Of a stretch of DNA of 64,000 bases, positions 1 to 64,000 are shown one piece after another (the first letter of the stretch is position 1; every line of letters begins with the position of its first letter). Both the position numbers and the translations under genes were made by a program. Origin of the DNA: Opitutia bacterium (lineage in GTDB: Bacteria > Verrucomicrobiota > Verrucomicrobiia > Opitutales > Opitutaceae); contig JACPIT010000005.1 in assembly GCA_016187945.1 (NCBI GenBank), positions 434,001-498,000 on the forward strand, given 5' to 3'. Below the pieces are notes generated by a model, which saw only the letters and a program-made list of their open reading frames with translations, was not told where the DNA came from and made no database searches.

Positions 1-237
1 GCGCTCGTCGGTCTCGCCGCCGGCTTTGGCGTCGCGGAAATGCATGTCGAGGCAGAAGCCGCAGCGGTTGAGCTGCGAGGCGCGCAGGCGGACGAGATCG
101 AGCAAGCCGCGGTCGAGGAGGTTGGCGGCAGGCGATTGCGAGATCGCCAGCATGGCTTCGAGCACTTCGGGCGCGCTGGTGTGCGAGGCGCGCGGCGTGA
201 TGACGTGGGGAGTTTCGGTGGAGGCGGTGGTTTTCAT
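1..237 (-). CDS. AhpD-like carboxymuconolactone decarboxylase family protein (3' end outside window)
   Basis: The first 79 residues are visible from an ATG at 235-237; the rest lies beyond the window edge. The segment reading LVRLRASQLNRCGFCLDMH carries the AhpD-like CxxC (C-G-F-C) followed by a histidine three residues on. That is the redox-active signature of alkylhydroperoxidase AhpD-type proteins, which reduce peroxides through a disulfide cycle. The family is usually a small cytosolic oligomer. The start is supported by the first in-frame ATG and by loss of coding character upstream. The exact subfamily cannot be set from a fragment. Confidence 0.8.
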   Translation of the reverse strand, partial: MKTTASTETPHVITPRASHTSAPEVLEAMLAISQSPAANLLDRGLLDLVRLRASQLNRCGFCLDMHFRDAKAGGETDER

Positions 238-360
238 GTCATCCACAGGACGAAGCAGCGCGGTGGTTTGTGACGGCGGTCGTGGATTTTTGTTTTTTTG
301 AACCGGAGGAAACGGAGGAGCTGAAAGCGCGAGCGCGGCAGCGGCGAGCAGTCGTGATTC

Positions 361-420
361 TTTGCGTCCTCTGTGTTTAGCGGATCGGAGTTTTGAACAC
401 AGAGGACACAGAGGTCGCAG
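361..420. repeat. Short intergenic palindrome of the 'acacagagg' type
   Basis: GTCCTCTGTGTT at 366-377 is the exact reverse complement of AACACAGAGGAC at 396-407. The right arm continues as near-tandem words (acacagagg, acacagagg, tcgcagagg). It belongs to the second palindrome class of this window, built from 9-10 bp word arrays. The rest of 238-448 shows no credible gene. Confidence 0.55.
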
Positions 421-448
421 AGGATCGGATTTGGCGGCGGAAACGAAA

Positions 449-471
449 AACGCCGGCGCGGGGCCGGCGTT
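449..471 (-). terminator. Rho-independent terminator of the glutaredoxin gene
   Basis: AACGCCGGC at 449-457 pairs with GCCGGCGTT at 463-471 around a 5-nt loop. Read on the minus strand the stem is followed by a run of T, 27 bp past the glutaredoxin stop codon. Confidence 0.7.
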
Positions 472-497
472 CGGGAAAGCGGGAGTTTTTCCTGAGC

Positions 498-833
498 TCA
501 GAAGAAGCGCACGGGCTTGGCTTGCATGCGGGCGTGCTCGTCGTCGGAGCAGCCGGCGTTGGTGTTCACGTCGACGGCGGCGTTGGTCGGCTTCACGATG
601 TCGTTTGCGAGCATGTAGTTTTCCACTTCCTCGCCTGAGATGTCGGCGAGCATGACGCCGTCGATTTCGACGCAGGGCGAGAGGGGCTGGCCGGATTTGC
701 GGACCATCTCCTCGTAGTTCGCGCGGATGTTGATGATGTCGATGTCCTCGAAGGGCAGGTTGTATTTGCGCATGATGGCGCGGACGCCGTTGGACCAGCC
801 GCAGTGGGGCTTCAGGTAAGCTTTGATCTTCAT
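498..833 (-). CDS. Monothiol-type glutaredoxin-like protein
   Basis: A 111-residue protein starting MKIKAYLKPHCGWSNG. The active-site motif is C-G-W-S, with only the N-terminal cysteine (residue 11), as in monothiol glutaredoxin-like proteins. The strand order and the later SPCVEIDG segment (the cis-proline loop) also fit the glutaredoxin fold. The likely role is thiol-disulfide exchange in the cytosol; the partner is unknown. Starts further upstream would add a poorly conserved 23-residue extension, so the ATG at 831-833 is preferred. No Shine-Dalgarno motif precedes it and the leader is C/T-rich. It is transcribed divergently from the DUF2891 gene and ends just before a clear terminator. 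Confidence 0.8.
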   Translation of the reverse strand: MKIKAYLKPHCGWSNGVRAIMRKYNLPFEDIDIINIRANYEEMVRKSGQPLSPCVEIDGVMLADISGEEVENYMLANDIVKPTNAAVDVNTNAGCSDDEHARMQAKPVRFF

Positions 834-881
834 CGTGGAGAGGTGAGAGGGAGCGTGTGTGGGTTCGGAGGCGGAATGTAG

Positions 882-1946
882 GTGGGGAGTTTTCTTCTTC
901 AACTGAAAGTTTTGGCGGCTACGGTGCGGAGCGTGTCAGCTCCCCTGCCCGCGCTCACTCCTGCCCAGGCCTCGGCGTTCGCGCGCCTCGCGCTCGACAA
1001 TGTCCGTCGCGAATTTCCGCACGCGCAACTGCATGTGTTGAGCGAGGCCGACGACGCGCGTCCGCCGCGGGCGTTGCATCCGGCGTTTTACGGGAGCTAC
1101 GACTGGCATTCGTGCGTGCACCAATTCTGGATGCTGGCGCGCCTGGCGCGGCTGTTTCCGCAACTGCCGGAGGCCCGCGCGATCGACGCGGTGCTGCGCG
1201 AGCATTTGACGGCGGGGAATCTCGAGGCGGAGACGGCGTATTTCACGGCGCCGGGGCGCGCGGCGTTCGAGCGGCCATACGGGTGGGCGTGGTTCTTGAA
1301 GCTCGAGCAGGAGGTGCGCGCCTACGATCCGGCGCTGGCGAAAAATCTCTCGCTGCTCACGGAAGTCATTCGCGACGGGTTCATGACTTACCTGAAGGCG
1401 CTGACGTATCCCGTGCGCCATGGCGTGCACGGCAACACGGCGGTCGCGACGGCGTTCGCGTTGAACTGGGCGCGCTCGGTCGACGACCAGGATTTGAAGC
1501 TCCTGTGCACGAGTCGCGCGGCAGCGTGGTTCGGGCATGATCGCGATTACCCGGCGCATCTCGAGCCGTCGGGCGAGGATTTCTTTTCGCCGGCGCTGGT
1601 GGAGGCGGGTTTGATGGGGCGCATCCTGCCGCAGGTGGCGTTCGTGGCGTGGTTCCACCGGTTTTTGCCGCAGCTCGCGGAGGGGAAGCCGGCGTCGCTA
1701 CTGCAACCGGCGGCGGTGAGCGATCCGGCCGACCCGCGGATCGGGCACTTGATCGGGCTGAACCTGAACCGCGCGTGGGTGTGGCGGCGGCTGGCGGATC
1801 TGTTGCCGAAGAGCGATCCGCTCGTGCCGGTCTGCGAGGCGGCGGCGGCGCGGCACTTCGAGACGGCGCTGCCGATGCTCGACCCGCACGATTTTCACCG
1901 CGCGCACTGGCTGGCGTCGTTCGCGGTGTATGCGTTGACGGAGTGA
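882..1946 (+). CDS. DUF2891 family protein
   Basis: About 340-354 residues with the features of the DUF2891 family: HPAFYGSYDWHSCVHQFWML near residue 70, and conserved GHDRDYPAHLEPSGEDFFSP in the centre. The many His, Trp and Asp residues and the all-helical look suggest an alpha/alpha-barrel fold like glycoside-processing enzymes, but no activity is established. No signal peptide is evident. The start is uncertain: in-frame GTG codons occur at 882, 924 and 933 and a TTG at 912. The family usually begins close to LTPAQASAFARLAL, which favours 933. It appears monocistronic. Confidence 0.75.
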   Translation: MGSFLLQLKVLAATVRSVSAPLPALTPAQASAFARLALDNVRREFPHAQLHVLSEADDARPPRALHPAFYGSYDWHSCVHQFWMLARLARLFPQLPEARAIDAVLREHLTAGNLEAETAYFTAPGRAAFERPYGWAWFLKLEQEVRAYDPALAKNLSLLTEVIRDGFMTYLKALTYPVRHGVHGNTAVATAFALNWARSVDDQDLKLLCTSRAAAWFGHDRDYPAHLEPSGEDFFSPALVEAGLMGRILPQVAFVAWFHRFLPQLAEGKPASLLQPAAVSDPADPRIGHLIGLNLNRAWVWRRLADLLPKSDPLVPVCEAAAARHFETALPMLDPHDFHRAHWLASFAVYALTE

Positions 1947-1971
1947 GCGCGAGAAACCCGAAGAACTGAAG

Positions 1972-1995
1972 GGCTGGAGGGCTGGAGGGCTGGAG
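1972..1995. repeat. 8-bp tandem repeat (ggctggag x3)
   Basis: Three perfect direct copies of ggctggag follow the DUF2891 stop. Related words (agggctg, gctgaag) recur in the 55385-55478 element, so this may be a decayed arm of that type. The rest of 1947-2134 shows no gene. Confidence 0.5.
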
Positions 1996-2134
1996 ACTCG
2001 GGCCAGATACGAGCGGCGTCCTATCCGCCAGACAGGCCGGGCACGCGAAGATGCGGTTTTCGTGGTCGCGCCGCTGTGCAGGCGAAGCTTTCGATTTGCC
2101 CGTCTTCAGCTCTTCCGTCTTTCAGTCTTTCTCC

Positions 2135-2488
2135 ATGACGACCGTCGTCCTCCTCGCTGTTTCGAACATTTTCATGACCTTCGCGTGGTATGGCCACTTG
2201 AAGTTTCTGCACGACAAGCCGCTTTGGGTGACCGTGGCGATTTCGTGGGGCATCGCGTTTTTCGAGTATTGCCTGATGGTGCCGGCGAACCGGCTCGGCT
2301 ACGGCAAGTTCACCGGTTACGAGCTGAAGATCATCCAGGAGGTGATCACGCTCGTGGTGTTTGTGGGTTTCGCGTCGCTCGTGCTCGGCGAGAAGCTGCG
2401 TTGGAATTACGCCGTGAGCCTCGGCCTGATCTTTCTGGCGGTGTATTTCGCCTTCGGCTTCAAGCCGGCGACGCCGCCGGCGAGCTGA
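2135..2488 (+). CDS. DMT-type small membrane protein, DUF486 family
   Basis: A 117-residue protein with four predicted membrane segments: the N-terminal MTTVVLLAVSNIFMTFAWYG, then VTVAISWGIAFFEYCLMVPAN, IIQEVITLVVFVGFASLVLG, and AVSLGLIFLAVYFAF. The FAWYGHLKF and PANRLGYGKFT motifs are typical of DUF486, a small-multidrug-resistance-like member of the drug/metabolite transporter superfamily. Substrate and transport activity are unknown. The ATG at 2135 is chosen because it places the first hydrophobic segment at the N-terminus; upstream sequence is not protein-like. A T-rich hairpin terminates it before recA. Confidence 0.8.
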   Translation: MTTVVLLAVSNIFMTFAWYGHLKFLHDKPLWVTVAISWGIAFFEYCLMVPANRLGYGKFTGYELKIIQEVITLVVFVGFASLVLGEKLRWNYAVSLGLIFLAVYFAFGFKPATPPAS

Positions 2489-2506
2489 GCGATTGCGCGC
2501 ACGACA

Positions 2507-2531
2507 CCACCTGATTTCAGGCGGTTTTTTT
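2507..2531 (+). terminator. Terminator after the DUF486 gene
   Basis: ccacctga and tcaggcgg form an 8-bp stem with one mismatch around a 2-nt loop, followed by seven T residues (2525-2531). Confidence 0.7.
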
Positions 2532-2575
2532 GCGACTCCGCGCTTGCCGCGTGTGGCGCGCTTCCGAAAGTCTCC

Positions 2576-2591
2576 TGACATACGGCTGTCA
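2576..2591. promoter_or_regulatory. Dyad TGACA-N6-TGTCA upstream of recA
   Basis: A perfect 5-bp inverted repeat with a 6-bp spacer, 41 bp before the recA start codon. Its position and symmetry fit an operator such as an SOS-repressor site. The match to any known LexA box is not established, so the assignment is a guess. Confidence 0.35.
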
Positions 2592-2632
2592 TCGTGACCC
2601 GATAGCCTCCGCCCCTCTCACCTACTCCCTCC

Positions 2633-3709
2633 ATGTCCAAAGCCGATAAGTCTCCCAAAGCCGAAACGAAACTCGCCCCGGCCGCCAACACCGCTCGCGA
2701 CAAGAATCTCGAGCTCGCCGTCTCCTCGATCACGAAGCAATTCGGCGAGGGCTCGATCATGCGCCTGGGCAGCAACACGAAGATGAAGGTCGAGACGCTC
2801 TCGACCGGCTCGCTCGCGATCGACCTCATGCTCGGCGTCGGCGGCCTGCCGAAGGGCCGCATCATCGAAATCTACGGACCGGAATCGTCCGGCAAAACCA
2901 CGTTCTGCTTGAGCGTCATCGCCGAAGCGCAGCGCCAGGGCGGCCTCGCGGCCTTCATCGATGTCGAGCACGCGCTCGACCCGAAATACGCGAAGGTCGT
3001 CGGAGTGAACCTCGACGATCTGCTCGTTTCACAACCCGACTCGGGCGAAGACGCGCTCAACATCATGGAGACGCTCATCCGCTCGAACTCGATCGACGTG
3101 ATCATCCTCGACTCCGTTGCCGCGCTCACGACCAAGGCCGAACTCGATGGCCAGATGGGCGACGCGACCGTCGGCGCACAGGCGCGCTTGATGTCGCAGG
3201 CCATGCGCCGGCTCACGGCGGTCGTCAGCAAGACGAACTGCATCTGCATTTTCACTAATCAGATTCGCGAGAAGATCGGTGTGATGTTCGGCAACCCCGA
3301 GACGACCTCGGGCGGTCGCGCGCTGAAGTTTTTCTCGTCCATCCGCCTCGACATCCGTCGCAAGGACCAGCTCAAGACGCCCGACGGCAAAGTCATCGGC
3401 AACCGCACCAAAATCAAGGTCGTGAAGAACAAGGTCGCCCCGCCGTTCACCGAGTGCGAATTCGACATCATGTATGACGAGGGCATCTCGGCGATGGGCT
3501 CGCTGCTCGACCTCGGACTCGAACACAAGGTGCTCGAAAAGAAGGGAGCGTGGATCGCGTTCAACGGCGAGCTCGTCGGCCAGGGCCGCGAAGCCGCAAA
3601 GGACGCGCTGAAGCAGAACCCGCAGCTCGCCGAGAAAATCAAGAGCACCATTCTCGAAAAAGCGCAGATCAAGCCGGGCGATCCGGCCGCCGGCGCGAAC
3701 GAAGAGTGA
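2633..3709 (+). CDS. recA: Recombinase RecA
   Basis: A 358-residue protein of standard RecA length. It forms ATP-dependent filaments on single-stranded DNA, catalyses strand exchange and stimulates LexA self-cleavage. Walker [10 protein letters not shown] lies at residues 82-90. The segments [30 protein letters not shown] (Walker B and loop L1) and [27 protein letters not shown] (loop L2) are all intact. The N-terminus is a Lys/Ala-rich tail; the C-terminal tail is short. The ATG follows a pyrimidine-rich leader with no Shine-Dalgarno motif. A terminator lies just upstream, so the gene has its own promoter, possibly controlled by the dyad at 2576-2591. Confidence 0.98.
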
Positions 3710-3746
3710 CGTTTCTTACGTTTTGAAACCCCGAGGCGTTGCGCCG

Positions 3747-4244
3747 ATGAGAGCGATCCGAAAGCTCGCGGCCGCAGCGCCTCTTTTGTTTTTTGCGGGC
3801 GTCGTTTTATTCGGTGGCGCAGGGTGTGCGGGCTTCCTCGCTCCCGCGGACAATGAGATTCGCGAGAGCCTCGAGCGGGTGCGGCGGGCGAAGCTAGCGC
3901 GCGCGGTCGACATGATCGATGAAGTCACGACGGCGGACTGGCGTTTCGTCAGCGGAGAGCGCACGCTCGATCGTGCCGCCTATCGTGCGTGGTTGAGCGA
4001 GCAACTGGCGCGATTTCCAGTGGAGTCGATCGCGACGAAGATCACGCGGATCGAAGTGCGCGGACGGTTTGCAGAGGTGTCGCTACGCCAAACTTTGGTG
4101 AGGACCGAGACTGATCCGGTCGGGGTGCCGGTGCGTTGGTGTCTGGTATCGGTCGAGAATCAGGAATGGGTGAAGACCGCGAACGGTTGGCGCATCACGC
4201 GCACGCAACAATGGCCGCAGGAGCGCACGCGATTGCAGAAGTGA
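3747..4244 (+). CDS. Putative lipoprotein with SnoaL/NTF2-like domain
   Basis: 165 residues. MRAIRKLAAAAPLLFF starts a signal peptide that ends in a lipobox-like G-G-A-G-C with the cysteine at residue 27. The remainder resembles an NTF2/SnoaL-like fold: an N-terminal helix pair, a VSGERTLDRAAYRAWLSEQ segment, then strands ending in W-R-I-T-R-T-Q-Q-W. Such domains bind small ligands or serve as scaffolds; no catalytic signature is recognisable. A TTG start 24 bp upstream would add eight residues, but the ATG gives a better signal peptide. It lies between recA and mnmE on the same strand. The function is unknown. Confidence 0.65.
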   Translation: MRAIRKLAAAAPLLFFAGVVLFGGAGCAGFLAPADNEIRESLERVRRAKLARAVDMIDEVTTADWRFVSGERTLDRAAYRAWLSEQLARFPVESIATKITRIEVRGRFAEVSLRQTLVRTETDPVGVPVRWCLVSVENQEWVKTANGWRITRTQQWPQERTRLQK

Positions 4245-4388
4245 TCGCGGGAGCCGAGTCGCACGGGCGAGTGGGCGAGCTGTGGGCGGAGCGTCGAGTT
4301 CTCGGTGGTAAGTCGGCCTCGGCGCGGGTGGGCGGGCGTGCACCGGTTTCCTTTTGCATCTCGGCGCGCGCTGTCTTTGGGTGGCGCG

Positions 4389-5741
4389 ATGGGTTCGCTC
4401 CACGACACGATTGCCGCTCTGGCGACGCCGGCTGGCACGGCGGCGATCGCGGTGCTGCGGGCGAGCGGGCCGGATGTTGCGTCACTGACGCAGGCGATTT
4501 TCGGCGAGTCGCCCACGCGGCGAATGGCGCGACACGCCGACTATCGCGATGGGCGCGGCGAATTGCTCGACGACGTGCTGTTCACTTTTTTTGCCGGCCC
4601 GAATTCCTACACGGGCGAGGACACGCTGGAGATTTCGTGTCACGGGAATCCGTTCATCGCGCAAAAAATTCTCGAGGATCTGCTGGCGCGGGGTTGTCGC
4701 GCGGCCGAGCCGGGAGAATTCACCAAACGGGCGTTCCTGAGTGGGCGGATCGATCTCAGCCAGGCGGAGGCGGTGATGGATTTGATTCATGCGCGAAGTG
4801 AGCGCGCGCTGGCAGCGGCGAACCGACAGTTGCGCGGTTCGTTGGGGCGGCGGATGGAGGAACTCGTCGCACTGCTTTTGAGAAATTTGGCGGAGATCGA
4901 GGCCTACATCGATTTTCCCGACGAGGATTTGCCGGCGGAGAATCGAGCCGCGCTCATTGACCGCCTGAAGGAATTGCGAGCCAAAACGCAGCGGCTGGCG
5001 GCGACGAACCACTACGGCCAAATTCTGCGGGACGGAATTCGGACAGTGATCATTGGCGAACCGAACGCGGGGAAAAGCAGCCTGCTGAATCGACTGGTGG
5101 GTCGCGAGCGAGCGTTGGTGAGTTCGGAGCCGGGAACGACGCGGGATTACATCGAGGAGACGATTTCGCTGGGGCAGCACGCGCTGCGGCTGGTGGATAC
5201 GGCTGGACTAAACCCGCAGGCGGGCATTCTCGAACGGCGCGGGATCGAAAAGACGCTCGAGCAGGCGGAGGACGCGGACATCTTTCTCTGGGTGATTGAT
5301 GCGACCGCAGGGAAGCTCCCGCCCCTGCCCGCTCCTCTGCGCGATCGCCTGTCGGCGGCGAACAGCGTCGTGGTTTTCAATAAGGTCGACGCGTGCCCAG
5401 AGTTTTGTCCGCCCAAGGTTTTCTCGAATGAAGTCGCGGTCTCGGCGCTGCGGGGTGACGGCGTTGAGGAGCTCGTCGCGGCACTCGAGGCGCGCGCGGA
5501 ATCTTTTCGGACGGATTTGGGTGAGGACTGGGTGGCAATCAACGCGCGGCACGCCTATGCGTTGAAGCGAGCCGAGGGCGCGCTCGAGGCCGCAATTGGC
5601 GGCCTCGTAGTCGGCCTTAGTAGTGAATTGGTGGCCAGCCATTTGCGAGATTCCCTAATTGCTTTGGGGGAGATCGCGGGACGCGTGGACAACGAGCGGA
5701 TACTGGACGTATTGTTTTCGAGCTTTTGCATCGGAAAATAG
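4389..5741 (+). CDS. mnmE: tRNA uridine-5-carboxymethylaminomethyl(34) synthesis GTPase MnmE
   Basis: 450 residues. With MnmG it installs the (carboxymethyl)aminomethyl group on wobble U34 of certain tRNAs. The N-terminal formyl-tetrahydrofolate-binding domain spans about 1-120 and includes NSYTGEDTLEISCHGNP. A helical domain follows, with an inserted G domain: G1 GEPNAGKS at 223-230, DTAG at 270-273 and NKVD in FNKVDA. The C-terminus is the invariant C-I-G-K. The ATG at 4389 matches the family start; an upstream in-frame start would add 28 unlikely residues. Eighteen bases separate it from mnmG, so the two are probably co-transcribed. Confidence 0.97.
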   Translation: MGSLHDTIAALATPAGTAAIAVLRASGPDVASLTQAIFGESPTRRMARHADYRDGRGELLDDVLFTFFAGPNSYTGEDTLEISCHGNPFIAQKILEDLLARGCRAAEPGEFTKRAFLSGRIDLSQAEAVMDLIHARSERALAAANRQLRGSLGRRMEELVALLLRNLAEIEAYIDFPDEDLPAENRAALIDRLKELRAKTQRLAATNHYGQILRDGIRTVIIGEPNAGKSSLLNRLVGRERALVSSEPGTTRDYIEETISLGQHALRLVDTAGLNPQAGILERRGIEKTLEQAEDADIFLWVIDATAGKLPPLPAPLRDRLSAANSVVVFNKVDACPEFCPPKVFSNEVAVSALRGDGVEELVAALEARAESFRTDLGEDWVAINARHAYALKRAEGALEAAIGGLVVGLSSELVASHLRDSLIALGEIAGRVDNERILDVLFSSFCIGK

Positions 5742-5759
5742 ATTTAATATCAAAATAAA

Positions 5760-7616
5760 ATGCCAGATCGGGTTTACGATGTCATCGTTTGTGGAGCGGG
5801 GCACGCTGGGGTTGAGGCGGCCTTGATTGCGGCTCGGCGTGGGGCCTCTACCCTGCTGTTGACCGGCAATATCGACACGATTGCCCAGATGAGCTGCAAT
5901 CCCGCAATCGGCGGTCAGGCGAAAGGGCAGCTCGTGCGCGAGATCGACGCGCTGGGCGGCGAGATGGCAATCAACACCGACGTCACCGGAATCCAGTTTC
6001 GTCTGCTGAACGAGTCGAAAGGGCCAGCCGTCCAATCGCCGCGGGCGCAATGTGACAAGAAGGCCTATCAATTTCGGATGAAGCACACGCTAGAGCTCCA
6101 GCCGAATCTGCGAATTTTTCAGGCGACGGTGACGGGACTGATTTTCGAGGTCGGCAAGGTTGTCGGCTGCCGCACGAATTTGGACATCGAGTTCCGCGGG
6201 CATGCGGTCGTGGTCACCACCGGCACTTTCCTGCGCGGCCTGATGCACGTTGGGCAAAATAAGAACGAAGGCGGGCGATTGGGCGATTTTAGCGCAAAGA
6301 CGCTCTCGGCGAGTCTGCTGGAGGCCGGCATCGAACTCCAGCGACTGAAGACCGGCACGCCGCCCCGCATCTTAGGGAGGAGTATTGATTTTTCGGTCCT
6401 CCAGGAACAGCGCGGGGATGAGCACCCTACCTTCTTCGCGTTTCACGACACGCGAGGAGACGCGGAGTTGTTCCACGTGGAACACCGGGGTGAGCGCCGT
6501 CTGGGCTGGAGGCCGGGTGCCGATCAGGTCTCCTGCTGGATTACTTACACGACCCCCGAATCGGCGGAGATTGTTCGGAGCAATCTCCATAAGTCGGCAA
6601 TGTATTCCGGTGAGATCGTTGGGACCGGCCCGCGCTATTGCCCGAGCATCGAGGACAAGTTCGTCCGATTCGCCGACAAGCCGCGCCATATGCTCTACCT
6701 GGAGCCGGAGGGGCGAAACACCAACGAATACTACATCAACGGGCTTTCCACGAGTCTGCCGCTGGATGTCCAAATTCGGCTCGTCCACAGCATACCCGGT
6801 CTGGAACACGCGGAATTGCTGCGGCCGGCTTACGCGGTGGAATATGACTTTGCCCCGCCGCAACAACTCCTCCCATCGCTGGAATCACGAAAGGTGGAGA
6901 ATCTATTCTTCGCGGGCCAGATCAACGGCACCTCGGGCTACGAGGAGGCAGCATGCCAAGGACTCATCGCTGGAATCAACGCGGTCGAGAAGGTGAGGGG
7001 CAATCCGCCTTTGATACTCGGCCGCCATGAAGCCTACAGCGGCGTGTTGATCGACGATTTGGTCACGAAGGGCACAAGCGAGCCCTACCGCATGTTCACG
7101 AGCCGAGCTGAATACCGGTTATTGCTCAACCACGGGAGCGCCGAATTGCGCCTGCTGGAGCACGCGAAAAATCTCAAATTATTGCCGGAAAGCCGTTTGA
7201 GGGCTATTACTACGAAACGTGCCGTGGTCGACCATTGGGTGGATTGGTTGGAGCAAAACCGCACCGAGGGTGGTCGTTGGGCGGATGTGATCCGCCGTCT
7301 GCCCGACGTGCCGCCCTTGCCTGTCGATCTCGAGGCCATCGATCCGGCAGTGCGTGGTGAGGTTCTCTACCGCGTCCGTTATCGTGGCTACCTGGAGCGG
7401 GAGATGCGGCAGGTCGAAAAGCTCAAGGACATCGACAACATCAATCTACCGGCCAGCATCGACTATCTGGCGATTCCGGGCCTGCGCCGCGAAAGTGCCC
7501 AGAAGCTCCAGCAGTTCCGGCCGGTCAATTTAGGCCAGGCGAGCCGCATTTCCGGTGTCAACCCGGCGGACATCAGCATTCTCATGGTTCGCATGGCGTC
7601 GAAGCGAGCGCGTTGA
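5760..7616 (+). CDS. mnmG: tRNA uridine-5-carboxymethylaminomethyl(34) synthesis enzyme MnmG
   Basis: 618 residues of the GidA/MnmG family, the FAD- and NADH-using partner of MnmE. The FAD-binding GAGHAG is at residues 12-17. The family segments MSCNPAIGGQAKGQLVREID, RYCPSIEDKFVRF, NGLSTSLP and a C-terminal helical domain are present. A family-variable loop near residues 237-242 (L-F-H-V-E-H) is encoded by a perfect parS-type palindrome at 6469-6484. The leader between mnmE and mnmG is strikingly AT-rich for this genome. The rsmG-parA-parB genes that often follow are absent here; a two-component system follows instead. Confidence 0.97.
   Translation: MPDRVYDVIVCGAGHAGVEAALIAARRGASTLLLTGNIDTIAQMSCNPAIGGQAKGQLVREIDALGGEMAINTDVTGIQFRLLNESKGPAVQSPRAQCDKKAYQFRMKHTLELQPNLRIFQATVTGLIFEVGKVVGCRTNLDIEFRGHAVVVTTGTFLRGLMHVGQNKNEGGRLGDFSAKTLSASLLEAGIELQRLKTGTPPRILGRSIDFSVLQEQRGDEHPTFFAFHDTRGDAELFHVEHRGERRLGWRPGADQVSCWITYTTPESAEIVRSNLHKSAMYSGEIVGTGPRYCPSIEDKFVRFADKPRHMLYLEPEGRNTNEYYINGLSTSLPLDVQIRLVHSIPGLEHAELLRPAYAVEYDFAPPQQLLPSLESRKVENLFFAGQINGTSGYEEAACQGLIAGINAVEKVRGNPPLILGRHEAYSGVLIDDLVTKGTSEPYRMFTSRAEYRLLLNHGSAELRLLEHAKNLKLLPESRLRAITTKRAVVDHWVDWLEQNRTEGGRWADVIRRLPDVPPLPVDLEAIDPAVRGEVLYRVRYRGYLEREMRQVEKLKDIDNINLPASIDYLAIPGLRRESAQKLQQFRPVNLGQASRISGVNPADISILMVRMASKRAR
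6469..6484. promoter_or_regulatory. parS-type ParB-binding site
   Basis: TGTTCCACGTGGAACA is a perfect 16-bp palindrome that fits the widely conserved bacterial parS consensus (TGTTNCACGTGNAACA). It lies inside mnmG, in a loop that varies between family members. Such sites cluster near replication origins, where ParB loads and spreads. No other perfect copy was found by eye in the window. Confidence 0.85.
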
Positions 7617-7620
7617 TTGC

Positions 7621-7648
7621 CCGCCGCGACATGCCACTGTCGCGGCGG
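7621..7648 (+). terminator. Strong hairpin after mnmG
   Basis: CCGCCGCGACA (7621-7631) and TGTCGCGGCGG (7638-7648) form a perfect 11-bp stem with a 6-nt loop, four bases past the mnmG stop. There is no T run, so it may stabilise the 3' end or act with Rho. The remaining 250 bp up to the response regulator contain no gene I can support. Confidence 0.55.
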
Positions 7649-7844
7649 ACATCGCCGATCTATCCCAGTGGCTTGCATGTGTGTCGTTTCCGATTTGCGC
7701 GAACCAAACCTGCGCGCGAATCGCGAGTCCCCATTCTACTCCCATTCGTCCGCTGCCCTAGCGCGCGATAGCAGCGACGCTCGTCGTCGGCCATGCCCCG
7801 CCACGCCGCGCCCGCCAAATGCCACTCGCGTTCCCGCTCGGCGA

Positions 7845-7868
7845 CGCTGTAACATTCAGGTGACAGCG
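7845..7868. promoter_or_regulatory. Dyad CGCTGT-N12-ACAGCG upstream of the response regulator
   Basis: A perfect 6-bp inverted repeat ends 47 bp before the start codon. The enclosed TGTAACATT and GGTGACA words faintly recall Pho-box half-sites, which would fit autoregulation by a PhoB-type protein. It is weak evidence. Confidence 0.3.
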
Positions 7869-7915
7869 CGGAATTCCTCTGGAGCGTTTCGCGTCCGTCA
7901 CAATACTCGTGCGCA

Positions 7916-8614
7916 ATGGAGAAAAAGAAGATTCTCGTGGTCGACGATGAGCCGGATGTCACCGAACTCGTGGCTTACAGCCTTCGCACGCGCGGCTTTC
8001 TGGTTGAAACGCTGAACGACGCGACGGCCAGCCTCGCCAAAGCCCGGCACTTTCACCCGGATATGGCAATTCTAGACATAATGATGCCGCACCTTACGGG
8101 CCTGCAAATCTGCCGCCTCTTCCGCAGCGATCCGAAGCTCGCGCGCGTGCCGGTCATTTTTCTCACCGCGAAAACCGAACCGCAGGACCGGATCGATGGC
8201 TTCGAGAGCGGCGCGGACGACTACCTCGCCAAGCCTTTCAGCCCGAAAGAACTCGTCCTCCGCGTCGAGGCCATGTTCCGCCGCCTCGCGCAGCCACCGC
8301 CCAGTTCCGCGCGCCTTCAGGTGGGCACGATCGTCCTAGACGGCGAAACGCATCGCGTGACCGTCGACGGCGCATCCATCGATCTCACGGCGACCGAATT
8401 CAAACTCCTCCGTCTGATGATGGAGCGACAGGGCCGCGTGCAAACCCGCGAGCACCTGCTCGTCAACGTCTGGAACTACTCCGCCGAAATCGAAACGCGC
8501 ACGGTCGACACGCACGTCCGCCGCCTCCGCGAAAAACTCGGCGCCGAGGCCGACTGGATTGAAACCATCCGCGGGGTGGGTTACCGCATCGCCGAGAAAA
8601 AAGTCTCGGCATGA
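7916..8614 (+). CDS. PhoB/OmpR-type response regulator
   Basis: 232 residues. The receiver domain (1-120) has the acidic pair D10/D11, phospho-acceptor D54 in A-I-L-D-I-M-M-P, T84 and K106. A winged-helix OmpR/PhoB DNA-binding domain follows, ending in the typical TVDTHVRRLREKLG and GVGYRI segments. It should bind DNA after phosphorylation by the histidine kinase encoded next, whose start overlaps this stop by 4 bp (ATGA). The pair looks like PhoB/PhoR, which senses phosphate limitation, but no pst or phoU gene is nearby, so the stimulus is unproven. Confidence 0.9.
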   Translation: MEKKKILVVDDEPDVTELVAYSLRTRGFLVETLNDATASLAKARHFHPDMAILDIMMPHLTGLQICRLFRSDPKLARVPVIFLTAKTEPQDRIDGFESGADDYLAKPFSPKELVLRVEAMFRRLAQPPPSSARLQVGTIVLDGETHRVTVDGASIDLTATEFKLLRLMMERQGRVQTREHLLVNVWNYSAEIETRTVDTHVRRLREKLGAEADWIETIRGVGYRIAEKKVSA

Positions 8615-9909
8615 TCTACCTGTTCATCGCGGCGCTGCTGCTCGCGCTTCTGTTGGGTGCGCGTTTGCTCGTGCGCCAAAATCGCCTGCTCGAGCAGCTC
8701 CGCGGAGCCATCCAGTTTCAGCAACCGCTGCTGAAATCCGAGGGCAGCGCCGACCATCTCCCGGAGTGGCCGGGTCTCACGGAGGACGTCAACCGGCTCA
8801 TCACGGAAAACGCCACGCTCCGCCAGCAACGCAGCGATCAGCTCACGCAGCTCGAGGCCACGCTCGGCAATCTCCGCGAAGCCGTCCTCATCGTCGACGA
8901 GGCGAACTACATCCACCTCGCGAACCGCGCGCTCCGGGAAATTTTTCCCGCGTCGCGCGATCTCGTGAATCTTCGCCTCGAACTCATCGTGCGGAGCGCG
9001 GCGTTTCTCGACTACGTGCGCGCCACTCGCACCGGCCAGCCGCTGCCGCGTCAGGAATTCGAGATCACCGACGGCGCGAGTTCGACTTGGATCGAAGCCA
9101 GCGGCGCGCCGATCCCGTCGCCCGACGGCAAAACGCAATGGGCGCTGTTCGTCATCCACGACATGACGCAGCAGCGCATCCTCGAGCGCATGCGCCGCGA
9201 TTTCGTGGCCAACGCGTCGCACGAACTGCGCACGCCCCTCAGCGTGATCAAGGGCTACGTCGAAACGCTGGTCGATGGCCACGCCACCATGTCCGACGAC
9301 GAGCGCGCGAAATTCCTCGCGACGATCCAGCGCCACAGCGACCGCCTCAACGCCATCATCGCCGACCTCCTCACGCTCTCGCGCCTCGAGTCTGTCACGC
9401 CCGGCGTCAACTTCGAGGCGATCGACCTCCGCGCGTTCCTCCTCGCCCTCGTCGACGACACCGCGCAGCGCCCCAACGCCAAACGCCACGCGCTCGCCAG
9501 CCGCCTCGACCCGGATCTCGGCGAGATTTCCGGCAACGCCGAGAAACTCACTCAGCTCTTCGGCAACCTGCTCGACAACGCGGTGAAATACTGCCCGGCG
9601 GGTGCGAACATCGTCGTCGAAGCCCGCCCGCTCGCCGCCACCGGCGAGATCGAAGTGGCGGTGCGCGACACCGGCCCCGGCATCCCCGCCGCCGACCTGC
9701 CGCACATTTTCGAGCGCTTCTACCGCGTGGAAAAAGGCCGCTCGCGCGAGAGCGGCGGCACCGGACTCGGCCTCAGCATCGTGAAACACATCGCGCAGCT
9801 CCACGGCGGCCGCGTCTGGGCCGAGAGCGAAGTGGGGCAGGGCACCGCGATCTTCGTGCGCCTCCCGCTCGCGTCGGCCGGCAAAGCGGCGAAACCAGAC
9901 AGCAGGTGA
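8611..9909 (+). CDS. PhoR-type sensor histidine kinase
   Basis: 432 residues. A single N-terminal membrane anchor (about 2-21) is followed by a linker, a PAS domain (about 83-185) and a HisKA dimerisation domain whose phospho-acceptor H204 lies in N-A-S-H-E-L-R-T-P-L. The HATPase domain has N (LLDNAVKYC), G1 (DTGPGIP) and G2 (GGTGLGLSIVKH) boxes. The lack of a periplasmic sensor domain is typical of PhoR kinases, which receive signals through partner proteins. Translation is probably coupled to the response regulator by the 4-bp overlap. A GTGG-type hairpin lies 6 bp past the stop. Confidence 0.9.
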   Translation: MIYLFIAALLLALLLGARLLVRQNRLLEQLRGAIQFQQPLLKSEGSADHLPEWPGLTEDVNRLITENATLRQQRSDQLTQLEATLGNLREAVLIVDEANYIHLANRALREIFPASRDLVNLRLELIVRSAAFLDYVRATRTGQPLPRQEFEITDGASSTWIEASGAPIPSPDGKTQWALFVIHDMTQQRILERMRRDFVANASHELRTPLSVIKGYVETLVDGHATMSDDERAKFLATIQRHSDRLNAIIADLLTLSRLESVTPGVNFEAIDLRAFLLALVDDTAQRPNAKRHALASRLDPDLGEISGNAEKLTQLFGNLLDNAVKYCPAGANIVVEARPLAATGEIEVAVRDTGPGIPAADLPHIFERFYRVEKGRSRESGGTGLGLSIVKHIAQLHGGRVWAESEVGQGTAIFVRLPLASAGKAAKPDSR

Positions 9910-9915
9910 TCAAAG

Positions 9916-9940
9916 GTGGAGGGCGCGACTCCCGTCGCGC
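9916..9940. repeat. Single REP-like hairpin with 5' GTGG
   Basis: After GTGGAGG, GCGCGAC and GTCGCGC form a 7-bp stem around tccc. The format (5' GTGG, compact stem, next to a stop codon) matches the other REP families here, but no mate arm was found. Confidence 0.45.
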
Positions 9941-10046
9941 GGCGAACCACGCGAGGGCTGATCGACGATTCACGCCCCGGCCGAAGCCGAGCCCTCCCCT
10001 TGCGGCGAAAGCCCGGGCCGCGCCATCACGCCCCAAGCACAGCGAC

Positions 10047-10772
10047 GTGACGAGCCGGCGCGCGCCGCGCTTCGCGCTTGCCGCCCGCTCGCGCTCGCGG
10101 CGGACTGCGCGCGTGACGTTCAAGCCCGAGTTCCTCGCCCGCGTGACGGAGCGCCGCGCCGAATTGCAGCGCACGCTCGCGACGCTCCTGCCCGCGCCAC
10201 GCGCGATCGTCTGGGAAGTCGGCTGCGGACACGGTCACTTCCTCGTGCGCTACGCCGCCGAGCACCCGCAGAAATTCTGTGTCGGCGTGGACATCATCCT
10301 CGATCGCCTGGCGCGCAGCGGCAAAAAACGCGATCGCGCGCAGCTCGCCAACTGCCATTTCGTGCGCGCGGAGGCGCGGGAGTTTTTCAATGCGCTGCCG
10401 GCCGGCGTGACGTTCGAGGAAGTCTGGGTGCTTTTTCCCGACCCGTGGCCCAAGGCCCGGCACAATAAAAACCGCATCCTGAAGGCGGATTTCTTCAATG
10501 CCGTTGCCAGCCGGGCAGGGGAGGGCGCGCGCTTCTATTTCCGCACGGACCACGAGGAATACTTCCGCGAGGTCGAAGGCATTGTCGCGACGCTCCAAAC
10601 GTGGCGGCGCGATCCGGCCGCGTCGTGGCCGCTCGAACAGGAAACCGTTTTCCAGGCGCGCGCCCCGAGCTACCACTCGCTCGTGGCGGTCAGGACATCA
10701 CATCCAGCGCCAGCAGTAGAATTAGTTGGGCCAGGGCAGCCGCCCCCAGGAGCACCCACGTCGCCTGCATGA
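10047..10772 (+). CDS. trmB: tRNA (guanosine(46)-N7)-methyltransferase TrmB
   Basis: About 220-241 residues. The SAM-binding motif WEVGCGHGHFLVRYA, the family motif V-L-F-P-D-P-W-P-K-A-R-H-N-K-N-R, and YFRTDHEEY identify TrmB, which makes m7G46 in the tRNA variable loop. The start is uncertain: in-frame GTG codons are at 10047 and 10113 and the conserved part begins near FKPEFL just after the latter. The last 25 or so residues, after the conserved Y-H-S-L, are Pro/Ala-rich and overlap a small gene on the opposite strand, which suggests readthrough into non-conserved sequence. Confidence 0.9.
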   Translation: MTSRRAPRFALAARSRSRRTARVTFKPEFLARVTERRAELQRTLATLLPAPRAIVWEVGCGHGHFLVRYAAEHPQKFCVGVDIILDRLARSGKKRDRAQLANCHFVRAEAREFFNALPAGVTFEEVWVLFPDPWPKARHNKNRILKADFFNAVASRAGEGARFYFRTDHEEYFREVEGIVATLQTWRRDPAASWPLEQETVFQARAPSYHSLVAVRTSHPAPAVELVGPGQPPPGAPTSPA

Positions 10773-10857
10773 ACGGATCGCGCGCGAGCTTGCGCTCGCC
10801 GTTCGGGTAACGGGGCTGCGCGGTGCGCTCGATCAGGTCGCGATTGGCGGCGTCCAC
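10690..10857 (-). CDS. Small putative membrane protein, 55 aa
   Basis: A GTG-started reading frame gives a charged N-terminal half (RDLIERTAQPRYPNGERKL) and a C-terminal hydrophobic segment of about 20 residues (ATWVLLGAAALAQLILLLAL), a typical small single-span protein with a cytosolic N-terminus. It overlaps the 3' end of trmB by 83 bp in antisense orientation. No homologue is recognised. The compositional logic (charged half, then a clean membrane helix, then a stop) is unlikely by chance. It is transcribed away from the atp operon, so it could share a divergent promoter region with atpB. Confidence 0.5.
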   Translation of the reverse strand: MDAANRDLIERTAQPRYPNGERKLARDPFMQATWVLLGAAALAQLILLLALDVMS

Positions 10858-11063
10858 GTTTTACAAGTCGCTCAGTCCGCCGCGGCGCGCAAGCCCGCAC
10901 TGCGCGTCTTAATAGCCATCATTAGCGCCACAGGACAAAAATCTCGGCGGGCCTAATTCCGGGAACCTCCGGGGCGGAAATTGATTTCAGAAGTTGACGG
11001 AGAGCCGGCCCAAAAGCTTGCTGGTCGTTCTCCCGCCCGAAGGCACCCCGTTCGGATATCAGC

Positions 11064-11939
11064 ATGCGCATCGTCAAAAATCTCCTCGCATCCCTCCTCG
11101 CGCTCGGCGCGACGACTGCCGCGTTTGCGGAAGGTGGCGTCGATCCCAAGGCCTCGGTGCTGTTCGATCTCGGCGGCGGCTGGCGCATCACGAACAGCAT
11201 GCTGACCGGCTGGGCCGTCTCGCTCGTGCTGATCACGCTCATTTTGCTCGCGGTCGGCAATCCGAAGATTCTTCCCGGCAAAGCCCAGTCGGTGTTCGAG
11301 TCGCTGCTCGAAGCGCTGCGCGATCTCTTCGAGCCGATCGTCGGCAAAAAGGCGTTCCCGGCGACGTTCCCGCTGCTCGTCACGCTCTTCGTCTTTATTC
11401 TGATTCAAAACTGGTCGGGCCTGCTGCCCGGTGTCGGCACCATCGGCTGGGAGTCGCACACGGAACACGGCACGCACTTCACCCCGTGGGTCCGTCCGTT
11501 CACGGCCGACTTCAACAGCACCATCGCGCTCGCGCTGATTTCGTTCGGTGCCTACCTGATCATCATCTTCAAATATGCCGGCCCGAAACTGATTCTCTGG
11601 GACCTCTTCGGCAACAAGGCCGACAAGAAGGAAACGCCCGGCTGGCTCTACCCGATCCTCTCGCTCGTGTTCCTCGTGGTCGGCTTCATCGAGGTGTTCT
11701 CGATCGCGATCCGCCCGTTCACGCTCTCCGTCCGTCTGTTCGGCAACGTCTTCGGCGGCGAAAATCTACTGCACGGCACGAGCTTCTTCCCGGTGTTCTA
11801 TTTTATGGAGCTGCTCGTCGGCCTGATTCAGGCGACGGTCTTCACGCTTCTCTCCGCGGTTTACGTTGGCCTGATCTGCAATCACGGCGACGACCACGAT
11901 CACGCGCACGAAGGCGCCCACGGCGAAGCGCACCACTGA
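11064..11939 (+). CDS. atpB: F0F1 ATP synthase subunit a
   Basis: 291 residues. It forms the proton half-channels against the c-ring. A Sec-like signal peptide (about 1-22, ending T-T-A-A-F-A) precedes the conserved part, as in several subunit a proteins. The essential arginine is R224 in LSVRLFGNVFGG, and QATVFTLLSAVYV is the last conserved helix. The His/Asp/Glu-rich C-terminal tail (HGDDHDHAHEGAHGEAHH) is unusual and could bind metal or simply be a charged tail. It is the first gene of the atp operon; no atpI is seen upstream. Confidence 0.95.
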   Translation: MRIVKNLLASLLALGATTAAFAEGGVDPKASVLFDLGGGWRITNSMLTGWAVSLVLITLILLAVGNPKILPGKAQSVFESLLEALRDLFEPIVGKKAFPATFPLLVTLFVFILIQNWSGLLPGVGTIGWESHTEHGTHFTPWVRPFTADFNSTIALALISFGAYLIIIFKYAGPKLILWDLFGNKADKKETPGWLYPILSLVFLVVGFIEVFSIAIRPFTLSVRLFGNVFGGENLLHGTSFFPVFYFMELLVGLIQATVFTLLSAVYVGLICNHGDDHDHAHEGAHGEAHH

Positions 11940-12009
11940 GCCTTTCCCGTCGGGAGCGTGCCAACGAGTGCGCGCGGCGGAAATCCAACCAACCAAACGA
12001 AACATCACC

Positions 12010-12219
12010 ATGAACCTCCTCCTCGCTGAAATCACCGGCAACATCGCCTCCGCTTTCGGTCTGCTCGGCGCCGCCATCGGCGTGGGCCTCATCGGCACCA
12101 AGGCCGCGGAGTCCGTCGGCCGCAACCCCGGCGCTTCCGGCAAGATCCTCGTCCAGGCCATCATCGGTATGGCGCTCGCCGAAGGTCTCGGCATCCTCGC
12201 GCTGTTCCTCGCCAAGTAA
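12010..12219 (+). CDS. atpE: F0F1 ATP synthase subunit c
   Basis: 69 residues forming a two-helix hairpin with the polar loop R-N-P-G-A. The ion-binding carboxylate is E58 in ALAEGLGI. The loop-side glutamine and the Ser/Thr next to the carboxylate that mark sodium-type rings are not apparent, so a proton-driven ring is likely. The ATG at 12010 gives the normal length; an upstream start would add an implausible 14-residue extension. A stem-loop between atpE and atpF may raise atpE transcript stability, since many c subunits are needed per complex. Confidence 0.95.
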
Positions 12220-12232
12220 GATCGTTTCTTTA

Positions 12233-12266
12233 ACTGGCGGTGCCGGCCGCAAGCCGCGCCGCCAGT
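12233..12266 (+). promoter_or_regulatory. Intra-operon stem-loop between atpE and atpF
   Basis: ACTGGCGG (12233-12240) pairs perfectly with CCGCCAGT (12259-12266); CCCTTTT follows. It starts 14 bp after the atpE stop. Its position suggests partial termination or mRNA processing that favours subunit c. Confidence 0.55.
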
Positions 12267-12301
12267 CCCTTTTCTCCGCTCTCCCGCTCCGCTGTTCCGC
12301 C

Positions 12302-12856
12302 ATGCTCTCCCTCTTCCTCGCCACCACTGAAGCCGCGCACGCCGCCGCCGGCGAGCCTTCCATCGTCGAGAAGTTCGGCATCGAGTGGCACTACATCGTC
12401 TGGCAGATCGCCAGCTTCCTCATCCTCTTCGTCGTCCTCTACAAGTTCGGCATCAAGCCGACCGTCGCGACGATGGAAGAGCGCAACAAGAAGATCGAGA
12501 GCGGCCTCAAGCACGCCGAGGAAATGCAGGCCAAGCTCGCCGCCGCCGCGCAGGAGAGTGCCCAGGTCGTCAAGAACGCCCATCTCGACGCTCAGAAGAT
12601 CGTCGACGAAGCCCGCAAGGCCTCGAAGGAATACACCGACAAGCAGCAGGCCGAGGCGCTCCAGCGCTCCGCCGATCTGCTCGCCAAGGCTCAGCAGGCG
12701 ATCGAACTCGAGCACAAGAAAATGCTCAACGACGCCCGCGGCGAGATCGCCCGCCTCGTCGTCACCACCACCGAGCGCGTCCTCGCCAAGAAGCTCACCG
12801 ACGCCGACCGCGCCGCCTACAACGACACCGCCGCGAAAGAACTCGCGTCGCTCTAA
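12302..12856 (+). CDS. atpF: F0F1 ATP synthase subunit b
   Basis: 184 residues. After a short N-terminus, one membrane helix (about 31-50, [20 protein letters not shown]) is followed by a long, highly charged alpha-helix rich in Ala, Lys, Glu and Gln up to the end. That is the right-handed coiled-coil peripheral stalk linking F0 to the delta subunit. The start is the ATG after a C/T-rich leader without Shine-Dalgarno. Only one b-type gene is present, so b is probably a homodimer. Confidence 0.93.
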
Positions 12857-12901
12857 ACTGATTTCGCGCTCCGCGTTCCGCCCTCAGCACTCCGCGTCTC
12901 C

Positions 12902-13294
12902 ATGGCCGCCGACAAGCAAACCAAGCTCCTCGCCAAACAGCTATTCAAGCTGAGCGTCGTGAACGGCGAGGTTTCCGCCGACCGCGTCGCCGGCGTCCTG
13001 GGCTGGATCGAGAAAACGCAGCCGCGCCACCCGCTCGCGCTGCTCCAGGTTTATCACCGCTACATCGTCAACGAGGTCGCGAAGTCCCGCGCCGTCGTCG
13101 AGCACGCCGGTGACGTCACCGGCGCCACGCTCGCCTCGATCGAGGCCGCGATGACGAAAAAATATTCCCGCAAAGTCACCGCCGTCGCGAAGCCCAACGC
13201 TGCGCTGCTCGCCGGCGTCCGCGTTCGCATCGGCTCCGACATCTACGAATCTTCCGTCGCCGGCCAACTCGCCGCCCTTTCCGCTTCCGTCTAA
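12902..13294 (+). CDS. atpH: F0F1 ATP synthase subunit delta, short form
   Basis: 130 residues, against about 175-180 for typical bacterial delta subunits. The C-terminal part (GVRVRIGSDIYESSVAGQLAAL) is the canonical delta/OSCP segment. The N-terminal six-helix domain that binds the top of F1 is clearly reduced, by roughly 45 residues. The position between atpF and atpA supports the identity. The start follows a pyrimidine-rich leader. No frameshift remnant is seen in the 45-bp gap upstream, so the short form looks genuine. Confidence 0.85.
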   Translation: MAADKQTKLLAKQLFKLSVVNGEVSADRVAGVLGWIEKTQPRHPLALLQVYHRYIVNEVAKSRAVVEHAGDVTGATLASIEAAMTKKYSRKVTAVAKPNAALLAGVRVRIGSDIYESSVAGQLAALSASV

Positions 13295-13342
13295 CCCCAT
13301 CGGTCACCCGCTTCCTAATTTCTCAACCGCCGCACTGCGCCC

Positions 13343-14872
13343 ATGAGCAACGTCATCGAACAAATCGAACAACAGATCGCCAAGCTTTCCACGAAGGCGG
13401 TCAAGAAGAACACCGGCACGATTCGCACCGTCGCCGACGGCGTCGCCAAGATCGAGGGCCTCTCCGACGTCATGTATAACGAGATGGTGCAGTTCCCCGG
13501 TGGCGCCATCGGCATCGCGCTCAACCTCGAAGAAGACGAGGTCGGCTGCGTCGTCCTCGGCGACGTCTCCCAGCTCAAGGAAGGCGACGAAGTCTCCACC
13601 ACCGGCAAGCTCCTCTCCGTCCCCGTCGGCAAATCCCTCCTCGGTCGCGTGGTCGACGCCCTCGGCCGCCCCGTCGACGGCAAGGGCCCGCTCGACGCCA
13701 AGGAATTTTATCCCGTCGAAAAAATCGCCCCCGGCATCATCGTCCGTAAGTCCGTTTCGCAGCCGCTCTTCACCGGCATCATGGCGATCGACTCGATGAT
13801 TCCGATCGGCCGCGGCCAGCGCGAGCTCATCATCGGCGACCGCGGCACCGGCAAGACCACCATCTGCATCGACACGATCATCAACCAGGCCCGCATCAAC
13901 AAGGTCGGCCTCGCGTCGGGCAACAAGGACTTCCGCCCCGTCTACTCGATCTACGTCGCCGTCGGCCAGAAGCAGTCCAACATCGCGCGCACCATCGCCG
14001 CCCTCGAGGCCGCCGACGCGCTGCAGTTCACCGTCATCGTCGCCGCGCCCGCCGCCGACAACCCCGCCAACCAATACCTCGCGCCCTTCTCCGGCGCCGC
14101 GATGGGCGAGTGGTTCATGGAAAATGGCATGGATGCGCTGATCGTTTACGACGATCTCTCCAAGCACGCCGTCGCCTACCGCCAGATTTCGCTGATTCTG
14201 AAACGCCCCTCCGGCCGCGAAGCGTATCCGGGCGACGTGTTCTATCTCCACAGCCGCCTCCTCGAGCGCGCCGCGCGCCTCGCCGGCAAGGGCTCGCTCA
14301 CCGCGCTCCCGATCATCGAGACGCAGGCGGGCGACGTCTCGGCCTATATCCCGACGAACGTCATCTCGATCACCGACGGCCAGATCTTCCTCGAAACCGA
14401 CCTCTTCAACCAGGGCATCCGCCCCGCGGTGTCCGTCGGTCTGTCCGTCTCGCGCGTCGGTTCCGCCGCGCAGATCAAGGTCACCAAGCAAGTCGGCGGC
14501 AAACTCAAGGGCGAGCTCGCCCAGTTCCGCGAACTCGCCGCCTTCGCGCAGTTCGGCTCCGACCTCGACGCCAAGACCAAGGCCACGCTCGATCGCGGCG
14601 CGCGCATCGTCGAACTCTTCAAGCAGCCGCAGCTCAACCCGATCTCGATCGAGGCGCAGGCCTCCGTCCTCTGGGCGCTCCAGAAAAACTACTTCGAGTC
14701 AGTCGACGTGAAGAACATTGTCGGCGCCGCGAACTCCCTCCGCGAGTTCCTCACCACGCGCAAGGACGCCCTCCTCACCGCCATTCGCACGAAGGCCGCC
14801 CTCGACGCCGAAATCGAAGCCGGCCTCAAGGCCGCCTGCGACGAGTGGAAAAACACCTACGCCGCCAAGTAA
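13343..14872 (+). CDS. atpA: F0F1 ATP synthase subunit alpha
   Basis: 509 residues, normal length. It is the regulatory nucleotide-binding subunit of the F1 hexamer. Walker A GDRGTGKT is at 165-172. The family segments [28 protein letters not shown] and [13 protein letters not shown] are intact. The start ATG lies 48 bp after atpH. A GTAG-type palindrome sits 4 bp beyond the stop, inside the operon. Confidence 0.98.
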
Positions 14873-14876
14873 ACCG

Positions 14877-14901
14877 GTAGGGCGGACCGGCCCGGTCCGC
14901 C
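14877..14901. repeat. GTAG palindrome between atpA and atpG
   Basis: After GTAG, ggcggaccg (14881-14889) pairs perfectly with cggtccgcc (14893-14901). It is a single-arm REP-like element inside an operon, where it could act as an attenuator or an RNA-processing site. Confidence 0.65.
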
Positions 14902-14930
14902 GCGATTAAGAAAACACTTCCGCACTCACC

Positions 14931-15806
14931 GTGGCTTCAACACGCGACATCCGCCGACGCATCAAGTCGGTCAAGAACACCCGCCAGATCACGAAGGCGA
15001 TGGAGCTCGTCGCCGCGTCGAAGATGAAGAAGGCGCAGCAGGCCGCGATGGCCGGCCGCCCCTACGCGCAGCTCATGGCCGACATGCTCGCCGCACTCGC
15101 CGGCCGCGTCGACGAATCGCTTCATCCGTTCCTCGTGAAACGCGAGGTCAAGACCCGCGGCATTCTGCTCATCACGACCGACAAGGGCCTCGCCGGTCCG
15201 CTCAACGCCAATCTCTTCAAGCTCGTCCTCGACGTGAAGAGCCCGGCGAAGTTCGTCGCGATCGGCCGCAAGGGCGCGCAATTCCTCGGCCGCGCGAAGA
15301 AGGATCTCGTCGCCGACTTCACCGTCACCGATCGCGTCGGCTTTGCCGAAGTGAAGCCGGTGATCGAGTTCATGATGAAGATGTATCTCGACGGCGAAAT
15401 CGACACGCTCGAGGTCATCTATCCGCGCTTCAAGAACACGCTCGTGCAGGAGCCCACGCTCCGCCCGCTGCTCCCGCTCTCGAACGTGAAGGACTTCGTC
15501 GCGCACCTCCGCGCCGAGACCGGTCACACCGCGAAACACGACGATCGCGACATGCTCTTCGAGCCGAGCGCGCAAGCCGTGCTCGAGGCGCTGTTGCCGT
15601 TCTACGTCAACCGCTACGTCTACCAGCTCATGCTCAGCGCCAAGGCCTCCGAGCACAGCGCGCGCATGGTCGCGATGAAGACCGCCAAGGACAACGCCAC
15701 GAAGCTCCTCGGCGACCTCACTCTCGAATACAACAAGGCCCGCCAGGCCGGCATCACGCAGGAAATCCTCGAAATCGCCGCCGCGCAGTTCTCGTCCGCC
15801 TCCTGA
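14931..15806 (+). CDS. atpG: F0F1 ATP synthase subunit gamma
   Basis: 291 residues starting at GTG. The N-terminal STRDIRRRIKSVKNTRQITKAMELVAASK and the C-terminal ARMVAMKTAKDNATKLLGDLTLEYNKARQAGITQEILEI are the two halves of the rotating coiled-coil shaft and are highly conserved. The central Rossmann-like domain is present. The GTG start matches the family N-terminus exactly and has no Shine-Dalgarno motif upstream. Confidence 0.97.
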   Translation: MASTRDIRRRIKSVKNTRQITKAMELVAASKMKKAQQAAMAGRPYAQLMADMLAALAGRVDESLHPFLVKREVKTRGILLITTDKGLAGPLNANLFKLVLDVKSPAKFVAIGRKGAQFLGRAKKDLVADFTVTDRVGFAEVKPVIEFMMKMYLDGEIDTLEVIYPRFKNTLVQEPTLRPLLPLSNVKDFVAHLRAETGHTAKHDDRDMLFEPSAQAVLEALLPFYVNRYVYQLMLSAKASEHSARMVAMKTAKDNATKLLGDLTLEYNKARQAGITQEILEIAAAQFSSAS

Positions 15807-15814
15807 TCCTTTAA

Positions 15815-17263
<1,449 letters not shown>

Positions 17264-17271
17264 CCTCCGGT

Positions 17272-17357
17272 TCTTTCTCTTAATCTTACTCTTTCTCTTT
17301 CGTCAGGTCTCAGGCCACGGAGGAGAAAGAGGAAAGAGAAAGAGGAAAGAGAAAGAT
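17272..17357. repeat. Pyrimidine/purine palindrome between atpD and atpC
   Basis: A run of ctttctctt-type words (17272-17310) is followed by its imperfect complement, gagaaagaggaaagag-type words (17325-17357). The same words form a perfect 26-bp inverted repeat at 38613-38699. It lies inside the operon and also provides the purine-rich, Shine-Dalgarno-like stretch just before atpC. Confidence 0.6.
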
Positions 17358-17362
17358 TCCAC

Positions 17363-17770
17363 ATGGCTCTCACACTCGAAATCGTCACTCCGGAAGCGAA
17401 GGTCTATTCCGACACCATCGACTCCGTCGTCATCCCGACGGTCGAGGGCGAGATCGGCATTCTCCCCGGCCACATCCCGCTGCTCACGCAAGTCGCCCAC
17501 GGCGAACTGCGCGTGGCGAAGGGCGCGGAGACGCAATACCTCGCCGTCAGCGGCGGCTTCGCCGAGATCGAAGGCGACACCGTCCGCGTGCTCGCCGAGA
17601 ACGCGATCACCGAGGAGAAGATCGACGAGAACGCCGTCGAAGCCGCGATGAAGCGCGCCGAGCAGGAACTCGCCACCGCGAAGACGCTCGACCCGCAGGA
17701 GCTCGAGCACCTGCAAAGCCTCGTCCGCTACGCCGGCGTCCAACTCGCCGTGAAGCGCCGCAAGCGCTGA
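17363..17770 (+). CDS. atpC: F0F1 ATP synthase subunit epsilon
   Basis: 135 residues. The N-terminal beta-sandwich (LEIVTPEAKVYS, GEIGILPGHIPLLTQV, YLAVSGGFAEIEGDTVRVLAENA) is conserved; the C-terminal helical pair is present. It couples gamma rotation to F1 and can inhibit ATP hydrolysis. It is the last gene of the operon. A GTAG repeat starts directly after the TGA stop and a strong terminator follows. Confidence 0.95.
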   Translation: MALTLEIVTPEAKVYSDTIDSVVIPTVEGEIGILPGHIPLLTQVAHGELRVAKGAETQYLAVSGGFAEIEGDTVRVLAENAITEEKIDENAVEAAMKRAEQELATAKTLDPQELEHLQSLVRYAGVQLAVKRRKR

Positions 17771-17793
17771 GTAGCGCCGGTCTCCGACCGGCG
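17771..17793. repeat. REP-like element, family A (single arm)
   Basis: GTAG followed by CGCCGGTC-tcc-GACCGGCG, starting at the base after the atpC stop codon. Family A has a constant 8-bp stem and a variable 3-nt loop; other copies are at 19567, 37520, 37591, 45760, 45816, 60608 and 60804. Confidence 0.75.
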
Positions 17794-17808
17794 TCGTTCG
17801 ATCCACGA

Positions 17809-17838
17809 AGCGCGGCCCAAACGCCGCGCTTTTTCTTT
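17809..17838 (+). terminator. Terminator of the atp operon
   Basis: AGCGCGGC (17809-17816) and GCCGCGCT (17823-17830) form an 8-bp stem followed by ttttcttt. Confidence 0.8.
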
Positions 17839-17850
17839 GGCTGCGGGTGA

Positions 17851-17914
17851 GGCGGGACCGCTGGGCCCGCCGCGCAGGCGGCATCACGTTCCCGGCGGGA
17901 CCAGCGGTCCCGCC
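17851..17914. repeat. REP-like pair, family C (ends degenerate)
   Basis: GGCGGGACCGCTGGGCCCGCC at 17851-17871 faces a near-copy in inverse orientation at 17894-17914. The flanking GTAG/CTAC tetranucleotides are altered here (GTGA and CGAC). The pair lies between the converging atp operon and the D-aminoacylase gene. Confidence 0.6.
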
Positions 17915-17930
17915 CGACCTCAAACCAGCC

Positions 17931-19520
17931 TCATTTTGCCGCGCCCGCTGCCGCGTGCCGCAGCGCCATGCCCGGCCGCGCGCCGGTGTGCTCGCCGTCG
18001 CGAATCACCGCTACGCCGTTCACGAACACCTGCGCGAAACCCACCGCATAGTGATGCGGATCCTTGTAAGTCGACGGATCGCCCACCTTCTCCGCATCGA
18101 ACACCACAACGTCCGCCCAATTTCCCTCCCGCAACACGCCGCGCCCGCGCAGTTGAAAATGCTCCGCCGGCAAACTCGTCATCTTCCGCACCGCATCTTC
18201 GAGCGTGAGCACGTGCAGCTCGCGCACGTAGCGGCCGAGCACGCGGGCGTTGTTGCCGTAGCCGCGGGGGTGGGGGACGCCCTCGCCGAACACGCGCTCG
18301 CCGCTGTCCGACGCGATCATCGTCATCGGATGCTTCATGAACACCTGCAGGTCGTCCTCGGCGATCCCGTGGAAAACACCCTGCGCGCCGCCGCGCCGCT
18401 CGATTTCCAAAATCACCTCGATCTGATCGTCCAACGAATCCGAGCCGCGCAGCTTCCGCGCCGCCTCGACGATGTTCATGCCATTCAGCGTCCCGTCGCC
18501 GCGGAACGATGCGACGACCGCATACCCGTAGTCGACGCGTCCGCGGCCGAGGATGTTGCGCTTCATCTTCGCGACGAGCTCGGCCTTGCGCTTCGGGTCG
18601 GCAAGGATCGCATTGAACGTATCGCTGCCGCCGTCGAACGCCTCATCCGGAATCAACTGCCGCAGCTTCGTGCTCGAAGCCGTGTAGGCATACTGGTCCT
18701 GCCGCACCTGCACGCCATCGGCTCGCGCCTTGTCCAGCACCGCGAGCACCTCAGTCGTGCGGCCCCAGGAGTTTTCACCGGAAAGTTTGATGTGCGAAAC
18801 CTCCGCGCGCACGCCGGCCTCGCGCGCCACGCGCAACACCTCGTCGATGGCCGCGAAAATCTTGCCGCTCTCGCTCCGCATGTGGCTCGCGTAGATGCCG
18901 TCGTAAGGCGCGATCACCTTTGCCAGCTCCACGATCTCCTCGGTCTTCGCAAACGTGCCCGGCAAATAAATCAGGCCCGTCGATAGCCCGACCGCCCCAG
19001 CGCGCATCGCCTGATCGACCAGCCGTTTCATCTCCGCCATTTCCGCCGCCGTCGGGACGCGGTCGAAGATGCCCTTCATTGCCGTTTCACGCACGGTGTT
19101 GTGTCCGATCAGCGTCGCGACGTTCGGCGCCACGCGCTTCGCCTCGATCTCCGCGAAGAACCTGCCGACATCGAGCTTCGAGCCACCGCAGTTGCCGACG
19201 ACGATGCTCGTCACGCCCATCCGGAGGAAGTGTTCCGACAGCGGCAACTTTTCCGCAATGTCGTCGGAGTGCGTATGCACGTCGATGAAGCCCGGCGCGA
19301 CCACGAGCCCGCGGGCATCGACGTGCGTCGTTGCCGAGCCGGTCACGTCGCCGATCTTCGCGATCTTGCCGTCCTTGATCGCGACGTCGGCGACGAACGC
19401 CGGCTTGCCCGTCCCGTCGACCACTCGGCCGCCGGCGATTATCACGTCGTAGTCCGCCGCGCGCACTGCCACCGCCACCACCACGCACGTCGCCGCGAGC
19501 CCAAAGCCAATTCGTTTCAT
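17931..19520 (-). CDS. Exported N-acyl-D-amino-acid deacylase (D-aminoacylase family)
   Basis: 529 residues. A Sec signal peptide (about 1-22, cleavage after V-R-A) precedes an amidohydrolase domain. The metal site PGFIDVHTHSDD, the ASHMRSESG region, VSHIKLSG and DSGERVFGEGVPHPRGYG are typical of the D-aminoacylase subfamily, which releases D-amino acids from N-acyl-D-amino acids. Periplasmic location and the adjacent dipeptide epimerase and DacB suggest use of D-amino acids from murein, although other N-acyl substrates are possible. It follows the epimerase on the same strand with a 155-bp gap that contains a REP pair. Confidence 0.85.
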   Translation of the reverse strand: MKRIGFGLAATCVVVAVAVRAADYDVIIAGGRVVDGTGKPAFVADVAIKDGKIAKIGDVTGSATTHVDARGLVVAPGFIDVHTHSDDIAEKLPLSEHFLRMGVTSIVVGNCGGSKLDVGRFFAEIEAKRVAPNVATLIGHNTVRETAMKGIFDRVPTAAEMAEMKRLVDQAMRAGAVGLSTGLIYLPGTFAKTEEIVELAKVIAPYDGIYASHMRSESGKIFAAIDEVLRVAREAGVRAEVSHIKLSGENSWGRTTEVLAVLDKARADGVQVRQDQYAYTASSTKLRQLIPDEAFDGGSDTFNAILADPKRKAELVAKMKRNILGRGRVDYGYAVVASFRGDGTLNGMNIVEAARKLRGSDSLDDQIEVILEIERRGGAQGVFHGIAEDDLQVFMKHPMTMIASDSGERVFGEGVPHPRGYGNNARVLGRYVRELHVLTLEDAVRKMTSLPAEHFQLRGRGVLREGNWADVVVFDAEKVGDPSTYKDPHHYAVGFAQVFVNGVAVIRDGEHTGARPGMALRHAAAGAAK

Positions 19521-19566
19521 GCGCGCAAGCAGACGCGAATTCCGCCGCAGCGCGAGGCCGTTCCGA

Positions 19567-19679
19567 GTAGCGCCGGTCTTCGACCGGCGAAAATGCGCTC
19601 CCGTCTGCTCCCTTTTTCCGCGTTCGCGAGTTGGGTCCGCCAGCGAGGGGGCTCCAGTCCGGTCAAAGACCGGACCTAC
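19567..19679. repeat. Mixed REP pair, family A facing family B
   Basis: A family A arm (GTAG, then CGCCGGTC-ttc-GACCGGCG, 19567-19589) faces a family B arm on the other strand (19657-19679; GTAGGTCCGGTC core with loop ttt). The TAG of the B arm is the stop codon of the dipeptide epimerase gene. Confidence 0.7.
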
Positions 19680-20782
19680 CTCGGCACCACGCCATGCCCG
19701 CGTTCGATATGAGTCACACTCAACAGGCCGCCGTTCGCGCGATAGCCGCCTTCGAACGGATTTTCCGCGAGGAACCACGGCGTGTCCAAATCCGCGAACT
19801 GAAACCCGCCGAGCCCGCACGCGAAGCACGCGGAAAAAGTCATCGCCAGAATCGACTCGACGTTGCCGCCGATCATCAGCCCGAGGCCGCGCTCGCGCGC
19901 GACGCGCACAATGTCGAGCGCCGCCGCCACGCCGGCCTTCATCAGCTTGATGTTCACGACATCCGCCGCGCGCGCGTCCGCCAGTCGCACGACATCCTCG
20001 CCGGAGCACGCCGCTTCGTCCGCAGCCACGAGCCAACCGCTCTCGTCGCGCAGCATCCGCATGCCGCTCAGGTCATCCTTCGGCAGCCACTGTTCGAGCA
20101 GCGCCGGCGTGATTTTCGCCGCGCGCAATCCCTTCACGAGTTCGCGCGCATGCTCGCGCGAGATGCCGGCGTTGCCATCGAGGATCAGCGGTGCGTCCGG
20201 AGCCGCCGCGGCGATCGCGCCCACGCGTTCGAGATCGTGCATCGCCCCCTTCGCCCCACCGACCTTCACTTTGATCTGCCGGATGCCGCGCGCGCGGATC
20301 GCGCGTGCATCCTCGGCCGCCTGCGATGCCGTGCCAGTCGTTACGGTCATGTCGGTTTCGAGCATCGTGCCCGCGCCGCCGAAAAATTTCCAGAGCGGCT
20401 CGCCGCGCTGCCGCGTGAGCGCATCGAGCAGCGCCATCTCGAAGGCGCATTGCGCCGACCCGCATTGCGCCCCGCCGGCGTCGCGCGCCCAGCGGGCGAC
20501 CGCGAGCCAGTCGCTCGCATCGCGACCGACGACCGCGCCGCACATGGCCGCGAGCGCGCGCAGCACGTCGGCTTGCGTCTCGCCGTTGTAGGGCGGCAGG
20601 GGAGCGGCTTCGCCGTAACCGGCGGTGCCGTCAGCCAGCTCGACGCGGGCGAGGACGTTATTCGCCGCCGGTTGCGCGCCGCCGGAAATGCCGAACGGCA
20701 CGAAGAGCGGAATGTCGAGCGGCGAGAACGTCAGGTCGCGGACGAGAAGAGGGGCACCCACGGCGCGAGAGCAGAGTCCCAC
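19676..20782 (-). CDS. Dipeptide epimerase (enolase superfamily, L-Ala-D/L-Glu epimerase-like)
   Basis: About 361-368 residues. The N-terminal capping domain has GYGEAAPLPPYNGET. The barrel has the K-x-K pair (IKVKVG), metal ligands in LILDGNAG, E in LLEQWLPKDD, D in VAADEA, and the second catalytic lysine in VNIKLMKAG. This arrangement marks the MLE subgroup, in which L-Ala-D/L-Glu epimerases interconvert murein-derived dipeptides. Starts are GTG at 20782 or at 20761. The stop TAG is provided by a REP element. A second, diverged epimerase lies at 53611-54636. Confidence 0.85.
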   Translation of the reverse strand: MGLCSRAVGAPLLVRDLTFSPLDIPLFVPFGISGGAQPAANNVLARVELADGTAGYGEAAPLPPYNGETQADVLRALAAMCGAVVGRDASDWLAVARWARDAGGAQCGSAQCAFEMALLDALTRQRGEPLWKFFGGAGTMLETDMTVTTGTASQAAEDARAIRARGIRQIKVKVGGAKGAMHDLERVGAIAAAAPDAPLILDGNAGISREHARELVKGLRAAKITPALLEQWLPKDDLSGMRMLRDESGWLVAADEAACSGEDVVRLADARAADVVNIKLMKAGVAAALDIVRVARERGLGLMIGGNVESILAMTFSACFACGLGGFQFADLDTPWFLAENPFEGGYRANGGLLSVTHIERGHGVVPR

Positions 20783-20838
20783 GCTTGCGTGCAGGCAAGT
20801 CGCGCGACCCTAGCCGAAAGGCCGACGCTCCTGCTGCA

Positions 20839-20861
20839 TTTGTAGCCAAATAGACTACAAA
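20839..20861. promoter_or_regulatory. Operator-like dyad TTTGTAG-N9-CTACAAA
   Basis: A perfect 7-bp inverted repeat in an AT-rich patch, 56 bp upstream of the epimerase start on the minus strand and within the 340-bp divergent region shared with dacB. Arm length and spacing suit a dimeric repressor; which one is unknown. Confidence 0.5.
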
Positions 20862-20969
20862 CAGGTCCGGGGTTCGCGGGTGAATCCTGGGGCGCGATGC
20901 GCACTTTTCATCGAGGCCGACCTAGACGAACGGCCTCGCTCCGCTCGCGGCGAGCGCCAGCGCAGCGAC

Positions 20970-21039
20970 GTAGCAGCCGACGTGAGGAGGCTGGGTGAAA
21001 CAGCGCCGCGCTCGACAGCCTCCTCACGTCGGCTGCTAC
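20970..21039. repeat. REP-like pair, family E, with perfect 24-bp arms
   Basis: The arm that starts GTAGCAGCCGACGTGAGG (20970-20993) is repeated as its exact reverse complement at 21016-21039, ending CTAC, around a 22-bp spacer. It fills the dacB upstream region. Outside this element and the dyad at 20839, 20783-21124 shows no gene. Confidence 0.75.
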
Positions 21040-21124
21040 GGAACAAGCGGAGTGCACGCTTAGCCGAACGGCCGGGCGCTCCGGCGTTGCCTCGCGCGGG
21101 ACGCTCTGACTGAGTGCGCGCGCG

Positions 21125-22603
21125 ATGACGCTCTTACCCCGTCTGCTGCTCGTGTTGGTTGCGTTCGCCAGCTCCGCGCTTCTGCGCGCTGCCGCATTGT
21201 CGGAAGAAATGGCCGCGTTCCTCGCGCAGCCGCGGTTCGACGGCGCGATGTGGGGCGTGGAAGTCGTTTCGCTCGACAGCGGGCAAACGCTTTTCGCGCA
21301 CCAGCCGCATCTCCGCCTCTCTCCCGCGTCGAACGCGAAACTCTACGTCGGCGCGCTCGCGCTTGCGCGGCTTGGCGGCGACTACCGCATTCGCACGCCG
21401 CTGCTGGCCACCGCGGCCGTGACAGCGGCGGGAGAACTTCCCGGCGATCTCGTCGTCGCCGGACGCGGCGATCCGAGTTGGGGCGCGCGGGAGAAAAAGC
21501 CGGCGTTCCCGTCGGTGTTCGCGCCGTTCGTCGAGGCGCTCCGGCACGCGGGGGTGAAACGCATTCGTGGCGATGTTGTGGCCGACGGGACTTGGTTGCG
21601 GCAGCCGCCCGACGGCGCGGGCTGGACGGTGGACGACATGAATTTCGACTACGGCACCGAGATTTCCGGGATCACTCTGTTCGACAACTTCGTCGAACTC
21701 CGCGTCACGCCCGGTGCGAAACCCGGCGAGCCTTGCGCGTTCGAGGTGCTCGAACCGCTTTCCGGACTGACGTTCGTCAACCACACGCGCACGCTCGCCG
21801 CCGGCGCCACCGCGACGGTGGAAACGCGACGGAACGCCGGCACGACCGTCGTCGAAATCATCGGCGGCGTCGCGGTAGACGCGAAGTCCGCAAAAACCGA
21901 AGCGCCCGTCCCGCGTCCGGCACAATGGTTCGCCGTCGCGTTGAAGGCCGCGCTTGAGCGCGCGGGCATCCGCGTCGACGGAGAGGCGCGCAGCCTCGTC
22001 TGGCCCGAAACGCCCGCGCGCGCCGGCGTGCGGCTCGGCGAAATCGTTTCGCCGCCGCTGCGCGAACTCGTCGCGGGTTTCATGAAGCCGTCGCAGAATC
22101 TCGAGACCGATCTCGTGTTCGGCCACCTCGGCGAATCGCGTCGCACCGCCGACACGCCAGCGGAAAAACGCAGCGACGATCTCGCGCTCGACGCGCTGAA
22201 GGAATTCGCGCGCGAAGTCGGCATCGCGCCGAACGATCTGGTTTTCGAAGAGGGCTCGGGTCTCTCGCGCAACAATCTCACCACGGCCGACGCCACGACG
22301 CGCTTGCTCGCTTTCATGGCGAAGCATCGCGAGACCGACGCGTTTCTCGCCTCGCTGCCGATCGCCGGCGTCGACGGCTCGCTGCACCGGCGCATGAAGG
22401 GCACCGCCGCCGAAAACAATGTTCGCGCGAAGACCGGCGGCCTCCGGTGGGCGGCGTCGCTCTCGGGCTATGCGACGCTCGGCACGGGCGAGCGCGTGGC
22501 ATTCAGTTTTATGCTCAACCGCCACGTCGCCGCCGAAGGCCGGCGGGCGTGGAAGGAAATCGACGACCTCACCGTGATCCTCGCCCACCATGGCCACCCG
22601 TAA
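21125..22603 (+). CDS. dacB: D-alanyl-D-alanine carboxypeptidase/endopeptidase (PBP4 type)
   Basis: 492 residues with a signal peptide (about 1-23, ending R-A-A-A). It is a class C penicillin-binding protein: SxxK is S69-N-A-K72, SxN is S-R-N in EEGSGLSRNNLTT, and KTG is in RAKTGGLRWAASLSGY. A large inserted domain between SxxK and SxN is typical of DacB. It trims pentapeptides and can cut cross-links in periplasmic murein, which supplies fragments for the recycling genes in this window. Its last 14 bp overlap the next gene. Confidence 0.92.
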   Translation: MTLLPRLLLVLVAFASSALLRAAALSEEMAAFLAQPRFDGAMWGVEVVSLDSGQTLFAHQPHLRLSPASNAKLYVGALALARLGGDYRIRTPLLATAAVTAAGELPGDLVVAGRGDPSWGAREKKPAFPSVFAPFVEALRHAGVKRIRGDVVADGTWLRQPPDGAGWTVDDMNFDYGTEISGITLFDNFVELRVTPGAKPGEPCAFEVLEPLSGLTFVNHTRTLAAGATATVETRRNAGTTVVEIIGGVAVDAKSAKTEAPVPRPAQWFAVALKAALERAGIRVDGEARSLVWPETPARAGVRLGEIVSPPLRELVAGFMKPSQNLETDLVFGHLGESRRTADTPAEKRSDDLALDALKEFAREVGIAPNDLVFEEGSGLSRNNLTTADATTRLLAFMAKHRETDAFLASLPIAGVDGSLHRRMKGTAAENNVRAKTGGLRWAASLSGYATLGTGERVAFSFMLNRHVAAEGRRAWKEIDDLTVILAHHGHP

Positions 22604-23516
22604 CGCCGCCCGCCTCCTCGTCCTCCTCGCTCTCGCGCTCTCGTTCGTCCGCGCCGGCGAGCCGATCGTGTTCGGCGCGATCGAAACGCAGACCGCTGCC
22701 GGACCGTTGCGCGGCCTATGGGCGAAAATTCATCTCGGCGATCCCGCCATCCGCGTCGGCGCGACCGAGCCGATCGCGCCCGGCGCGGGCGACCCGGCAG
22801 GCACGGAGGTGAAACTCCTCCCGGTGAACGAGTGGGCGCTCGCGAACGACGCGACCCTCGCCTTGAACGCGAGTTTCTTTGCGATGATCGACCCGAAGCC
22901 CGGTCCCGGCGAAGACAAGGTGCGCTACACGACGGGTGCGGCGTCGGACATTCGCGGCTTGAGCAAAGGTTCGCACGGCCTCGTTTCGCCGGCGCGCGAA
23001 ATCGACGGGCGCGGCGATCCCGCTCTGCTGATTTATGCGGACCACGCGCGCGTCACCTACGCGCGCGCGACGGATCTCGACGGCGTGGTGTGCGCGGTCG
23101 CCGGCCTCGGGCCGACCGACGATCGCAAGCAACCGGGCACGCTGCTCGTCGAGGCCGGCCGCAACGCCGGAGCGACAGCGCGGGTTTCGCCAAAAGTCCG
23201 CCATCCGCGCACGGCTGCGGGCGTCACGGCGGACGGCAGGACGCTGATCCTCCTGGCGGTCGATGGTCGCCAGCCGGGCGTCAGCGTCGGCGCGACGCTC
23301 CCGGAGATGGCGGACTTGATGATCGAACTCGGTGCGCGCGATGCCGTGGCGCTCGACGGTGGCGGCTCGACTTCGTTTTTTTTGAAGCGCTCCGACGGCA
23401 CGTTGCTCACGAACAAGCCGAGCGACGGCAACTGGCGCCCCGTCGGCAATCACCTCGGCGTGTGGGCGAGCTGGCCGAAGCAGGCGCAACCAGCAGCGAC
23501 GAACAACAAGCCGTGA
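22590..23516 (+). CDS. Phosphodiester glycosidase family (NAGPA-domain) exported protein
   Basis: 308 residues with a signal peptide (about 1-22). The NAGPA/DUF2233 core shows LALNASFFAM, HPRTAAGVTADGRTLILLAVDGRQPGVSVGATL and ALDGGGSTSFF, the typical order of the family. Members remove GlcNAc from phosphodiesters or act on cell-wall glycans; the substrate here is unknown. The gene starts inside dacB (14-bp overlap), so the two are translationally coupled and may act together on the envelope. Confidence 0.85.
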   Translation: MATRNAARLLVLLALALSFVRAGEPIVFGAIETQTAAGPLRGLWAKIHLGDPAIRVGATEPIAPGAGDPAGTEVKLLPVNEWALANDATLALNASFFAMIDPKPGPGEDKVRYTTGAASDIRGLSKGSHGLVSPAREIDGRGDPALLIYADHARVTYARATDLDGVVCAVAGLGPTDDRKQPGTLLVEAGRNAGATARVSPKVRHPRTAAGVTADGRTLILLAVDGRQPGVSVGATLPEMADLMIELGARDAVALDGGGSTSFFLKRSDGTLLTNKPSDGNWRPVGNHLGVWASWPKQAQPAATNNKP

Positions 23517-23540
23517 ACGCAGGTGGCGATCGGCTTGTGG

Positions 23541-23612
23541 GTAGGGCGCGACCGCTGGGCGCGCCGGGAAAGTGTTGCCGTCTTCGCGGCGGGCCCAGCG
23601 GTCCCGCCCTAC
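23541..23612. repeat. REP-like pair, family C
   Basis: The arm starting GTAGGGCGCGACCGCTGG at 23541 faces the arm ending AGCGGTCCCGCCCTAC at 23612. The arms differ at a few stem positions (GCGCG against GCGGG). The pair lies between the phosphodiester glycosidase and NagX-like genes. Confidence 0.75.
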
Positions 23613-23649
23613 CTCACGTGACGGACATCGGCTACGGTCCTTTCGCCAG

Positions 23650-24792
23650 ATGAAAACCACCGACCGCCTCGTTTCCCTCGACGCGTTTCGCGGTGCCACG
23701 ATCGCGGGGATGCTGCTCGTGAACAACCCCGGCACGTGGAGCGCCGTCTACGCGCCGCTGCTGCACGCGCCGTGGCACGGGTGGACGTTCACCGACACGA
23801 TTTTTCCGAGTTTTCTGTGGATCGTCGGCGTGTCGCTCACGCTGTCGACGGCGCGGCGCGTCGAGGCCGGCGCGGATCGCGCGGCGCTGTTTCGCCACGC
23901 GCTGCAACGCGCGGCGATCATCTTCGGGCTCGGGCTGCTGCTGAACGCGTTTCCGTTCGGGCTGATGCCGGCGCACCACTTCGATCTGGCGACGCTGCGC
24001 CTGCCCGGCGTGCTGCAACGCATCGCGATGTGCTACCTGGGCGCGACGGCGATTTTCCTGCGCACGAGCTGGCGCGGACAACTCGCGTGGACCGTCGCGC
24101 TGCTGGCGGGTTACTGGGCGCTGCTCACGCTCGTGCCGGTGCCCGGCCACGGCGCGGGCGTGCTCGCGCCGACGGGCAATCTTGCGTGGTGGATCGATGC
24201 GCACCTGCTCGCCGGCCACACGTGGTCGGGCGCGCCGGCGCAGGGCTTCGATCCCGAGGGCGTGCTCTCGACGTTGCCGGCGGTCGCGACGGTGCTGTGC
24301 GGAGCGCTCGCGGGGCAATGGCTGCGGGTGCGGCGCGAACCGGTGAAGATTTCACTCGGCCTGATGGCGGCGGGCGTCGTGCTGCTCGCGCTCGGCGCGT
24401 GGTGGGGAAATGTTTTTCCGCTGAACAAGAACCTGTGGACGAGTTCCTACGTCGTGTTCATGGCCGGCTGGTCGGCGCTGTGGCTTGGCGTTTTTCACTG
24501 GGCGATCGACGTGCGCGGCTGGCGCGCGTGGGCGCTGCCGTTCACGATCTACGGCATGAACGCGCTGGCGATGTTCGTGCTCGCGGGGCTCGTCGCGCGG
24601 ATGCTCGGACTGATCCAGTGGACGAACGCGGCGGGCGCGAAGGTCACGCTGAAAGGCGCGCTCTACGACGGCGGTTTCGCGTCGTGGCTCGCGCCGCGCG
24701 CGGCGTCGCTGACGTTCGCGGTGTGCTTCGTGCTGGTGTTCCTCGCCCTCGCGTGGGCGATGTGGCGGCGGAAGTGGTTCGTGAAGGTGTGA
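23650..24792 (+). CDS. NagX-like membrane acyltransferase (DUF5009/DUF1624)
   Basis: 380 residues with about ten membrane segments. The N-terminal R-L-V-S-L-D-A-F-R-G and HAPWHGWTFTDTIFPSFLWIVGVSL are signatures of the family related to heparan-alpha-glucosaminide N-acetyltransferase, often called NagX in bacteria and found with amino-sugar genes. It may acetylate or transport glucosamine-type sugars across the inner membrane. The ATG is chosen because family members begin directly with this motif. It converges with the NagB-LmbE fusion gene, which supports a role in amino-sugar metabolism. Confidence 0.8.
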   Translation: MKTTDRLVSLDAFRGATIAGMLLVNNPGTWSAVYAPLLHAPWHGWTFTDTIFPSFLWIVGVSLTLSTARRVEAGADRAALFRHALQRAAIIFGLGLLLNAFPFGLMPAHHFDLATLRLPGVLQRIAMCYLGATAIFLRTSWRGQLAWTVALLAGYWALLTLVPVPGHGAGVLAPTGNLAWWIDAHLLAGHTWSGAPAQGFDPEGVLSTLPAVATVLCGALAGQWLRVRREPVKISLGLMAAGVVLLALGAWWGNVFPLNKNLWTSSYVVFMAGWSALWLGVFHWAIDVRGWRAWALPFTIYGMNALAMFVLAGLVARMLGLIQWTNAAGAKVTLKGALYDGGFASWLAPRAASLTFAVCFVLVFLALAWAMWRRKWFVKV

Positions 24793-24867
24793 GCGCGGTT
24801 GCCGGGCAGCGCCGGCTGGAGCGGCGATATGATGTCGCCGTTCCGGGGCTGCGAGAGGGACGATTTC

Positions 24868-26835
24868 TCAAAACGCGCCGCTCTTGACGAAATCGTCGGC
24901 CGCGTAGCGGCGGAAGGCTTCGATCGCTTCGTATTCGGCGAGGCCGAGGGCGTTGTAGGCCTGGGCGAGGCGGCGGCTGCGATCCTCGGTGCGCTGCCAG
25001 AATTCGCGCCGGTCTTCGCCGAGGAAGAGCGCCTGGTCCTTTTGCGTCTCGTGGCGGAAAATCGCGCGGCGGCGGCGCAGCACTTCCTGCGGGCTGAGCG
25101 GCACGGCCAGGTCGATTTCATCGAGCGGCCACTCGGCCCACGCCCCGCGGTAGAGCCAGAGCTCGCTCTGGTCGAGCCAGGCGGATTTCTCCGCGGCGGC
25201 TTGCGCGAGCGCGTCGCGCAGAACGTGCAGGCATTGGCGGTGTGTGCCGTGCGGATCGTCGAGATCGCCCGCAGCGTAGACGAGATGCGGCTGCACTTGC
25301 TCGAGGACGCGACGCAGGCACGCGACGTCTTCGGCGCCGTAGCGGCGCGAGCGCGGCGCGGCGCCGTAGAACGGCAGGTCGAGGAAATGCAGGCGGCTCT
25401 CCGGCACGCCGCAGACGCGCGCGGCCGAGATCGCCTCGTGCCGGCGGATGAGCCCCTTCCAGCGCGAGAGTTCGGTCGACGGCGCGACGGTGCCAGCGGT
25501 GAGTTCGCCGCAAATCGCGTCGAGTCGCGCGCGGTTGGTCGTGTCGATGAGTCCGCTGTCGCGCACGAAGGCCAGCACGCGCCACGCGGCTTCATCGGTG
25601 ACCGCGTTGGCGCCGGAGACTTCGTAGGCGATGTGGACTTCGTGGCCTTGGTCGACGAGACGGCAGAGCGTGCCGCCCATCGAGATGACGTCGTCGTCGG
25701 GATGCGGCGAGAGCACGAGCACGCGTTTCGGAAACACGTTGGCCGACTTCGCACGGAGCGGGCGCACGGGGGCGTCGCCGGGCTTGGCGCGCTTCGGATC
25801 GCGTCCGCCGGGCCAGCCGGTGATCGTGTGCTGCATTTGGTAGAAGCCGATGAGGTTCGCCTCGTAGGCGGAGCCGTGCGTGCGGATCAAATCCTGCAGG
25901 CCGGCCTCGTTGTAGTCGTCGTCGGTGAGCTTGAGGATCGGCTTCTGGCGCAGTTGCGAAAGCCACAGAATGGCGCGGCGTGTCATGCGCTCGTCCCACG
26001 CGAGGCCCTGTTCCTCGAGCGGGCCGAGCAACCACGGCGTGCGGAAGCGCGTGAGCGAGCCCGCCGCGGCGGTGTCGACCACGAAGGTCGCGTCCGCGTG
26101 CTCCTGCAGAAACGACGCGGTGACGTGCGAGCTGACCTCGGCTTCGATCGCGGCTCGCACGATGTCGGCCTTGTGCTGGCCCCACGCCATGAGGATGAGG
26201 CGGCGGGCGTTGAGGATGGAGCGCACGCCCATCGTGATCGCGTAGCGCGGCGTATGCGCGTCGCCGCCGAAATCGCCCGCGGCGTCGCGGCGCGTGAGCG
26301 GATCGAGCGCGACCAGGCGCGTGAGCGAGTGGCGCGGGCTGCCCGGCTCGTTGAAACCGATGTGGCCGGTGCGGCCGATGCCGAGGATCTGGATGTCGAT
26401 GCCGCCGGCGGTGCGGATCGCCTCCTCGTAAGCGGCGCAATGCGCGTCGACCTCCGCCTTCGGCACGACGCCGGACGGCACGTGGGTGCGCGCGGGGTCG
26501 ACGTCGATGTGGTCGAACAGGTGCTGCTGCATGAAACGCCGGTAGCTCTGCGGGTGCGTCGGCGGCAGCGCGAAATACTCGTCGAGGTTGAACGTGGTGA
26601 CGTTCTTGAAGCTCAGGCCTTCCTCGCGGTGCAAGCGCACGAGTTCGGCGTAGACGCTGACGGGGGTGGAGCCGGTGGCGAGGCCGAGCACGCAGGTGCG
26701 GCCCTCCTGCGCGCGGGCGCGGATGAGCCCGGCGATCTCGGCGGCGACGGCGCGCGAGGCGTCGCGGCTGTGCGCGAAGACGGAGATCGGCGCATGTTCG
26801 AAGCGGCAGCGTTCGAGCAGGGGAAGCGAGTTCAT
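24868..26835 (-). CDS. nagB: Glucosamine-6-phosphate deaminase fused to a PIG-L/LmbE deacetylase domain
   Basis: 655 residues. Residues about 15-290 are a NagB domain: LGLATGSTP, TTFNLDEYFAL with catalytic D85, and GIGRTGHIGFNEPG (152-165). Residues about 368-655 are a PIG-L/LmbE domain with the zinc motif P-H-P-D-D-D (377-382) and later conserved histidines. This two-domain architecture is known as a glucosamine-6-phosphate deaminase-like protein. NagB converts GlcN-6-P to Fru-6-P and ammonia. The LmbE part is a good candidate for the preceding N-deacetylation of GlcNAc-6-P, since no NagA is seen (inference). The gene diverges from an AraC regulator. Confidence 0.9.
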   Translation of the reverse strand: MNSLPLLERCRFEHAPISVFAHSRDASRAVAAEIAGLIRARAQEGRTCVLGLATGSTPVSVYAELVRLHREEGLSFKNVTTFNLDEYFALPPTHPQSYRRFMQQHLFDHIDVDPARTHVPSGVVPKAEVDAHCAAYEEAIRTAGGIDIQILGIGRTGHIGFNEPGSPRHSLTRLVALDPLTRRDAAGDFGGDAHTPRYAITMGVRSILNARRLILMAWGQHKADIVRAAIEAEVSSHVTASFLQEHADATFVVDTAAAGSLTRFRTPWLLGPLEEQGLAWDERMTRRAILWLSQLRQKPILKLTDDDYNEAGLQDLIRTHGSAYEANLIGFYQMQHTITGWPGGRDPKRAKPGDAPVRPLRAKSANVFPKRVLVLSPHPDDDVISMGGTLCRLVDQGHEVHIAYEVSGANAVTDEAAWRVLAFVRDSGLIDTTNRARLDAICGELTAGTVAPSTELSRWKGLIRRHEAISAARVCGVPESRLHFLDLPFYGAAPRSRRYGAEDVACLRRVLEQVQPHLVYAAGDLDDPHGTHRQCLHVLRDALAQAAAEKSAWLDQSELWLYRGAWAEWPLDEIDLAVPLSPQEVLRRRRAIFRHETQKDQALFLGEDRREFWQRTEDRSRRLAQAYNALGLAEYEAIEAFRRYAADDFVKSGAF

Positions 26836-27004
26836 GGGAAGAGGGGAGCGGTGCGGGGAAAGTGGTTTTGTCGTGGCGAGACCCGCGAAGCGGACCGTGG
26901 CGATCCGGCTGGATCGCTGCGTCGCCGCCTGGCGGCGGCTCCTCGCGGGAACAGATCGAAGAAGGGCCTCACAGAATAGGGCTCGCACTCGTTCCTACAA
27001 CTAG

Positions 27005-27036
27005 CAGAAACGACGAAGTTTTTGACGAAAATGCCA
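27005..27036 (+). promoter_or_regulatory. Direct-repeat operator candidate S1 at the araC-type gene start
   Basis: GACGAA at 27012-27017 and 27024-27029, separated by gttttt, with flanks shared with sites at 30914 and 34157. The second half-site ends just before the regulator's ATG at 27031, a position suited to autoregulation. It is also about 170 bp upstream of the divergent nagB fusion. Confidence 0.6.
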
Positions 27037-27945
27037 CCCGCCAACACGCCCGACCTGCGCAAACTCGTCTCGAAGCTCCCGCAGCCGAACTTCCAGCTCC
27101 TCGGCCGCCGCCCTGCGCCGCTCCCGCTGCCGGCGAACATCGTCTGCTTCCAGCGCCAGCGTGCCGACGAGTTGAACAAGCCGCGTCGCGGTCGCGCGCT
27201 GCATCATCGCTTCGTGCTCATCTGCGCGCTGCGCACGGCGGTGACGGTCTGCGTCGACGACCGCAACATCCGCCTCGACGCCGGCGAGGCGCTGCTGGTG
27301 TTTCCGTTTCAATTTCACCACTACGTCGACCCGCAGCGCGAGGACATCGCGTGGCTATTCGTGACCTTCGAGCTGGGCGACGCCGAGCCGCTCGCAGCGT
27401 TGCGTTTCCGGCCGTTTGGGCTCTCCGGGGCGTTGCGGGCGCTCGCGGCGGAGCTCGTCGAAGCCTACGAGACCGAGCGGACGGAGGAGCTGCCGGTGCT
27501 GCTGCTCGCGCTGCTCCTCGCGCGCATCCGGCGCCTCAAGCACGCCACGCCGCACCACGCGCCGCCGCCGGCGCCGGAGCCGGAGCAGGGGCTGATGCTT
27601 CGCATCAACCAGATCGCCCAGCGCAGCGGCGCGCCGCCGAGCATCAAGGAACTGGCTCGCGCGCTCGGCATCAGCTCGAGCCACCTGCGCGCGCGGTTTC
27701 GCGCGTCGTGCGGCGTGAGCATCGGGCGGCACCTGCGGCGGCTGCGACTCGAGCAAGCGTGCGGTTTGCTGCGCCTCGGCCCGCAGCGCGTTTCCGAGAT
27801 CGCGGAGCAATGCGGGTTTGGATCGATCTACAGTTTCTCGCGCGCGTTCCGCCTCGCCTACGGCATCTCGCCGCTGGCCTTCCGCCACAGCGGACGAAAA
27901 AACCCGACGCTCACGGGCCGCAGCCGCGTGCGGAAACGCCGGTAG
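27031..27945 (+). CDS. AraC-family transcriptional regulator with N-terminal cupin-type domain
   Basis: 304 residues. The N-terminal half has a cupin-like sensing region (RRGRALHHRFVLICAL, IRLDAGEALLVFPFQFHHYVD). The C-terminal 90 residues are the two-HTH AraC domain: IKELARALGISSSHLRARF and VSEIAEQCGFGSIYSFSRAFRLAYGISPLAF. The ATG at 27031 is preferred over a TTG at 27022. Its start codon abuts a direct-repeat motif that also occurs upstream of both nearby TonB receptors, so it is the obvious candidate regulator. The stop codon TAG belongs to a GTAGGGCG repeat. Confidence 0.88.
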   Translation: MPPANTPDLRKLVSKLPQPNFQLLGRRPAPLPLPANIVCFQRQRADELNKPRRGRALHHRFVLICALRTAVTVCVDDRNIRLDAGEALLVFPFQFHHYVDPQREDIAWLFVTFELGDAEPLAALRFRPFGLSGALRALAAELVEAYETERTEELPVLLLALLLARIRRLKHATPHHAPPPAPEPEQGLMLRINQIAQRSGAPPSIKELARALGISSSHLRARFRASCGVSIGRHLRRLRLEQACGLLRLGPQRVSEIAEQCGFGSIYSFSRAFRLAYGISPLAFRHSGRKNPTLTGRSRVRKRR

Positions 27946-28023
27946 GGCGCCGCCGTCACACGCTCGCGGCAGTCGCCGACCGGCGGTGACGATCTGCAAG
28001 GTGCGCCGCCGTTCGCGTGCGGG

Positions 28024-28085
28024 GTAGCGGAATTCGTGAGAATTTCGCCGGTCGTTGCTCGCGAAAGCCTCACGGCTTCCGCTAC
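28024..28085. repeat. REP-like pair, family D
   Basis: Left arm: GTAG, then CGGAATTC-gtga-GAATTTCG. Right arm on the other strand: GTAG, then CGGAAGCC-gtga-GGCTTTCG. Stem bases change in a compensatory way (A-T pairs to G-C pairs) while the loop stays gtga. The remainder of 27946-28173 holds only a partial GTAGGGCG arm. Confidence 0.8.
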
Positions 28086-28173
28086 GCGGCAAAAATCCTC
28101 CGCGAGCGGCGCCGCGCGTCATCCGCGCCTTCGCGCTTGGCGTGACCGCACGACGTTGCGCTAGGCTGCGGGC

Positions 28174-29460
28174 GTGGAGGACTCTCGTTCGCAGGCGAAT
28201 TCGATTTCGGTGCTGACACTTGGCGTCGGCGCTTTCGCGCACAGCGCCGGCGGCGTGCTGGCGGACAATGGCGCGCGCGTCGCGACCTATCTGACGCGCG
28301 CCTACGCGCATTTTCCGCCGTCGCTCGTCGGGCCGACGTTCGACCAGGCGCAGCATCCGTCGCCGCTGCCACTGCTGCGCGAGCGCGGCGTGCAGCTCGT
28401 GCTCCCGCAGTCGATCGACTGGGCGCGCGCGCCGTGGGCGGACGAGATGCTGGCGTCGGGCGCCGGCATTCTCTCGCCGACGGGCGAGGGGATGCGCATC
28501 GAGCGCGAGCGGGATTTCGCGCGCGAGCTCTGTGCGCGTTTCGGCGTGCCGTTCCCGCGCGCGCACGTCGCGGCGACTCGCGCGGAGGCCGAGGTGATTC
28601 TCGCGCGCGACCGCCGGCCGTTCGTGATCAAGAACCCGCTCTGCTCGCCCAACAGCCCGATCCACACGATCGTCTGCGAAACGGTCGAGGAGACGCGGGC
28701 GTGGCTGCAACACGTCAACGATGCCGAGGGCGTTTTTCTCCAGGAATACGCGGGCCGCGCCGAAGCCGGGCACATCGCGCTCGTGAGCGGGGGCGAGATC
28801 GTTTCGCTCGTCACGAACCAGGAATACAAGCGCGCCTTCGCCGGCAATCTCGGCATCGTGGCCGGCGCGCCGCTCGGCGGCATCGTCGAGCGCGACGAGC
28901 GTGACCGCTACGGCCTCGCGCGCGAGCTGCTGCATCCGTTGCGACCATGGTTCCGCGAGGTCGGTTTCCACGGCCCGATCCAAGTCACCGCCGCACACCA
29001 CGAGGGCCGCTGGCAAGTGCTCGAATACAACATCCGCATCGGCGTCACCTCCGGCGCGATGATCCTGCGCATGCTGACGAATCCGCTCGAGACGCTGCTC
29101 GCCGCCACGCGCAACCAGCCGCTCGCGCCGCGCTGGCGCGACGGCATGGCGTTCGGCGCGTCGGTGACGCTCGCGGGCTACGGTTATCCGTTCACGCAGA
29201 TCGTCGGTCCGCCGATGCCGATCGAAACCGACGCTGCGCCCGACGGCCGCACGTGCGACCTCTGGTGGAACGAAGTCGGTCGCGCGCCCGACGGCCGCCT
29301 GCTCGCGCTCGGCCACCGGCTCGCGGACGCGGTCGGTTACGGCGCGGACTTGCCGACCGCCCTCGCGCGCGCCTACGCGGCGATCCGCCGCGTGCGCACG
29401 ACCGGCAGCTACTACCGCAACGACGTCGGCCAGTCGCTCTGGCCGCCGGGGAATGTGTGA
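28174..29460 (+). CDS. PurD-like ATP-grasp protein
   Basis: 428 residues from a GTG. The ATP-grasp core resembles phosphoribosylamine-glycine ligase (PurD): ERERDFARELCARFGVPFPRAH, FVIKNPLCSPNSP, FLQEYAGRAEAGHIALVSGG, and LEYNIRIGVTSGAMILRML in the metal-binding position. The N-terminal segment (VLTLGVGAFAHSAGGVLADNG) differs from the G-G-R-E-H-A motif of true PurD, which suggests a different acceptor substrate. Databases would probably label it PurD. It lies 177 bp before alanine racemase, so an amino-acid or peptide ligase role is possible. Its function is unproven. Confidence 0.7.
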   Translation: MEDSRSQANSISVLTLGVGAFAHSAGGVLADNGARVATYLTRAYAHFPPSLVGPTFDQAQHPSPLPLLRERGVQLVLPQSIDWARAPWADEMLASGAGILSPTGEGMRIERERDFARELCARFGVPFPRAHVAATRAEAEVILARDRRPFVIKNPLCSPNSPIHTIVCETVEETRAWLQHVNDAEGVFLQEYAGRAEAGHIALVSGGEIVSLVTNQEYKRAFAGNLGIVAGAPLGGIVERDERDRYGLARELLHPLRPWFREVGFHGPIQVTAAHHEGRWQVLEYNIRIGVTSGAMILRMLTNPLETLLAATRNQPLAPRWRDGMAFGASVTLAGYGYPFTQIVGPPMPIETDAAPDGRTCDLWWNEVGRAPDGRLLALGHRLADAVGYGADLPTALARAYAAIRRVRTTGSYYRNDVGQSLWPPGNV

Positions 29461-29480
29461 TGATGAGCGCGACGACGTTG

Positions 29481-29602
29481 ACCACAGAACACACAGAATC
29501 AGCTTCCTGCTCGGCTGAATCTCGAAGGCTGCGAAGCAAAGTTGCAGCCGAGGTGACGAGGCTGCTGCGGCTCCGGCCTGGCCCTTCCGTGTGTTCTGTG
29601 GT
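29481..29602. repeat. Long intergenic palindrome ('accacagaacacac' type)
   Basis: ACCACAGAACACAC (29481-29494) and its exact reverse complement GTGTGTTCTGTGGT (29589-29602) enclose about 95 bp. It fills the gap between the PurD-like gene and alr. Confidence 0.7.
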
Positions 29603-29637
29603 TCTTCTCTCTGGAAGGCGCCGGTCTGCTTCTCCGC

Positions 29638-30810
29638 ATGAACTCGCCTGAAGATTCCGTTGCTCCGTCCGGCTTCGCCGCCGCGCTCGCGCTGCGCCCC
29701 GCGTGGGTCGAGATCGACGTTGCGCAATGGCGGCGGAACTGGGCGCTCATCCGCGCGGAGATGCCCCACGGACTCGGCTTCATCGCCGTCGTGAAAGACG
29801 ACGCCTACGGCCACGGCATGCTCATCGCGGCGCGACTCGCGTTTGAACACGGCGCGCTCGCGCTCGCGGTCCCGACGCTCGCCGAAGCGGTCGCGTTGCG
29901 CGAGGCCGGCCTCGATGCACCGATCCTCCTCCTCGGCCCGCGGCATCCCAGCGAACTCGACCTCTGCGTGCGCCACGCGCTCACCTGCACGATCGCGGAG
30001 GAGGCCGACATCGCGCCGCTCGCGAGCGCCGCGGCGCGCGCCGGACGGCAGGCCGCCGTTCACCTCAAGATCAACACCGGCATGAACCGCTACGGCGTCG
30101 CGCCGGAGAACGCCGTCGCGCTCGCTCATGCGATTCTTGCCGAGCCGGCGCTGCGGCTCGAGGGCGTGTTCAGCCACTTCGCGCAATCGGACGAGCGCGA
30201 CAAGACGTTCGCGGACGTGCAACTCGAGCGCTTCCGCTCCGCGCTCGCGCAACTCGCCGCCGCGGGCGTGCGCGTGCCCCGGCGGCATCTCTGCAACAGC
30301 GGCGGCTACCTCGATCTGCCGCGCGCGCATTTCGACGCCGTGCGCCTCGGCATCCTGCCGCTCGGCGTTTATCCGTCGCAGGTCTGCCGCCGCATCCCTG
30401 GGCTCGCGCCGGTGCTCTCGGTGAAGGCGCGCATCGCCGCGCTCCAGTCGCTCGCGCCGGGCGAGCACGTCGGCTACGGCATGCGCTTCACGGCGGCGAC
30501 GCCGCGGCGCATCGCCGTGCTGCCGCTCGGCTACGGCGACGGTTTCCCGCGCGTGCGCAACGAGGGCGACGTGCTTCTCCGCGGCCGCCGCGCGCCGATC
30601 GTGGGCGGCGTTTCGATGGATGCCCTCTTTGTCGACGTGACCGACGTGCCCGGCGTGGAACGCGGGGACGTGGCGACGCTGCTCGGCCGCGACGGCGCGG
30701 AGGAAATCACCGCGCACGACCTCGCCGCGCTCAAGCGCTCCGTGAGCTACGATCTGCTCTGCGCCTGGCGCGCCCGCCTGCCGCGGCACATGAGTCGCGC
30801 GTCCGGTTGA
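29638..30810 (+). CDS. alr: Alanine racemase
   Basis: 390 residues, PLP-dependent fold type III. The PLP lysine lies in V-V-K-D-D-A-Y-G-H-G (most homologues have K-A-N-A-Y-G-H-G). The catalytic tyrosine is in GEHVGYGMRF, and KINTGMNRYGV and LPLGYGDGFPR are family motifs. It converts L-Ala to D-Ala for murein synthesis in the cytosol. Its presence beside D-amino-acid and murein genes fits the local theme. The ATG at 29638 is the only good start. Confidence 0.94.
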   Translation: MNSPEDSVAPSGFAAALALRPAWVEIDVAQWRRNWALIRAEMPHGLGFIAVVKDDAYGHGMLIAARLAFEHGALALAVPTLAEAVALREAGLDAPILLLGPRHPSELDLCVRHALTCTIAEEADIAPLASAAARAGRQAAVHLKINTGMNRYGVAPENAVALAHAILAEPALRLEGVFSHFAQSDERDKTFADVQLERFRSALAQLAAAGVRVPRRHLCNSGGYLDLPRAHFDAVRLGILPLGVYPSQVCRRIPGLAPVLSVKARIAALQSLAPGEHVGYGMRFTAATPRRIAVLPLGYGDGFPRVRNEGDVLLRGRRAPIVGGVSMDALFVDVTDVPGVERGDVATLLGRDGAEEITAHDLAALKRSVSYDLLCAWRARLPRHMSRASG

Positions 30811-30913
30811 AGCGAAGCGGCAGATTCGGCGCGTTGCTCCGATATTTTCCAACCGGGCGCGCCTCGCGGCGCGAACATGCCGTGCCTCAGCCGGCAAAAT
30901 GGGGAATTTTTCC

Positions 30914-30955
30914 CATTGTCGAAAATGACGAACTTTTTGACGAAAATGATATGGT
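30914..30955 (+). promoter_or_regulatory. Direct-repeat operator candidate S2 upstream of TonB receptor 1
   Basis: GACGAA at 30927-30932 and 30939-30944, separated by cttttt, preceded by GTCGAAAAT and followed by aatgat. It ends 149 bp before the receptor start and shares about 30 of 35 positions with S1 and S3. Confidence 0.65.
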
Positions 30956-31103
30956 CTTTCGCGCTTCCCCTCTGAAATCGAGAAGCGTGAAAAAACAGGG
31001 AAAGAATTCTGCTTGGAGCCTTCGGCGCTACGTTCTTAAGGACCAGACCAGTTCGGTCGCTTTACCCTCCAACACCTAACCACCGGCCGAACTCCTGCAC
31101 ACC

Positions 31104-34103
31104 ATGAGTAAACTGCACGTGAGTTCTCCTCCGTTCTCCGGGCTTTGGCGCATGCTCTTTTGCGCCATCGCCATTTTCGCGACCTCGGGCCTCGCGGTCT
31201 TCGCCGCCGATACCGCGCGAGTGACCGGCACGGTTGTCAGCAAAAGCACCGGCAACGCCCTGCAAGGCGCGCAGGTGACCGTCGCGGGACGTTCCGCCTT
31301 CACGGACGAGAGCGGACGTTTCACGATCTTCGACGTTCCGGTCGGCAACGCCCAAGTCACGGCGTCCTACTCGGGCTTCAAAGACATTACGCAGGAGGCC
31401 GCGGTCTCGTCGTCCGGCCTGGCCGATTTCACGCTGACGCTCGAGACCGCCGACGTTTTAACCCTCGCACCGTTTACGGTGCAGTCGGTCAAGGAAGGCC
31501 AGGCCCTCTCCGTCACCGAGCAGCGCAACGCCGGTAACATCAAAACGGTGGTCTCCCTCGATGAGTGGGGCGTCCTCCCGACCCAGAACGTCGGCGAGCT
31601 TGCCGCGCGCCTGCCCGGCGTCACGTTCACCACCGACGAGGACGATCTGATCTTCAACATCTCGATCCGCGGCCAGCCCGACAGCTACACCCGCCTCAAC
31701 ATCGATGGAATGTCAGCGACCGGTGTTTCCGGCGTGGGCCGCACGGCCACGCTGCACTCGTTCTCGGCTTCCAATTACGAGGCGATCGAGATCGTCGCCG
31801 CGCAAACGCCCGACAAGCGCGCCGATTCCCTCGGCGGCCAGGTCAATCTTCGCACCCGCTCGCCGCTCGCGATGAAGGAAAAGCGCCGCATCACCTACAA
31901 CTTTAACGGTCGATACTTTCCCTCGTGGTCGAAACGCAACGTCCCGCTTTCCGATCATCCGCTCCATCCCGACTTGAGCGTCGGCTACACCGAAATTTTC
32001 GATGTGTTCGGTGGCAAACGCAATCTCGGCATCGCGATCAACGCCTCGTATCAGGAGGTGGTCAACCAGATCGACTACGACTTCCTCCAGTATCAAAACA
32101 TCGCCGACCCGGTTGCATATTTCCACGACTACGACAAGCGCTCGGGCATCAATCACCGGTTCATCCAGGGCTTCTCCGCGCGCGCCGATTATCGCGTGAC
32201 GGACAACACCACTGCCTCGCTCACGTTCATCTACAACGCCGGCTACGAACCCTACTACGATCGCGTCCGCGTCAATCCCTTCGGCACGCGCACGATCTAC
32301 AACGGCAGCACCGGCCTTGTCCTGCCCGGCTACACCGCCAACCGCACCGAGATCCGCCAGGCCGCCGGCACCCGCTTCGACGTCGAGACCTGGAACTTCT
32401 CCTTCGTTTCCAAGAATCCCACCGGCACACTTCGCTTCGAGCACGACTGGGACCGCCTCAAGGTCGACCACGCCTACCGCTGGTCCATGACCCGTTGGCA
32501 TTCCGGCCACGGTCTCGATGGCCAAGGCGGCCAATACGTCTCGCGCCTCAACGCCCCGCTCGGCTTCATCCTCGATAACTCCGATCTCGACGGCAAGGTC
32601 TTCACCCAGACCGGTGGTCCGTCCGTGTGGGACATCAACAGCTACACGCCGATTCTGCTGACCAACGCCAACACGACGACCATCCCGGTCCCCCAGACCT
32701 CCCGCAGCTTCGTCCAGCGCGACACCGTCACCAAGACCAACGAGGTCACTGGCACCATCAACGCACAATACCAGTTCGACACGAAATACCCGCTATCCCT
32801 GAAAGTCGGCCTCGACTCACAGAATCGTCGCGTGAACAGCTACCAAGTCAGCCCGCGCCGCTGGTATGGCGTTATCGGATCGGTCCTCAACACCGACCTC
32901 ATGCCGCTCAGCGAATTCGAGGTTCAAAACGGCACCGGCGGCCAGCGCGTCGCAGCGTTCAAGCCGTCTGCCGTCAGCAACACCCTCAGCAATTCCGCGC
33001 TCTGGTATGAGGACGTGAATTTCAACGCCACCGCACCCTATATCGGCCGGCGCATCCTCGAGGAGGGCGTGGATTCCGCCTACATCCAGGCGGATGCCCG
33101 TTTCGGCAAGCTCCGTCTCGTCGGCGGCGTCCGCAACGAAAGCGTCAAGACTGAGACCTTCACCTACTTCCGCGCCCGCTCGACCCTGATCTCCGACCAA
33201 CCCGACCACTACAAGCGCGCCGCGATGGACTACAACGCCAACATCCTTGACGGCAAATACTCGAAGTCGTTCCCGAGTGTGCACTTCACCTACGATATCA
33301 CGCCCAACCTGAAACTCCGTGGTGGCTGGGCCAAGACCTACGGCCGCCCGCTCCTCGCTCAGATGATTCCCGGCGTCACGGCCAACGACGCCACCCAAAG
33401 CGTCACCATCGGCAATCCCTCGCTCCTGCCGCAGCTCGGCGAAGGTTACGACCTCAAGCTCGATTACTACTTCAAGAACTCCGGCAAGCTCACTGCCGGC
33501 GTCTTCAAGAAGACGATCACTGACTACATCGGCTCCGCTCGCACGGTCGACCTCACCGTTCCCAGCGGTCCCGACAACGGCTTCGACGGACTCTACGGCG
33601 GCTACATCATCTCCCAGTCCATCAACCTCGGCGACGCCAAGATCGAGGGCATCGAGATCGATTACAGCCAACGCCTCTCGATGCTCCCTGGAGCGCTCAA
33701 AGGACTCACGATCTCCGCCAACTACACCTACCAGCGCACGGAAGGTAATTTTGGCGGCACCACGCCCCTCAACACCGATCAGGTGGCCGGGTTCGTCCCG
33801 CGCCTCTTCAACGCCCGCGTGCTGTATAACTACAAGAAATTCGGCGCCTCCTTCGACGCCAACTTCAAGGGCGCCTACCTCGTCGCTTATAGCACGACTG
33901 CCGGTGCGAGTCGTTTTCAGGCCGACCTCCTCCGCTACAACGTCGGCTTCTCGTGGCGCTATCGTCCCGAGGCCACCTTTTTCCTGAACTTCGACAACAT
34001 TACCGAGGAAGGCCCCGAGCAGTATTTCTATACGCCGAGTCGCATCAGCCAGCGCCTCATTGCCCCGACAGCGATCAAATTCGGCGTCACCGGCACGTTC
34101 TGA
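31104..34103 (+). CDS. TonB-dependent receptor with N-terminal carboxypeptidase-regulatory-like domain
   Basis: 999 residues. A signal peptide (about 15-35, ending A-V-F-A-A) is followed by a carboxypeptidase-D regulatory-like beta-sandwich (ARVTGTVVSKSTGNALQGAQV, about 38-115). A plug domain has VGELAARLPGVTF and an S-I-R-G motif. A 22-strand barrel ends in F-G-V-T-G-T-F with the C-terminal aromatic residue needed for outer-membrane insertion. It imports a ligand across the outer membrane with TonB-ExbBD energy. The ligand is unknown. No SusD partner is adjacent. The S2 motif lies upstream. Confidence 0.92.
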   Translation: MSKLHVSSPPFSGLWRMLFCAIAIFATSGLAVFAADTARVTGTVVSKSTGNALQGAQVTVAGRSAFTDESGRFTIFDVPVGNAQVTASYSGFKDITQEAAVSSSGLADFTLTLETADVLTLAPFTVQSVKEGQALSVTEQRNAGNIKTVVSLDEWGVLPTQNVGELAARLPGVTFTTDEDDLIFNISIRGQPDSYTRLNIDGMSATGVSGVGRTATLHSFSASNYEAIEIVAAQTPDKRADSLGGQVNLRTRSPLAMKEKRRITYNFNGRYFPSWSKRNVPLSDHPLHPDLSVGYTEIFDVFGGKRNLGIAINASYQEVVNQIDYDFLQYQNIADPVAYFHDYDKRSGINHRFIQGFSARADYRVTDNTTASLTFIYNAGYEPYYDRVRVNPFGTRTIYNGSTGLVLPGYTANRTEIRQAAGTRFDVETWNFSFVSKNPTGTLRFEHDWDRLKVDHAYRWSMTRWHSGHGLDGQGGQYVSRLNAPLGFILDNSDLDGKVFTQTGGPSVWDINSYTPILLTNANTTTIPVPQTSRSFVQRDTVTKTNEVTGTINAQYQFDTKYPLSLKVGLDSQNRRVNSYQVSPRRWYGVIGSVLNTDLMPLSEFEVQNGTGGQRVAAFKPSAVSNTLSNSALWYEDVNFNATAPYIGRRILEEGVDSAYIQADARFGKLRLVGGVRNESVKTETFTYFRARSTLISDQPDHYKRAAMDYNANILDGKYSKSFPSVHFTYDITPNLKLRGGWAKTYGRPLLAQMIPGVTANDATQSVTIGNPSLLPQLGEGYDLKLDYYFKNSGKLTAGVFKKTITDYIGSARTVDLTVPSGPDNGFDGLYGGYIISQSINLGDAKIEGIEIDYSQRLSMLPGALKGLTISANYTYQRTEGNFGGTTPLNTDQVAGFVPRLFNARVLYNYKKFGASFDANFKGAYLVAYSTTAGASRFQADLLRYNVGFSWRYRPEATFFLNFDNITEEGPEQYFYTPSRISQRLIAPTAIKFGVTGTF

Positions 34104-34156
34104 CGCGCCGCGTCTTTCTTTGCGCGCGCACCTGGGTTCCCCGGGTGCGCGCGTTG

Positions 34157-34195
34157 CATTGTCGGAAACGACGAACTTTTTGGCCAAAACGCCAA
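34157..34195 (+). promoter_or_regulatory. Direct-repeat operator candidate S3 upstream of TonB receptor 2
   Basis: GACGAA at 34170-34175, then cttttt, then the variant half-site GGCCAA at 34182-34187; the preceding GTCGGAAAC matches S2. It ends 184 bp before the receptor start. Confidence 0.6.
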
Positions 34196-34378
34196 CGTGT
34201 GCGGCGCGTTGGCTCGGACGTCATTGGGGTGGCCGAAAGGCGAAACTAATCTTCTTGGACGCCTCGCGCGTTGGACTAGACACGACCCCGACCCCCGGTG
34301 GACAAGCCTGAACACCTTGGCCCGGTTCTTGCGCACACTCACCTCCGCAAGAGCTACAGCACACAAAAATCCAGACCT

Positions 34379-37321
34379 ATGAACGCACGTTACCTACGGA
34401 GCCGGTCCTTGCTCGCATTCTTCGCGAGCGCCGCCGCGCTCTCCACCGCGGTGGCGCAAACCGCCCCCGCTGCGAACGACGAGAAAAAGGACGAGGCCGT
34501 CAAACTCGAGAAGTTCGTCGTCACCGGTTCCTCCATCAAGCGCCCCGCCGACGAGGGCGCGTTGCCGATCTCGGTCTTCACGCAGCTCGACCTACAGCAA
34601 GAGGGCATCGCGAGCGCCGAGCAGTTGATCATGAACCTCAACATCAACGGCAACGGCCTCGACAATCTGGCGTCGAACGCCGACGTCGTCGCCGGCGCCG
34701 CTCGCGGCAACAACGGCGCCACCGCCGCCAACCTCCGCGGCCAAGGCTCGAACGCCACGCTCGTTCTCCTCAACGGTCGCCGCGTCGCTTCGCACGGCCT
34801 CAACGGCGGCGTGGTCGACCTCAACTCGATTCCGTTTGCGGCGATCGATCGGGTCGAAGTCCTCAAGGACGGCGCCTCCGCCGTTTACGGCACCGATGCC
34901 ATCGGCGGCGTCATCAACTTTATCACGAAAACCGATTTCCGCGGCCTCGTGGCCAACGCCTCCTCCGACATCACCGAAGACGGCGGCGGCAACATCTTCC
35001 GCTACTCGCTCGTCGGCGGTTGGGGCAGCCTCCACAAGGACGGCTGGAACGTCATGGCCTCTCTCGCCCTCGCCGACCACAAGATGCTCCGCGGCGACCA
35101 GCGCGACTTCGTCAATACCTTCCAACCCGCGCGCGGCATCTCGCCCGATACCCGCGGCACTCCGATCGCCACGCTCTTTGCCGCGGCCAATCTGCCCACG
35201 GCACTCGGACCGAGCAGCACAGGACCGGTTGATCCGGCCAACTCCGCGATCCGCGTCAACGGCATCAACATCATCGACCTTCCGACCAACACCGCCGGCT
35301 ACGCCGGCCTCGATGGCATGGGCCCCTACGAAGAAGTCCTCTGGGGCGCGACTTCCGCCAGCGGCAACGGCAAATACGGCTCCGCGTGGGACACCGGCCG
35401 CGCCGCCGTCCTTCAGCAGCCAGTCAAAAACACCAACTTCGTTGGCCGTGGCTCCTACAAGCTCGGTGAGCACATCCTGTCGGTCGAGGCAGTCATCAGC
35501 CGGTCGGACTCCACGAAGAGTTTCTCGCCCAACCAATGGAGCACCGCGGGCCTCACCTCCGCCGGCGCGCAGACCACCACGACCACCGCCAACGGCACCG
35601 TCGTGCCGAATCCGCTCTCCGGCATGGTCTACCCCAGCAGCGGCGCCGACTACAACCGCGTCTTCAACGCGCTCGTCGCCTACTTCCCCGCGCTCGAAGC
35701 CAATCGGGGTCTGCCGCTCGCTTTCCGCTGGCGTTCGCTCCCCGGCGGCAATCGCGAGATCAACACGGTCAGCGACACCCGCCGCTTCCTCGTGGCGATG
35801 GAAGGACCGCTCCGCCTCCCGGGCAAATACTTCTCCGAATGGGAATATCGCGCCGGCGTCGCGCAGGCACAGAGCGAGTCCAAGTCGAAATTGTTGAACG
35901 GCTATTACTACACCGTTCCCTTCGCGAACCTGATCAAGACCGGCGTCCTCAGCCCATTCTCGTATGAACAATCGCAGGCCGCGATGGACGGCCTCAAGGC
36001 CGCCTCAGCTACCGGTGTAGAACTCTATGGCGGCACCTTCACGACGACCTCGGGCGACTTCACGGCCTCCGGTCCGGTCTTTGCCTTGCCCGCCGGCGAA
36101 GTCCAAGCCGCCATCGGCTTGGATTACCGCAAGGAAGAATACGAGTTCAAGGGCGACCCGCGCACGAACGTGAGCACGGCCGACTCCCTCATTTTCAACG
36201 TGCCCTTCGACAACGCCCTCGCCACCGCCGGCACGCTCAGCCGCACCGTGAAGGCCGTCTTCGCCGAAGTGCAGGTTCCGATCTTCAAAGGTGTCGACCT
36301 CAACGTCGCCGGCCGTCGCGACGAATACACCGGCTTCGGCTCCACCACGAATCCGAAGATCACCCTCCGCATCTCGCCCAACGAAAAAATCCTCCTCCGC
36401 GGCTCCTACAGCACCGGTTTCCGCGTGCCGACCTTCAAGCAGCAGTTCGACCCGTCCTTCGAGTCAATCTACGCCGGCGCCGACCTGACCGATCCGGTCA
36501 CTGGCCAGCTCATCCCGCCCAATAGCCTCAACACGATCAGCGGCGGCAAGGCCGACTTGAAACCCGAGGAGGCCGATATGATTTCCTACGGCGTCGTGTT
36601 CTCCCCGGTCAAAAACATCACCCTCGGCGCCGACTGGTGGTCGATCAACCGCGACGGCACCATCCAGACGCTCGGCACCTCCGTCATCCTCGCCAACTAC
36701 CAGCTCTTCCCCGATCGCATCATCCGCAACAGCTCGAATGCCATCACGAAGATCGACGTCCGCCCGCTCAACGCCGGCCAGACCGAGACCAGCGGCATCG
36801 AGTATACCGGCCGCGGCGAATTCGACCTCTTCGGCGGAAAGATCGTCGGCGACATCAACGTCTCGCAGCTCCTCAAGAAGCGCTCGAAGCTCGTCGCCTC
36901 CGCAGCGTGGGGCGCCAGCGAAGTCGGCCGCTTCACCCGCGCTTCCGACATCGGCCTGAAGTGGAAATACACCGCCGCCGTCTCCTATCGCAAAGGCAAG
37001 TGGACCGGCCGCGTCAGCCAGCTCTTCCGCGCCGGCTACATGGACTACGTCCCGCCCGGCATCGCCAACGGCGCCTACCTGTCGAAGGCGACGGAATACA
37101 ACCCGAAGGTCGGCGAATACATCACCTACAACGCCAGCCTCACCTACAAGTGGAGCAAGGACGTGACGATCATCGCCGGCATCAAGAACCTCCTTAACGA
37201 AGATCCGCCGTTCTCGATCGCCTACGACACCAACACCGGCGCCGGCAGCTCGTGGGAGCCCCGCGTCGCCGACCCGCGCGGCCGCTCGTTCACGCTCTCG
37301 GTCGAATACAAACTCTTCTAA
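34379..37321 (+). CDS. TonB-dependent receptor
   Basis: 980 residues. The signal peptide is about 1-27, ending A-V-A-Q. A TonB-box-like segment KLEKFVVTGSSIKR is followed by a plug with ATLVLLNGRRVASHGLNGGVVDLNSIP and VEVLKDGASAVYGTDAIGGVINF, both typical of this receptor type, and a barrel ending in S-V-E-Y-K-L-F. The ATG at 34379 gives a standard signal peptide; starts further upstream do not. It is encoded 275 bp after receptor 1 with its own S3 motif and ends in a terminator. The ligand is unknown. Confidence 0.92.
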   Translation: MNARYLRSRSLLAFFASAAALSTAVAQTAPAANDEKKDEAVKLEKFVVTGSSIKRPADEGALPISVFTQLDLQQEGIASAEQLIMNLNINGNGLDNLASNADVVAGAARGNNGATAANLRGQGSNATLVLLNGRRVASHGLNGGVVDLNSIPFAAIDRVEVLKDGASAVYGTDAIGGVINFITKTDFRGLVANASSDITEDGGGNIFRYSLVGGWGSLHKDGWNVMASLALADHKMLRGDQRDFVNTFQPARGISPDTRGTPIATLFAAANLPTALGPSSTGPVDPANSAIRVNGINIIDLPTNTAGYAGLDGMGPYEEVLWGATSASGNGKYGSAWDTGRAAVLQQPVKNTNFVGRGSYKLGEHILSVEAVISRSDSTKSFSPNQWSTAGLTSAGAQTTTTTANGTVVPNPLSGMVYPSSGADYNRVFNALVAYFPALEANRGLPLAFRWRSLPGGNREINTVSDTRRFLVAMEGPLRLPGKYFSEWEYRAGVAQAQSESKSKLLNGYYYTVPFANLIKTGVLSPFSYEQSQAAMDGLKAASATGVELYGGTFTTTSGDFTASGPVFALPAGEVQAAIGLDYRKEEYEFKGDPRTNVSTADSLIFNVPFDNALATAGTLSRTVKAVFAEVQVPIFKGVDLNVAGRRDEYTGFGSTTNPKITLRISPNEKILLRGSYSTGFRVPTFKQQFDPSFESIYAGADLTDPVTGQLIPPNSLNTISGGKADLKPEEADMISYGVVFSPVKNITLGADWWSINRDGTIQTLGTSVILANYQLFPDRIIRNSSNAITKIDVRPLNAGQTETSGIEYTGRGEFDLFGGKIVGDINVSQLLKKRSKLVASAAWGASEVGRFTRASDIGLKWKYTAAVSYRKGKWTGRVSQLFRAGYMDYVPPGIANGAYLSKATEYNPKVGEYITYNASLTYKWSKDVTIIAGIKNLLNEDPPFSIAYDTNTGAGSSWEPRVADPRGRSFTLSVEYKLF

Positions 37322-37359
37322 CGCGCCGGGCTCCCTCCGCCCGAGCCACGAACCTTTCG

Positions 37360-37393
37360 AGGGGCGGTCCACACCGGATCGCCCCTTTTTCTT
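37360..37393 (+). terminator. Terminator of TonB receptor 2
   Basis: AGGGGCGGTCC (37360-37370) pairs with GGATCGCCCCT (37376-37386), with one G-T wobble, followed by ttttcttc. Confidence 0.8.
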
Positions 37394-37396
37394 CGC

Positions 37397-38602
37397 ATGA
37401 CGCTTCCCTGCCCGCTCCCGTTTTGTGCCCGCCGTGTAGCGGAAGCCGTGAGGCTTTCGCCCCTGGCGCGCGGCGAAATTCTGACGAATTCCGCTACCCT
37501 CTCTGCCCGCGCCGCCCAAGTAGCGCCGGTCTCCGACCGGCGAAAGCGCGCCTCCTTTCGCGGCACTAGCTCGCGCGTAGCGCCGCACGACGCCGGTCGA
37601 AGACCGGCGCTACTCCACGCCTTCGCGCTCACCCTCACTTTCATCCTCACACTCACCTCGGCGCCGCGCGCCGCCGCGGCCGACCCTGCACCGACGCCGC
37701 CCGCCGCGGTTGCGGCGAAGCCGCTCTACCAATTCACCGAGTCCGAGGTCGGCGCCTACCTCACGCACCTGCACGCGACCGAGCCCGACTTGCGCCGGCG
37801 CATCGTCCACCTCGCGCGCAAAAACCTCGGCCAGCCCTACGAGCTCTATCTCCTCGGCGAGGCGCCGTTCGAGACCTACGACCCGCAGCCGCTCTACAGC
37901 ATCGCGAAGAGCGACTGCCTCGTCTTCGTCGAACACACGCTCGCGATGTCGCTCACGAGCGACTGGCCGGGCTTCATGCGCCTCCTCCAGCGCATCCGCT
38001 ACCGCGACGGCCGCATCGGCGTCGTCACCCGCAACCATTTCACCGAAGCCGACTGGAATCCCTCCAACCGCTGGCTCGCGCGCGACATCACCGCCGAACT
38101 CGCCGGCCCGCGCGCCGTGAAGTTCGACGAGAAAATCGACCGCGCCGGCTTCCTCAAAAACCGCTACAAGCTCACCGTCTCGATCCCGGTCGAGGAGCAC
38201 CGCGACCTCTACTTCCCCTACGCCGAAGCCCCCGCGCTCGCCGCGCAACTCCACGATGGCGACCTCGTCGAAGTCGTCCGCGGCATCGTGAAAAAAGGCG
38301 CGCCCACGAACGACATCTTCGGCGGCAACGCCTGGATCGGTCACGTCGGCCTCGTGGCGCACGGCCCCGACGGCACGCTGCATATCATCCACTCGGCCGA
38401 GCCGAAAGTCCGCGAAGAAACCTTCGCCGCGTTCATCGCCCGCGAGACGGCGCACAACGCCGAGCGCGACGCCGCCGGCAAACCGCGCCTCCTCGGTTTC
38501 AAATTCCTCCGCCTCGAACCCGACCCGCTCGCCAACCTGAAACAACTCGACGGCCCCGACGCCCCGCGCGTCACCTTGCCGGGTGGCGGCAGCCTCAAGT
38601 GA
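37397..38602 (+). CDS. DUF1460 (N-acetylmuramoyl-L-alanine amidase-like) exported protein with REP-encoded leader
   Basis: The DUF1460 domain starts near YQFTESEVGAYL; ARKNLGQPYELYLLGEAPFE and SDCLVFVEHTLAMSL contain the catalytic-type cysteine of an NlpC/P60-like fold, and WIGHVGLVAHGPDGTLHIIHSAEPKV the histidine. Such enzymes cut murein peptides. The hydrophobic signal segment (ALTLTFILTLTSAPRAAAA) has no ATG, GTG or TTG between it and the upstream repeats. The only in-frame starts are ATG 37397 and GTG 37449. Translation must therefore cross a family A REP pair and at least part of a family D pair, which add about 70 residues. The start remains uncertain; a non-standard start codon is the alternative. 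Confidence 0.75.
   Translation: MTLPCPLPFCARRVAEAVRLSPLARGEILTNSATLSARAAQVAPVSDRRKRASFRGTSSRVAPHDAGRRPALLHAFALTLTFILTLTSAPRAAAADPAPTPPAAVAAKPLYQFTESEVGAYLTHLHATEPDLRRRIVHLARKNLGQPYELYLLGEAPFETYDPQPLYSIAKSDCLVFVEHTLAMSLTSDWPGFMRLLQRIRYRDGRIGVVTRNHFTEADWNPSNRWLARDITAELAGPRAVKFDEKIDRAGFLKNRYKLTVSIPVEEHRDLYFPYAEAPALAAQLHDGDLVEVVRGIVKKGAPTNDIFGGNAWIGHVGLVAHGPDGTLHIIHSAEPKVREETFAAFIARETAHNAERDAAGKPRLLGFKFLRLEPDPLANLKQLDGPDAPRVTLPGGGSLK
37436..37497. repeat. REP-like pair, family D
   Basis: Left arm: GTAG, then CGGAAGCC-gtga-GGCTTTCG. Right arm on the other strand has the AATTC-type stem with loop gtca. The order of the two arm types is reversed relative to the copy at 28024. It lies in the translated leader of the DUF1460 gene. 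Confidence 0.8.
37520..37613. repeat. REP-like pair, family A
   Basis: Arms at 37520-37542 (loop tcc) and 37591-37613 (loop cga on the plus strand). The right arm reads in frame as A-G-R-R-P-A-L-L directly before the signal-peptide core of the DUF1460 protein. Confidence 0.8.
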
Positions 38603-38612
38603 TCTTTCTCTT

Positions 38613-38699
38613 TCCTCTTTCTCTTAATCTTTCTCTCGCAAACGCGCCGCGACTAGACGCGCTGTGCCGATCCCGAGAGAAAGATTAAGAGAAAGAGGA
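38613..38699. repeat. Perfect 26-bp pyrimidine/purine palindrome
   Basis: The arm from 38613 to 38638 (tcctctttctcttaat core) is the exact reverse complement of 38674-38699, around a 35-bp spacer. It begins 11 bp after the DUF1460 stop. The same words occur between atpD and atpC. Confidence 0.75.
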
Positions 38700-38769
38700 A
38701 GGATTTCCGTTCCCGCTTCCCACGCATCCCGCTCCCCAGAAACGTCATTTTCAAATAAGGCCGTTTTCA

Positions 38770-38990
38770 CTCCAAGAACGCAAAGGTCGCGAAGAAACCG
38801 GCACTCAAAACCTTCGCTCCCTTTGCGGCCTTCGTGTAGAGCCACCGATCTTCCTCCGTGATTTCCCGCTCCCACACCGCTCTCGTCGCCCGCCGCAGTT
38901 TTCTTCACCCGAAGAAAGCGGATGCCGCAAAGAAGGCCGCCGCCGAATCCTCCGCGGCGTTCGCTACGTTGGTGTAGAGCCAGATTTTCT
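38770..38990. repeat. Two related 'cgcaaag/ctttgcgg' elements before the M20 peptidase gene
   Basis: Words such as gaacgcaaaggtcgcgaag and cctttgcggccttcgtg form an imperfect inverted pair at about 38777-38838. A second, diverged copy covers about 38909-38990. Both end in a similar direct repeat (gtgtagagcca). The region 38700-38993 has no gene I can support. Confidence 0.5.
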
Positions 38991-38993
38991 TCC

Positions 38994-40193
38994 GTGATTC
39001 CGTCTCCGATCGCTTCGCTTCCCGCCCGCCGCGTCGAACTCGCCGCGCTCCTCGAACGCTGGGCCGCCATCAACTCCGGCTCGAGCCACGCCGCCGGTCT
39101 CGCGCGCATGGCCGCCGAGCTCCGCGCGACCTTCGCCGCGGCGTTTCCCGCCGCGTCATTCGAGGAACTCGCCGCCGACGCACCCGACTACAACCCGCCC
39201 GGCGCGAAAGCCCTCCGCTTCCGCCTCCGTCCGAGTGCGCCGCTCCAGGTTTTCCTCTGCGGCCACTACGACACCGTCTACGGCGCCGACGATCCGTTCC
39301 AAGCCTGCCGCTGGCTCGATGCCGACACGCTCAACGGCCCCGGTGTCACCGACATGAAGGGCGGCCTCGTCACGCTGCTCGCCGCGTTGCAAGCCTTCGA
39401 GCAGACGCCGCACGCCGCGCAGATCGGCTGGGAAATCCTGCTCACCCCCGACGAGGAAACCGGTTCGCACGGCACGCGCGCTCTCTTCGAGGATGCCGCC
39501 AGGCGCCACCACTTTGGCTTCGTCTTCGAGCCCGCGCGTCCGAACGGCGACATCATTCATTCGCGCAAAGGCACCGGCGGCGCCATCGTCACCTGCCACG
39601 GCCGCGCCGCGCACGCCGCGAAAATTCCCAACGACGGCCGCAGCGCGATCCTCGGCCTCGCCGCCTTTCTCCTCGCCGCCGCGAAAATCCCCGCCGAGTT
39701 GCCCGGCGTGCTCGTCAACACCGGCAACATCAAAGGCGGCAGCGCGGCGACGAACGTCGTGCCCGATTTCGCCCAGGCGGAACTCGATCTCCGCGTCACG
39801 AAAATCTCCGACGAAGCGCCGCTCTTCGCCCGCCTGCGCGCCCTCGCCGCCGAGGTCGCCGCCGCGCACGAGGTGAAGTTCGACCTCAATCTCTGGCTCA
39901 ACCGCCCGCCGAAGGAAAACCACGCGACCGAAGCGGCGCTCTTCCCGGAATTTCAGCGCGCCGGCGTCGACGTCGGCATGAAGCCCTTCAACTGGGTCCA
40001 CGGCGGCGGCGCCTCCGACGGCAACCTCCTCGGCGCGGCCGGCCTGCCGTGCTTCGACGGCATCGGCCCCGAAGGCGACCACCTGCACAGCGCCCGCGAA
40101 TACTGCCGCGTGAACACGCTCGCGCCGCGCGCGCAGACCGTCGCGCTCTTCCTGCACCGCCTGGCCAGCGGCGAGGTTCCGTTTCCGAGGTAG
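38994..40193 (+). CDS. M20-family metallopeptidase (carboxypeptidase G2-like)
   Basis: 399 residues from GTG. Zinc ligands lie in FLCGHYDTVYG, GPGVTDMKGGL and LLTPDEETGSHGT; the lid-domain segment HSRKGTGGAIVTCHGRAAHA and the late HGGGASDGNLLGAAGLPCFDGIGPEGDHLHS are typical of the carboxypeptidase G2-like group, which removes C-terminal amino acids or acyl groups. No signal peptide is seen, so it is cytosolic. It could act on peptides from murein or on N-acyl amino acids. The GTG is the first start that gives the family N-terminus. Its TAG stop is the TAG of a family B repeat. Confidence 0.88.
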   Translation: MIPSPIASLPARRVELAALLERWAAINSGSSHAAGLARMAAELRATFAAAFPAASFEELAADAPDYNPPGAKALRFRLRPSAPLQVFLCGHYDTVYGADDPFQACRWLDADTLNGPGVTDMKGGLVTLLAALQAFEQTPHAAQIGWEILLTPDEETGSHGTRALFEDAARRHHFGFVFEPARPNGDIIHSRKGTGGAIVTCHGRAAHAAKIPNDGRSAILGLAAFLLAAAKIPAELPGVLVNTGNIKGGSAATNVVPDFAQAELDLRVTKISDEAPLFARLRALAAEVAAAHEVKFDLNLWLNRPPKENHATEAALFPEFQRAGVDVGMKPFNWVHGGGASDGNLLGAAGLPCFDGIGPEGDHLHSAREYCRVNTLAPRAQTVALFLHRLASGEVPFPR

Positions 40194-40282
40194 GTCCGGT
40201 CTCCGACCGGACCAGTTGCAGCGACACCCGCACAGTTAATCTCCGAGCGAGAATCCGCCGGACCGGCTGAAGCCGGTCCTAC
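40190..40282. repeat. REP-like pair, family B
   Basis: The arm starting GTAGGTCCGGTC at 40190 overlaps the M20 stop codon. The mate at 40259-40282 has the stem ACCGGC-GCCGGT with loop ttca on its own strand. The stem differs from the left arm in a paired manner. Confidence 0.7.
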
Positions 40283-40399
40283 TCTGGCCGCTGCGCGCCG
40301 TGCGCTCCGGCGAAAAAATTCCGCGAACGCTTTGTCACCTCTCCAGGCTTTCCGGGCACTTCCTCGTGCCACACGATGAGCCTAGAAAGCACAGTTGAA

Positions 40400-40535
40400 C
40401 CACTGATTTTCACTGATGAGCACTCATCGAAGCAGACTGGCATCGCCGCGAGGGCCCACCTGGCAGGTGAGCCACCTCACGCTGCGGTTCTCGGCCTTCT
40501 CATTCATCAGTGTGCATGAGTGTTCATCAGTGGTT
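40400..40535. repeat. Long palindrome of 'cactgat/atcagtg' words
   Basis: AACCACTGAT, then ttcactgatgagcactcatc, is mirrored by catcagtgtgcatgagtg and ATCAGTGGTT at 40526-40535. The same element type is at 62752-62817. With the family B pair it accounts for most of 40194-40555, which has no gene. Confidence 0.7.
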
Positions 40536-40555
40536 AATCTTCTGCGGAATTTAGG

Positions 40556-42205
40556 ATGAAAGCACCTGAAATCATGGCCCTGCTCCACGCCGCCAGCGAC
40601 GCCGATCTCGTCACCGCCTGCCAGGGCGGCAATCGCTCGGCGTTCGAGCAGATCGTGGGGCGCTACCAGCGCCTGCTCTGCTCGCTGGCCTACTCGGCGC
40701 TCGGCGACATCGCCGCGAGCGAAGATGTGGCGCAGGAGACCTTCGTCACCGCCTGGCTCAAGCTCGGCGAACTGCGCGAGCCGGAAAAGCTCCGCTCGTG
40801 GCTGTGCGCCATCCTGCGCTTTAAGATCAGCCACGCCCGCCGCTCGGCCGGACGCGAACCGGTGTGCGATGCCACGCCGCTCGACGGGGCGCTCGAACTC
40901 CCGAGCGAGGACGCGTCGGCCGACGAGACGGCCATGGCGCGCGACGAGCAGGCACTCGTCTGGCGGGCGTTGCGGACCCTGCCGGAAATCTACCGCGAGC
41001 CCCTCGTGCTGTTTTATCGCGAACATGGTTCGATCGAGCATGTGGCGGCGGAACTCGATCTCACCGAAGACGCCGTGAAACAGCGCCTCGCGCGCGGGCG
41101 CAAGCTGCTCAAGGATCAGGTGCTCGCCCTCGTCGAGGGGGCGCTGGCACGCAGCACGCCGGGCCGCGTGTTCACTTTCGGCGTGCTCGCGGCGCTGCCC
41201 GCGCTGACGCCTCCGGCCCAGGCCGCTGCTGTCGGCGCCGCCGCCGTCGCGACGAAGGGTGTCGGCGGCCTCGCCAAACTCGCCGCGTTCGCGGCCCTGC
41301 TCGCCTCGGTCAGCGGCTTCGTCACCACCGTGATGACGCTGCGCATGAACCTCGACCAGGCGCGCACCGCTCGAGAACGCCGCGCCGTGGTCGTCGTGAC
41401 CGCGGTGTTGTTCGGGAGCTTCGTCGGCTTCCTTCTGTTCGTGTTCGCGCTGCGGGTCGCGGCCGCGCGCTGGCCGGACCGGCTGCCTGCCATCGCCGCG
41501 GTGCACCACGCCGCGGTCGTGGCGTTCGCTGCGGGCTGGTCGCTCGCGCTGCTTCGCAGTCTCCGCTTTTCGAGCGAACTGCGCACCGCCGAGCGGCGGC
41601 GCGAGCCGGAAAAATTTTCGCACCCCGCCGATCGCGCGGGCTCGCGCCAGTCGGAATATCGCAGCCGCGCGACGTTGCTGGGGTTGCCGCTCGTGCACGT
41701 CCGTTTTTCGACTCCCGATGCGGGACAAGGGCCGGCCCTCGGCTGGATCGCGGGTGGCGATCGTGCGGTCGGCCTGCTGTTCGCGTATGGCGGCTGGGCC
41801 GTCGGCGGCGTGAGCGTGGGCGGCGTGACGTTCGGACTCGTTTCCCTCGGCGCGGTGAGCACAGGCGTGCTCAGCCTCGGCGCGATCTGCTTCGGCGGCG
41901 TCGCGTTCGGTTCGGTGTCGGTCGGCTGGCGCGTGTTCGGCTCGCTTTCCGCCACTGCCTGGGAAACGGCGCAGAGCCTCGGACTGGCGTTCTCGCACTT
42001 CGTCGCGGCCGGACCGTTCGCGCTCGCGCCGCATGCCAACGACGAATTCGCGCGCCGGTTCCTGGCCAACCCGCACGCCGATCGCGAGTGGCTGATTTTC
42101 TGCACGCTCACCGCCTTGCTGGCGCTCGTGCCGACGACGCTCTACGTCCGCGCCGCGCGCCGCCGCATGAGCCGCTTGGCGGCGCCAGACACGCCGCCGT
42201 CCTGA
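40556..42205 (+). CDS. ECF sigma factor fused to a membrane and glycine-repeat domain
   Basis: 549 residues. Residues about 20-95 are sigma region 2 (YSALGDIAASEDVAQETFVTAW) and 130-185 sigma region 4 (ALRTLPEIYREPLVLFYREHG, DAVKQRLARGRKLL). After that come three or four hydrophobic segments (about 205-260, 277-302 and 312-335). Then follows a glycine-rich stretch (about 405-463) with repeating G-G-V-x-x-G-x-V units, and a last membrane helix near 505-520. The fusion would tether a sigma factor to the inner membrane. No anti-sigma gene is adjacent, so the extension may itself control activity. Confidence 0.85.
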   Translation: MKAPEIMALLHAASDADLVTACQGGNRSAFEQIVGRYQRLLCSLAYSALGDIAASEDVAQETFVTAWLKLGELREPEKLRSWLCAILRFKISHARRSAGREPVCDATPLDGALELPSEDASADETAMARDEQALVWRALRTLPEIYREPLVLFYREHGSIEHVAAELDLTEDAVKQRLARGRKLLKDQVLALVEGALARSTPGRVFTFGVLAALPALTPPAQAAAVGAAAVATKGVGGLAKLAAFAALLASVSGFVTTVMTLRMNLDQARTARERRAVVVVTAVLFGSFVGFLLFVFALRVAAARWPDRLPAIAAVHHAAVVAFAAGWSLALLRSLRFSSELRTAERRREPEKFSHPADRAGSRQSEYRSRATLLGLPLVHVRFSTPDAGQGPALGWIAGGDRAVGLLFAYGGWAVGGVSVGGVTFGLVSLGAVSTGVLSLGAICFGGVAFGSVSVGWRVFGSLSATAWETAQSLGLAFSHFVAAGPFALAPHANDEFARRFLANPHADREWLIFCTLTALLALVPTTLYVRAARRRMSRLAAPDTPPS

Positions 42206-42295
42206 ACGCGCCACGCGGGCGCGGAGCCGGCCGCTGTTCGTCGCTCTGCCGGGCGACACGAGGCGTGAGCCGCGTCCACTCCTTTTTAGACCATC

Positions 42296-43510
42296 ATGAT
42301 TCCGTCTCACGCTCCTCTCGGCGCCGGTTCCGGCGCGCCGCGCACCGCCGCTCTCGACGGTCTGCGCTCCTGTCTCACGCTGCTTGTCGTCGCGCATCAT
42401 GCGGTGCTCGCGTATTTCGTCTACGCGCCGCCGCTCGGGAAATTCGACCGCTCCCTCTGGTGGGCGGCGTTTCCCGTGATCGATCCCGCGAAGGCGCCGG
42501 GCGTGGACGCGCTCGTGCTGTGGAACGACTCGTTCTTCATGGCGCTGCTGTTCCTGTTGTCGGGCGTCTTCGTCGGTCCGAGCCTCGCGCGCAAGGGCGC
42601 GGCGGGTTTTATCGGCGACCGGGCGCGGCGGCTCGGCCTGCCCTTCGTCGTGAGCGCGGCGCTCTTCGCGCCGCTGGCGTATTTCCCGGCCTATTGGCAG
42701 CGCACCGGCGCGATGGACGTCGCGGGCTTTGGGATCGCGTGGAAACAACTCGACCGCTGGCCGGCCGGCCCGGCGTGGTTTCTCTGGGTGCTGTTCGGAT
42801 TCAGCGTGCTGGCCGCGCTGACATCGAGGCTGATGCCGCGGGCTTTCGCGGCGTGGGGGCGGTTTGGCGCGTGGTGCGGCGCGACCCCGTGGCGTTGTTT
42901 CGCTGTCTGGACCGCCGCGGCCGTGCTCGCCTACGTGCCGGTCACCTGGCTCGTGAATCCGATGCACTGGGCCGGCTGGGGGCCGTTCTTCGTGCAGAGC
43001 GCGCGCGGGTTGTTCTACGCCCTCTACTTCGCCCTCGGGGTCGCGCTGGGGATGCGCGGCGAGTTGACGCGCGGCCTCCTCGCGCCGGACGGATCGCTCG
43101 CGTGCCGCTGGGGGCTCTGGCAAGCCGCCGCCGGCGTCGTGTTCGTGGCGTTCGTCGTCGTGCTGATCGTGGCCGCGATCAAGGGCTCGCGCGGCGAGAG
43201 CCCGGGGCTCTGGGGACATGCGGCCAGTTTCCTGATGGCAGTGAGCAGTGTGGCGACCAGCCTCGGCTTGCTGGCGTATTTCGCGCGTCGGCACTCGGTG
43301 GAAAACCGCTTCTGGGCGCGGCTCCGGCCGAACGCGTTCGGCATTTACCTCGTCCACTACCCGGTCGCGGTCTGGCTGCAATTCGCCCTGCTCGGCGTCG
43401 CGTGGCCCGGACTGGTGAAGGCGGCCGTCGTGACCGTCGCCGCGATCGCGATCAGTTGGAGCCTCGCGGAAATCCTCCGCCGCCTGCCGGGTGCGCGCGC
43501 GGTGCTTTGA
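42296..43510 (+). CDS. Acyltransferase 3 family membrane protein (OpgC-like)
   Basis: 404 residues with about ten membrane segments. The N-terminal LDGLRSCLTLLVVAHHAV carries the conserved Arg/His region of acyltransferase-3 proteins, and later GDRARRLGLPFVVSA, AWFLWVLFGFSV and FGIYLVHYPVAVWLQF fit the OpgC branch. These proteins transfer acetyl or succinyl groups to periplasmic glycans. The substrate is unknown. It follows the sigma-membrane fusion gene by 90 bp on the same strand and may be its operon partner. Confidence 0.82.
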   Translation: MIPSHAPLGAGSGAPRTAALDGLRSCLTLLVVAHHAVLAYFVYAPPLGKFDRSLWWAAFPVIDPAKAPGVDALVLWNDSFFMALLFLLSGVFVGPSLARKGAAGFIGDRARRLGLPFVVSAALFAPLAYFPAYWQRTGAMDVAGFGIAWKQLDRWPAGPAWFLWVLFGFSVLAALTSRLMPRAFAAWGRFGAWCGATPWRCFAVWTAAAVLAYVPVTWLVNPMHWAGWGPFFVQSARGLFYALYFALGVALGMRGELTRGLLAPDGSLACRWGLWQAAAGVVFVAFVVVLIVAAIKGSRGESPGLWGHAASFLMAVSSVATSLGLLAYFARRHSVENRFWARLRPNAFGIYLVHYPVAVWLQFALLGVAWPGLVKAAVVTVAAIAISWSLAEILRRLPGARAVL

Positions 43511-43522
43511 GCGCGCGCTCTC

Positions 43523-44647
43523 CTACGCCGGCAGCCATAACCCGCCGAGCACGACGCTGCGCGTGGCGCCGGTGACGGCGGGGCAGTTGCCGGCGCCGCT
43601 GTGCACACGCTGCCGCGCCAGCCAGGCGAACGCCATCGCCTCGACCCAACCGGGCTCGATCCCGAGCGCGTCCGTCGTCTGCACTTTGCAGCGCGGCAGA
43701 CGCGCGGCGAGCGCCCGCATCAGCACGGGATTTCGCGCGCCACCGCCGCACACGAACACGCCGGCACTCTCGAAACCGAGGCGCGGACGGATCGCATCGC
43801 CGATCGTCTGCGCCGTGAGAGCGACGAGGGTGGCCTGCACGTCCGCGGGCTCAAACGCGCTGCCGCCCACGCGCGCCTCGAGCCACGCCGGCGAGAAATA
43901 CTCCGGCCCCGTGCTCTTCGGCGCGGAGCGCGCAAAAAATTCGTCCGCCAGCAACTCGCGCAGGAGTTTTTCCTGCACGCGCCCGCGCGCCGCGAACGCC
44001 CCGTCGCGATCCATCGGTTCGCCGAGTTGTTGCCGGGCCCACGCGTCGAGCAGCGTGTTGCCCGGCCCGGTGTCGTAGCCGAGCACCCGGGCATTCGGGT
44101 CTGCCGGCAGCAGCGTAACGTTGGCGATGCCGCCGATGTTCACCACCGCGCGCGCTTCGCGCCGGCTGCGAAACACCGCGTCGTGAAACGCCGGCACGAG
44201 CGGCGCGCCCTGGCCGCCGAGCGCCATGTCCTTGCGCCGAAAATCCGCGACGACCGTCACGCCGGTCTCCGCTGCGATCGTGTTGGGATCGCCCACCTGC
44301 AGGGTGAACGGCGTCGCGAGTCGGGGACGGTGCCGCACGGTCTGCCCGTGGCTGCCGATGGCGCGGATGTCCTCGCTCTCGCGCCCGGCGAACGCGATCA
44401 GCTCGTTCACCGCGCGGGCGAAATGCCGGCCGACCGCCACGTCCGCCGCGCCGAGTCGGTCGATCTCGTTTTCGCCCGGCACCGCCAGCCGCAGCAGCTC
44501 GGCCCGCAGATCGGGCGGATACGGCAGCGTGTGCGACGCGAGGAGTTCGATGCGCGGCCCGAAGCGCACCAGCGCCGCGTCCACGGCGTCCACGCTCGTG
44601 CCGGACAGCACCCCGATGAAAAGCTCGTCTTTCGGCCCAGAACTCAC
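43523..44647 (-). CDS. anmK: Anhydro-N-acetylmuramic acid kinase
   Basis: 374 residues of the actin-like ATPase fold. V-L-S-G-T-S-V-D-A-V-D is the phosphate-binding loop. AIGSHGQTVRHRP, LQVGDPNTIAAETGVTVVADFRRKDMALGGQGAPLVP, VVNIGGIANVT, GYDTGPGN and FVCGGGARNP are all family motifs. The enzyme opens 1,6-anhydroMurNAc and phosphorylates it to MurNAc-6-P, the substrate of MurQ, encoded 195 bp away in the divergent direction. The start is a GTG at 44645-44647. Confidence 0.95.
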   Translation of the reverse strand: MSSGPKDELFIGVLSGTSVDAVDAALVRFGPRIELLASHTLPYPPDLRAELLRLAVPGENEIDRLGAADVAVGRHFARAVNELIAFAGRESEDIRAIGSHGQTVRHRPRLATPFTLQVGDPNTIAAETGVTVVADFRRKDMALGGQGAPLVPAFHDAVFRSRREARAVVNIGGIANVTLLPADPNARVLGYDTGPGNTLLDAWARQQLGEPMDRDGAFAARGRVQEKLLRELLADEFFARSAPKSTGPEYFSPAWLEARVGGSAFEPADVQATLVALTAQTIGDAIRPRLGFESAGVFVCGGGARNPVLMRALAARLPRCKVQTTDALGIEPGWVEAMAFAWLARQRVHSGAGNCPAVTGATRSVVLGGLWLPA

Positions 44648-44739
44648 GCCCGAGTGAAATGAACGGTTGAACCGGCCGCAGCAACGCGGATTCTCTTGCC
44701 GCGTTCACAAGTTCGCACCGCTTCCGAACCCAGAAGTGG

Positions 44740-44819
44740 AACAGGAGAAAACAGAGAGAACAGAGATCGAGCCCGGCAGCCAGCCGCCCCATTTCTCCGT
44801 TCCCCGGTTTCCTCCTGTT
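44740..44819. repeat. Long palindrome of 'acagag' words between anmK and murQ
   Basis: AACAGGAGAAAACAGAG-type words at 44740-44765 are mirrored imperfectly by tttctccgttccccgg and CTCCTGTT at 44812-44819. It occupies the divergent promoter region. Confidence 0.5.
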
Positions 44820-44842
44820 AAAAACGAAAATCCATTCCGCTC

Positions 44843-45724
44843 ATGCTGAACACCGAAAGACCGGACAGCCGCCACCCCGAGCTCGATCTCTACGCGACGG
44901 AGAGGCTCATCGCCGCGTTCACCGAGGACCAGGTGCTCGCCGCACACGTGGTCGATTGCGCGCGCGCCGAACTCGCGCGCGCCGTCGACGCCGCCGCGCC
45001 GCGCCTCGCCCACGGCGGCCGGCTCATCTACGTCGGCGCCGGCACGTCCGGCCGACTCGGTTTGCTCGACAGCGTGGAACTCTGGCCGACGTTCTCCTGG
45101 CCGCACGAACGCGCCATCGCGCTGCTCGCCGGCGGACGCGACGCGCTCTTCGTTGCCGTCGAAGGCGCCGAGGACAACCACGCGCAAGGCGCCGCCGACC
45201 TACGCGCCGTCGCGCCAACGCCACACGACGTCGTCATCGGCCTCGCCGCATCCGGCCGCACGCCTTTCGTGGTCGGGGCGCTCGAAGCGGCCCGCGCGAG
45301 CGGCGCGTTGACGATCGGCATTGCCAACAACCCCGACGCGCCCGTCGTCGCCGCCGCCGAGATCGGCATCACGCTCGACACCGGCAGCGAAGTCATTTCC
45401 GGCAGCACGCGCCTCAAGGCTGGCACCGCCCAGAAGATCGCGCTCAACACGCTCTCGAGCGCGATCATGGTCCGTCTCCACAAAGTCTACGGCAACCTGA
45501 TGGTCGACGTGATGCCGACGAACGCGAAGCTCTACCGCCGCGCCATCGCGCTCACCGCGCGCGCCACCGGCGCCGACGACGAGAAAGCGCGCGCCGCGCT
45601 CGAGCAGTGCCGCTACCGCGTGAAGGTCGCGATCGTGATGCTCCGTCGCAATCTCGACGACGACGCCGCCGAAGCCGCGCTTGCGCGCGCCGACGGCAAC
45701 GTCCGCGTGGCCCTCGCGTCATGA
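44843..45724 (+). CDS. murQ: N-acetylmuramic acid 6-phosphate etherase
   Basis: 293 residues with one SIS domain. LIYVGAGTSGRLGLLDSVEL (62-80) and VAVEGAEDN (105-112) hold the two acidic residues of the active site; GLAASGRTPFVVGAL and SEVISGSTRLKAGTAQKIALN are conserved sugar-phosphate-binding parts. It cleaves D-lactate from MurNAc-6-P to give GlcNAc-6-P. The segment LDSVELWPTF departs from the common LDASECPPT but keeps the acidic residue. Its TGA overlaps the next gene's ATG. Confidence 0.94.
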   Translation: MLNTERPDSRHPELDLYATERLIAAFTEDQVLAAHVVDCARAELARAVDAAAPRLAHGGRLIYVGAGTSGRLGLLDSVELWPTFSWPHERAIALLAGGRDALFVAVEGAEDNHAQGAADLRAVAPTPHDVVIGLAASGRTPFVVGALEAARASGALTIGIANNPDAPVVAAAEIGITLDTGSEVISGSTRLKAGTAQKIALNTLSSAIMVRLHKVYGNLMVDVMPTNAKLYRRAIALTARATGADDEKARAALEQCRYRVKVAIVMLRRNLDDDAAEAALARADGNVRVALAS

Positions 45725-47439
45725 GCATGCGAAGTCCGCTCCGTCTCGTGAGCCGGCGGGTAGCGCCGGTTTTTGACCGGCGAGAATATCTCCGCATGCC
45801 GCCGGCCGCGCGAAACGCCGGTCGCAGACCGGCGCTACTCCAATCCCTCGCCGCGCTCGCCGTTCTCTTCCTCGCCGGCTGCGTCACGAAACCAAAACCG
45901 CCCGCGAAACCCGAGCCGCCAGTCGCCGCCGAACTCCCCCCGCCCACGCCGCGTGAGTTTCGCGGCGTGTGGGTAGCGACGGTCAACAACATCGATTGGC
46001 CGAGCAAACGCGGCCTGCCCGTCGCGCAGCAGCGCGCCGAGATCGTCGCGATCCTCGATCGCGCCAAGGCGCTCAACCTGAACGCGGTCGTCTTCCAAGT
46101 CCGCCCGGCGGCCGACGCGCTCTACGCCTCTTCGCTCGAGCCATGGTCGGAGTATCTCACCGGCAAGCAGGGCCAGTCGCCCGGCTACGATCCGCTCGCC
46201 GTGTGGATCGCCGAGGCGCACCGGCGCGGCCTCGAACTGCACGCGTGGTTCAATCCCTACCGCGCCCGCCACAACGAGGCGAAGTCGCCGCTCGCGAAAT
46301 CGCACATCGCGAACACGCATCCGCGCGCCGTGAAAAAATACGGGGAGCTCCTCTGGATGGACCCGGGCGAGTCGTTCGCGGCCGAGCGCACGCTCGCCGT
46401 CATCCGCGACGTCGTGCGCCGCTACGACGTCGATGGCGTGCACATCGACGACTATTTTTATCCTTACCCGATCGCGAAACCGCTGCCGCCGAAAGCGCCG
46501 AAGGACGCGAAGCCCGACGAGATCGATTTCCCCGACGACCCCGCGTGGGGACGCTACCGCAAAGCCGGCGGCAAACTCGCGCGCGCCGATTGGCGCCGCC
46601 AGAACGTCGATCAGCTCGTCGAAAAAATCCACGCCGCCGTGCACGCCGAGAAGCCCTGGGTGAAGTTCGGCATCAGCCCGTTCGGCCTCGGCCGCCCCGA
46701 TCGCCGGCCGGCGGGAATCAAAGGCTTCAGCCAATACGACAAGCTCTACGCCGACGTGGAGCTCTGGCTTGCACACGGCTGGCTCGATTATTTCGTGCCG
46801 CAGCTCTACTGGCCGTCCACGGCGAAGGAGCAGTCGTTCTCCGCGCTGCTCGATTACTGGGTGGCGCAGAACCGCGCCGGCCGGAATCTCTACGCCGGTC
46901 TCTTCACCAGCGCGATCAGCGACGAGAAAAAATGGTCGCCGAACGACATCGCGCAGCAAATCGCGCTCACGCGGCAGCGTGCGAACGCCGGTGCGACGGG
47001 CCACGTGCATTTCAGCTCCGTCGCGCTGATGGAGAACCGCAAAGGCATCGCGCAAAAGCTCGCGCCGCTCTACGCCGCGCCCGCGCTCGTGCCGGCGTCG
47101 CCGTGGCTCGGCACGAAGGCGCCCGCCGCGCCGACGTTGACGTTGGCCGGCGCGCGCGAAGTGAAAATCGCCGCGGCGTCCGACGCCGCGCTCTTCGTCG
47201 TGTGGCGGCGCAGCGGCCCGCAATGGCGCCTCACCGTGCAGCCCGCGCGCGACGTCACGATCGAACTCTCGCCCGGCGACGAAGCGGTCGCCGTCAGCGC
47301 CGTGAACCGCCTCGGCAACGAAAGCCCGCGCGCGTCGCTGACGTTGGATTCTGCGGGTAGGGCGAATCGTCCCGATGAGCCGCGTTCCGCGAACGGCTCG
47401 GCAGGGACGCCTCGCCCTACCGGTAAAAAATCGCGCTGA
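45721..47439 (+). CDS. Glycosyl hydrolase-like (DUF187/GHL10) lipoprotein with REP-encoded segments at both ends
   Basis: 572 residues from ATG 45721, which overlaps the murQ stop (ATGA). The domain FRGVWVATVNNIDWPSKRGL to GHVHFSSVALMENRKGIA is the GHL10 (DUF187) family, related to enzymes that act on murein glycans. A fibronectin-like tail follows. The lipoprotein signal core LAALAVLFLAGC lacks its own start codon. A family A REP pair is read in frame just before it (V-A-P-V-F-D-R-R and A-G-R-R-P-A-L-L). The C-terminal 23 or so residues are encoded by a family H pair. ATG 45796, inside the repeat, is an alternative start. Confidence 0.85.
   Translation: MSMRSPLRLVSRRVAPVFDRREYLRMPPAARNAGRRPALLQSLAALAVLFLAGCVTKPKPPAKPEPPVAAELPPPTPREFRGVWVATVNNIDWPSKRGLPVAQQRAEIVAILDRAKALNLNAVVFQVRPAADALYASSLEPWSEYLTGKQGQSPGYDPLAVWIAEAHRRGLELHAWFNPYRARHNEAKSPLAKSHIANTHPRAVKKYGELLWMDPGESFAAERTLAVIRDVVRRYDVDGVHIDDYFYPYPIAKPLPPKAPKDAKPDEIDFPDDPAWGRYRKAGGKLARADWRRQNVDQLVEKIHAAVHAEKPWVKFGISPFGLGRPDRRPAGIKGFSQYDKLYADVELWLAHGWLDYFVPQLYWPSTAKEQSFSALLDYWVAQNRAGRNLYAGLFTSAISDEKKWSPNDIAQQIALTRQRANAGATGHVHFSSVALMENRKGIAQKLAPLYAAPALVPASPWLGTKAPAAPTLTLAGAREVKIAAASDAALFVVWRRSGPQWRLTVQPARDVTIELSPGDEAVAVSAVNRLGNESPRASLTLDSAGRANRPDEPRSANGSAGTPRPTGKKSR
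45760..45838. repeat. REP-like pair, family A, inside a signal-peptide coding region
   Basis: Arms at 45760-45782 (loop ttt) and 45816-45838 (loop cgc on the plus strand). It interrupts the n-region of the GHL10 lipoprotein signal peptide in frame. Confidence 0.85.
47357..47420. repeat. REP-like pair, family H, encoding a protein C-terminus
   Basis: The arm starting GTAGGGCGAATCGTCCC at 47357 faces an arm ending GACGCCTCGCCCTAC at 47420. It is read in frame as the tail of the GHL10 protein, whose stop lies 17 bp further on. Confidence 0.75.
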
Positions 47440-47441
47440 TC

Positions 47442-48725
47442 ATGACTACCGTATCGAATGCGCCGCGCTCCCCCTGGTCGTGGATTCCCACGCTCTATTT
47501 TGCCGAGGGCATTCCCTACGTCGTGGTGATGACGCTCTCGACGGTGCTCTACAAGAACCTCGACATCTCCAACGCCGACATCGCGTTCTACACGAGCTGG
47601 CTCTACCTGCCGTGGGTCATCAAGCCGCTCTGGTCGCCTGTCGTGGACCTGTTCCGCACGAAACGGTTTTGGATCTGGACGCTGCAATTCATGATCGGCG
47701 TCGCCTTCGCGCTCGTCGCGCTCACGCTGCCCGCGCCGGGATTTTTCCGACTCTCGCTCGCGATGTTCTGGCTGATGGCGTTCGCCTCCGCCACGCACGA
47801 CATCGCGGCCGACGGCTTCTACCTGCTCGCGATCTCCACCGGCGACCAGGCGGCCTTCGTCGGCGTGCGCACGACGTTCTACCGACTCGCGACGCTCTCG
47901 GCCCAGGGCGGCTGCGTCTATCTCGCGGGCAAACTGATCGCCACGACCGGCAGCGTCGCCACGGCTTGGTCGCTCGTGTTCGGCCTGCTGGCGGCGGTGT
48001 TCTGCGTGCTCGGCGCGCTCCACCTGTTCGTGCTCCCGCGACCCGTCGCCGATCGCGCCACCGCGCAGGGGGCGGATACGTTGCGGGAATTTTTCGCGGT
48101 GTTCGTGTCGTTTTTCCAGCGGCCCGGCATCGGGCTGATCCTGTTTTTCCTGCTCGTTTACCGGCTGGCGGAATCGCAGGCGTTGAAGCTCCTTTCGCCG
48201 TTCCTCCTCGATAAACGCGTCGCCGGCGGCCTCGGTCTGACCAACGAGCAACTCGCCTTCGCCTACGGCACAGTCGGCATCATCGCGCTCACCTGCGGCG
48301 GGCTCGTCGGCGGCTGGGCGATCTCGCGTCTCGGTTTGCGGCGGCTGCTCTGGCCGATGATTTTCGCGATGCACGCGCCGATCGCGGCATTTCTACTGCT
48401 GGCGCTTTATCAGCCGACGAGCCTGTGGATCGTGACCGGTGCGGTGGGCGTGGAGCAATTCGGCTACGGCTTCGGTTTCACGGCCTACATGCTCTACATG
48501 ATCAAGGTGGCCGAGGGCGCGCACAAGACGGCGCACTACGCGATCTGCACGGGCTTCATGGCGCTCGGCATGATGGTGCCGGGACTGAAGGCGGGGCGCA
48601 TCCAGGAGTTGCTCGGATACCCGCACTTTTTCCTCTGGGTGTTGCTGTGCACGCTGCCGTCCTTCGCGGCCGTCGCGCTCGTGGCGAAGACGATCGATCC
48701 GGCGTTCGGGAAGAAGGCGGCGTAG
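47442..48725 (+). CDS. AmpG-like MFS permease
   Basis: 427 residues with about twelve membrane segments. The N-terminal TLYFAEGIPYVVVMTLSTVLYKNLDISNADIAFYTSWLYLPWVIKPLWSPVVD and ASATHDIAADGFYL are typical of the AmpG branch of MFS, which imports anhydro-muropeptides across the inner membrane. The gene starts 2 bp after the GHL10 lipoprotein gene, which follows murQ with an overlap, so murQ, GHL10 and this permease form one operon. That context strongly supports a muropeptide or amino-sugar substrate. Confidence 0.85.
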   Translation: MTTVSNAPRSPWSWIPTLYFAEGIPYVVVMTLSTVLYKNLDISNADIAFYTSWLYLPWVIKPLWSPVVDLFRTKRFWIWTLQFMIGVAFALVALTLPAPGFFRLSLAMFWLMAFASATHDIAADGFYLLAISTGDQAAFVGVRTTFYRLATLSAQGGCVYLAGKLIATTGSVATAWSLVFGLLAAVFCVLGALHLFVLPRPVADRATAQGADTLREFFAVFVSFFQRPGIGLILFFLLVYRLAESQALKLLSPFLLDKRVAGGLGLTNEQLAFAYGTVGIIALTCGGLVGGWAISRLGLRRLLWPMIFAMHAPIAAFLLLALYQPTSLWIVTGAVGVEQFGYGFGFTAYMLYMIKVAEGAHKTAHYAICTGFMALGMMVPGLKAGRIQELLGYPHFFLWVLLCTLPSFAAVALVAKTIDPAFGKKAA

Positions 48726-48739
48726 CCTGCGCCTGGTCC

Positions 48740-49063
48740 TCAGCGCACGACGTGTGCGCTTCGGTAGATGGGTATGCCGACGCGGGCGATGTGGGCGGCC
48801 ACCGCGGCATCCGTGTTGCCGTCGAGAAGAATCAGGCTGAAGCGGTAGGGCAAAAGCAGATCGTCAAGCGAGTCGTAGATGCGCCCCAGGATGCGCCAGT
48901 CGAGATCCGGTCCGGTCAGCGCCAGATCGATATCCGAGCCGGGCTTGTGCGTCGCTTTCGCGCGGGAACCGAAGAGCACCGCCTCTTCCACTTCAGGAAA
49001 GCGGGATAGCACGCCGCAGATTTGCGCGAGCGCCCGCTCGGAGAGATCGTGGCGCGGTTTCAC
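48740..49063 (-). CDS. mntA: MNT-domain nucleotidyltransferase antitoxin (MntA type)
   Basis: 107 residues. G-S-R-A-K-A-T-H-K-P-G-S-D-I-D has the GSx10DxD motif of minimal nucleotidyltransferases. In HEPN/MNT modules the MNT protein neutralises the HEPN toxin, by AMPylation in studied cases. The gene overlaps the HEPN gene by 4 bp and is translated after it. Confidence 0.85.
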   Translation of the reverse strand: MKPRHDLSERALAQICGVLSRFPEVEEAVLFGSRAKATHKPGSDIDLALTGPDLDWRILGRIYDSLDDLLLPYRFSLILLDGNTDAAVAAHIARVGIPIYRSAHVVR

Positions 49064-49485
49064 GAGATTTCCTTTTCCAATTCGGCAAATTTGACTGCGA
49101 ACTTGCCGAATTCAGGTGCGAAGCTGTGCAAGATGGCCCCTGCCAGGTCACGAGCTGTCTTTTCGTTGTAAGTGTGACTGCTCCGATTGCGTCCCGCGAT
49201 CATTGCCATCCACTCGTCGCCATTGGAAATGAGCCCACGTGCGAAGGCCTCCCGTGTGGCATCCTTCGATCCATAGAGATTCATCGCACCGCGCGACTCC
49301 AGAAAATCCCTCAACGTGTTCCATGCGAGTTCGTGCGTGAACTCGAACGCTTGAATGAGTCCTTGTTGCTCCAGCTCGCTCAGTGGACGTTGAGCTGCGA
49401 GGTCGACGGCGGCGGAGAGCTGCCCAAAAGCCTTACGAAAGCCCTGGAGGCGCTGGCGCCAGCGAACGTCGGGATTCTGAGGCAT
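49060..49485 (-). CDS. hepT: HEPN-domain toxin (HepT/HI0074 type)
   Basis: 141 residues, all helical. LSELEQQGLIQAFEFTHELAWNTLRDFLESRG is the typical HI0074 core, and R-N-R-S-S-H-T-Y has the R-x4-H motif of HEPN ribonucleases. It is the probable toxin of a type VII-like HEPN/MNT pair with the following gene. The upstream neighbour (amidase) ends 50 bp away on the same strand, but the module looks self-contained. Confidence 0.85.
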   Translation of the reverse strand: MPQNPDVRWRQRLQGFRKAFGQLSAAVDLAAQRPLSELEQQGLIQAFEFTHELAWNTLRDFLESRGAMNLYGSKDATREAFARGLISNGDEWMAMIAGRNRSSHTYNEKTARDLAGAILHSFAPEFGKFAVKFAELEKEIS

Positions 49486-49534
49486 GTCGGGACGTTATTC
49501 TGCCGGCATTGTCACGCAAGCACAGGCGTCGACG

Positions 49535-50602
49535 CTACGGCACGAGGCGCCGTGCGCCTTTGATGACTTTGTTCCAGTCGAAGGCCGGGCCGGGGTCCAC
49601 TTTGTTCGTCTGGATGTGGTAATGTCCGAGGACGCCTTCGTAGGCGGCGAGCTGATCGTCGGGGAGTTTTTTCGGCAGCACCTTCCCGTCGGGCCCGCGC
49701 GGGTAATCGAGGCGGATTTTCGGGAAGACGCGGTGGAGCGCGGCGGTGAGTTTGATGAGCGCGGCGTATTGCTGGGGCGTGAGGTCGTATTGGACGAGAT
49801 CCTGGCCCTGGATGTTGCCGTGCACGGGCTCGGCGCGGGCGGGGGAGCCGACGAAGCCGATCGTGCGGATCATCGGGTCGCCGAGTTTTTCCGGGACGGT
49901 GATGATCGTGCGGCCCTTCGCGTCGCGCGCATACCACGCGTCGAGCGGCTTCGTGTCGGCCGGGCCGTAGGCGCCCATGTTCGCGATCTCGATGCCAACG
50001 CTGCGGTGATTCGAGGTCGTGGCGTGATACGCGCGCTCCTTCAGGTCGAGCGTCTGGTAGATCGTGCCGTCGAGATCCAACATGAAGTGCACGCTGAGTC
50101 CGCGGTGGTCGTGCAGGATGTTGAAGCACTGCTTGGCGATGCCGCAGACGTCGAAGTGGATCACAAACTGGTCGACCGTGCGCTGGAGCAGCGGCAAGTC
50201 CCAGCCGCCGCCGCGCACGCGCTCGATCTCGGCGGGCGTGAGTTTTTGAAAGCGCAGGCCGTAGCGGTTCGGGTCGGTGTAGCCGACCTTGGCCTCCTGT
50301 GTTTTTACCCAGCTGCTTTGCTCGTAGGGCGCGAAACGCCGCTCGACGCGGTAAGCATCGTAGCCGCCCGGGTCCATCCACGTGACGACTTTCGTGCCGG
50401 TGTGGAAAAGCTGCCCGGCGACGACGATCTCGTCGCCGGCGCGTTTGTTGAGCGTGCCGGGGCGATGCGCACAGCCGGCGAAGACGAGCAGGGCGAGCGC
50501 GACGCAGCCGAGGTGGAACGCGTTGACCTCAACGCGTTCGGACGAAGAGCGCATTGGGGTCAATGCGCTCCACCAAAGAAAACGACGAGCGGGCGGAATC
50601 AT
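49535..50602 (-). CDS. N-acetylmuramoyl-L-alanine amidase (AmpD/AmiD type) lipoprotein with REP-encoded leader
   Basis: 355 residues. An Amidase_2 domain has the zinc-ligand regions QFVIHFDVCG, VHFMLDLDGTIYQTLDLKERAYHATTSNHRSVGIEI and GHYHIQTNKVDPGPAFDW. It splits MurNAc from the stem peptide. The lipobox core (VALALLVFAGC) marks it as an outer-membrane or periplasmic lipoprotein like AmiD. No start codon lies between that core and a family F REP pair, so the repeat must be at least partly translated. From ATG 50602 the leader is MIPPARRFLW, then about 20 REP-encoded residues, then the hydrophobic core. The ATG overlaps the nagZ stop (ATGA). Confidence 0.85.
   Translation of the reverse strand: MIPPARRFLWWSALTPMRSSSERVEVNAFHLGCVALALLVFAGCAHRPGTLNKRAGDEIVVAGQLFHTGTKVVTWMDPGGYDAYRVERRFAPYEQSSWVKTQEAKVGYTDPNRYGLRFQKLTPAEIERVRGGGWDLPLLQRTVDQFVIHFDVCGIAKQCFNILHDHRGLSVHFMLDLDGTIYQTLDLKERAYHATTSNHRSVGIEIANMGAYGPADTKPLDAWYARDAKGRTIITVPEKLGDPMIRTIGFVGSPARAEPVHGNIQGQDLVQYDLTPQQYAALIKLTAALHRVFPKIRLDYPRGPDGKVLPKKLPDDQLAAYEGVLGHYHIQTNKVDPGPAFDWNKVIKGARRLVP
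50513..50573. repeat. REP-like pair, family F, inside a signal-peptide coding region
   Basis: Left arm: GTGG, then AACGCGTTGA-cc-TCAACGCGTT. The right arm on the other strand: GTGG, then AGCGCATTG and CAATGCGCT. Stem bases differ between the arms in paired fashion. It is translated within the amidase leader peptide. Confidence 0.85.
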
Positions 50603-51681
50603 GAGGGAAGAGGGAGGCTGGCGCTGCGCTTCAGCGTGAGCACGCGGGCGCAGGATTCGTCGACGCGTGTCGCGTCGATGCGGCCGTCGGCGACGGCGCG
50701 CTCGATCAGCGCGATGACCTTCGGCGCGATGTCGGGGTCGTAGCTCATGTTGTTGCCGAAGCAGAGCAGATCGACGCCGGCGTTCACGGCGGAGATGACG
50801 GCACGCTCGAGGCCGTAGTGCGCGGAGATGGCTTTCATTTCCATGTCGTCACTGAGAACGACGCCGCGGAAGCCGAGCTGGCCGCGCAGCAGCTTGGTGA
50901 CGACGGCGCGCGACAGCGTCGCGGGCAGCGTGGGATCGAGGCGCGCGTTGAAGACATGCGCGCTCATCACGGCGTCGCCGAGGCCGGCCTCGATCAGGCG
51001 CGCGAACGGCGTGAGCTCGCGCTCGTGCCAGGTCGCGGTGACGTCGACGAGGCCGAGGTGCGTGTCGCCGGCGGCGCTGCCGTGACCGGGAAAATGTTTC
51101 GCGCAACTCAGCACGCCGTGCGTGCGATGGCCGCGCACCCACTCGGCGGCGTGACGCGCGACCGCCTCGGGGTCGGCGGAAAAGCTGCGGCGCTTGCCTT
51201 TGATGATCGGGTTGTCGGGGTTGGCGTCGAGGTCGACGACGGGCGCGAGATTGAAGTTGATGCCGGCGCTCGCGAGCGTGCGCGCGGTCGCCTCGGAGTG
51301 GCGGCGGGTTTCGGCGAGATCGTCGAGCCGGCCGAGTTCCTCGGCGGAGATCGTCTCGGGAAAACCGTAGGCGGGCTTGAGGCGGTTGACGCGGCCGCCT
51401 TCCTGATCGATCGCAACGAGCAACGGCAGGCGCGCGTGAGATTGGAGGTGCGCGACGAGGGCGCGGAGTTGCGCGGGCGACTCGATGTTTCGCCGGCCGG
51501 GTGCGCCGGAGTCGATCGTCGACGTCATGTCGAGGTCGAAGAGGATCACGCTGCCGATGGCGTGCTCGCGCAGGTCGCGGACGATCAGCGCCGTGTCGGC
51601 GGCGGTGCTGCCGCGGAAGCCGAGCAGCAGCATCTGGCCGATCTTTTCGCGCAACGAGGAGGGGAGGGCCGGGGCGGACAT
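50599..51681 (-). CDS. nagZ: Beta-N-acetylhexosaminidase NagZ (GH3)
   Basis: 360 residues. The GH3 motif K-H-F-P-G-H-G-S-A-A-G-D-T-H (195-208) contains the His/Asp catalytic dyad special to NagZ, and LSDDMEM (276-282) the nucleophile. LVAIDQEGGRVNRL is conserved sugar-binding sequence. There is no signal peptide, so it acts in the cytosol and removes GlcNAc from GlcNAc-anhydroMurNAc-peptides after import. The ATG at 51681 fits the family N-terminus. It lies between the TPR-protein gene and the amidase gene in one operon. Confidence 0.94.
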   Translation of the reverse strand: MSAPALPSSLREKIGQMLLLGFRGSTAADTALIVRDLREHAIGSVILFDLDMTSTIDSGAPGRRNIESPAQLRALVAHLQSHARLPLLVAIDQEGGRVNRLKPAYGFPETISAEELGRLDDLAETRRHSEATARTLASAGINFNLAPVVDLDANPDNPIIKGKRRSFSADPEAVARHAAEWVRGHRTHGVLSCAKHFPGHGSAAGDTHLGLVDVTATWHERELTPFARLIEAGLGDAVMSAHVFNARLDPTLPATLSRAVVTKLLRGQLGFRGVVLSDDMEMKAISAHYGLERAVISAVNAGVDLLCFGNNMSYDPDIAPKVIALIERAVADGRIDATRVDESCARVLTLKRSASLPLPS

Positions 51682-51739
51682 GCGGGCGAGTCGCCGCCGA
51701 CGTTGGGCCCGCGCCGCGCGTGAGGCGAGCCCGCGTCGA

Positions 51740-53419
51740 TCAAGGCGCGGTGGCCGTTGGACCCAGTAGAGCGCGGGCGTCGCGCAGGGCGGTATTGTCG
51801 GGGTAAAGCCGCACGCCTTCGTCGACAAACGCGAGATGCTGCGTGGGCGGCGCGGCTGCCGTTTTCATCCACGCGTCGGCGAACAACATGTAAATTTCCG
51901 GCGTGCGTGCCGCCTGCGTGCGCGCCAGCAGCAGCGGCTCGATCACGCCGAGTAGTTGTTCGTAGCTGAGTTTGCCGTCTTTGCCCTGCGGCTTCGCCAG
52001 GCGCTCGTCCAGCCGGAGCTGTGCGAGCGCGAGGTAGGCGTGGGTGCGGGTCGTCCTGGCCTTCATTGCCAAGGTGAGGTAGTGCGCGGCGCGATCAGGG
52101 TGGCCGAGGGCGCGTTCAACCGTGCCGAGTTCAGCCACGAGGTCGGGCGAACGTTCACCACGACGATAAGCGAGGATGAGTTCTTCGCGCGCACGATCGA
52201 GCTGGCCGCTGGAGGCGTAGGCGATGGACTTCAGGCGGGCAATCTCGAGCAGGGTGGCGGGGCGCACTTCCACTGTCGGCGCGGGCGGCAGCTTCTCGCC
52301 TTTGTTCGCCTTCACGCCGTGCACCTTCGAGCGCGTGCTTTCCACGTGGACGCGGAGCGCGCCGACGGCCGCGGCGTAGTTCATTCGGAAGCACTCTTGA
52401 AAGAGCTTTTCGGTCAAAGGTTCGGTCCGGAGGCGTCGCGTAAACGTCAGGAATTGCGACGAGTTCCGGCCGAGATCGCCGAACAGCCCCCAGTGGACGA
52501 AAGCGTGGCACTGCTTTTTCCAGCGCAGAAGTTGGGACGCGTTTTCCGTGCCCGGAAACTTCCGCAGGTCTCCGGCAAACATCTCCTCGAGCGGGAACAG
52601 AGCGCTGTGCGCGAGCGCGGCATTGAAATCCATCTGATCGGAAAGCGAATCCTGGAAGTGCGTGGCTCGGTGCTGGAGATCGCCTTGCGACACCCGGCCG
52701 GGCTCGCGGTCCGTGCTGCCGATCGCGCCGGTCTCATTTGGGTCGTCCACCTGCCCGAGGGTGACGGAGGTCTCGGTGATCCGTGTCCAGGCGAGGACTT
52801 GGGCGACGCCTTCGATCAGCCACGGCTGCAGGGGCGGGCGAGGCTGCGCGAGTCGGACGCGAAGGTATCCGAGCTGAAGGTTACGAGTGGTGTTCGCCGC
52901 GCGCATGGCGGGCACGGCTCCTTCTGCGGTCTCGGACTCCGTCAGGTTGTCTTGACCGGCATCGGCGAAATCGAACGCATGCGCGGCTGCGTTGATGACC
53001 AAGATAGGCTGCTCCGCCTGTCCGAGCACGGCAGTCTCAGGATCTTCGGTGCCGGACTCGAGCGCGCGGGGCGCGAGGGAAACGAATTGATCCATTCCTC
53101 CGGTTATCATGATGCGCAGCGGTGCCGCGGTAGCGGGGAGCAGGCGGGTGCCGCTCAGCTCCAAGGCATGCAGCAAGTGCGTGAGATCGTTGGCGAGTTG
53201 CTCGGTGCGCTGGCGCGAAGTGCTTGAGAGCACTTCCTGGCCTGCGATCTTGGTGTAATACCACGTTTCGGGCGGCGGCAGCTCGTGTGCGGCGACGACG
53301 TTGAATTCGGGCAGGTTGACCGGCGTGGTGTTCACGGGTCTATCCTGCCCCGACAGGCGCATTGCTGCGCCGACGATCAGCGCGGTGGCCCAGACCGCGC
53401 GAAGGAGGGGCATAGACAT
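51740..53419 (-). CDS. Exported TPR-containing protein of unknown function
   Basis: 559 residues. The signal peptide is about 1-24 (MSMPLLRAVWATALIVGAAM). The N-terminal half includes LHALELSGTRL, RIMITGGMDQFVSLAP and WLIEGVAQVLAWTR, a layout that resembles gluzincin-like peptidase domains but without a convincing HExxH. The C-terminal 200 residues are TPR-like (LLEIARLKSIAYASSGQLDRAREELILAYRRG, and further units). It is the first gene of a putative operon with nagZ (58-bp gap) and the amidase, which suggests an envelope role. Confidence 0.7.
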   Translation of the reverse strand: MSMPLLRAVWATALIVGAAMRLSGQDRPVNTTPVNLPEFNVVAAHELPPPETWYYTKIAGQEVLSSTSRQRTEQLANDLTHLLHALELSGTRLLPATAAPLRIMITGGMDQFVSLAPRALESGTEDPETAVLGQAEQPILVINAAAHAFDFADAGQDNLTESETAEGAVPAMRAANTTRNLQLGYLRVRLAQPRPPLQPWLIEGVAQVLAWTRITETSVTLGQVDDPNETGAIGSTDREPGRVSQGDLQHRATHFQDSLSDQMDFNAALAHSALFPLEEMFAGDLRKFPGTENASQLLRWKKQCHAFVHWGLFGDLGRNSSQFLTFTRRLRTEPLTEKLFQECFRMNYAAAVGALRVHVESTRSKVHGVKANKGEKLPPAPTVEVRPATLLEIARLKSIAYASSGQLDRAREELILAYRRGERSPDLVAELGTVERALGHPDRAAHYLTLAMKARTTRTHAYLALAQLRLDERLAKPQGKDGKLSYEQLLGVIEPLLLARTQAARTPEIYMLFADAWMKTAAAPPTQHLAFVDEGVRLYPDNTALRDARALLGPTATAP

Positions 53420-53529
53420 GGACGCGAAGTGTGCGCATGCGGAACAGCCTGACAAACCGGAACTGTGCGGAGGGCCGAGCGGCCAGCCCGGATATTTCAC
53501 CCGCAGAGCGAAGCGCGCGACGTAGCGTG

Positions 53530-53591
53530 GTAGCGGAATTCGTGAGAATTTCGCCGCTGTCGAGGCGCGAAAACCTCACGGTTTCCGCTAC
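53530..53591. repeat. REP-like pair, family D
   Basis: Left arm with stem CGGAATTC-gtga-GAATTTCG. The right arm on the other strand has CGGAAACC-gtga-GGTTTTCG, a third stem variant. It lies between the TPR-protein gene and the second epimerase gene. Confidence 0.8.
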
Positions 53592-53610
53592 GCGGTGAAA
53601 TATTCGAGGC

Positions 53611-54636
53611 TCAGCGCTTCACCGCGCCGATGCCGGGGCGGTCGCTGAGTGTCACGCGGCCGTCGACGATGCGCGCGCCGTCGAACGGGTCGTCTTTGAT
53701 GAGCAACGCACCGTCGAGGTCGGCCCAGTCGACGAGTGGGGAGAGTTGCGCGGCGGCGGAGATGGCGCACGAGGTCTCGGTCATGCAGCCGAGCATGACT
53801 TTCATGCCGAGCGCGCGCGCGAGGACGATCGACTTGTGCGCCTCGCGCAGGCCGGTGGACTTCATGAGCTTGATGTTGATGCCGTCGAACACGCCGCGCA
53901 GCCGCGGCACATCGCCGACGCGCTGAAGGCTCTCGTCGGCGATGAGCGGCAACGGGCTGCGCTCGCGCAGCCACGCGGTGTCGTCGAGGGCGGTCTTCGG
54001 CATCGGCTGCTCGATGAAGAGGACGTTTTGCGGCGCGAGCCACTCGATCAGGCGCAGCGCGTCGTCGCGGTTGGCCCAGCCTTGGTTGGCGTCGACGGTG
54101 AGCGGGACGTCGGTGACTTCGCGGATGGTCGAGACGAGCGCGCGGTCGGTGGCGTCGTCGCGGCCGAGTTTCACTTTGAGAATTTTGTAGGGCGAGGCTT
54201 CGCGGGTTTTTTCGCGGACGACTTCGGGCGTATCGATGCCGATCGTGAACGACGTCACCGGCGCCTTCGCCGGATCGAGACCCCAGAGGCGGTGCCACGG
54301 CGCGCCGAGTTTCTTGCCGATCCAGTCGTGCAGCGCGATGTCGATGGCGGCCTTCGCGGCGGTGTTGCCGGGCGCGAGCGCGTCGAGCGCGGGGAGAATT
54401 TCCTCGAGTTGAAACGGGTCGGCGAGGCGCGCGAGCAGCGGTTGCGCGGCGGTAAAGAACGCCGCGGCGCTGTCCTGCGTCTCGCCGAGGTAGGGCGGCA
54501 TCGACGCCTCGCCGTAACCGACCACGCTGTCGCGCTCGACTTCGACGAACATCGCGGGCGTGGAGGTGCGGGTGTTGGACGCGATGCCGAACGCGTGACG
54601 GAGCGCGAGCGTGTGCGGAACGAAGCGGAGCTGCAT
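53611..54636 (-). CDS. L-Ala-D/L-Glu epimerase (enolase superfamily)
   Basis: 341 residues. FGIASNTRTS and GYGEASMPPYLGET form the capping domain. The barrel has the first catalytic lysines in ILKVKLG, metal ligands in LTVDANQGW, E in FIEQPMPK, D in IADESL, and the second catalytic lysine in INIKLMKS. Together with the adjacent murein-recycling genes this supports epimerisation of L-Ala-D-Glu to L-Ala-L-Glu. It is diverged from the copy at 19676-20782. The ATG at 54636 fits the family start; a longer frame upstream is not protein-like. Confidence 0.88.
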   Translation of the reverse strand: MQLRFVPHTLALRHAFGIASNTRTSTPAMFVEVERDSVVGYGEASMPPYLGETQDSAAAFFTAAQPLLARLADPFQLEEILPALDALAPGNTAAKAAIDIALHDWIGKKLGAPWHRLWGLDPAKAPVTSFTIGIDTPEVVREKTREASPYKILKVKLGRDDATDRALVSTIREVTDVPLTVDANQGWANRDDALRLIEWLAPQNVLFIEQPMPKTALDDTAWLRERSPLPLIADESLQRVGDVPRLRGVFDGINIKLMKSTGLREAHKSIVLARALGMKVMLGCMTETSCAISAAAQLSPLVDWADLDGALLIKDDPFDGARIVDGRVTLSDRPGIGAVKR

Positions 54637-54771
54637 GAGGAGCCGCGGAGGCGACGCGTGCATCGCACGGCGTTTCGCGGCGCGGCGCAAAGACGAAAGC
54701 TCGGCGGCGCGGTGGGCTTTCGGCGAAGGCAAGCGGAGAGGGATGAGGTGCGACGGAAGATGGATGAAGGC

Positions 54772-54902
54772 ACGGCCACGAAGAGGCGCGAGGAACCACG
54801 AAAAGGGCGGTGGAACTTCGGCAGCAGAGCGACGGGGCAGGGCACCGGGAGTCCGCGGCGTTCCGCGCTTTTTGCGTTTCCTCGTGCCTTCTCGTGGCTC
54901 CG
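54772..54902. repeat. Long palindrome of 'ccacgaag/cttctcgtgg' words
   Basis: Words ggcacggccacgaagagg and gcgaggaaccacgaaaag are mirrored by ctttttgcgtttcctcgtg and ccttctcgtggctc near 54870-54902. The remaining parts of 54637-55128 hold no supported gene; the region must contain promoters for feoAB and the epimerase. Confidence 0.5.
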
Positions 54903-55128
54903 ATTCTGGCGTTCGAGCATGACTGGCGCCGGCAGGTAGTGACCGACATGGATGTCGTGCATGCCTTGTTGACTTTGGTGCGGGCTTTGCGCGAAGGCGG
55001 CGGCCGTTTTTCACGTAAGAAGCCTTTGATTAGCGAGTTTAGCTAGCGAGGCGTGGGCACTTCGGGGCGCGCACGATCAAAACCTTGGCTTGCAACTCAG
55101 TCTCAATCGCGTTTGCTGACCTCGACGG

Positions 55129-55383
55129 ATGTCCACGCCTTTCCAAGAACTCGCACCCCTCTGCCAGCTCCCCTCCGGAGCGACGGGTCGCGTGTGCCGG
55201 CTCACCGGCGACGAGAGTTTTTGCCAGCGCATCCGCGAGATGGGGTTCGGCGAAGCGGCGTTGGTCACGAAAATTTCGGGCAGCGTCACCAGCCTCTGCC
55301 TCGTCAACGGAACTCGCCTCGCGCTGAACCACAGCGCGGCGATGAGCATCCTGGTCGAGCGTTTGCCGGCCGGCGCGAAGTGA
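55129..55383 (+). CDS. feoA: FeoA-domain protein
   Basis: 84 residues with the SH3-like FeoA fold: PSGATGRVCRLTGDE, RIREMGFGEAALVTKI, and LALNHSAAMSILVERL. FeoA assists FeoB-mediated iron(II) import at the inner membrane. It lies 99 bp upstream of feoB, separated by a palindrome. The start ATG has no clear Shine-Dalgarno motif. No obvious Fur box was recognised upstream. Confidence 0.93.
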   Translation: MSTPFQELAPLCQLPSGATGRVCRLTGDESFCQRIREMGFGEAALVTKISGSVTSLCLVNGTRLALNHSAAMSILVERLPAGAK

Positions 55384-55384
55384 A

Positions 55385-55478
55385 AGGGCTGAAAAAAACT
55401 GAATGACTGAAAAGCTGAAGGCCTCCGCCGCTGCTCTCGGTTAGTTCAGCCCTTCAGTTTTTCAGTCCTTCGGCCCTT
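55385..55478. repeat. Long palindrome of 'gctgaa/ttcagt' words between feoA and feoB
   Basis: AAGGGCTGAAAAAAACTGAA-type words at 55385-55420 are mirrored by ttcagcccttcag, tttttcagtcc and GGCCCTT up to 55478. It lies inside an operon. Confidence 0.65.
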
Positions 55479-55482
55479 TGCC

Positions 55483-57630
55483 GTGAAGCTCCCGTCTCAC
55501 ATCTCGCTCCCCGCTTCCGCCGCAAAGCGCCCGGCTTCCGCTGCCGCCTACCGCACGCCGGTCTACGCGGTCGTCGGCAACCCGAATTGCGGCAAGACCA
55601 CGCTCTTCAACGCCCTCACCGGCCTGCGCCAGAAGGTCGGCAATTACCCCGGCGTCACCGTCGAAAAGAAAACCGGCACCACCTACTCGCAGCACGGCCG
55701 GCCGATCCAGATCATCGATCTGCCCGGCGCCTACTCGCTCGCGGCGCGCTCGCCCGACGAGGCCGTCATGCGCGACGTGTTGCTCGGCCGCCGCGAGGAC
55801 ACGCCGCAGCCCGACCGCATCGTGTGCGTCGTCGACGCCTCGAATCTCGAGCGCAACCTCTACCTCGTCCACCAAGTCCTCGATCTCGGCCGCCCTGTCA
55901 TCGTCGCGATGAACATGATGGACGTCGCGGCCGACGCCGGGATCAAAGTCGACCCCGCCGCACTCGAGCGCGAACTCGGCGTGCCCGTCATCCCGTGCGA
56001 AGCCGTGCGCGGCAAGGGCCTCGTTGAGCTGCGTCTCGCGATGAGCCGCGTCGAACTGGCGCTCGCGAAACACCGTTGGGACGTCCCCGGCCCGATCGCG
56101 CCCGCCGTGGCGGAGATCCAAGCTTCGCTCGTGCAAAACGACGCTCGCCCGCCGCTCGTCGCGCGCGCGGAGGCGTTGTTGCTGTTGACGGATTTCGATT
56201 CCGTGCGCGTCGCCGGCTCGAAGCAGCATTCGGCGCGCACGCTGGAAATTCTCTCCGGCTGGCGCGAGCGCTGGACGAAGGACGGCACCGATTGGTCCGG
56301 CGTGCTCATCCGCAGCCGCTACGACGCCATCAAAGTGCTCTGCGAAGACGTGATCCTGCGCGACCGTCACTCCGGTCCGTCGCTCTCGGACAAGATCGAC
56401 GCTGTGCTTTGCCACTCGATCTGGGGCTGGGTCGCGTTCGCCAGCGTGATGGCGGTGATGTTCTGCTCGATCTTCACGCTTGCCGAATACCCGATGAACT
56501 GGATCGACGAGCACGTCGCCTCGCTCGGCGCTTGGGTGAAAACCGCGATGACGCCCGGCGATCTGCGCGATCTGCTCACGGACGGCGTGATCGGCGGTGT
56601 CGGCGGCATCGTCGTGTTCCTGCCGCAGATTTTGATTCTGTTTTTCTTCGTCGGCCTGCTCGAGAGCACCGGCTACATGGCGCGCGCGGCGTTCATCATG
56701 GACCGGCCGATGAGCAAAGTCGGCCTCAATGGGCGCTCCTTCATCCCGCTGCTCGGCTCTTACGCGTGTGCGATTCCGGGCATCATGGCCACGCGCACGA
56801 TCGAGAACGCCCGCGATCGTCTCGTCACGATTCTCGTCGCGCCGCTCATGAGCTGCTCGGCGCGCCTGCCGGTTTACCTCCTGATGATCGCGACGCTGTT
56901 GCCCGGCGAAACTGTCCCCGCCGCGCAAAAAGCCGGACTCATGCTGATCATGTATGCGCTCGGCACGATCGGCGCGTTCGGTTTCGCGTGGCTCTTCAAG
57001 CGCTACCTCGTGAAAGGCGGCACGCCGCACATGATCATGGAACTGCCTGCGTATCAGCCGCCGCGTTTTTGGGACATCACGCGCCACATGATCGAACGCG
57101 CGTGGCTGTTCCTGAAAAACGCTGGCACGATCATCCTCGCGATCTCCATCGTGCTGTGGGCGCTCACGACTTACCCGAAGCACCCCGATCCCGCGGCGAC
57201 GCCCACACAGCAGATCGCCCACAGCTTCGCCGGCCAGGCCGGACGCGTGCTCGAGCCGGTGATCAAGCCGCTCGGCTTCGACTGGCGCGTGGGCATTGGG
57301 CTCATCACGTCGTTCGCGGCGCGCGAGGTGTTCGTCAGCTCCATGGGCGTCATCTTCGGCGTCGAAGGCGCGGAGGACGACACGACGCCACTGCGCGACG
57401 CGTTGCGCAAGGCCCACTGGCCCGACGGCGCTCCGCTCTTCACGCCGCTCGTGTGTCTGACGCTGATGGTTTACTACGTCTTCGCGATGCAATGCATGAG
57501 CACCGTTGCCGTCGTGAAGCGCGAAACGAATTCGTGGCGCTGGCCGCTCTTCCAAATCGCCTACATGACCGGCACCGCCTGGCTCGTGTGCTTCGCGATC
57601 TACCAAGCCGGCCGGGCGCTGGGGTTCTGA
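55483..57630 (+). CDS. feoB: Ferrous iron transporter FeoB
   Basis: 715 residues starting at GTG. The N-terminal G domain has G1 GNPNCGKT (32-39) and the DLPGAYSLAARSPDE switch region. The membrane domain contains the two Gate motifs around GRSFIPLLGSYACAIPGIMATRTI and LMSCSARLPVYLLMI, and ends with LMVYYVFAMQCMSTVAVVKRETNSW. It carries out GTP-dependent iron(II) uptake. The GTG is favoured because it lies immediately after the leader repeat and gives a family-like N-terminus. Confidence 0.96.
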   Translation: MKLPSHISLPASAAKRPASAAAYRTPVYAVVGNPNCGKTTLFNALTGLRQKVGNYPGVTVEKKTGTTYSQHGRPIQIIDLPGAYSLAARSPDEAVMRDVLLGRREDTPQPDRIVCVVDASNLERNLYLVHQVLDLGRPVIVAMNMMDVAADAGIKVDPAALERELGVPVIPCEAVRGKGLVELRLAMSRVELALAKHRWDVPGPIAPAVAEIQASLVQNDARPPLVARAEALLLLTDFDSVRVAGSKQHSARTLEILSGWRERWTKDGTDWSGVLIRSRYDAIKVLCEDVILRDRHSGPSLSDKIDAVLCHSIWGWVAFASVMAVMFCSIFTLAEYPMNWIDEHVASLGAWVKTAMTPGDLRDLLTDGVIGGVGGIVVFLPQILILFFFVGLLESTGYMARAAFIMDRPMSKVGLNGRSFIPLLGSYACAIPGIMATRTIENARDRLVTILVAPLMSCSARLPVYLLMIATLLPGETVPAAQKAGLMLIMYALGTIGAFGFAWLFKRYLVKGGTPHMIMELPAYQPPRFWDITRHMIERAWLFLKNAGTIILAISIVLWALTTYPKHPDPAATPTQQIAHSFAGQAGRVLEPVIKPLGFDWRVGIGLITSFAAREVFVSSMGVIFGVEGAEDDTTPLRDALRKAHWPDGAPLFTPLVCLTLMVYYVFAMQCMSTVAVVKRETNSWRWPLFQIAYMTGTAWLVCFAIYQAGRALGF

Positions 57631-57638
57631 GGAAATTT

Positions 57639-57738
57639 AACCACGAAAAACACGAAACACACGAAAGGGAAGTTACTGTAGGGCCGGCGCCCGCCGCCGG
57701 CCCGGTTTGTTTTCGTGTGTTTGGTGTGTTTCGTGGTT
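57639..57738. repeat. Long 'aaccacgaaa' palindrome with a nested REP element
   Basis: AACCACGAAAAACACGAAAC words (57639-57666) are mirrored by ttttcgtgtgtttggtgtg and TTTCGTGGTT (to 57738). In the loop, at about 57678-57703, sits a GTAG element with GGGCCGGCG and CGCCGGCCC arms. One repeat class is thus nested in the other. Confidence 0.75.
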
Positions 57739-57749
57739 TCACCTCTGAA

Positions 57750-57920
57750 ATGTCCTCGTCTCTCCAAACCCTGATCGCCGTCGCTCTCGTCCTCCTCGCG
57801 AGCGCGTATCTGCTGCGCTCCTGGTTTGGCCGGAAGAAAAAGCCCGGCTGCGGCAGCACCGGCGAGTGCGGCGCGATCTCGCCCGAGGTGAAAAAGCTCC
57901 AGTCGCGCCTGAAGCGGTAG
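57750..57920 (+). CDS. FeoB-associated Cys-rich membrane protein
   Basis: 56 residues. One N-terminal membrane helix (LIAVALVLLASAYLLRSWF), then a basic patch and C-G-S-T-G-E-C, followed by a charged tail. Small proteins with this helix plus CxxxxxC layout are encoded after feoB in many phyla and are thought to help FeoB, as FeoC does in enterics. It lies 119 bp after feoB. Its TAG stop is part of a GTAGGGCG repeat. Confidence 0.85.
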   Translation: MSSSLQTLIAVALVLLASAYLLRSWFGRKKKPGCGSTGECGAISPEVKKLQSRLKR

Positions 57921-57945
57921 GGCGAGTCGTCCCCGAGGAGCCGCG
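57917..57945. repeat. REP-like arm, family H (single)
   Basis: GTAGGGCGAGTCGTCCCC, then gaggagccgcg, closely matches the left arm at 47357. Its TAG is the stop codon of the Cys-rich protein gene. Confidence 0.6.
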
Positions 57946-58090
57946 CGCTCGTCCTTGCGCCGCATTTTTCCCGCTCATCTCCGGTTTGTCCTGAGCACGC
58001 GGCTCGCGCATCGTCGGCGCGGCCGGTTGGGATGGCTCGCGTTCCTCGCGCCTCTCGTGGCCGAGAACGTCCCCCCAACCCAGCACCCCC

Positions 58091-60607
58091 ATGAAAGCCC
58101 CCGTCCGCATCTTCGCGCGCGCTCTCACATTGCCCGCGCTCGTTGCTCTCGCCAGTTCCCTCGCCGCGCAAACCACACCCGCACCGACCGCTCCGGCGGA
58201 AGACGCCGCGCCTGCCGTCGCCACGAGCGACACCACGATCAAGCTCGACGACTTCGTCGTCACCGCTGTCTCGCGCCCCGACAAGTCCAAGCTCCAGTCC
58301 TCCATCTCCGTCTCCACGCTGCCGATGGAGCAGATTAGCCTGTTCACGCCGCGTAACACCGCGGAGCTCTTCCGATCGCTGCCCGGCATCCGCGTCGAGT
58401 CCACCTCCGGCGAAGGCAACGCCAACCTCACCATCCGCGGCCTTCCGCTCGCCGACGGCGGTTCGCGCTACGTGCAATTCCAGGAAGACGGCCTGCCCAT
58501 CGTCGAGTTCGGCGACATCGCGTTCGGCAACGCCGACGTGCTCTTCCGCTCCGATCCCACCATCGGCAACGTCGAGGCCGTGCGCGGCGGCAGCGCCGCC
58601 GTCTTCGCGTCCAACTCCCCCGGCGGCGTCATCAACATGATCTCGAAGGACGGCCGCAACGCCGGCGGCACCGTCGCGTTCACCTACGGCGTCGACTTCG
58701 ACACCACGCGCGCCGAGTTCAACTACGGCGGCCAGATCTCCACCGGCCTGCGCTACAACGTCGGCGGTTTCTACCGCAGCGGCGAAGGCCAGCGCACCAC
58801 CGGCACCAACGACGGTGGCGGCCAGATCAAACTCAACTTCACCAAGGAACTCGCCGGCGGCCACGTCCGCATCTACGTGAAGGCCATCGACGACACTGCG
58901 CCGACCTACCTGCCGGCGCCGACGAAGGTGAACAGCGCCGATTCCTACGGCGACTTGCCCGGCTACGACGTGCTCAGCGGCTCGCTCTACACGCCGAATC
59001 TCACGACCGACAACGCCGTCGACACGCACGGCGGCCGCGTCACGCGCCACTTCAACGGCATCCACACCAAGGTCGCCTCCATCGGCGCCGAGGTCGTCGT
59101 CTCGCCGATCGAGGATCTCTCAATCACTGACCGCGTGCGCATCTCCTCGCAATCCGCCCAGTGGGGCGCGCCGTTCCCCGCGAGCGTCCGCACCGCCGCG
59201 CAAGCCGTCGCCGCCTACGCGCCGACCTTCGCCGGCGCCACGCAGCTCGTCTACGGCTCCGGTGCCAACAAAGGCCAAGCCGTCGCGAGCGACGCGCTCG
59301 TCACCACCGTTCACGCCTTCGACACCAACGCCAGCGACCTCGGCTGGGCGGGCAACGATCTCAAAGTGACGCGCTTCCTCCGCCTCTCGAACGGCACGAA
59401 ATTCGACGTCACGCTCGGTTACTACAACTCGCAGCAGAAGATCGTGCAGAACTGGACCTGGGCCGCCTACCTCCTCGAGACCAAGGGCGAAAACGCCAAC
59501 GTGCTCAACCTCGCCAACGCCGCCGGCACCGCGCTCACCTCGAGCGGCCAGCTCAGCTACGGCCCGATCGACTGGGGCAATTTCTCCCGCGCCTACGACC
59601 TCAAATACACCGTCAACGCGCCCGTCGCCTCCGTCACGATGCAGTCCGGCAAGTGGTCCGTCGACGCCGGCGTGCGCCGCGACACCGTGAAAGCCCGCGG
59701 CCTCGTCGTCGACGGCACCGCGCGCAGCTACGACCTCAACGGCGACGGCGCCATCTCCGGCGCCGAGCTCGGCGGCGTGCCGACCTTCAACTGGGCTGCC
59801 GGCACGAACGTGAATTACCAGCTCAGCTACACGAGCTACTCCGCCGGCGTGAACTACAGCGCGACGCGCGACCTCGCGTTCTTCGCCCGCCACTCCTTCG
59901 GCGGCCGCGCCGGCGCCGATCGCCTCGCGCTCAACGCCGGTTCGAGCGGCCCCGGTTTCGCCGCGAAGTCGTTCTACTACGACGTCACGCAGTCCGAAGT
60001 CGGCGTGAAATACCGCACGTCGAAACTCGTCCCCGGCCAGCTCGTGTTGAACGCCACGCTCTTCAACGCGAAGACGCGCGAGCCCTCCGGCGCCGAGCTG
60101 AACAAGGTCAACCCGCCGATCGACTACACCGCCACCGGCGTCGAACTCGAAGCGTCGTATCACGTCGGCGGCTTCGACCTCCGCGCCAACGCCACCTACA
60201 CCGACGCCGACGGCGAAGTCACCAGCGGCGCGAGCCGCGTGACGTTCATCCCGCGCCGTCAGGCGAAGTTCATCTACACGCTCGCCCCGTCCTACACGTT
60301 CGGCGCGTTCAGCCTCGGCGGCTCCGCGATCGGCACCACCGAATCCTACGCGCAAGACCCCGCGCATGGCGTCACGCAAAACGCCACCGCGCTCAAGCTC
60401 CCCGCCTACGTCACGGTAAACGGCTTCGCGACCTACGAACTCGGCAAGGGCGTCACGCTGAGCCTGAACGTGAACAACCTCTTCGATTCCCAAGGCTGGA
60501 CGGAAGGCGAGGAAGGTTCGCTCCCCGGCGTCGGCGCGCTCCCCGTCGTGCGCTTCCGCACGATCCCCGGCCGCACCACGTCGCTCACCCTCCGCTACGC
60601 CTTCTGA
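58091..60607 (+). CDS. TonB-dependent receptor next to sucrose genes
   Basis: 838 residues. The signal peptide is about 1-26 (ending S-L-A-A-Q). A TonB-box-like IKLDDFVVTAVSRPD precedes a plug with LFRSLPGIRVESTSGEGNANLTIRGLP and FASNSPGGVINMI, and a barrel ending R-T-T-S-L-T-L-R-Y-A-F. Near residues 550-561 lies D-L-N-G-D-G-A-I-S-G-A-E, a perfect EF-hand/dockerin-type calcium loop, probably in an extracellular loop. Location upstream of sucrose phosphorylase and fructokinase suggests sucrose or a related oligosaccharide as ligand. A REP arm begins directly after the stop. Confidence 0.9.
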   Translation: MKAPVRIFARALTLPALVALASSLAAQTTPAPTAPAEDAAPAVATSDTTIKLDDFVVTAVSRPDKSKLQSSISVSTLPMEQISLFTPRNTAELFRSLPGIRVESTSGEGNANLTIRGLPLADGGSRYVQFQEDGLPIVEFGDIAFGNADVLFRSDPTIGNVEAVRGGSAAVFASNSPGGVINMISKDGRNAGGTVAFTYGVDFDTTRAEFNYGGQISTGLRYNVGGFYRSGEGQRTTGTNDGGGQIKLNFTKELAGGHVRIYVKAIDDTAPTYLPAPTKVNSADSYGDLPGYDVLSGSLYTPNLTTDNAVDTHGGRVTRHFNGIHTKVASIGAEVVVSPIEDLSITDRVRISSQSAQWGAPFPASVRTAAQAVAAYAPTFAGATQLVYGSGANKGQAVASDALVTTVHAFDTNASDLGWAGNDLKVTRFLRLSNGTKFDVTLGYYNSQQKIVQNWTWAAYLLETKGENANVLNLANAAGTALTSSGQLSYGPIDWGNFSRAYDLKYTVNAPVASVTMQSGKWSVDAGVRRDTVKARGLVVDGTARSYDLNGDGAISGAELGGVPTFNWAAGTNVNYQLSYTSYSAGVNYSATRDLAFFARHSFGGRAGADRLALNAGSSGPGFAAKSFYYDVTQSEVGVKYRTSKLVPGQLVLNATLFNAKTREPSGAELNKVNPPIDYTATGVELEASYHVGGFDLRANATYTDADGEVTSGASRVTFIPRRQAKFIYTLAPSYTFGAFSLGGSAIGTTESYAQDPAHGVTQNATALKLPAYVTVNGFATYELGKGVTLSLNVNNLFDSQGWTEGEEGSLPGVGALPVVRFRTIPGRTTSLTLRYAF

Positions 60608-60826
60608 GTAGCGCCGGTCTTTGACCGGCGTAAACGCCACGATGCAGTCGGACCGCACGCTTCGGATGAATCTCAAGAATCCTCTCCGATCTGTAGGGCC
60701 GGCCCTCGTGGCCGGGTCGCGGAAAACCTGAAACCGGCCCGCCAGCCCGAGCCAGCTCTCCACCGACTGCATCGTTAAGTCTGAAAATAGCGTGAACCCA
60801 AACCGCCGGTCGAAGACCGGCGCTAC
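60608..60826. repeat. Nested REP array: family A arms around two inner inverted repeats
   Basis: Outer family A arms lie at 60608-60630 and 60804-60826. Inside them, CGATGCAGTCGG (60640-60651) pairs with CCGACTGCATCG (60763-60774). Innermost, at about 60695-60720, is a GTAG element with a GGGCCGGCC stem. The left arm abuts the receptor stop; the right arm ends 13 bp before the sucrose phosphorylase start. Confidence 0.75.
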
Positions 60827-60839
60827 TTTCGCCCCTCTC

Positions 60840-62324
60840 GTGCGCAACCAAGTCCAACTCATCACCTACGTCGATCGCCTGAGCGGCGGCGGCTTCCGCG
60901 CGCTGCACGCGCTGCTGCGCGGGCCGTTCGCCGGACTCTTCGGCGGCGTGCACGCGCTGCCGTTCTTCCACGCGATCGACGGCGCCGACGCGGGCTTCGA
61001 TCCCATCGACCACACGCGCGTCGACCCGCGACTCGGCGATTGGGACGACGTGCGCACGCTCAGCGCCGACGTGCCGGTGATGGCCGACTTGATCGTGAAC
61101 CACATGTCGGCCGACTCACCGCAGTTCCGCGACTACTCCGCGCGCGGCGCCGCGTCGCCCTACGCCGACCTGTTCCTCACCGCCGACCGCGTGTTCCCGC
61201 ACGGCGCGAGCGAGGCCGAGCTGCGGAAAATCTTCCGCCCGCGCCCCGGTGCGCCGTTCACCACCGTCACGCTCGCGAACGGCGAGACGCGCCGCCTGTG
61301 GACGACGTTCACGCCGCAGCAAATCGACATCGACGTTCGCTCGCCCGCCGGCGCCGAGTATCTCACTTCCATTCTCCAGCAGTTCCAGCGCAGCGGCGTC
61401 GCGATGATCCGCCTCGACGCCGTCGGCTACGCCATCAAGCAGCCCGGCACGAGCTGCTTCATGATTCCGGAAACCTACGAGTTCATCTCCGCCCTCACCG
61501 CGCAGGCGCACGCGCTCGGCATCGAGGTGCTCGTGGAAATCCACAGCTACCACCGCGACCAGATCGCCATCGCGCGCCGCGTCGACCGCGTCTACGACTT
61601 CGCGCTGCCGCCGCTCGTGCTGCACGCGCTCTTCAACCGCACGGCGCGCGGCCTGAAATCCTGGTTCGCGATCAGCCCGCGCAATTGCCTCACGGTCCTC
61701 GATACGCACGACGGCATCGGCATCGTCGATGTCGGCGCCGATCCCGCCGACCGCACCGGCCGCCCCGGACTCATCCCGCCCGCCGAACTCGACGCGCTCG
61801 TCGAACGCATCCACGCCAACAGTCGCGGCGCCAGCCGCCAGGCCACCGGCGCCGCCGCCAACAACCTCGATCTCTATCAGGTCAACTGCACCTACTACGA
61901 CGCGCTCGGCCGCGACGACCGCGCCTACCTCACCGCGCGCGCGATCCAGTTCTTCGCCCCCGGTATCCCGCAGGTCTACTACACCGGCCTGCTCGCCGGC
62001 GAAAACGACCTCGCGCTGCTCGCCCGCACGAAAGTCGGTCGCGACATCAACCGCCACTACTACACGCCCCCCGAGATCGACGCCGCGCTCGCGCGCCCCG
62101 TCGTCCGCGCGCTCTTCGACCTGATCCGTTTCCGCAACACGCATCCCGCCTTCGCCGGCGAGTTCGCCGTCGCCGAAACGCCCGAGCACCAACTCCACCT
62201 CACCTGGCGCGCCGGCCCGCAGCACGCGACGCTCGAGATCGATCTCGCCGCGAACACGGCAGTGATCACCGCCACGCGCCCCGACGGCACGACCGAAACG
62301 CGCGACTTAGGTGGAACGCGTTGA
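60840..62324 (+). CDS. Sucrose phosphorylase (GH13_18)
   Basis: 494 residues from GTG, the family N-terminus being N-Q-V-Q-L-I-T-Y-V-D-R-L. GH13 residues: nucleophile D193 in IRLDAVGYAIK, acid/base E233 in LVEIHSYHRD, and the third acid in VLDTHDGIGI. QVNCTYYDAL and GIPQVYYTGLLAGENDL are typical of sucrose phosphorylases, which convert sucrose and phosphate to glucose-1-phosphate and fructose. Related disaccharide phosphorylases cannot be excluded. The fructokinase downstream would use the fructose. The last residues G-G-T-R and the TGA are encoded by a family F repeat. Confidence 0.88.
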   Translation: MRNQVQLITYVDRLSGGGFRALHALLRGPFAGLFGGVHALPFFHAIDGADAGFDPIDHTRVDPRLGDWDDVRTLSADVPVMADLIVNHMSADSPQFRDYSARGAASPYADLFLTADRVFPHGASEAELRKIFRPRPGAPFTTVTLANGETRRLWTTFTPQQIDIDVRSPAGAEYLTSILQQFQRSGVAMIRLDAVGYAIKQPGTSCFMIPETYEFISALTAQAHALGIEVLVEIHSYHRDQIAIARRVDRVYDFALPPLVLHALFNRTARGLKSWFAISPRNCLTVLDTHDGIGIVDVGADPADRTGRPGLIPPAELDALVERIHANSRGASRQATGAAANNLDLYQVNCTYYDALGRDDRAYLTARAIQFFAPGIPQVYYTGLLAGENDLALLARTKVGRDINRHYYTPPEIDAALARPVVRALFDLIRFRNTHPAFAGEFAVAETPEHQLHLTWRAGPQHATLEIDLAANTAVITATRPDGTTETRDLGGTR

Positions 62325-62460
62325 CCTCAACGCGTTCAAGAACGCCCGCTCGCGCCATCAGCTCCGTATCGGGCTGCATTCCCGAGCGTCTTGAGGTCAA
62401 GCCGCTCCACCTCGATGCAAGGCCCGGCTCCCAGGTGGAACGCGTTGACCTTAACGCGCT
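62311..62460. repeat. REP-like triple array, family F
   Basis: Arms at 62311-62337 (plus), 62384-62410 (minus) and 62434-62460 (plus). All start GTGGAACG or GTGGAGCG on their own strand. The first arm supplies the sucrose phosphorylase stop. The first two arms and their spacer match the array at 63785, so the whole module is duplicated. Confidence 0.8.
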
Positions 62461-62482
62461 CAATAAACTTCCGCAGCCTGAG

Positions 62483-62581
62483 GTAGGGCGGGACCGCCGG
62501 GCCCGCCAAGCTCGCGGCGCCAAGCTCGCGGCGCCACGTTCGCGGCGCCACGTTCGCGGCGCGCCCAGCGGTCGCGCCCTA
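62483..62581. repeat. REP-like pair, family C, with a 14-bp tandem repeat in its loop
   Basis: The arm starting GTAGGGCGGGACCGCCGG at 62483 faces an arm ending AGCGGTCGCGCCCTA at 62581. Between them are four tandem copies of a 14-bp unit (aagctcgcggcgcc / acgttcgcggcgcc) from 62508 to about 62563. Confidence 0.75.
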
Positions 62582-62751
62582 TCTCGATGCAACGAGTCCG
62601 GCGGGGAAAATTTCCGCCCGCGAATTCCGAAACTGTGGGCGAGGTGCCCGCCCCCACGGGTTATCGCCGTCGCTGCCTGCGCCTCGCTGGGTGGGAGCCG
62701 GCCCGCACCCAGCGCTCGTGCTATCGTAAATGCCGACGCGGCAAATTTAGG

Positions 62752-62817
62752 AACCACTGATCTTCTCTGATTGGCACTTATCTCCGTATCAGTGTTCATC
62801 AGTGTGCATCAGTGGTT
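62752..62817. repeat. Long palindrome of 'cactgat/atcagtg' words
   Basis: AACCACTGATCTTCTCTGAT is mirrored by atcagtgttcatcagtgtgc and ATCAGTGGTT (62808-62817). It is the same element type as at 40400-40535. The stretch 62325-62901 has no gene; between 62582 and 62751 I see nothing definable. Confidence 0.65.
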
Positions 62818-62901
62818 CAAAAACTCCTGCCCCGTTTGCCTAGCGCGTGAGTGAGCGACACCCTTCTTCCCACTCTCACTTTCCCTCTCACCCTCACTCC
62901 C

Positions 62902-63798
62902 ATGAGCTTCCGCATCGTCGGCCTCGGTGAAATTCTCTGGGACGTCCTGCCCACCGGCCGCCAGCTCGGCGGCGCGCCGGCCAATTTCGCCTATCACGCC
63001 GCTGCGCTCGGTGCCGAATCGCGCATCGTCTCCCGCATCGGCCACGACGACCTCGGCCGCGCCGTGCTCGCGCGCCTCGGCGAACTCGGACTCGCCACCG
63101 ACGCCATCGAAACCGACCCGACCGCGCCGACGAGCACGGTGACCGTCGCGCTCGAGCCCGGCGGCCATCCGCACTACACGATCCACGAAAACGTCGCGTG
63201 GGACCGCCTCGCCGGCGAACCCGCCGCCCGCGCCGCCGTCGCCGCGGCCGACGCGATCTGCTTCGGCACGCTCGCGCAGCGCAGCGAGCCGGCGCGCAAC
63301 GCGATTCGTTCGCTTCTACGTCTGACGCGCCCGGAGGCGCTGCGCGTCTTCGACATCAATCTCCGCCAGCACTACTTCTCGCGCGAGCTCATCGCCGAGT
63401 CGCTCGCGCTCGCGTCGGTGTTGAAGGTCAACGAAACCGAGCTGCCCGAGCTGATCCGCCTGTTCACGCTCCCGCGCGACGAACGCGCCGCTCTCGCCGC
63501 GCTGGCGTCGCAGTTCAGCCTCCGCGCCATCGCTTACACGCGCGGCGCGTCCGGCGCGCTGCTCTACGCGGAGGGCACGTGGTTCGACCACCCTGGCGTG
63601 CGCGTGACCGTCGCCGACACGATCGGCGCCGGCGATTCGTTCACGGCCGCGTTCACGCTCGGCCTCCTGCACGGCTGGTCCCTCGCGACCATCGCCGAGC
63701 GCGCCATCGCGATCTCCGCCTACGTCTGCTCCCAGCCCGGCGCCACGCCGCAGCTGCCGCCGGAATTGACGATGGCGTTCCGAGGTGGAACGCGTTGA
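62902..63798 (+). CDS. PfkB-family carbohydrate kinase, probable fructokinase
   Basis: 298 residues. GEILWDVLPTGRQLGGAPANFAYHAAALG is the N-terminal PfkB signature of fructokinases, and D-T-I-G-A-G-D-S-F-T-A-A-F the C-terminal one with the catalytic aspartate. FDINLRQHYFS and VLKVNETELPEL support the fructokinase branch. It phosphorylates fructose to Fru-6-P, completing sucrose use after phosphorolysis. The ATG at 62902 fits the family; a frame 51 bp longer is not conserved-looking. G-G-T-R and the TGA stop are encoded by a family F repeat. Confidence 0.9.
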   Translation: MSFRIVGLGEILWDVLPTGRQLGGAPANFAYHAAALGAESRIVSRIGHDDLGRAVLARLGELGLATDAIETDPTAPTSTVTVALEPGGHPHYTIHENVAWDRLAGEPAARAAVAAADAICFGTLAQRSEPARNAIRSLLRLTRPEALRVFDINLRQHYFSRELIAESLALASVLKVNETELPELIRLFTLPRDERAALAALASQFSLRAIAYTRGASGALLYAEGTWFDHPGVRVTVADTIGAGDSFTAAFTLGLLHGWSLATIAERAIAISAYVCSQPGATPQLPPELTMAFRGGTR

Positions 63799-63918
63799 CC
63801 CCCAACGCGTTCAAGAACGTTCCCTCGCAGCTTCGGCCCGCTTCCGGCTGCAATCCCGAGAGCGTCTTGGGGTCAAGCCGCTCCACCTTTCACACACGCG
63901 TTGACCCCAACGCGTTCG
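63785..63918. repeat. REP-like triple array, family F
   Basis: Arms at 63785-63812 (plus), about 63858-63886 (minus), and a partial arm at about 63896-63918. Arms and spacer correspond to the array at 62311-62460. The first arm supplies the fructokinase stop codon. Confidence 0.8.
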
Positions 63919-63928
63919 AGGAGCAACG

Positions 63929-64000
63929 ATGCCTTCGCGCCGCCTGGGCCTGCGACGCGACTTCTCGATGCAGGAATTCGGACGCAGGCTGCACCACAAC
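63929..64000 (+). CDS. Start of an unidentified gene (truncated by window end)
   Basis: An ATG at 63929 opens 24 codons (MPSRRLGLRRDFSMQEFGRR, then L-H-H-N) that run off the window. GAGGAG at 63918-63923, 5 bp upstream, is one of the few good Shine-Dalgarno motifs here. The M-Q-E-F-G-R-R-L segment recalls the first helix of an XRE-type HTH domain, so a transcriptional regulator of the sucrose locus is possible. This is weak evidence. Confidence 0.4.
   Translation, partial: MPSRRLGLRRDFSMQEFGRRLHHN

Follow-up and report, generated by a model that had tools for sequence, protein, structure and literature searches.

Classical AraC half-sites are direct repeats two helical turns apart, and at araI1-araI2, in front of the araBAD operon of Escherichia coli, two such half-sites (araI1 reads TAGCATTTTTATCCATA) lie 21 bp apart against the activated -35 element, with the regulator gene divergent. 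Another AraC-family regulator of E. coli, ChbR, controls the chitobiose genes and with them amino-sugar uptake and catabolism. Variation in promoter arrangement is known from MarA, SoxS and Rob, which recognise a bipartite marbox, GCAHWWWWTGYYAAA; in MarA-controlled promoters this box is placed either forward and overlapping the -35 element (class II) or, usually reversed, further upstream (class I) (PMC6900184).

Within a 64,000-nucleotide stretch of the genome of an Opitutia bacterium (the window), three copies of a 36-bp element lie next to a gene for an AraC-family regulator, a divergent nagB-PIG-L fusion gene and two genes for TonB-dependent receptors (Table 1). The original prediction had described these sites as sharing about 30 of 35 bases around GACGAA-N6-GACGAA in one orientation. 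Their likeness is strong and that figure slightly generous: aligned in one register, any two of the sites agree at 27-29 of 36 positions, and at 21-22 of 24 in the core. All three are present on the plus strand, as predicted, and the distances of 149 and 184 bp given from the site ends then drawn to the receptor start codons at 31104 and 34379 are correct. The pair of GACGAA units is present in sites 1 and 2, the second unit of site 3 being GGCCAA, and site 1 does more than abut the start of the AraC gene, as its ATG at 27031 lies inside the site.

These copies are not what chance would produce. Allowing up to three mismatches, a 20-bp core matches three times in the window against 0.02 expected matches, and a 24-bp pattern derived from the window alone matches exactly three times in the 5.47-Mb genome (estimated completeness 96 percent), in every case at these sites; over the whole genome the 24-bp pattern gave no match on the other strand and none for a reversed control. 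A profile search of the genome returned the same three sites with E-values of 2.4e-12, 4.2e-10 and 1.2e-9, which are not independent since the three sites were part of the profile training, and a next best match of 0.27. The motif is thus confined to these three sites and is not found at random positions genome-wide, the outcome that had been named as counting against a shared operator. The three sites are real and exceed chance.

Table 1 Features of the candidate regulon in the window.
Feature	Position	Strand	Sequence	Description
NagB (glucosamine-6-phosphate deaminase) fused to PIG-L/LmbE-like deacetylase	24868-26835	-		Putative target gene; PF01182, PF02585; NCBIfam PRK02122, 890 bits
-10 hexamer of nagB-PIG-L	26973-26978	-	TATTCT	TAnnnT at +23..+28 of the operator
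-35-like hexamer of nagB-PIG-L	26995-27000	-	TTGTAG	Directly against operator 1
Operator 1	27001-27036	- (as read toward nagB)	CTAGCAGAAACGACGAAGTTTTTGACGAAAATGCCA (plus-strand register)	Candidate, common to araC and nagB-PIG-L; AraC start codon inside
AraC-family regulator	27031-27945	+		Proposed cognate regulator; cupin-like ligand domain and two-HTH DNA-binding domain; PF12833, PF00165, PF02311
Operator 2	30916-30951	+	TTGTCGAAAATGACGAACTTTTTGACGAAAATGATA	Candidate, upstream of TonB receptor 1
Downstream element	30970-30975	+	CTCTGA	Lies at ~+19 past the operator end; conserved ahead of receptor genes
-35-like element before TonB receptor 1	31012-31017	+	CTTGGA	61 bp after operator 2
TonB-dependent receptor 1	31104-34103	+		PF00593, PF07715, PF13620 (carboxypeptidase-regulatory-like domain)
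Operator 3	34159-34194	+	TTGTCGGAAACGACGAACTTTTTGGCCAAAACGCCA	Candidate, upstream of TonB receptor 2
Variant of the +19 element	34213-34218	+	CTCGGA	
Element before TonB receptor 2	34254-34259	+	CTTGGA	60 bp after operator 3
TonB-dependent receptor 2	34379-37321	+		PF00593, PF07715

Comparison of the motif profile with itself revealed a direct repeat at 21 bp (z = 3.5; p = 2e-4 when columns are permuted, or about 0.005 once the 26 shifts are corrected for), and across 29 family sites the mean self-identity is 0.56 at 21 bp and at most 0.38 at any other shift. The 12-bp repeat GACGAA-N6-GACGAA was not significant in the profile self-comparison (p = 0.15) and was rejected as the functional symmetry; an inverted repeat with TGGCA...TGCCA arms did less well than the 21-bp one (best p = 0.002 among many centres tried, and off-centre). 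The conserved period is therefore two helical turns and not the single turn originally proposed. In the direction of nagB the two half-sites read approximately TGGCATTTTCGTCAAAA (half-site 1) and CGTCGTTTCTGCCATTT, and direct-repeat half-sites at this distance are what an AraC-type operator contains; an AraC-family dimer would sit on them in tandem, on one face of the DNA. Half-site 1 resembles araI1, although its internal spacing seems to be less by 1 bp, and both half-sites resemble the marbox but for a spacer that is shorter by one base. A MarA monomer occupies a single box, whereas here there are two.

The regulator has the two-HTH C-terminal domain of the family (PF12833, E = 2.8e-20; PF00165, E = 2.1e-17 with two stretches) and, borderline, the N-terminal cupin-like domain of the AraC subgroup (PF02311, 21.5 bits against a cut-off of 21.1). 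Among PDB chains it comes closest to AraC-type DNA-binding domains, those of RamA, Rob, MarA, SoxS and AraC among them. Against the equivalog model for the arabinose regulator AraC it scores 48.8 bits, well under the cut-off of 208. Genes nearby encode a PBP4-type carboxypeptidase, an L-Ala-D/L-Glu epimerase-like enzyme, an N-acetylmuramoyl-L-alanine amidase-like protein and an M20 peptidase, as well as an anhydro-MurNAc kinase (AnmK), an AmpG-like transporter, an AmpD-like amidase, a NagZ-like hexosaminidase and a NagX-like glucosamine N-acetyltransferase (212.8 bits, under its cut-off of 480). By annotation, several of these assignments scoring below family cut-offs, the cluster looks like one for peptidoglycan and amino-sugar recycling. 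The same cluster holds an ECF-type sigma factor gene with a long membrane-like C-terminal extension (40556-42205), which is kept in close relatives. Between araC and receptor 1 lie ATP-grasp (GARS-like) and alanine racemase genes (28174-30810); these look like an insertion, because L034-L036, the closest relatives, have the operator and receptor 1 immediately after araC.

At site 1 the element adjoins a putative promoter of nagB-PIG-L. In 40 aligned loci read toward nagB, positions +1..+6 after the operator are TT-rich, often TTGT, and -35-like in most, and positions +23..+28 hold TATTAT or a close variant. Among 53 loci scored for a -10 element, a TAnnnT at +23..+28 is present at 46 of 47 sites with nagB adjacent versus 1 of 5 without it, one further site without nagB being left out as its contig ends too soon. 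A forward site against the -35 element at a fixed distance from the -10 is the geometry of a class II AraC-family promoter, and the bound regulator would probably activate nagB-PIG-L by touching RNA polymerase. The nagB start lies 166 bp from the operator in the window, compared with 39-114 bp in nearly all relatives, owing to a longer leader. This leader (26835-26973) exceeds that of most relatives by ~100 bp; a search of 20500-45000 for known RNA elements gave no Rfam match, in the leader or elsewhere.

The operator stays with nagB at six loci where araC lies elsewhere (L125, L130, L132, L133, L136 and L142), and in L130, L132 and L136 separate copies stay with araC. In close relatives the AraC start lies within the operator or directly beside it. 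At L118, L115, L168 and L111, where nagB was not found alongside (the L115 contig ends 183 bp beyond the site, so that absence of nagB is not established there), the AraC-side site scores only 19-36, whereas the receptor-side site keeps 54-64 in L118, L115 and L111; L112, with 58.8 at AraC and no nagB alongside, is an exception. The fusion gene, at first put forward as no more than a possible target, is with its fixed -10 geometry and its retained site now the best-supported one, and nagB-PIG-L is probably the ancestral target of site 1. Autoregulation of araC, also predicted, is plausible from the position of the site over the start codon; it fares less well where the AraC-side site has degenerated in genomes without an adjacent nagB. 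Since the operator remains beside nagB in genomes where araC has moved, control of araC is a weaker claim than control of nagB and, as the main function of site 1, lacks good support. The degenerate AraC-side sites in loci without nagB suggest that site 1 is kept mainly for nagB and that repression of araC would be a by-product: the regulator would also lie over the start of its own gene and, if anything, would repress it there.

The receptor-side operators have the orientation opposite to that on the nagB side. Among 17 aligned receptor-side sites CTTGGA is invariant, and its distance from the operator is mostly 59-62 bp (~38 bp in two genomes). A weak TA lies ~17-19 bp after CTTGGA; the -10 there is weak and, for receptor 1 of the window, differently spaced. 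An element CTCT(G/A)A occurs at ~+19, at a nearly fixed distance, in most receptor-side sites. The orientation fits an upstream reverse (class I-like) site, but the distance of 59-62 bp to CTTGGA does not: the operator lies ~110 bp upstream of the presumed receptor start, far for simple contact with polymerase, whereas a MarA class I site lies ~50-70 bp upstream of the start. From its reversed position ~60 bp before CTTGGA the regulator would probably activate the receptor genes from upstream. Two promoter orientations are thus used here as by MarA, SoxS and Rob. In contrast to araBAD, the receptor genes carry the operator reversed and further upstream, and the divergent target is an amino-sugar enzyme and not the arabinose genes. 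A profile of the receptor promoters matched with good scores only the two receptor promoters in genome G000, both of them in its training set. CTTGGA was rejected as a general promoter element of the genome (CTTGGA-N17-TANNNT, 2 matches versus 9 in the reversed control), and a search with CACTCT-N33..42-CTTGGA gave one unrelated match only.

Conservation gives good support to the central claim of the original prediction, that one operator is common to the AraC gene and both receptors. The same 36-bp element, its edges sharp in the alignment of relatives, recurs in corresponding positions in dozens of Opitutaceae genomes, next to the AraC ortholog or its neighbour nagB-PIG-L and ahead of the TonB receptors. 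Where regulator orthologs are 73-88 percent identical, gene order is much the same, with operators before AraC/nagB and before the receptors, and orthologous placement is kept down to ~50 percent regulator identity; the named relatives of the regulator belong to Opitutus, Lacunisphaera, Didemnitutus and other Opitutaceae/Opitutia. A profile search found the motif at E < 1e-4 in 32 of 150 family genomes, of which 30 carry a close AraC ortholog, compared with 43 of 150 overall (Fisher p = 5e-19, ignoring shared ancestry; the genomes are related, and the counts are not independent events). In the remaining two (G093 and G118) the matches lie near contig ends and an AraC ortholog was not found. 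Thirteen of the 43 genomes with a regulator ortholog, mostly more distant ones, have no match at E < 1e-4, and motif score follows regulator identity (Spearman 0.83), which partly reflects distance from the training sites.

We also scored 13 loci held out of profile training. The operator adjoins AraC in 11, within ~55 bp of its start and with regulator identity of at least 65 percent in all, at scores of 36-63 versus a best score below 0 in 65 shuffled loci; the two loci without an operator have distant regulators (41 and 47 percent identity). A -10 in the nagB direction lies at +23..+28 in 10 of these 11 operators; L168, also among the 11, is weaker and has no nagB-type promoter. Outside the family, 177 genomes of the order gave only weak partial matches (E = 1.7e-4 to 9e-4). 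Regulator paralogs (~31-54 percent identity) occur at L047, L044 and L045 in G007 and G031, with no operator or a weak one nearby.

Judging from comparative sequence analysis, we think it rather likely that the sites are operators of the regulator encoded at 27031-27945, and that this protein activates nagB-PIG-L and the receptor genes in response to an amino-sugar or cell-wall inducer. The inducer would be an amino sugar or a cell-wall fragment because the targets and their neighbours are amino-sugar and peptidoglycan-recycling genes. The same protein might instead mainly repress its own gene and those of the receptors, the latter through binding at a distance or a loop joining sites 3-4 kb apart, until the inducer releases it. 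Classical AraC is an activator that also represses by looping, and such a role would suit a site 1 that covers the AraC start codon and receptor-side operators that lie far from CTTGGA. Class II activation, however, agrees with the unvarying contact at the nagB -35 and with the conserved spacing of the -10, and, L112 excepted, the site beside AraC decays in L118, L115, L168 and L111 while the one before the receptor is kept in three of them; we regard repression as the main role as unlikely.

Binding by a different regulator encoded elsewhere, with the AraC gene a bystander or a mere target, seems more doubtful still. G093 and G118, which carry the motif and in which no AraC ortholog was found, would be explained in this way, although both matches are near contig ends; tandem half-sites at 21 bp are an AraC-type signature, the motif co-occurs strongly with the AraC ortholog group, and operator copies accompany araC where it lies apart from nagB. 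A dispersed repeat, or recent duplication, without regulatory function is a highly improbable source of the three copies, given only three copies in the genome, orthologous places that are kept, sharp edges and fixed promoter spacing; receptor promoters 1 and 2 are nevertheless alike beyond the operator, and one may be a copy of the other.

Searches on AraC/TonB in Opitutus, on TonB-dependent N-acetylglucosamine regulons and on Verrucomicrobia peptidoglycan recycling, which covered part of the literature, did not find this regulon. It appears to be undescribed, but the kind of switch is ordinary and works like known AraC-family regulators; ChbR, likened here by description only, is similar in its AraC-family control of amino-sugar uptake and catabolism and differs in gene set. 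The regulator and its sites could constitute, and here our confidence falls a little short of even, an undescribed AraC-type regulon in part of the Opitutaceae that employs one operator in two opposite promoter arrangements and couples NagB-PIG-L to TonB receptors which bring cell-wall fragments, either muropeptides or amino sugars, through the outer membrane. Such a regulon would give the little-studied Verrucomicrobiota and Opitutaceae a precise, testable set of operator, regulator and targets, would suggest amino sugars or muropeptides as the class of substrate for two receptors whose cargo cannot be read from sequence alone, and would point to TonB-dependent uptake coupled to peptidoglycan recycling. 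It would also offer a comparative example of one operator in two promoter geometries.

In other genera L122 has a TonB receptor gene, and L145 a GH20 hexosaminidase gene, behind an operator in the nagB-type geometry, and in L128 an equally spaced site lies ahead of a ROK-like gene; receptors and amino-sugar genes therefore recur as targets while the promoter arrangement differs. In one genus (L130, L132, L133 and L128) an extra operator lies before a gene of ~490 aa that adjoins PIG-L and PfkB-kinase genes and has a weak ROK match in L128.
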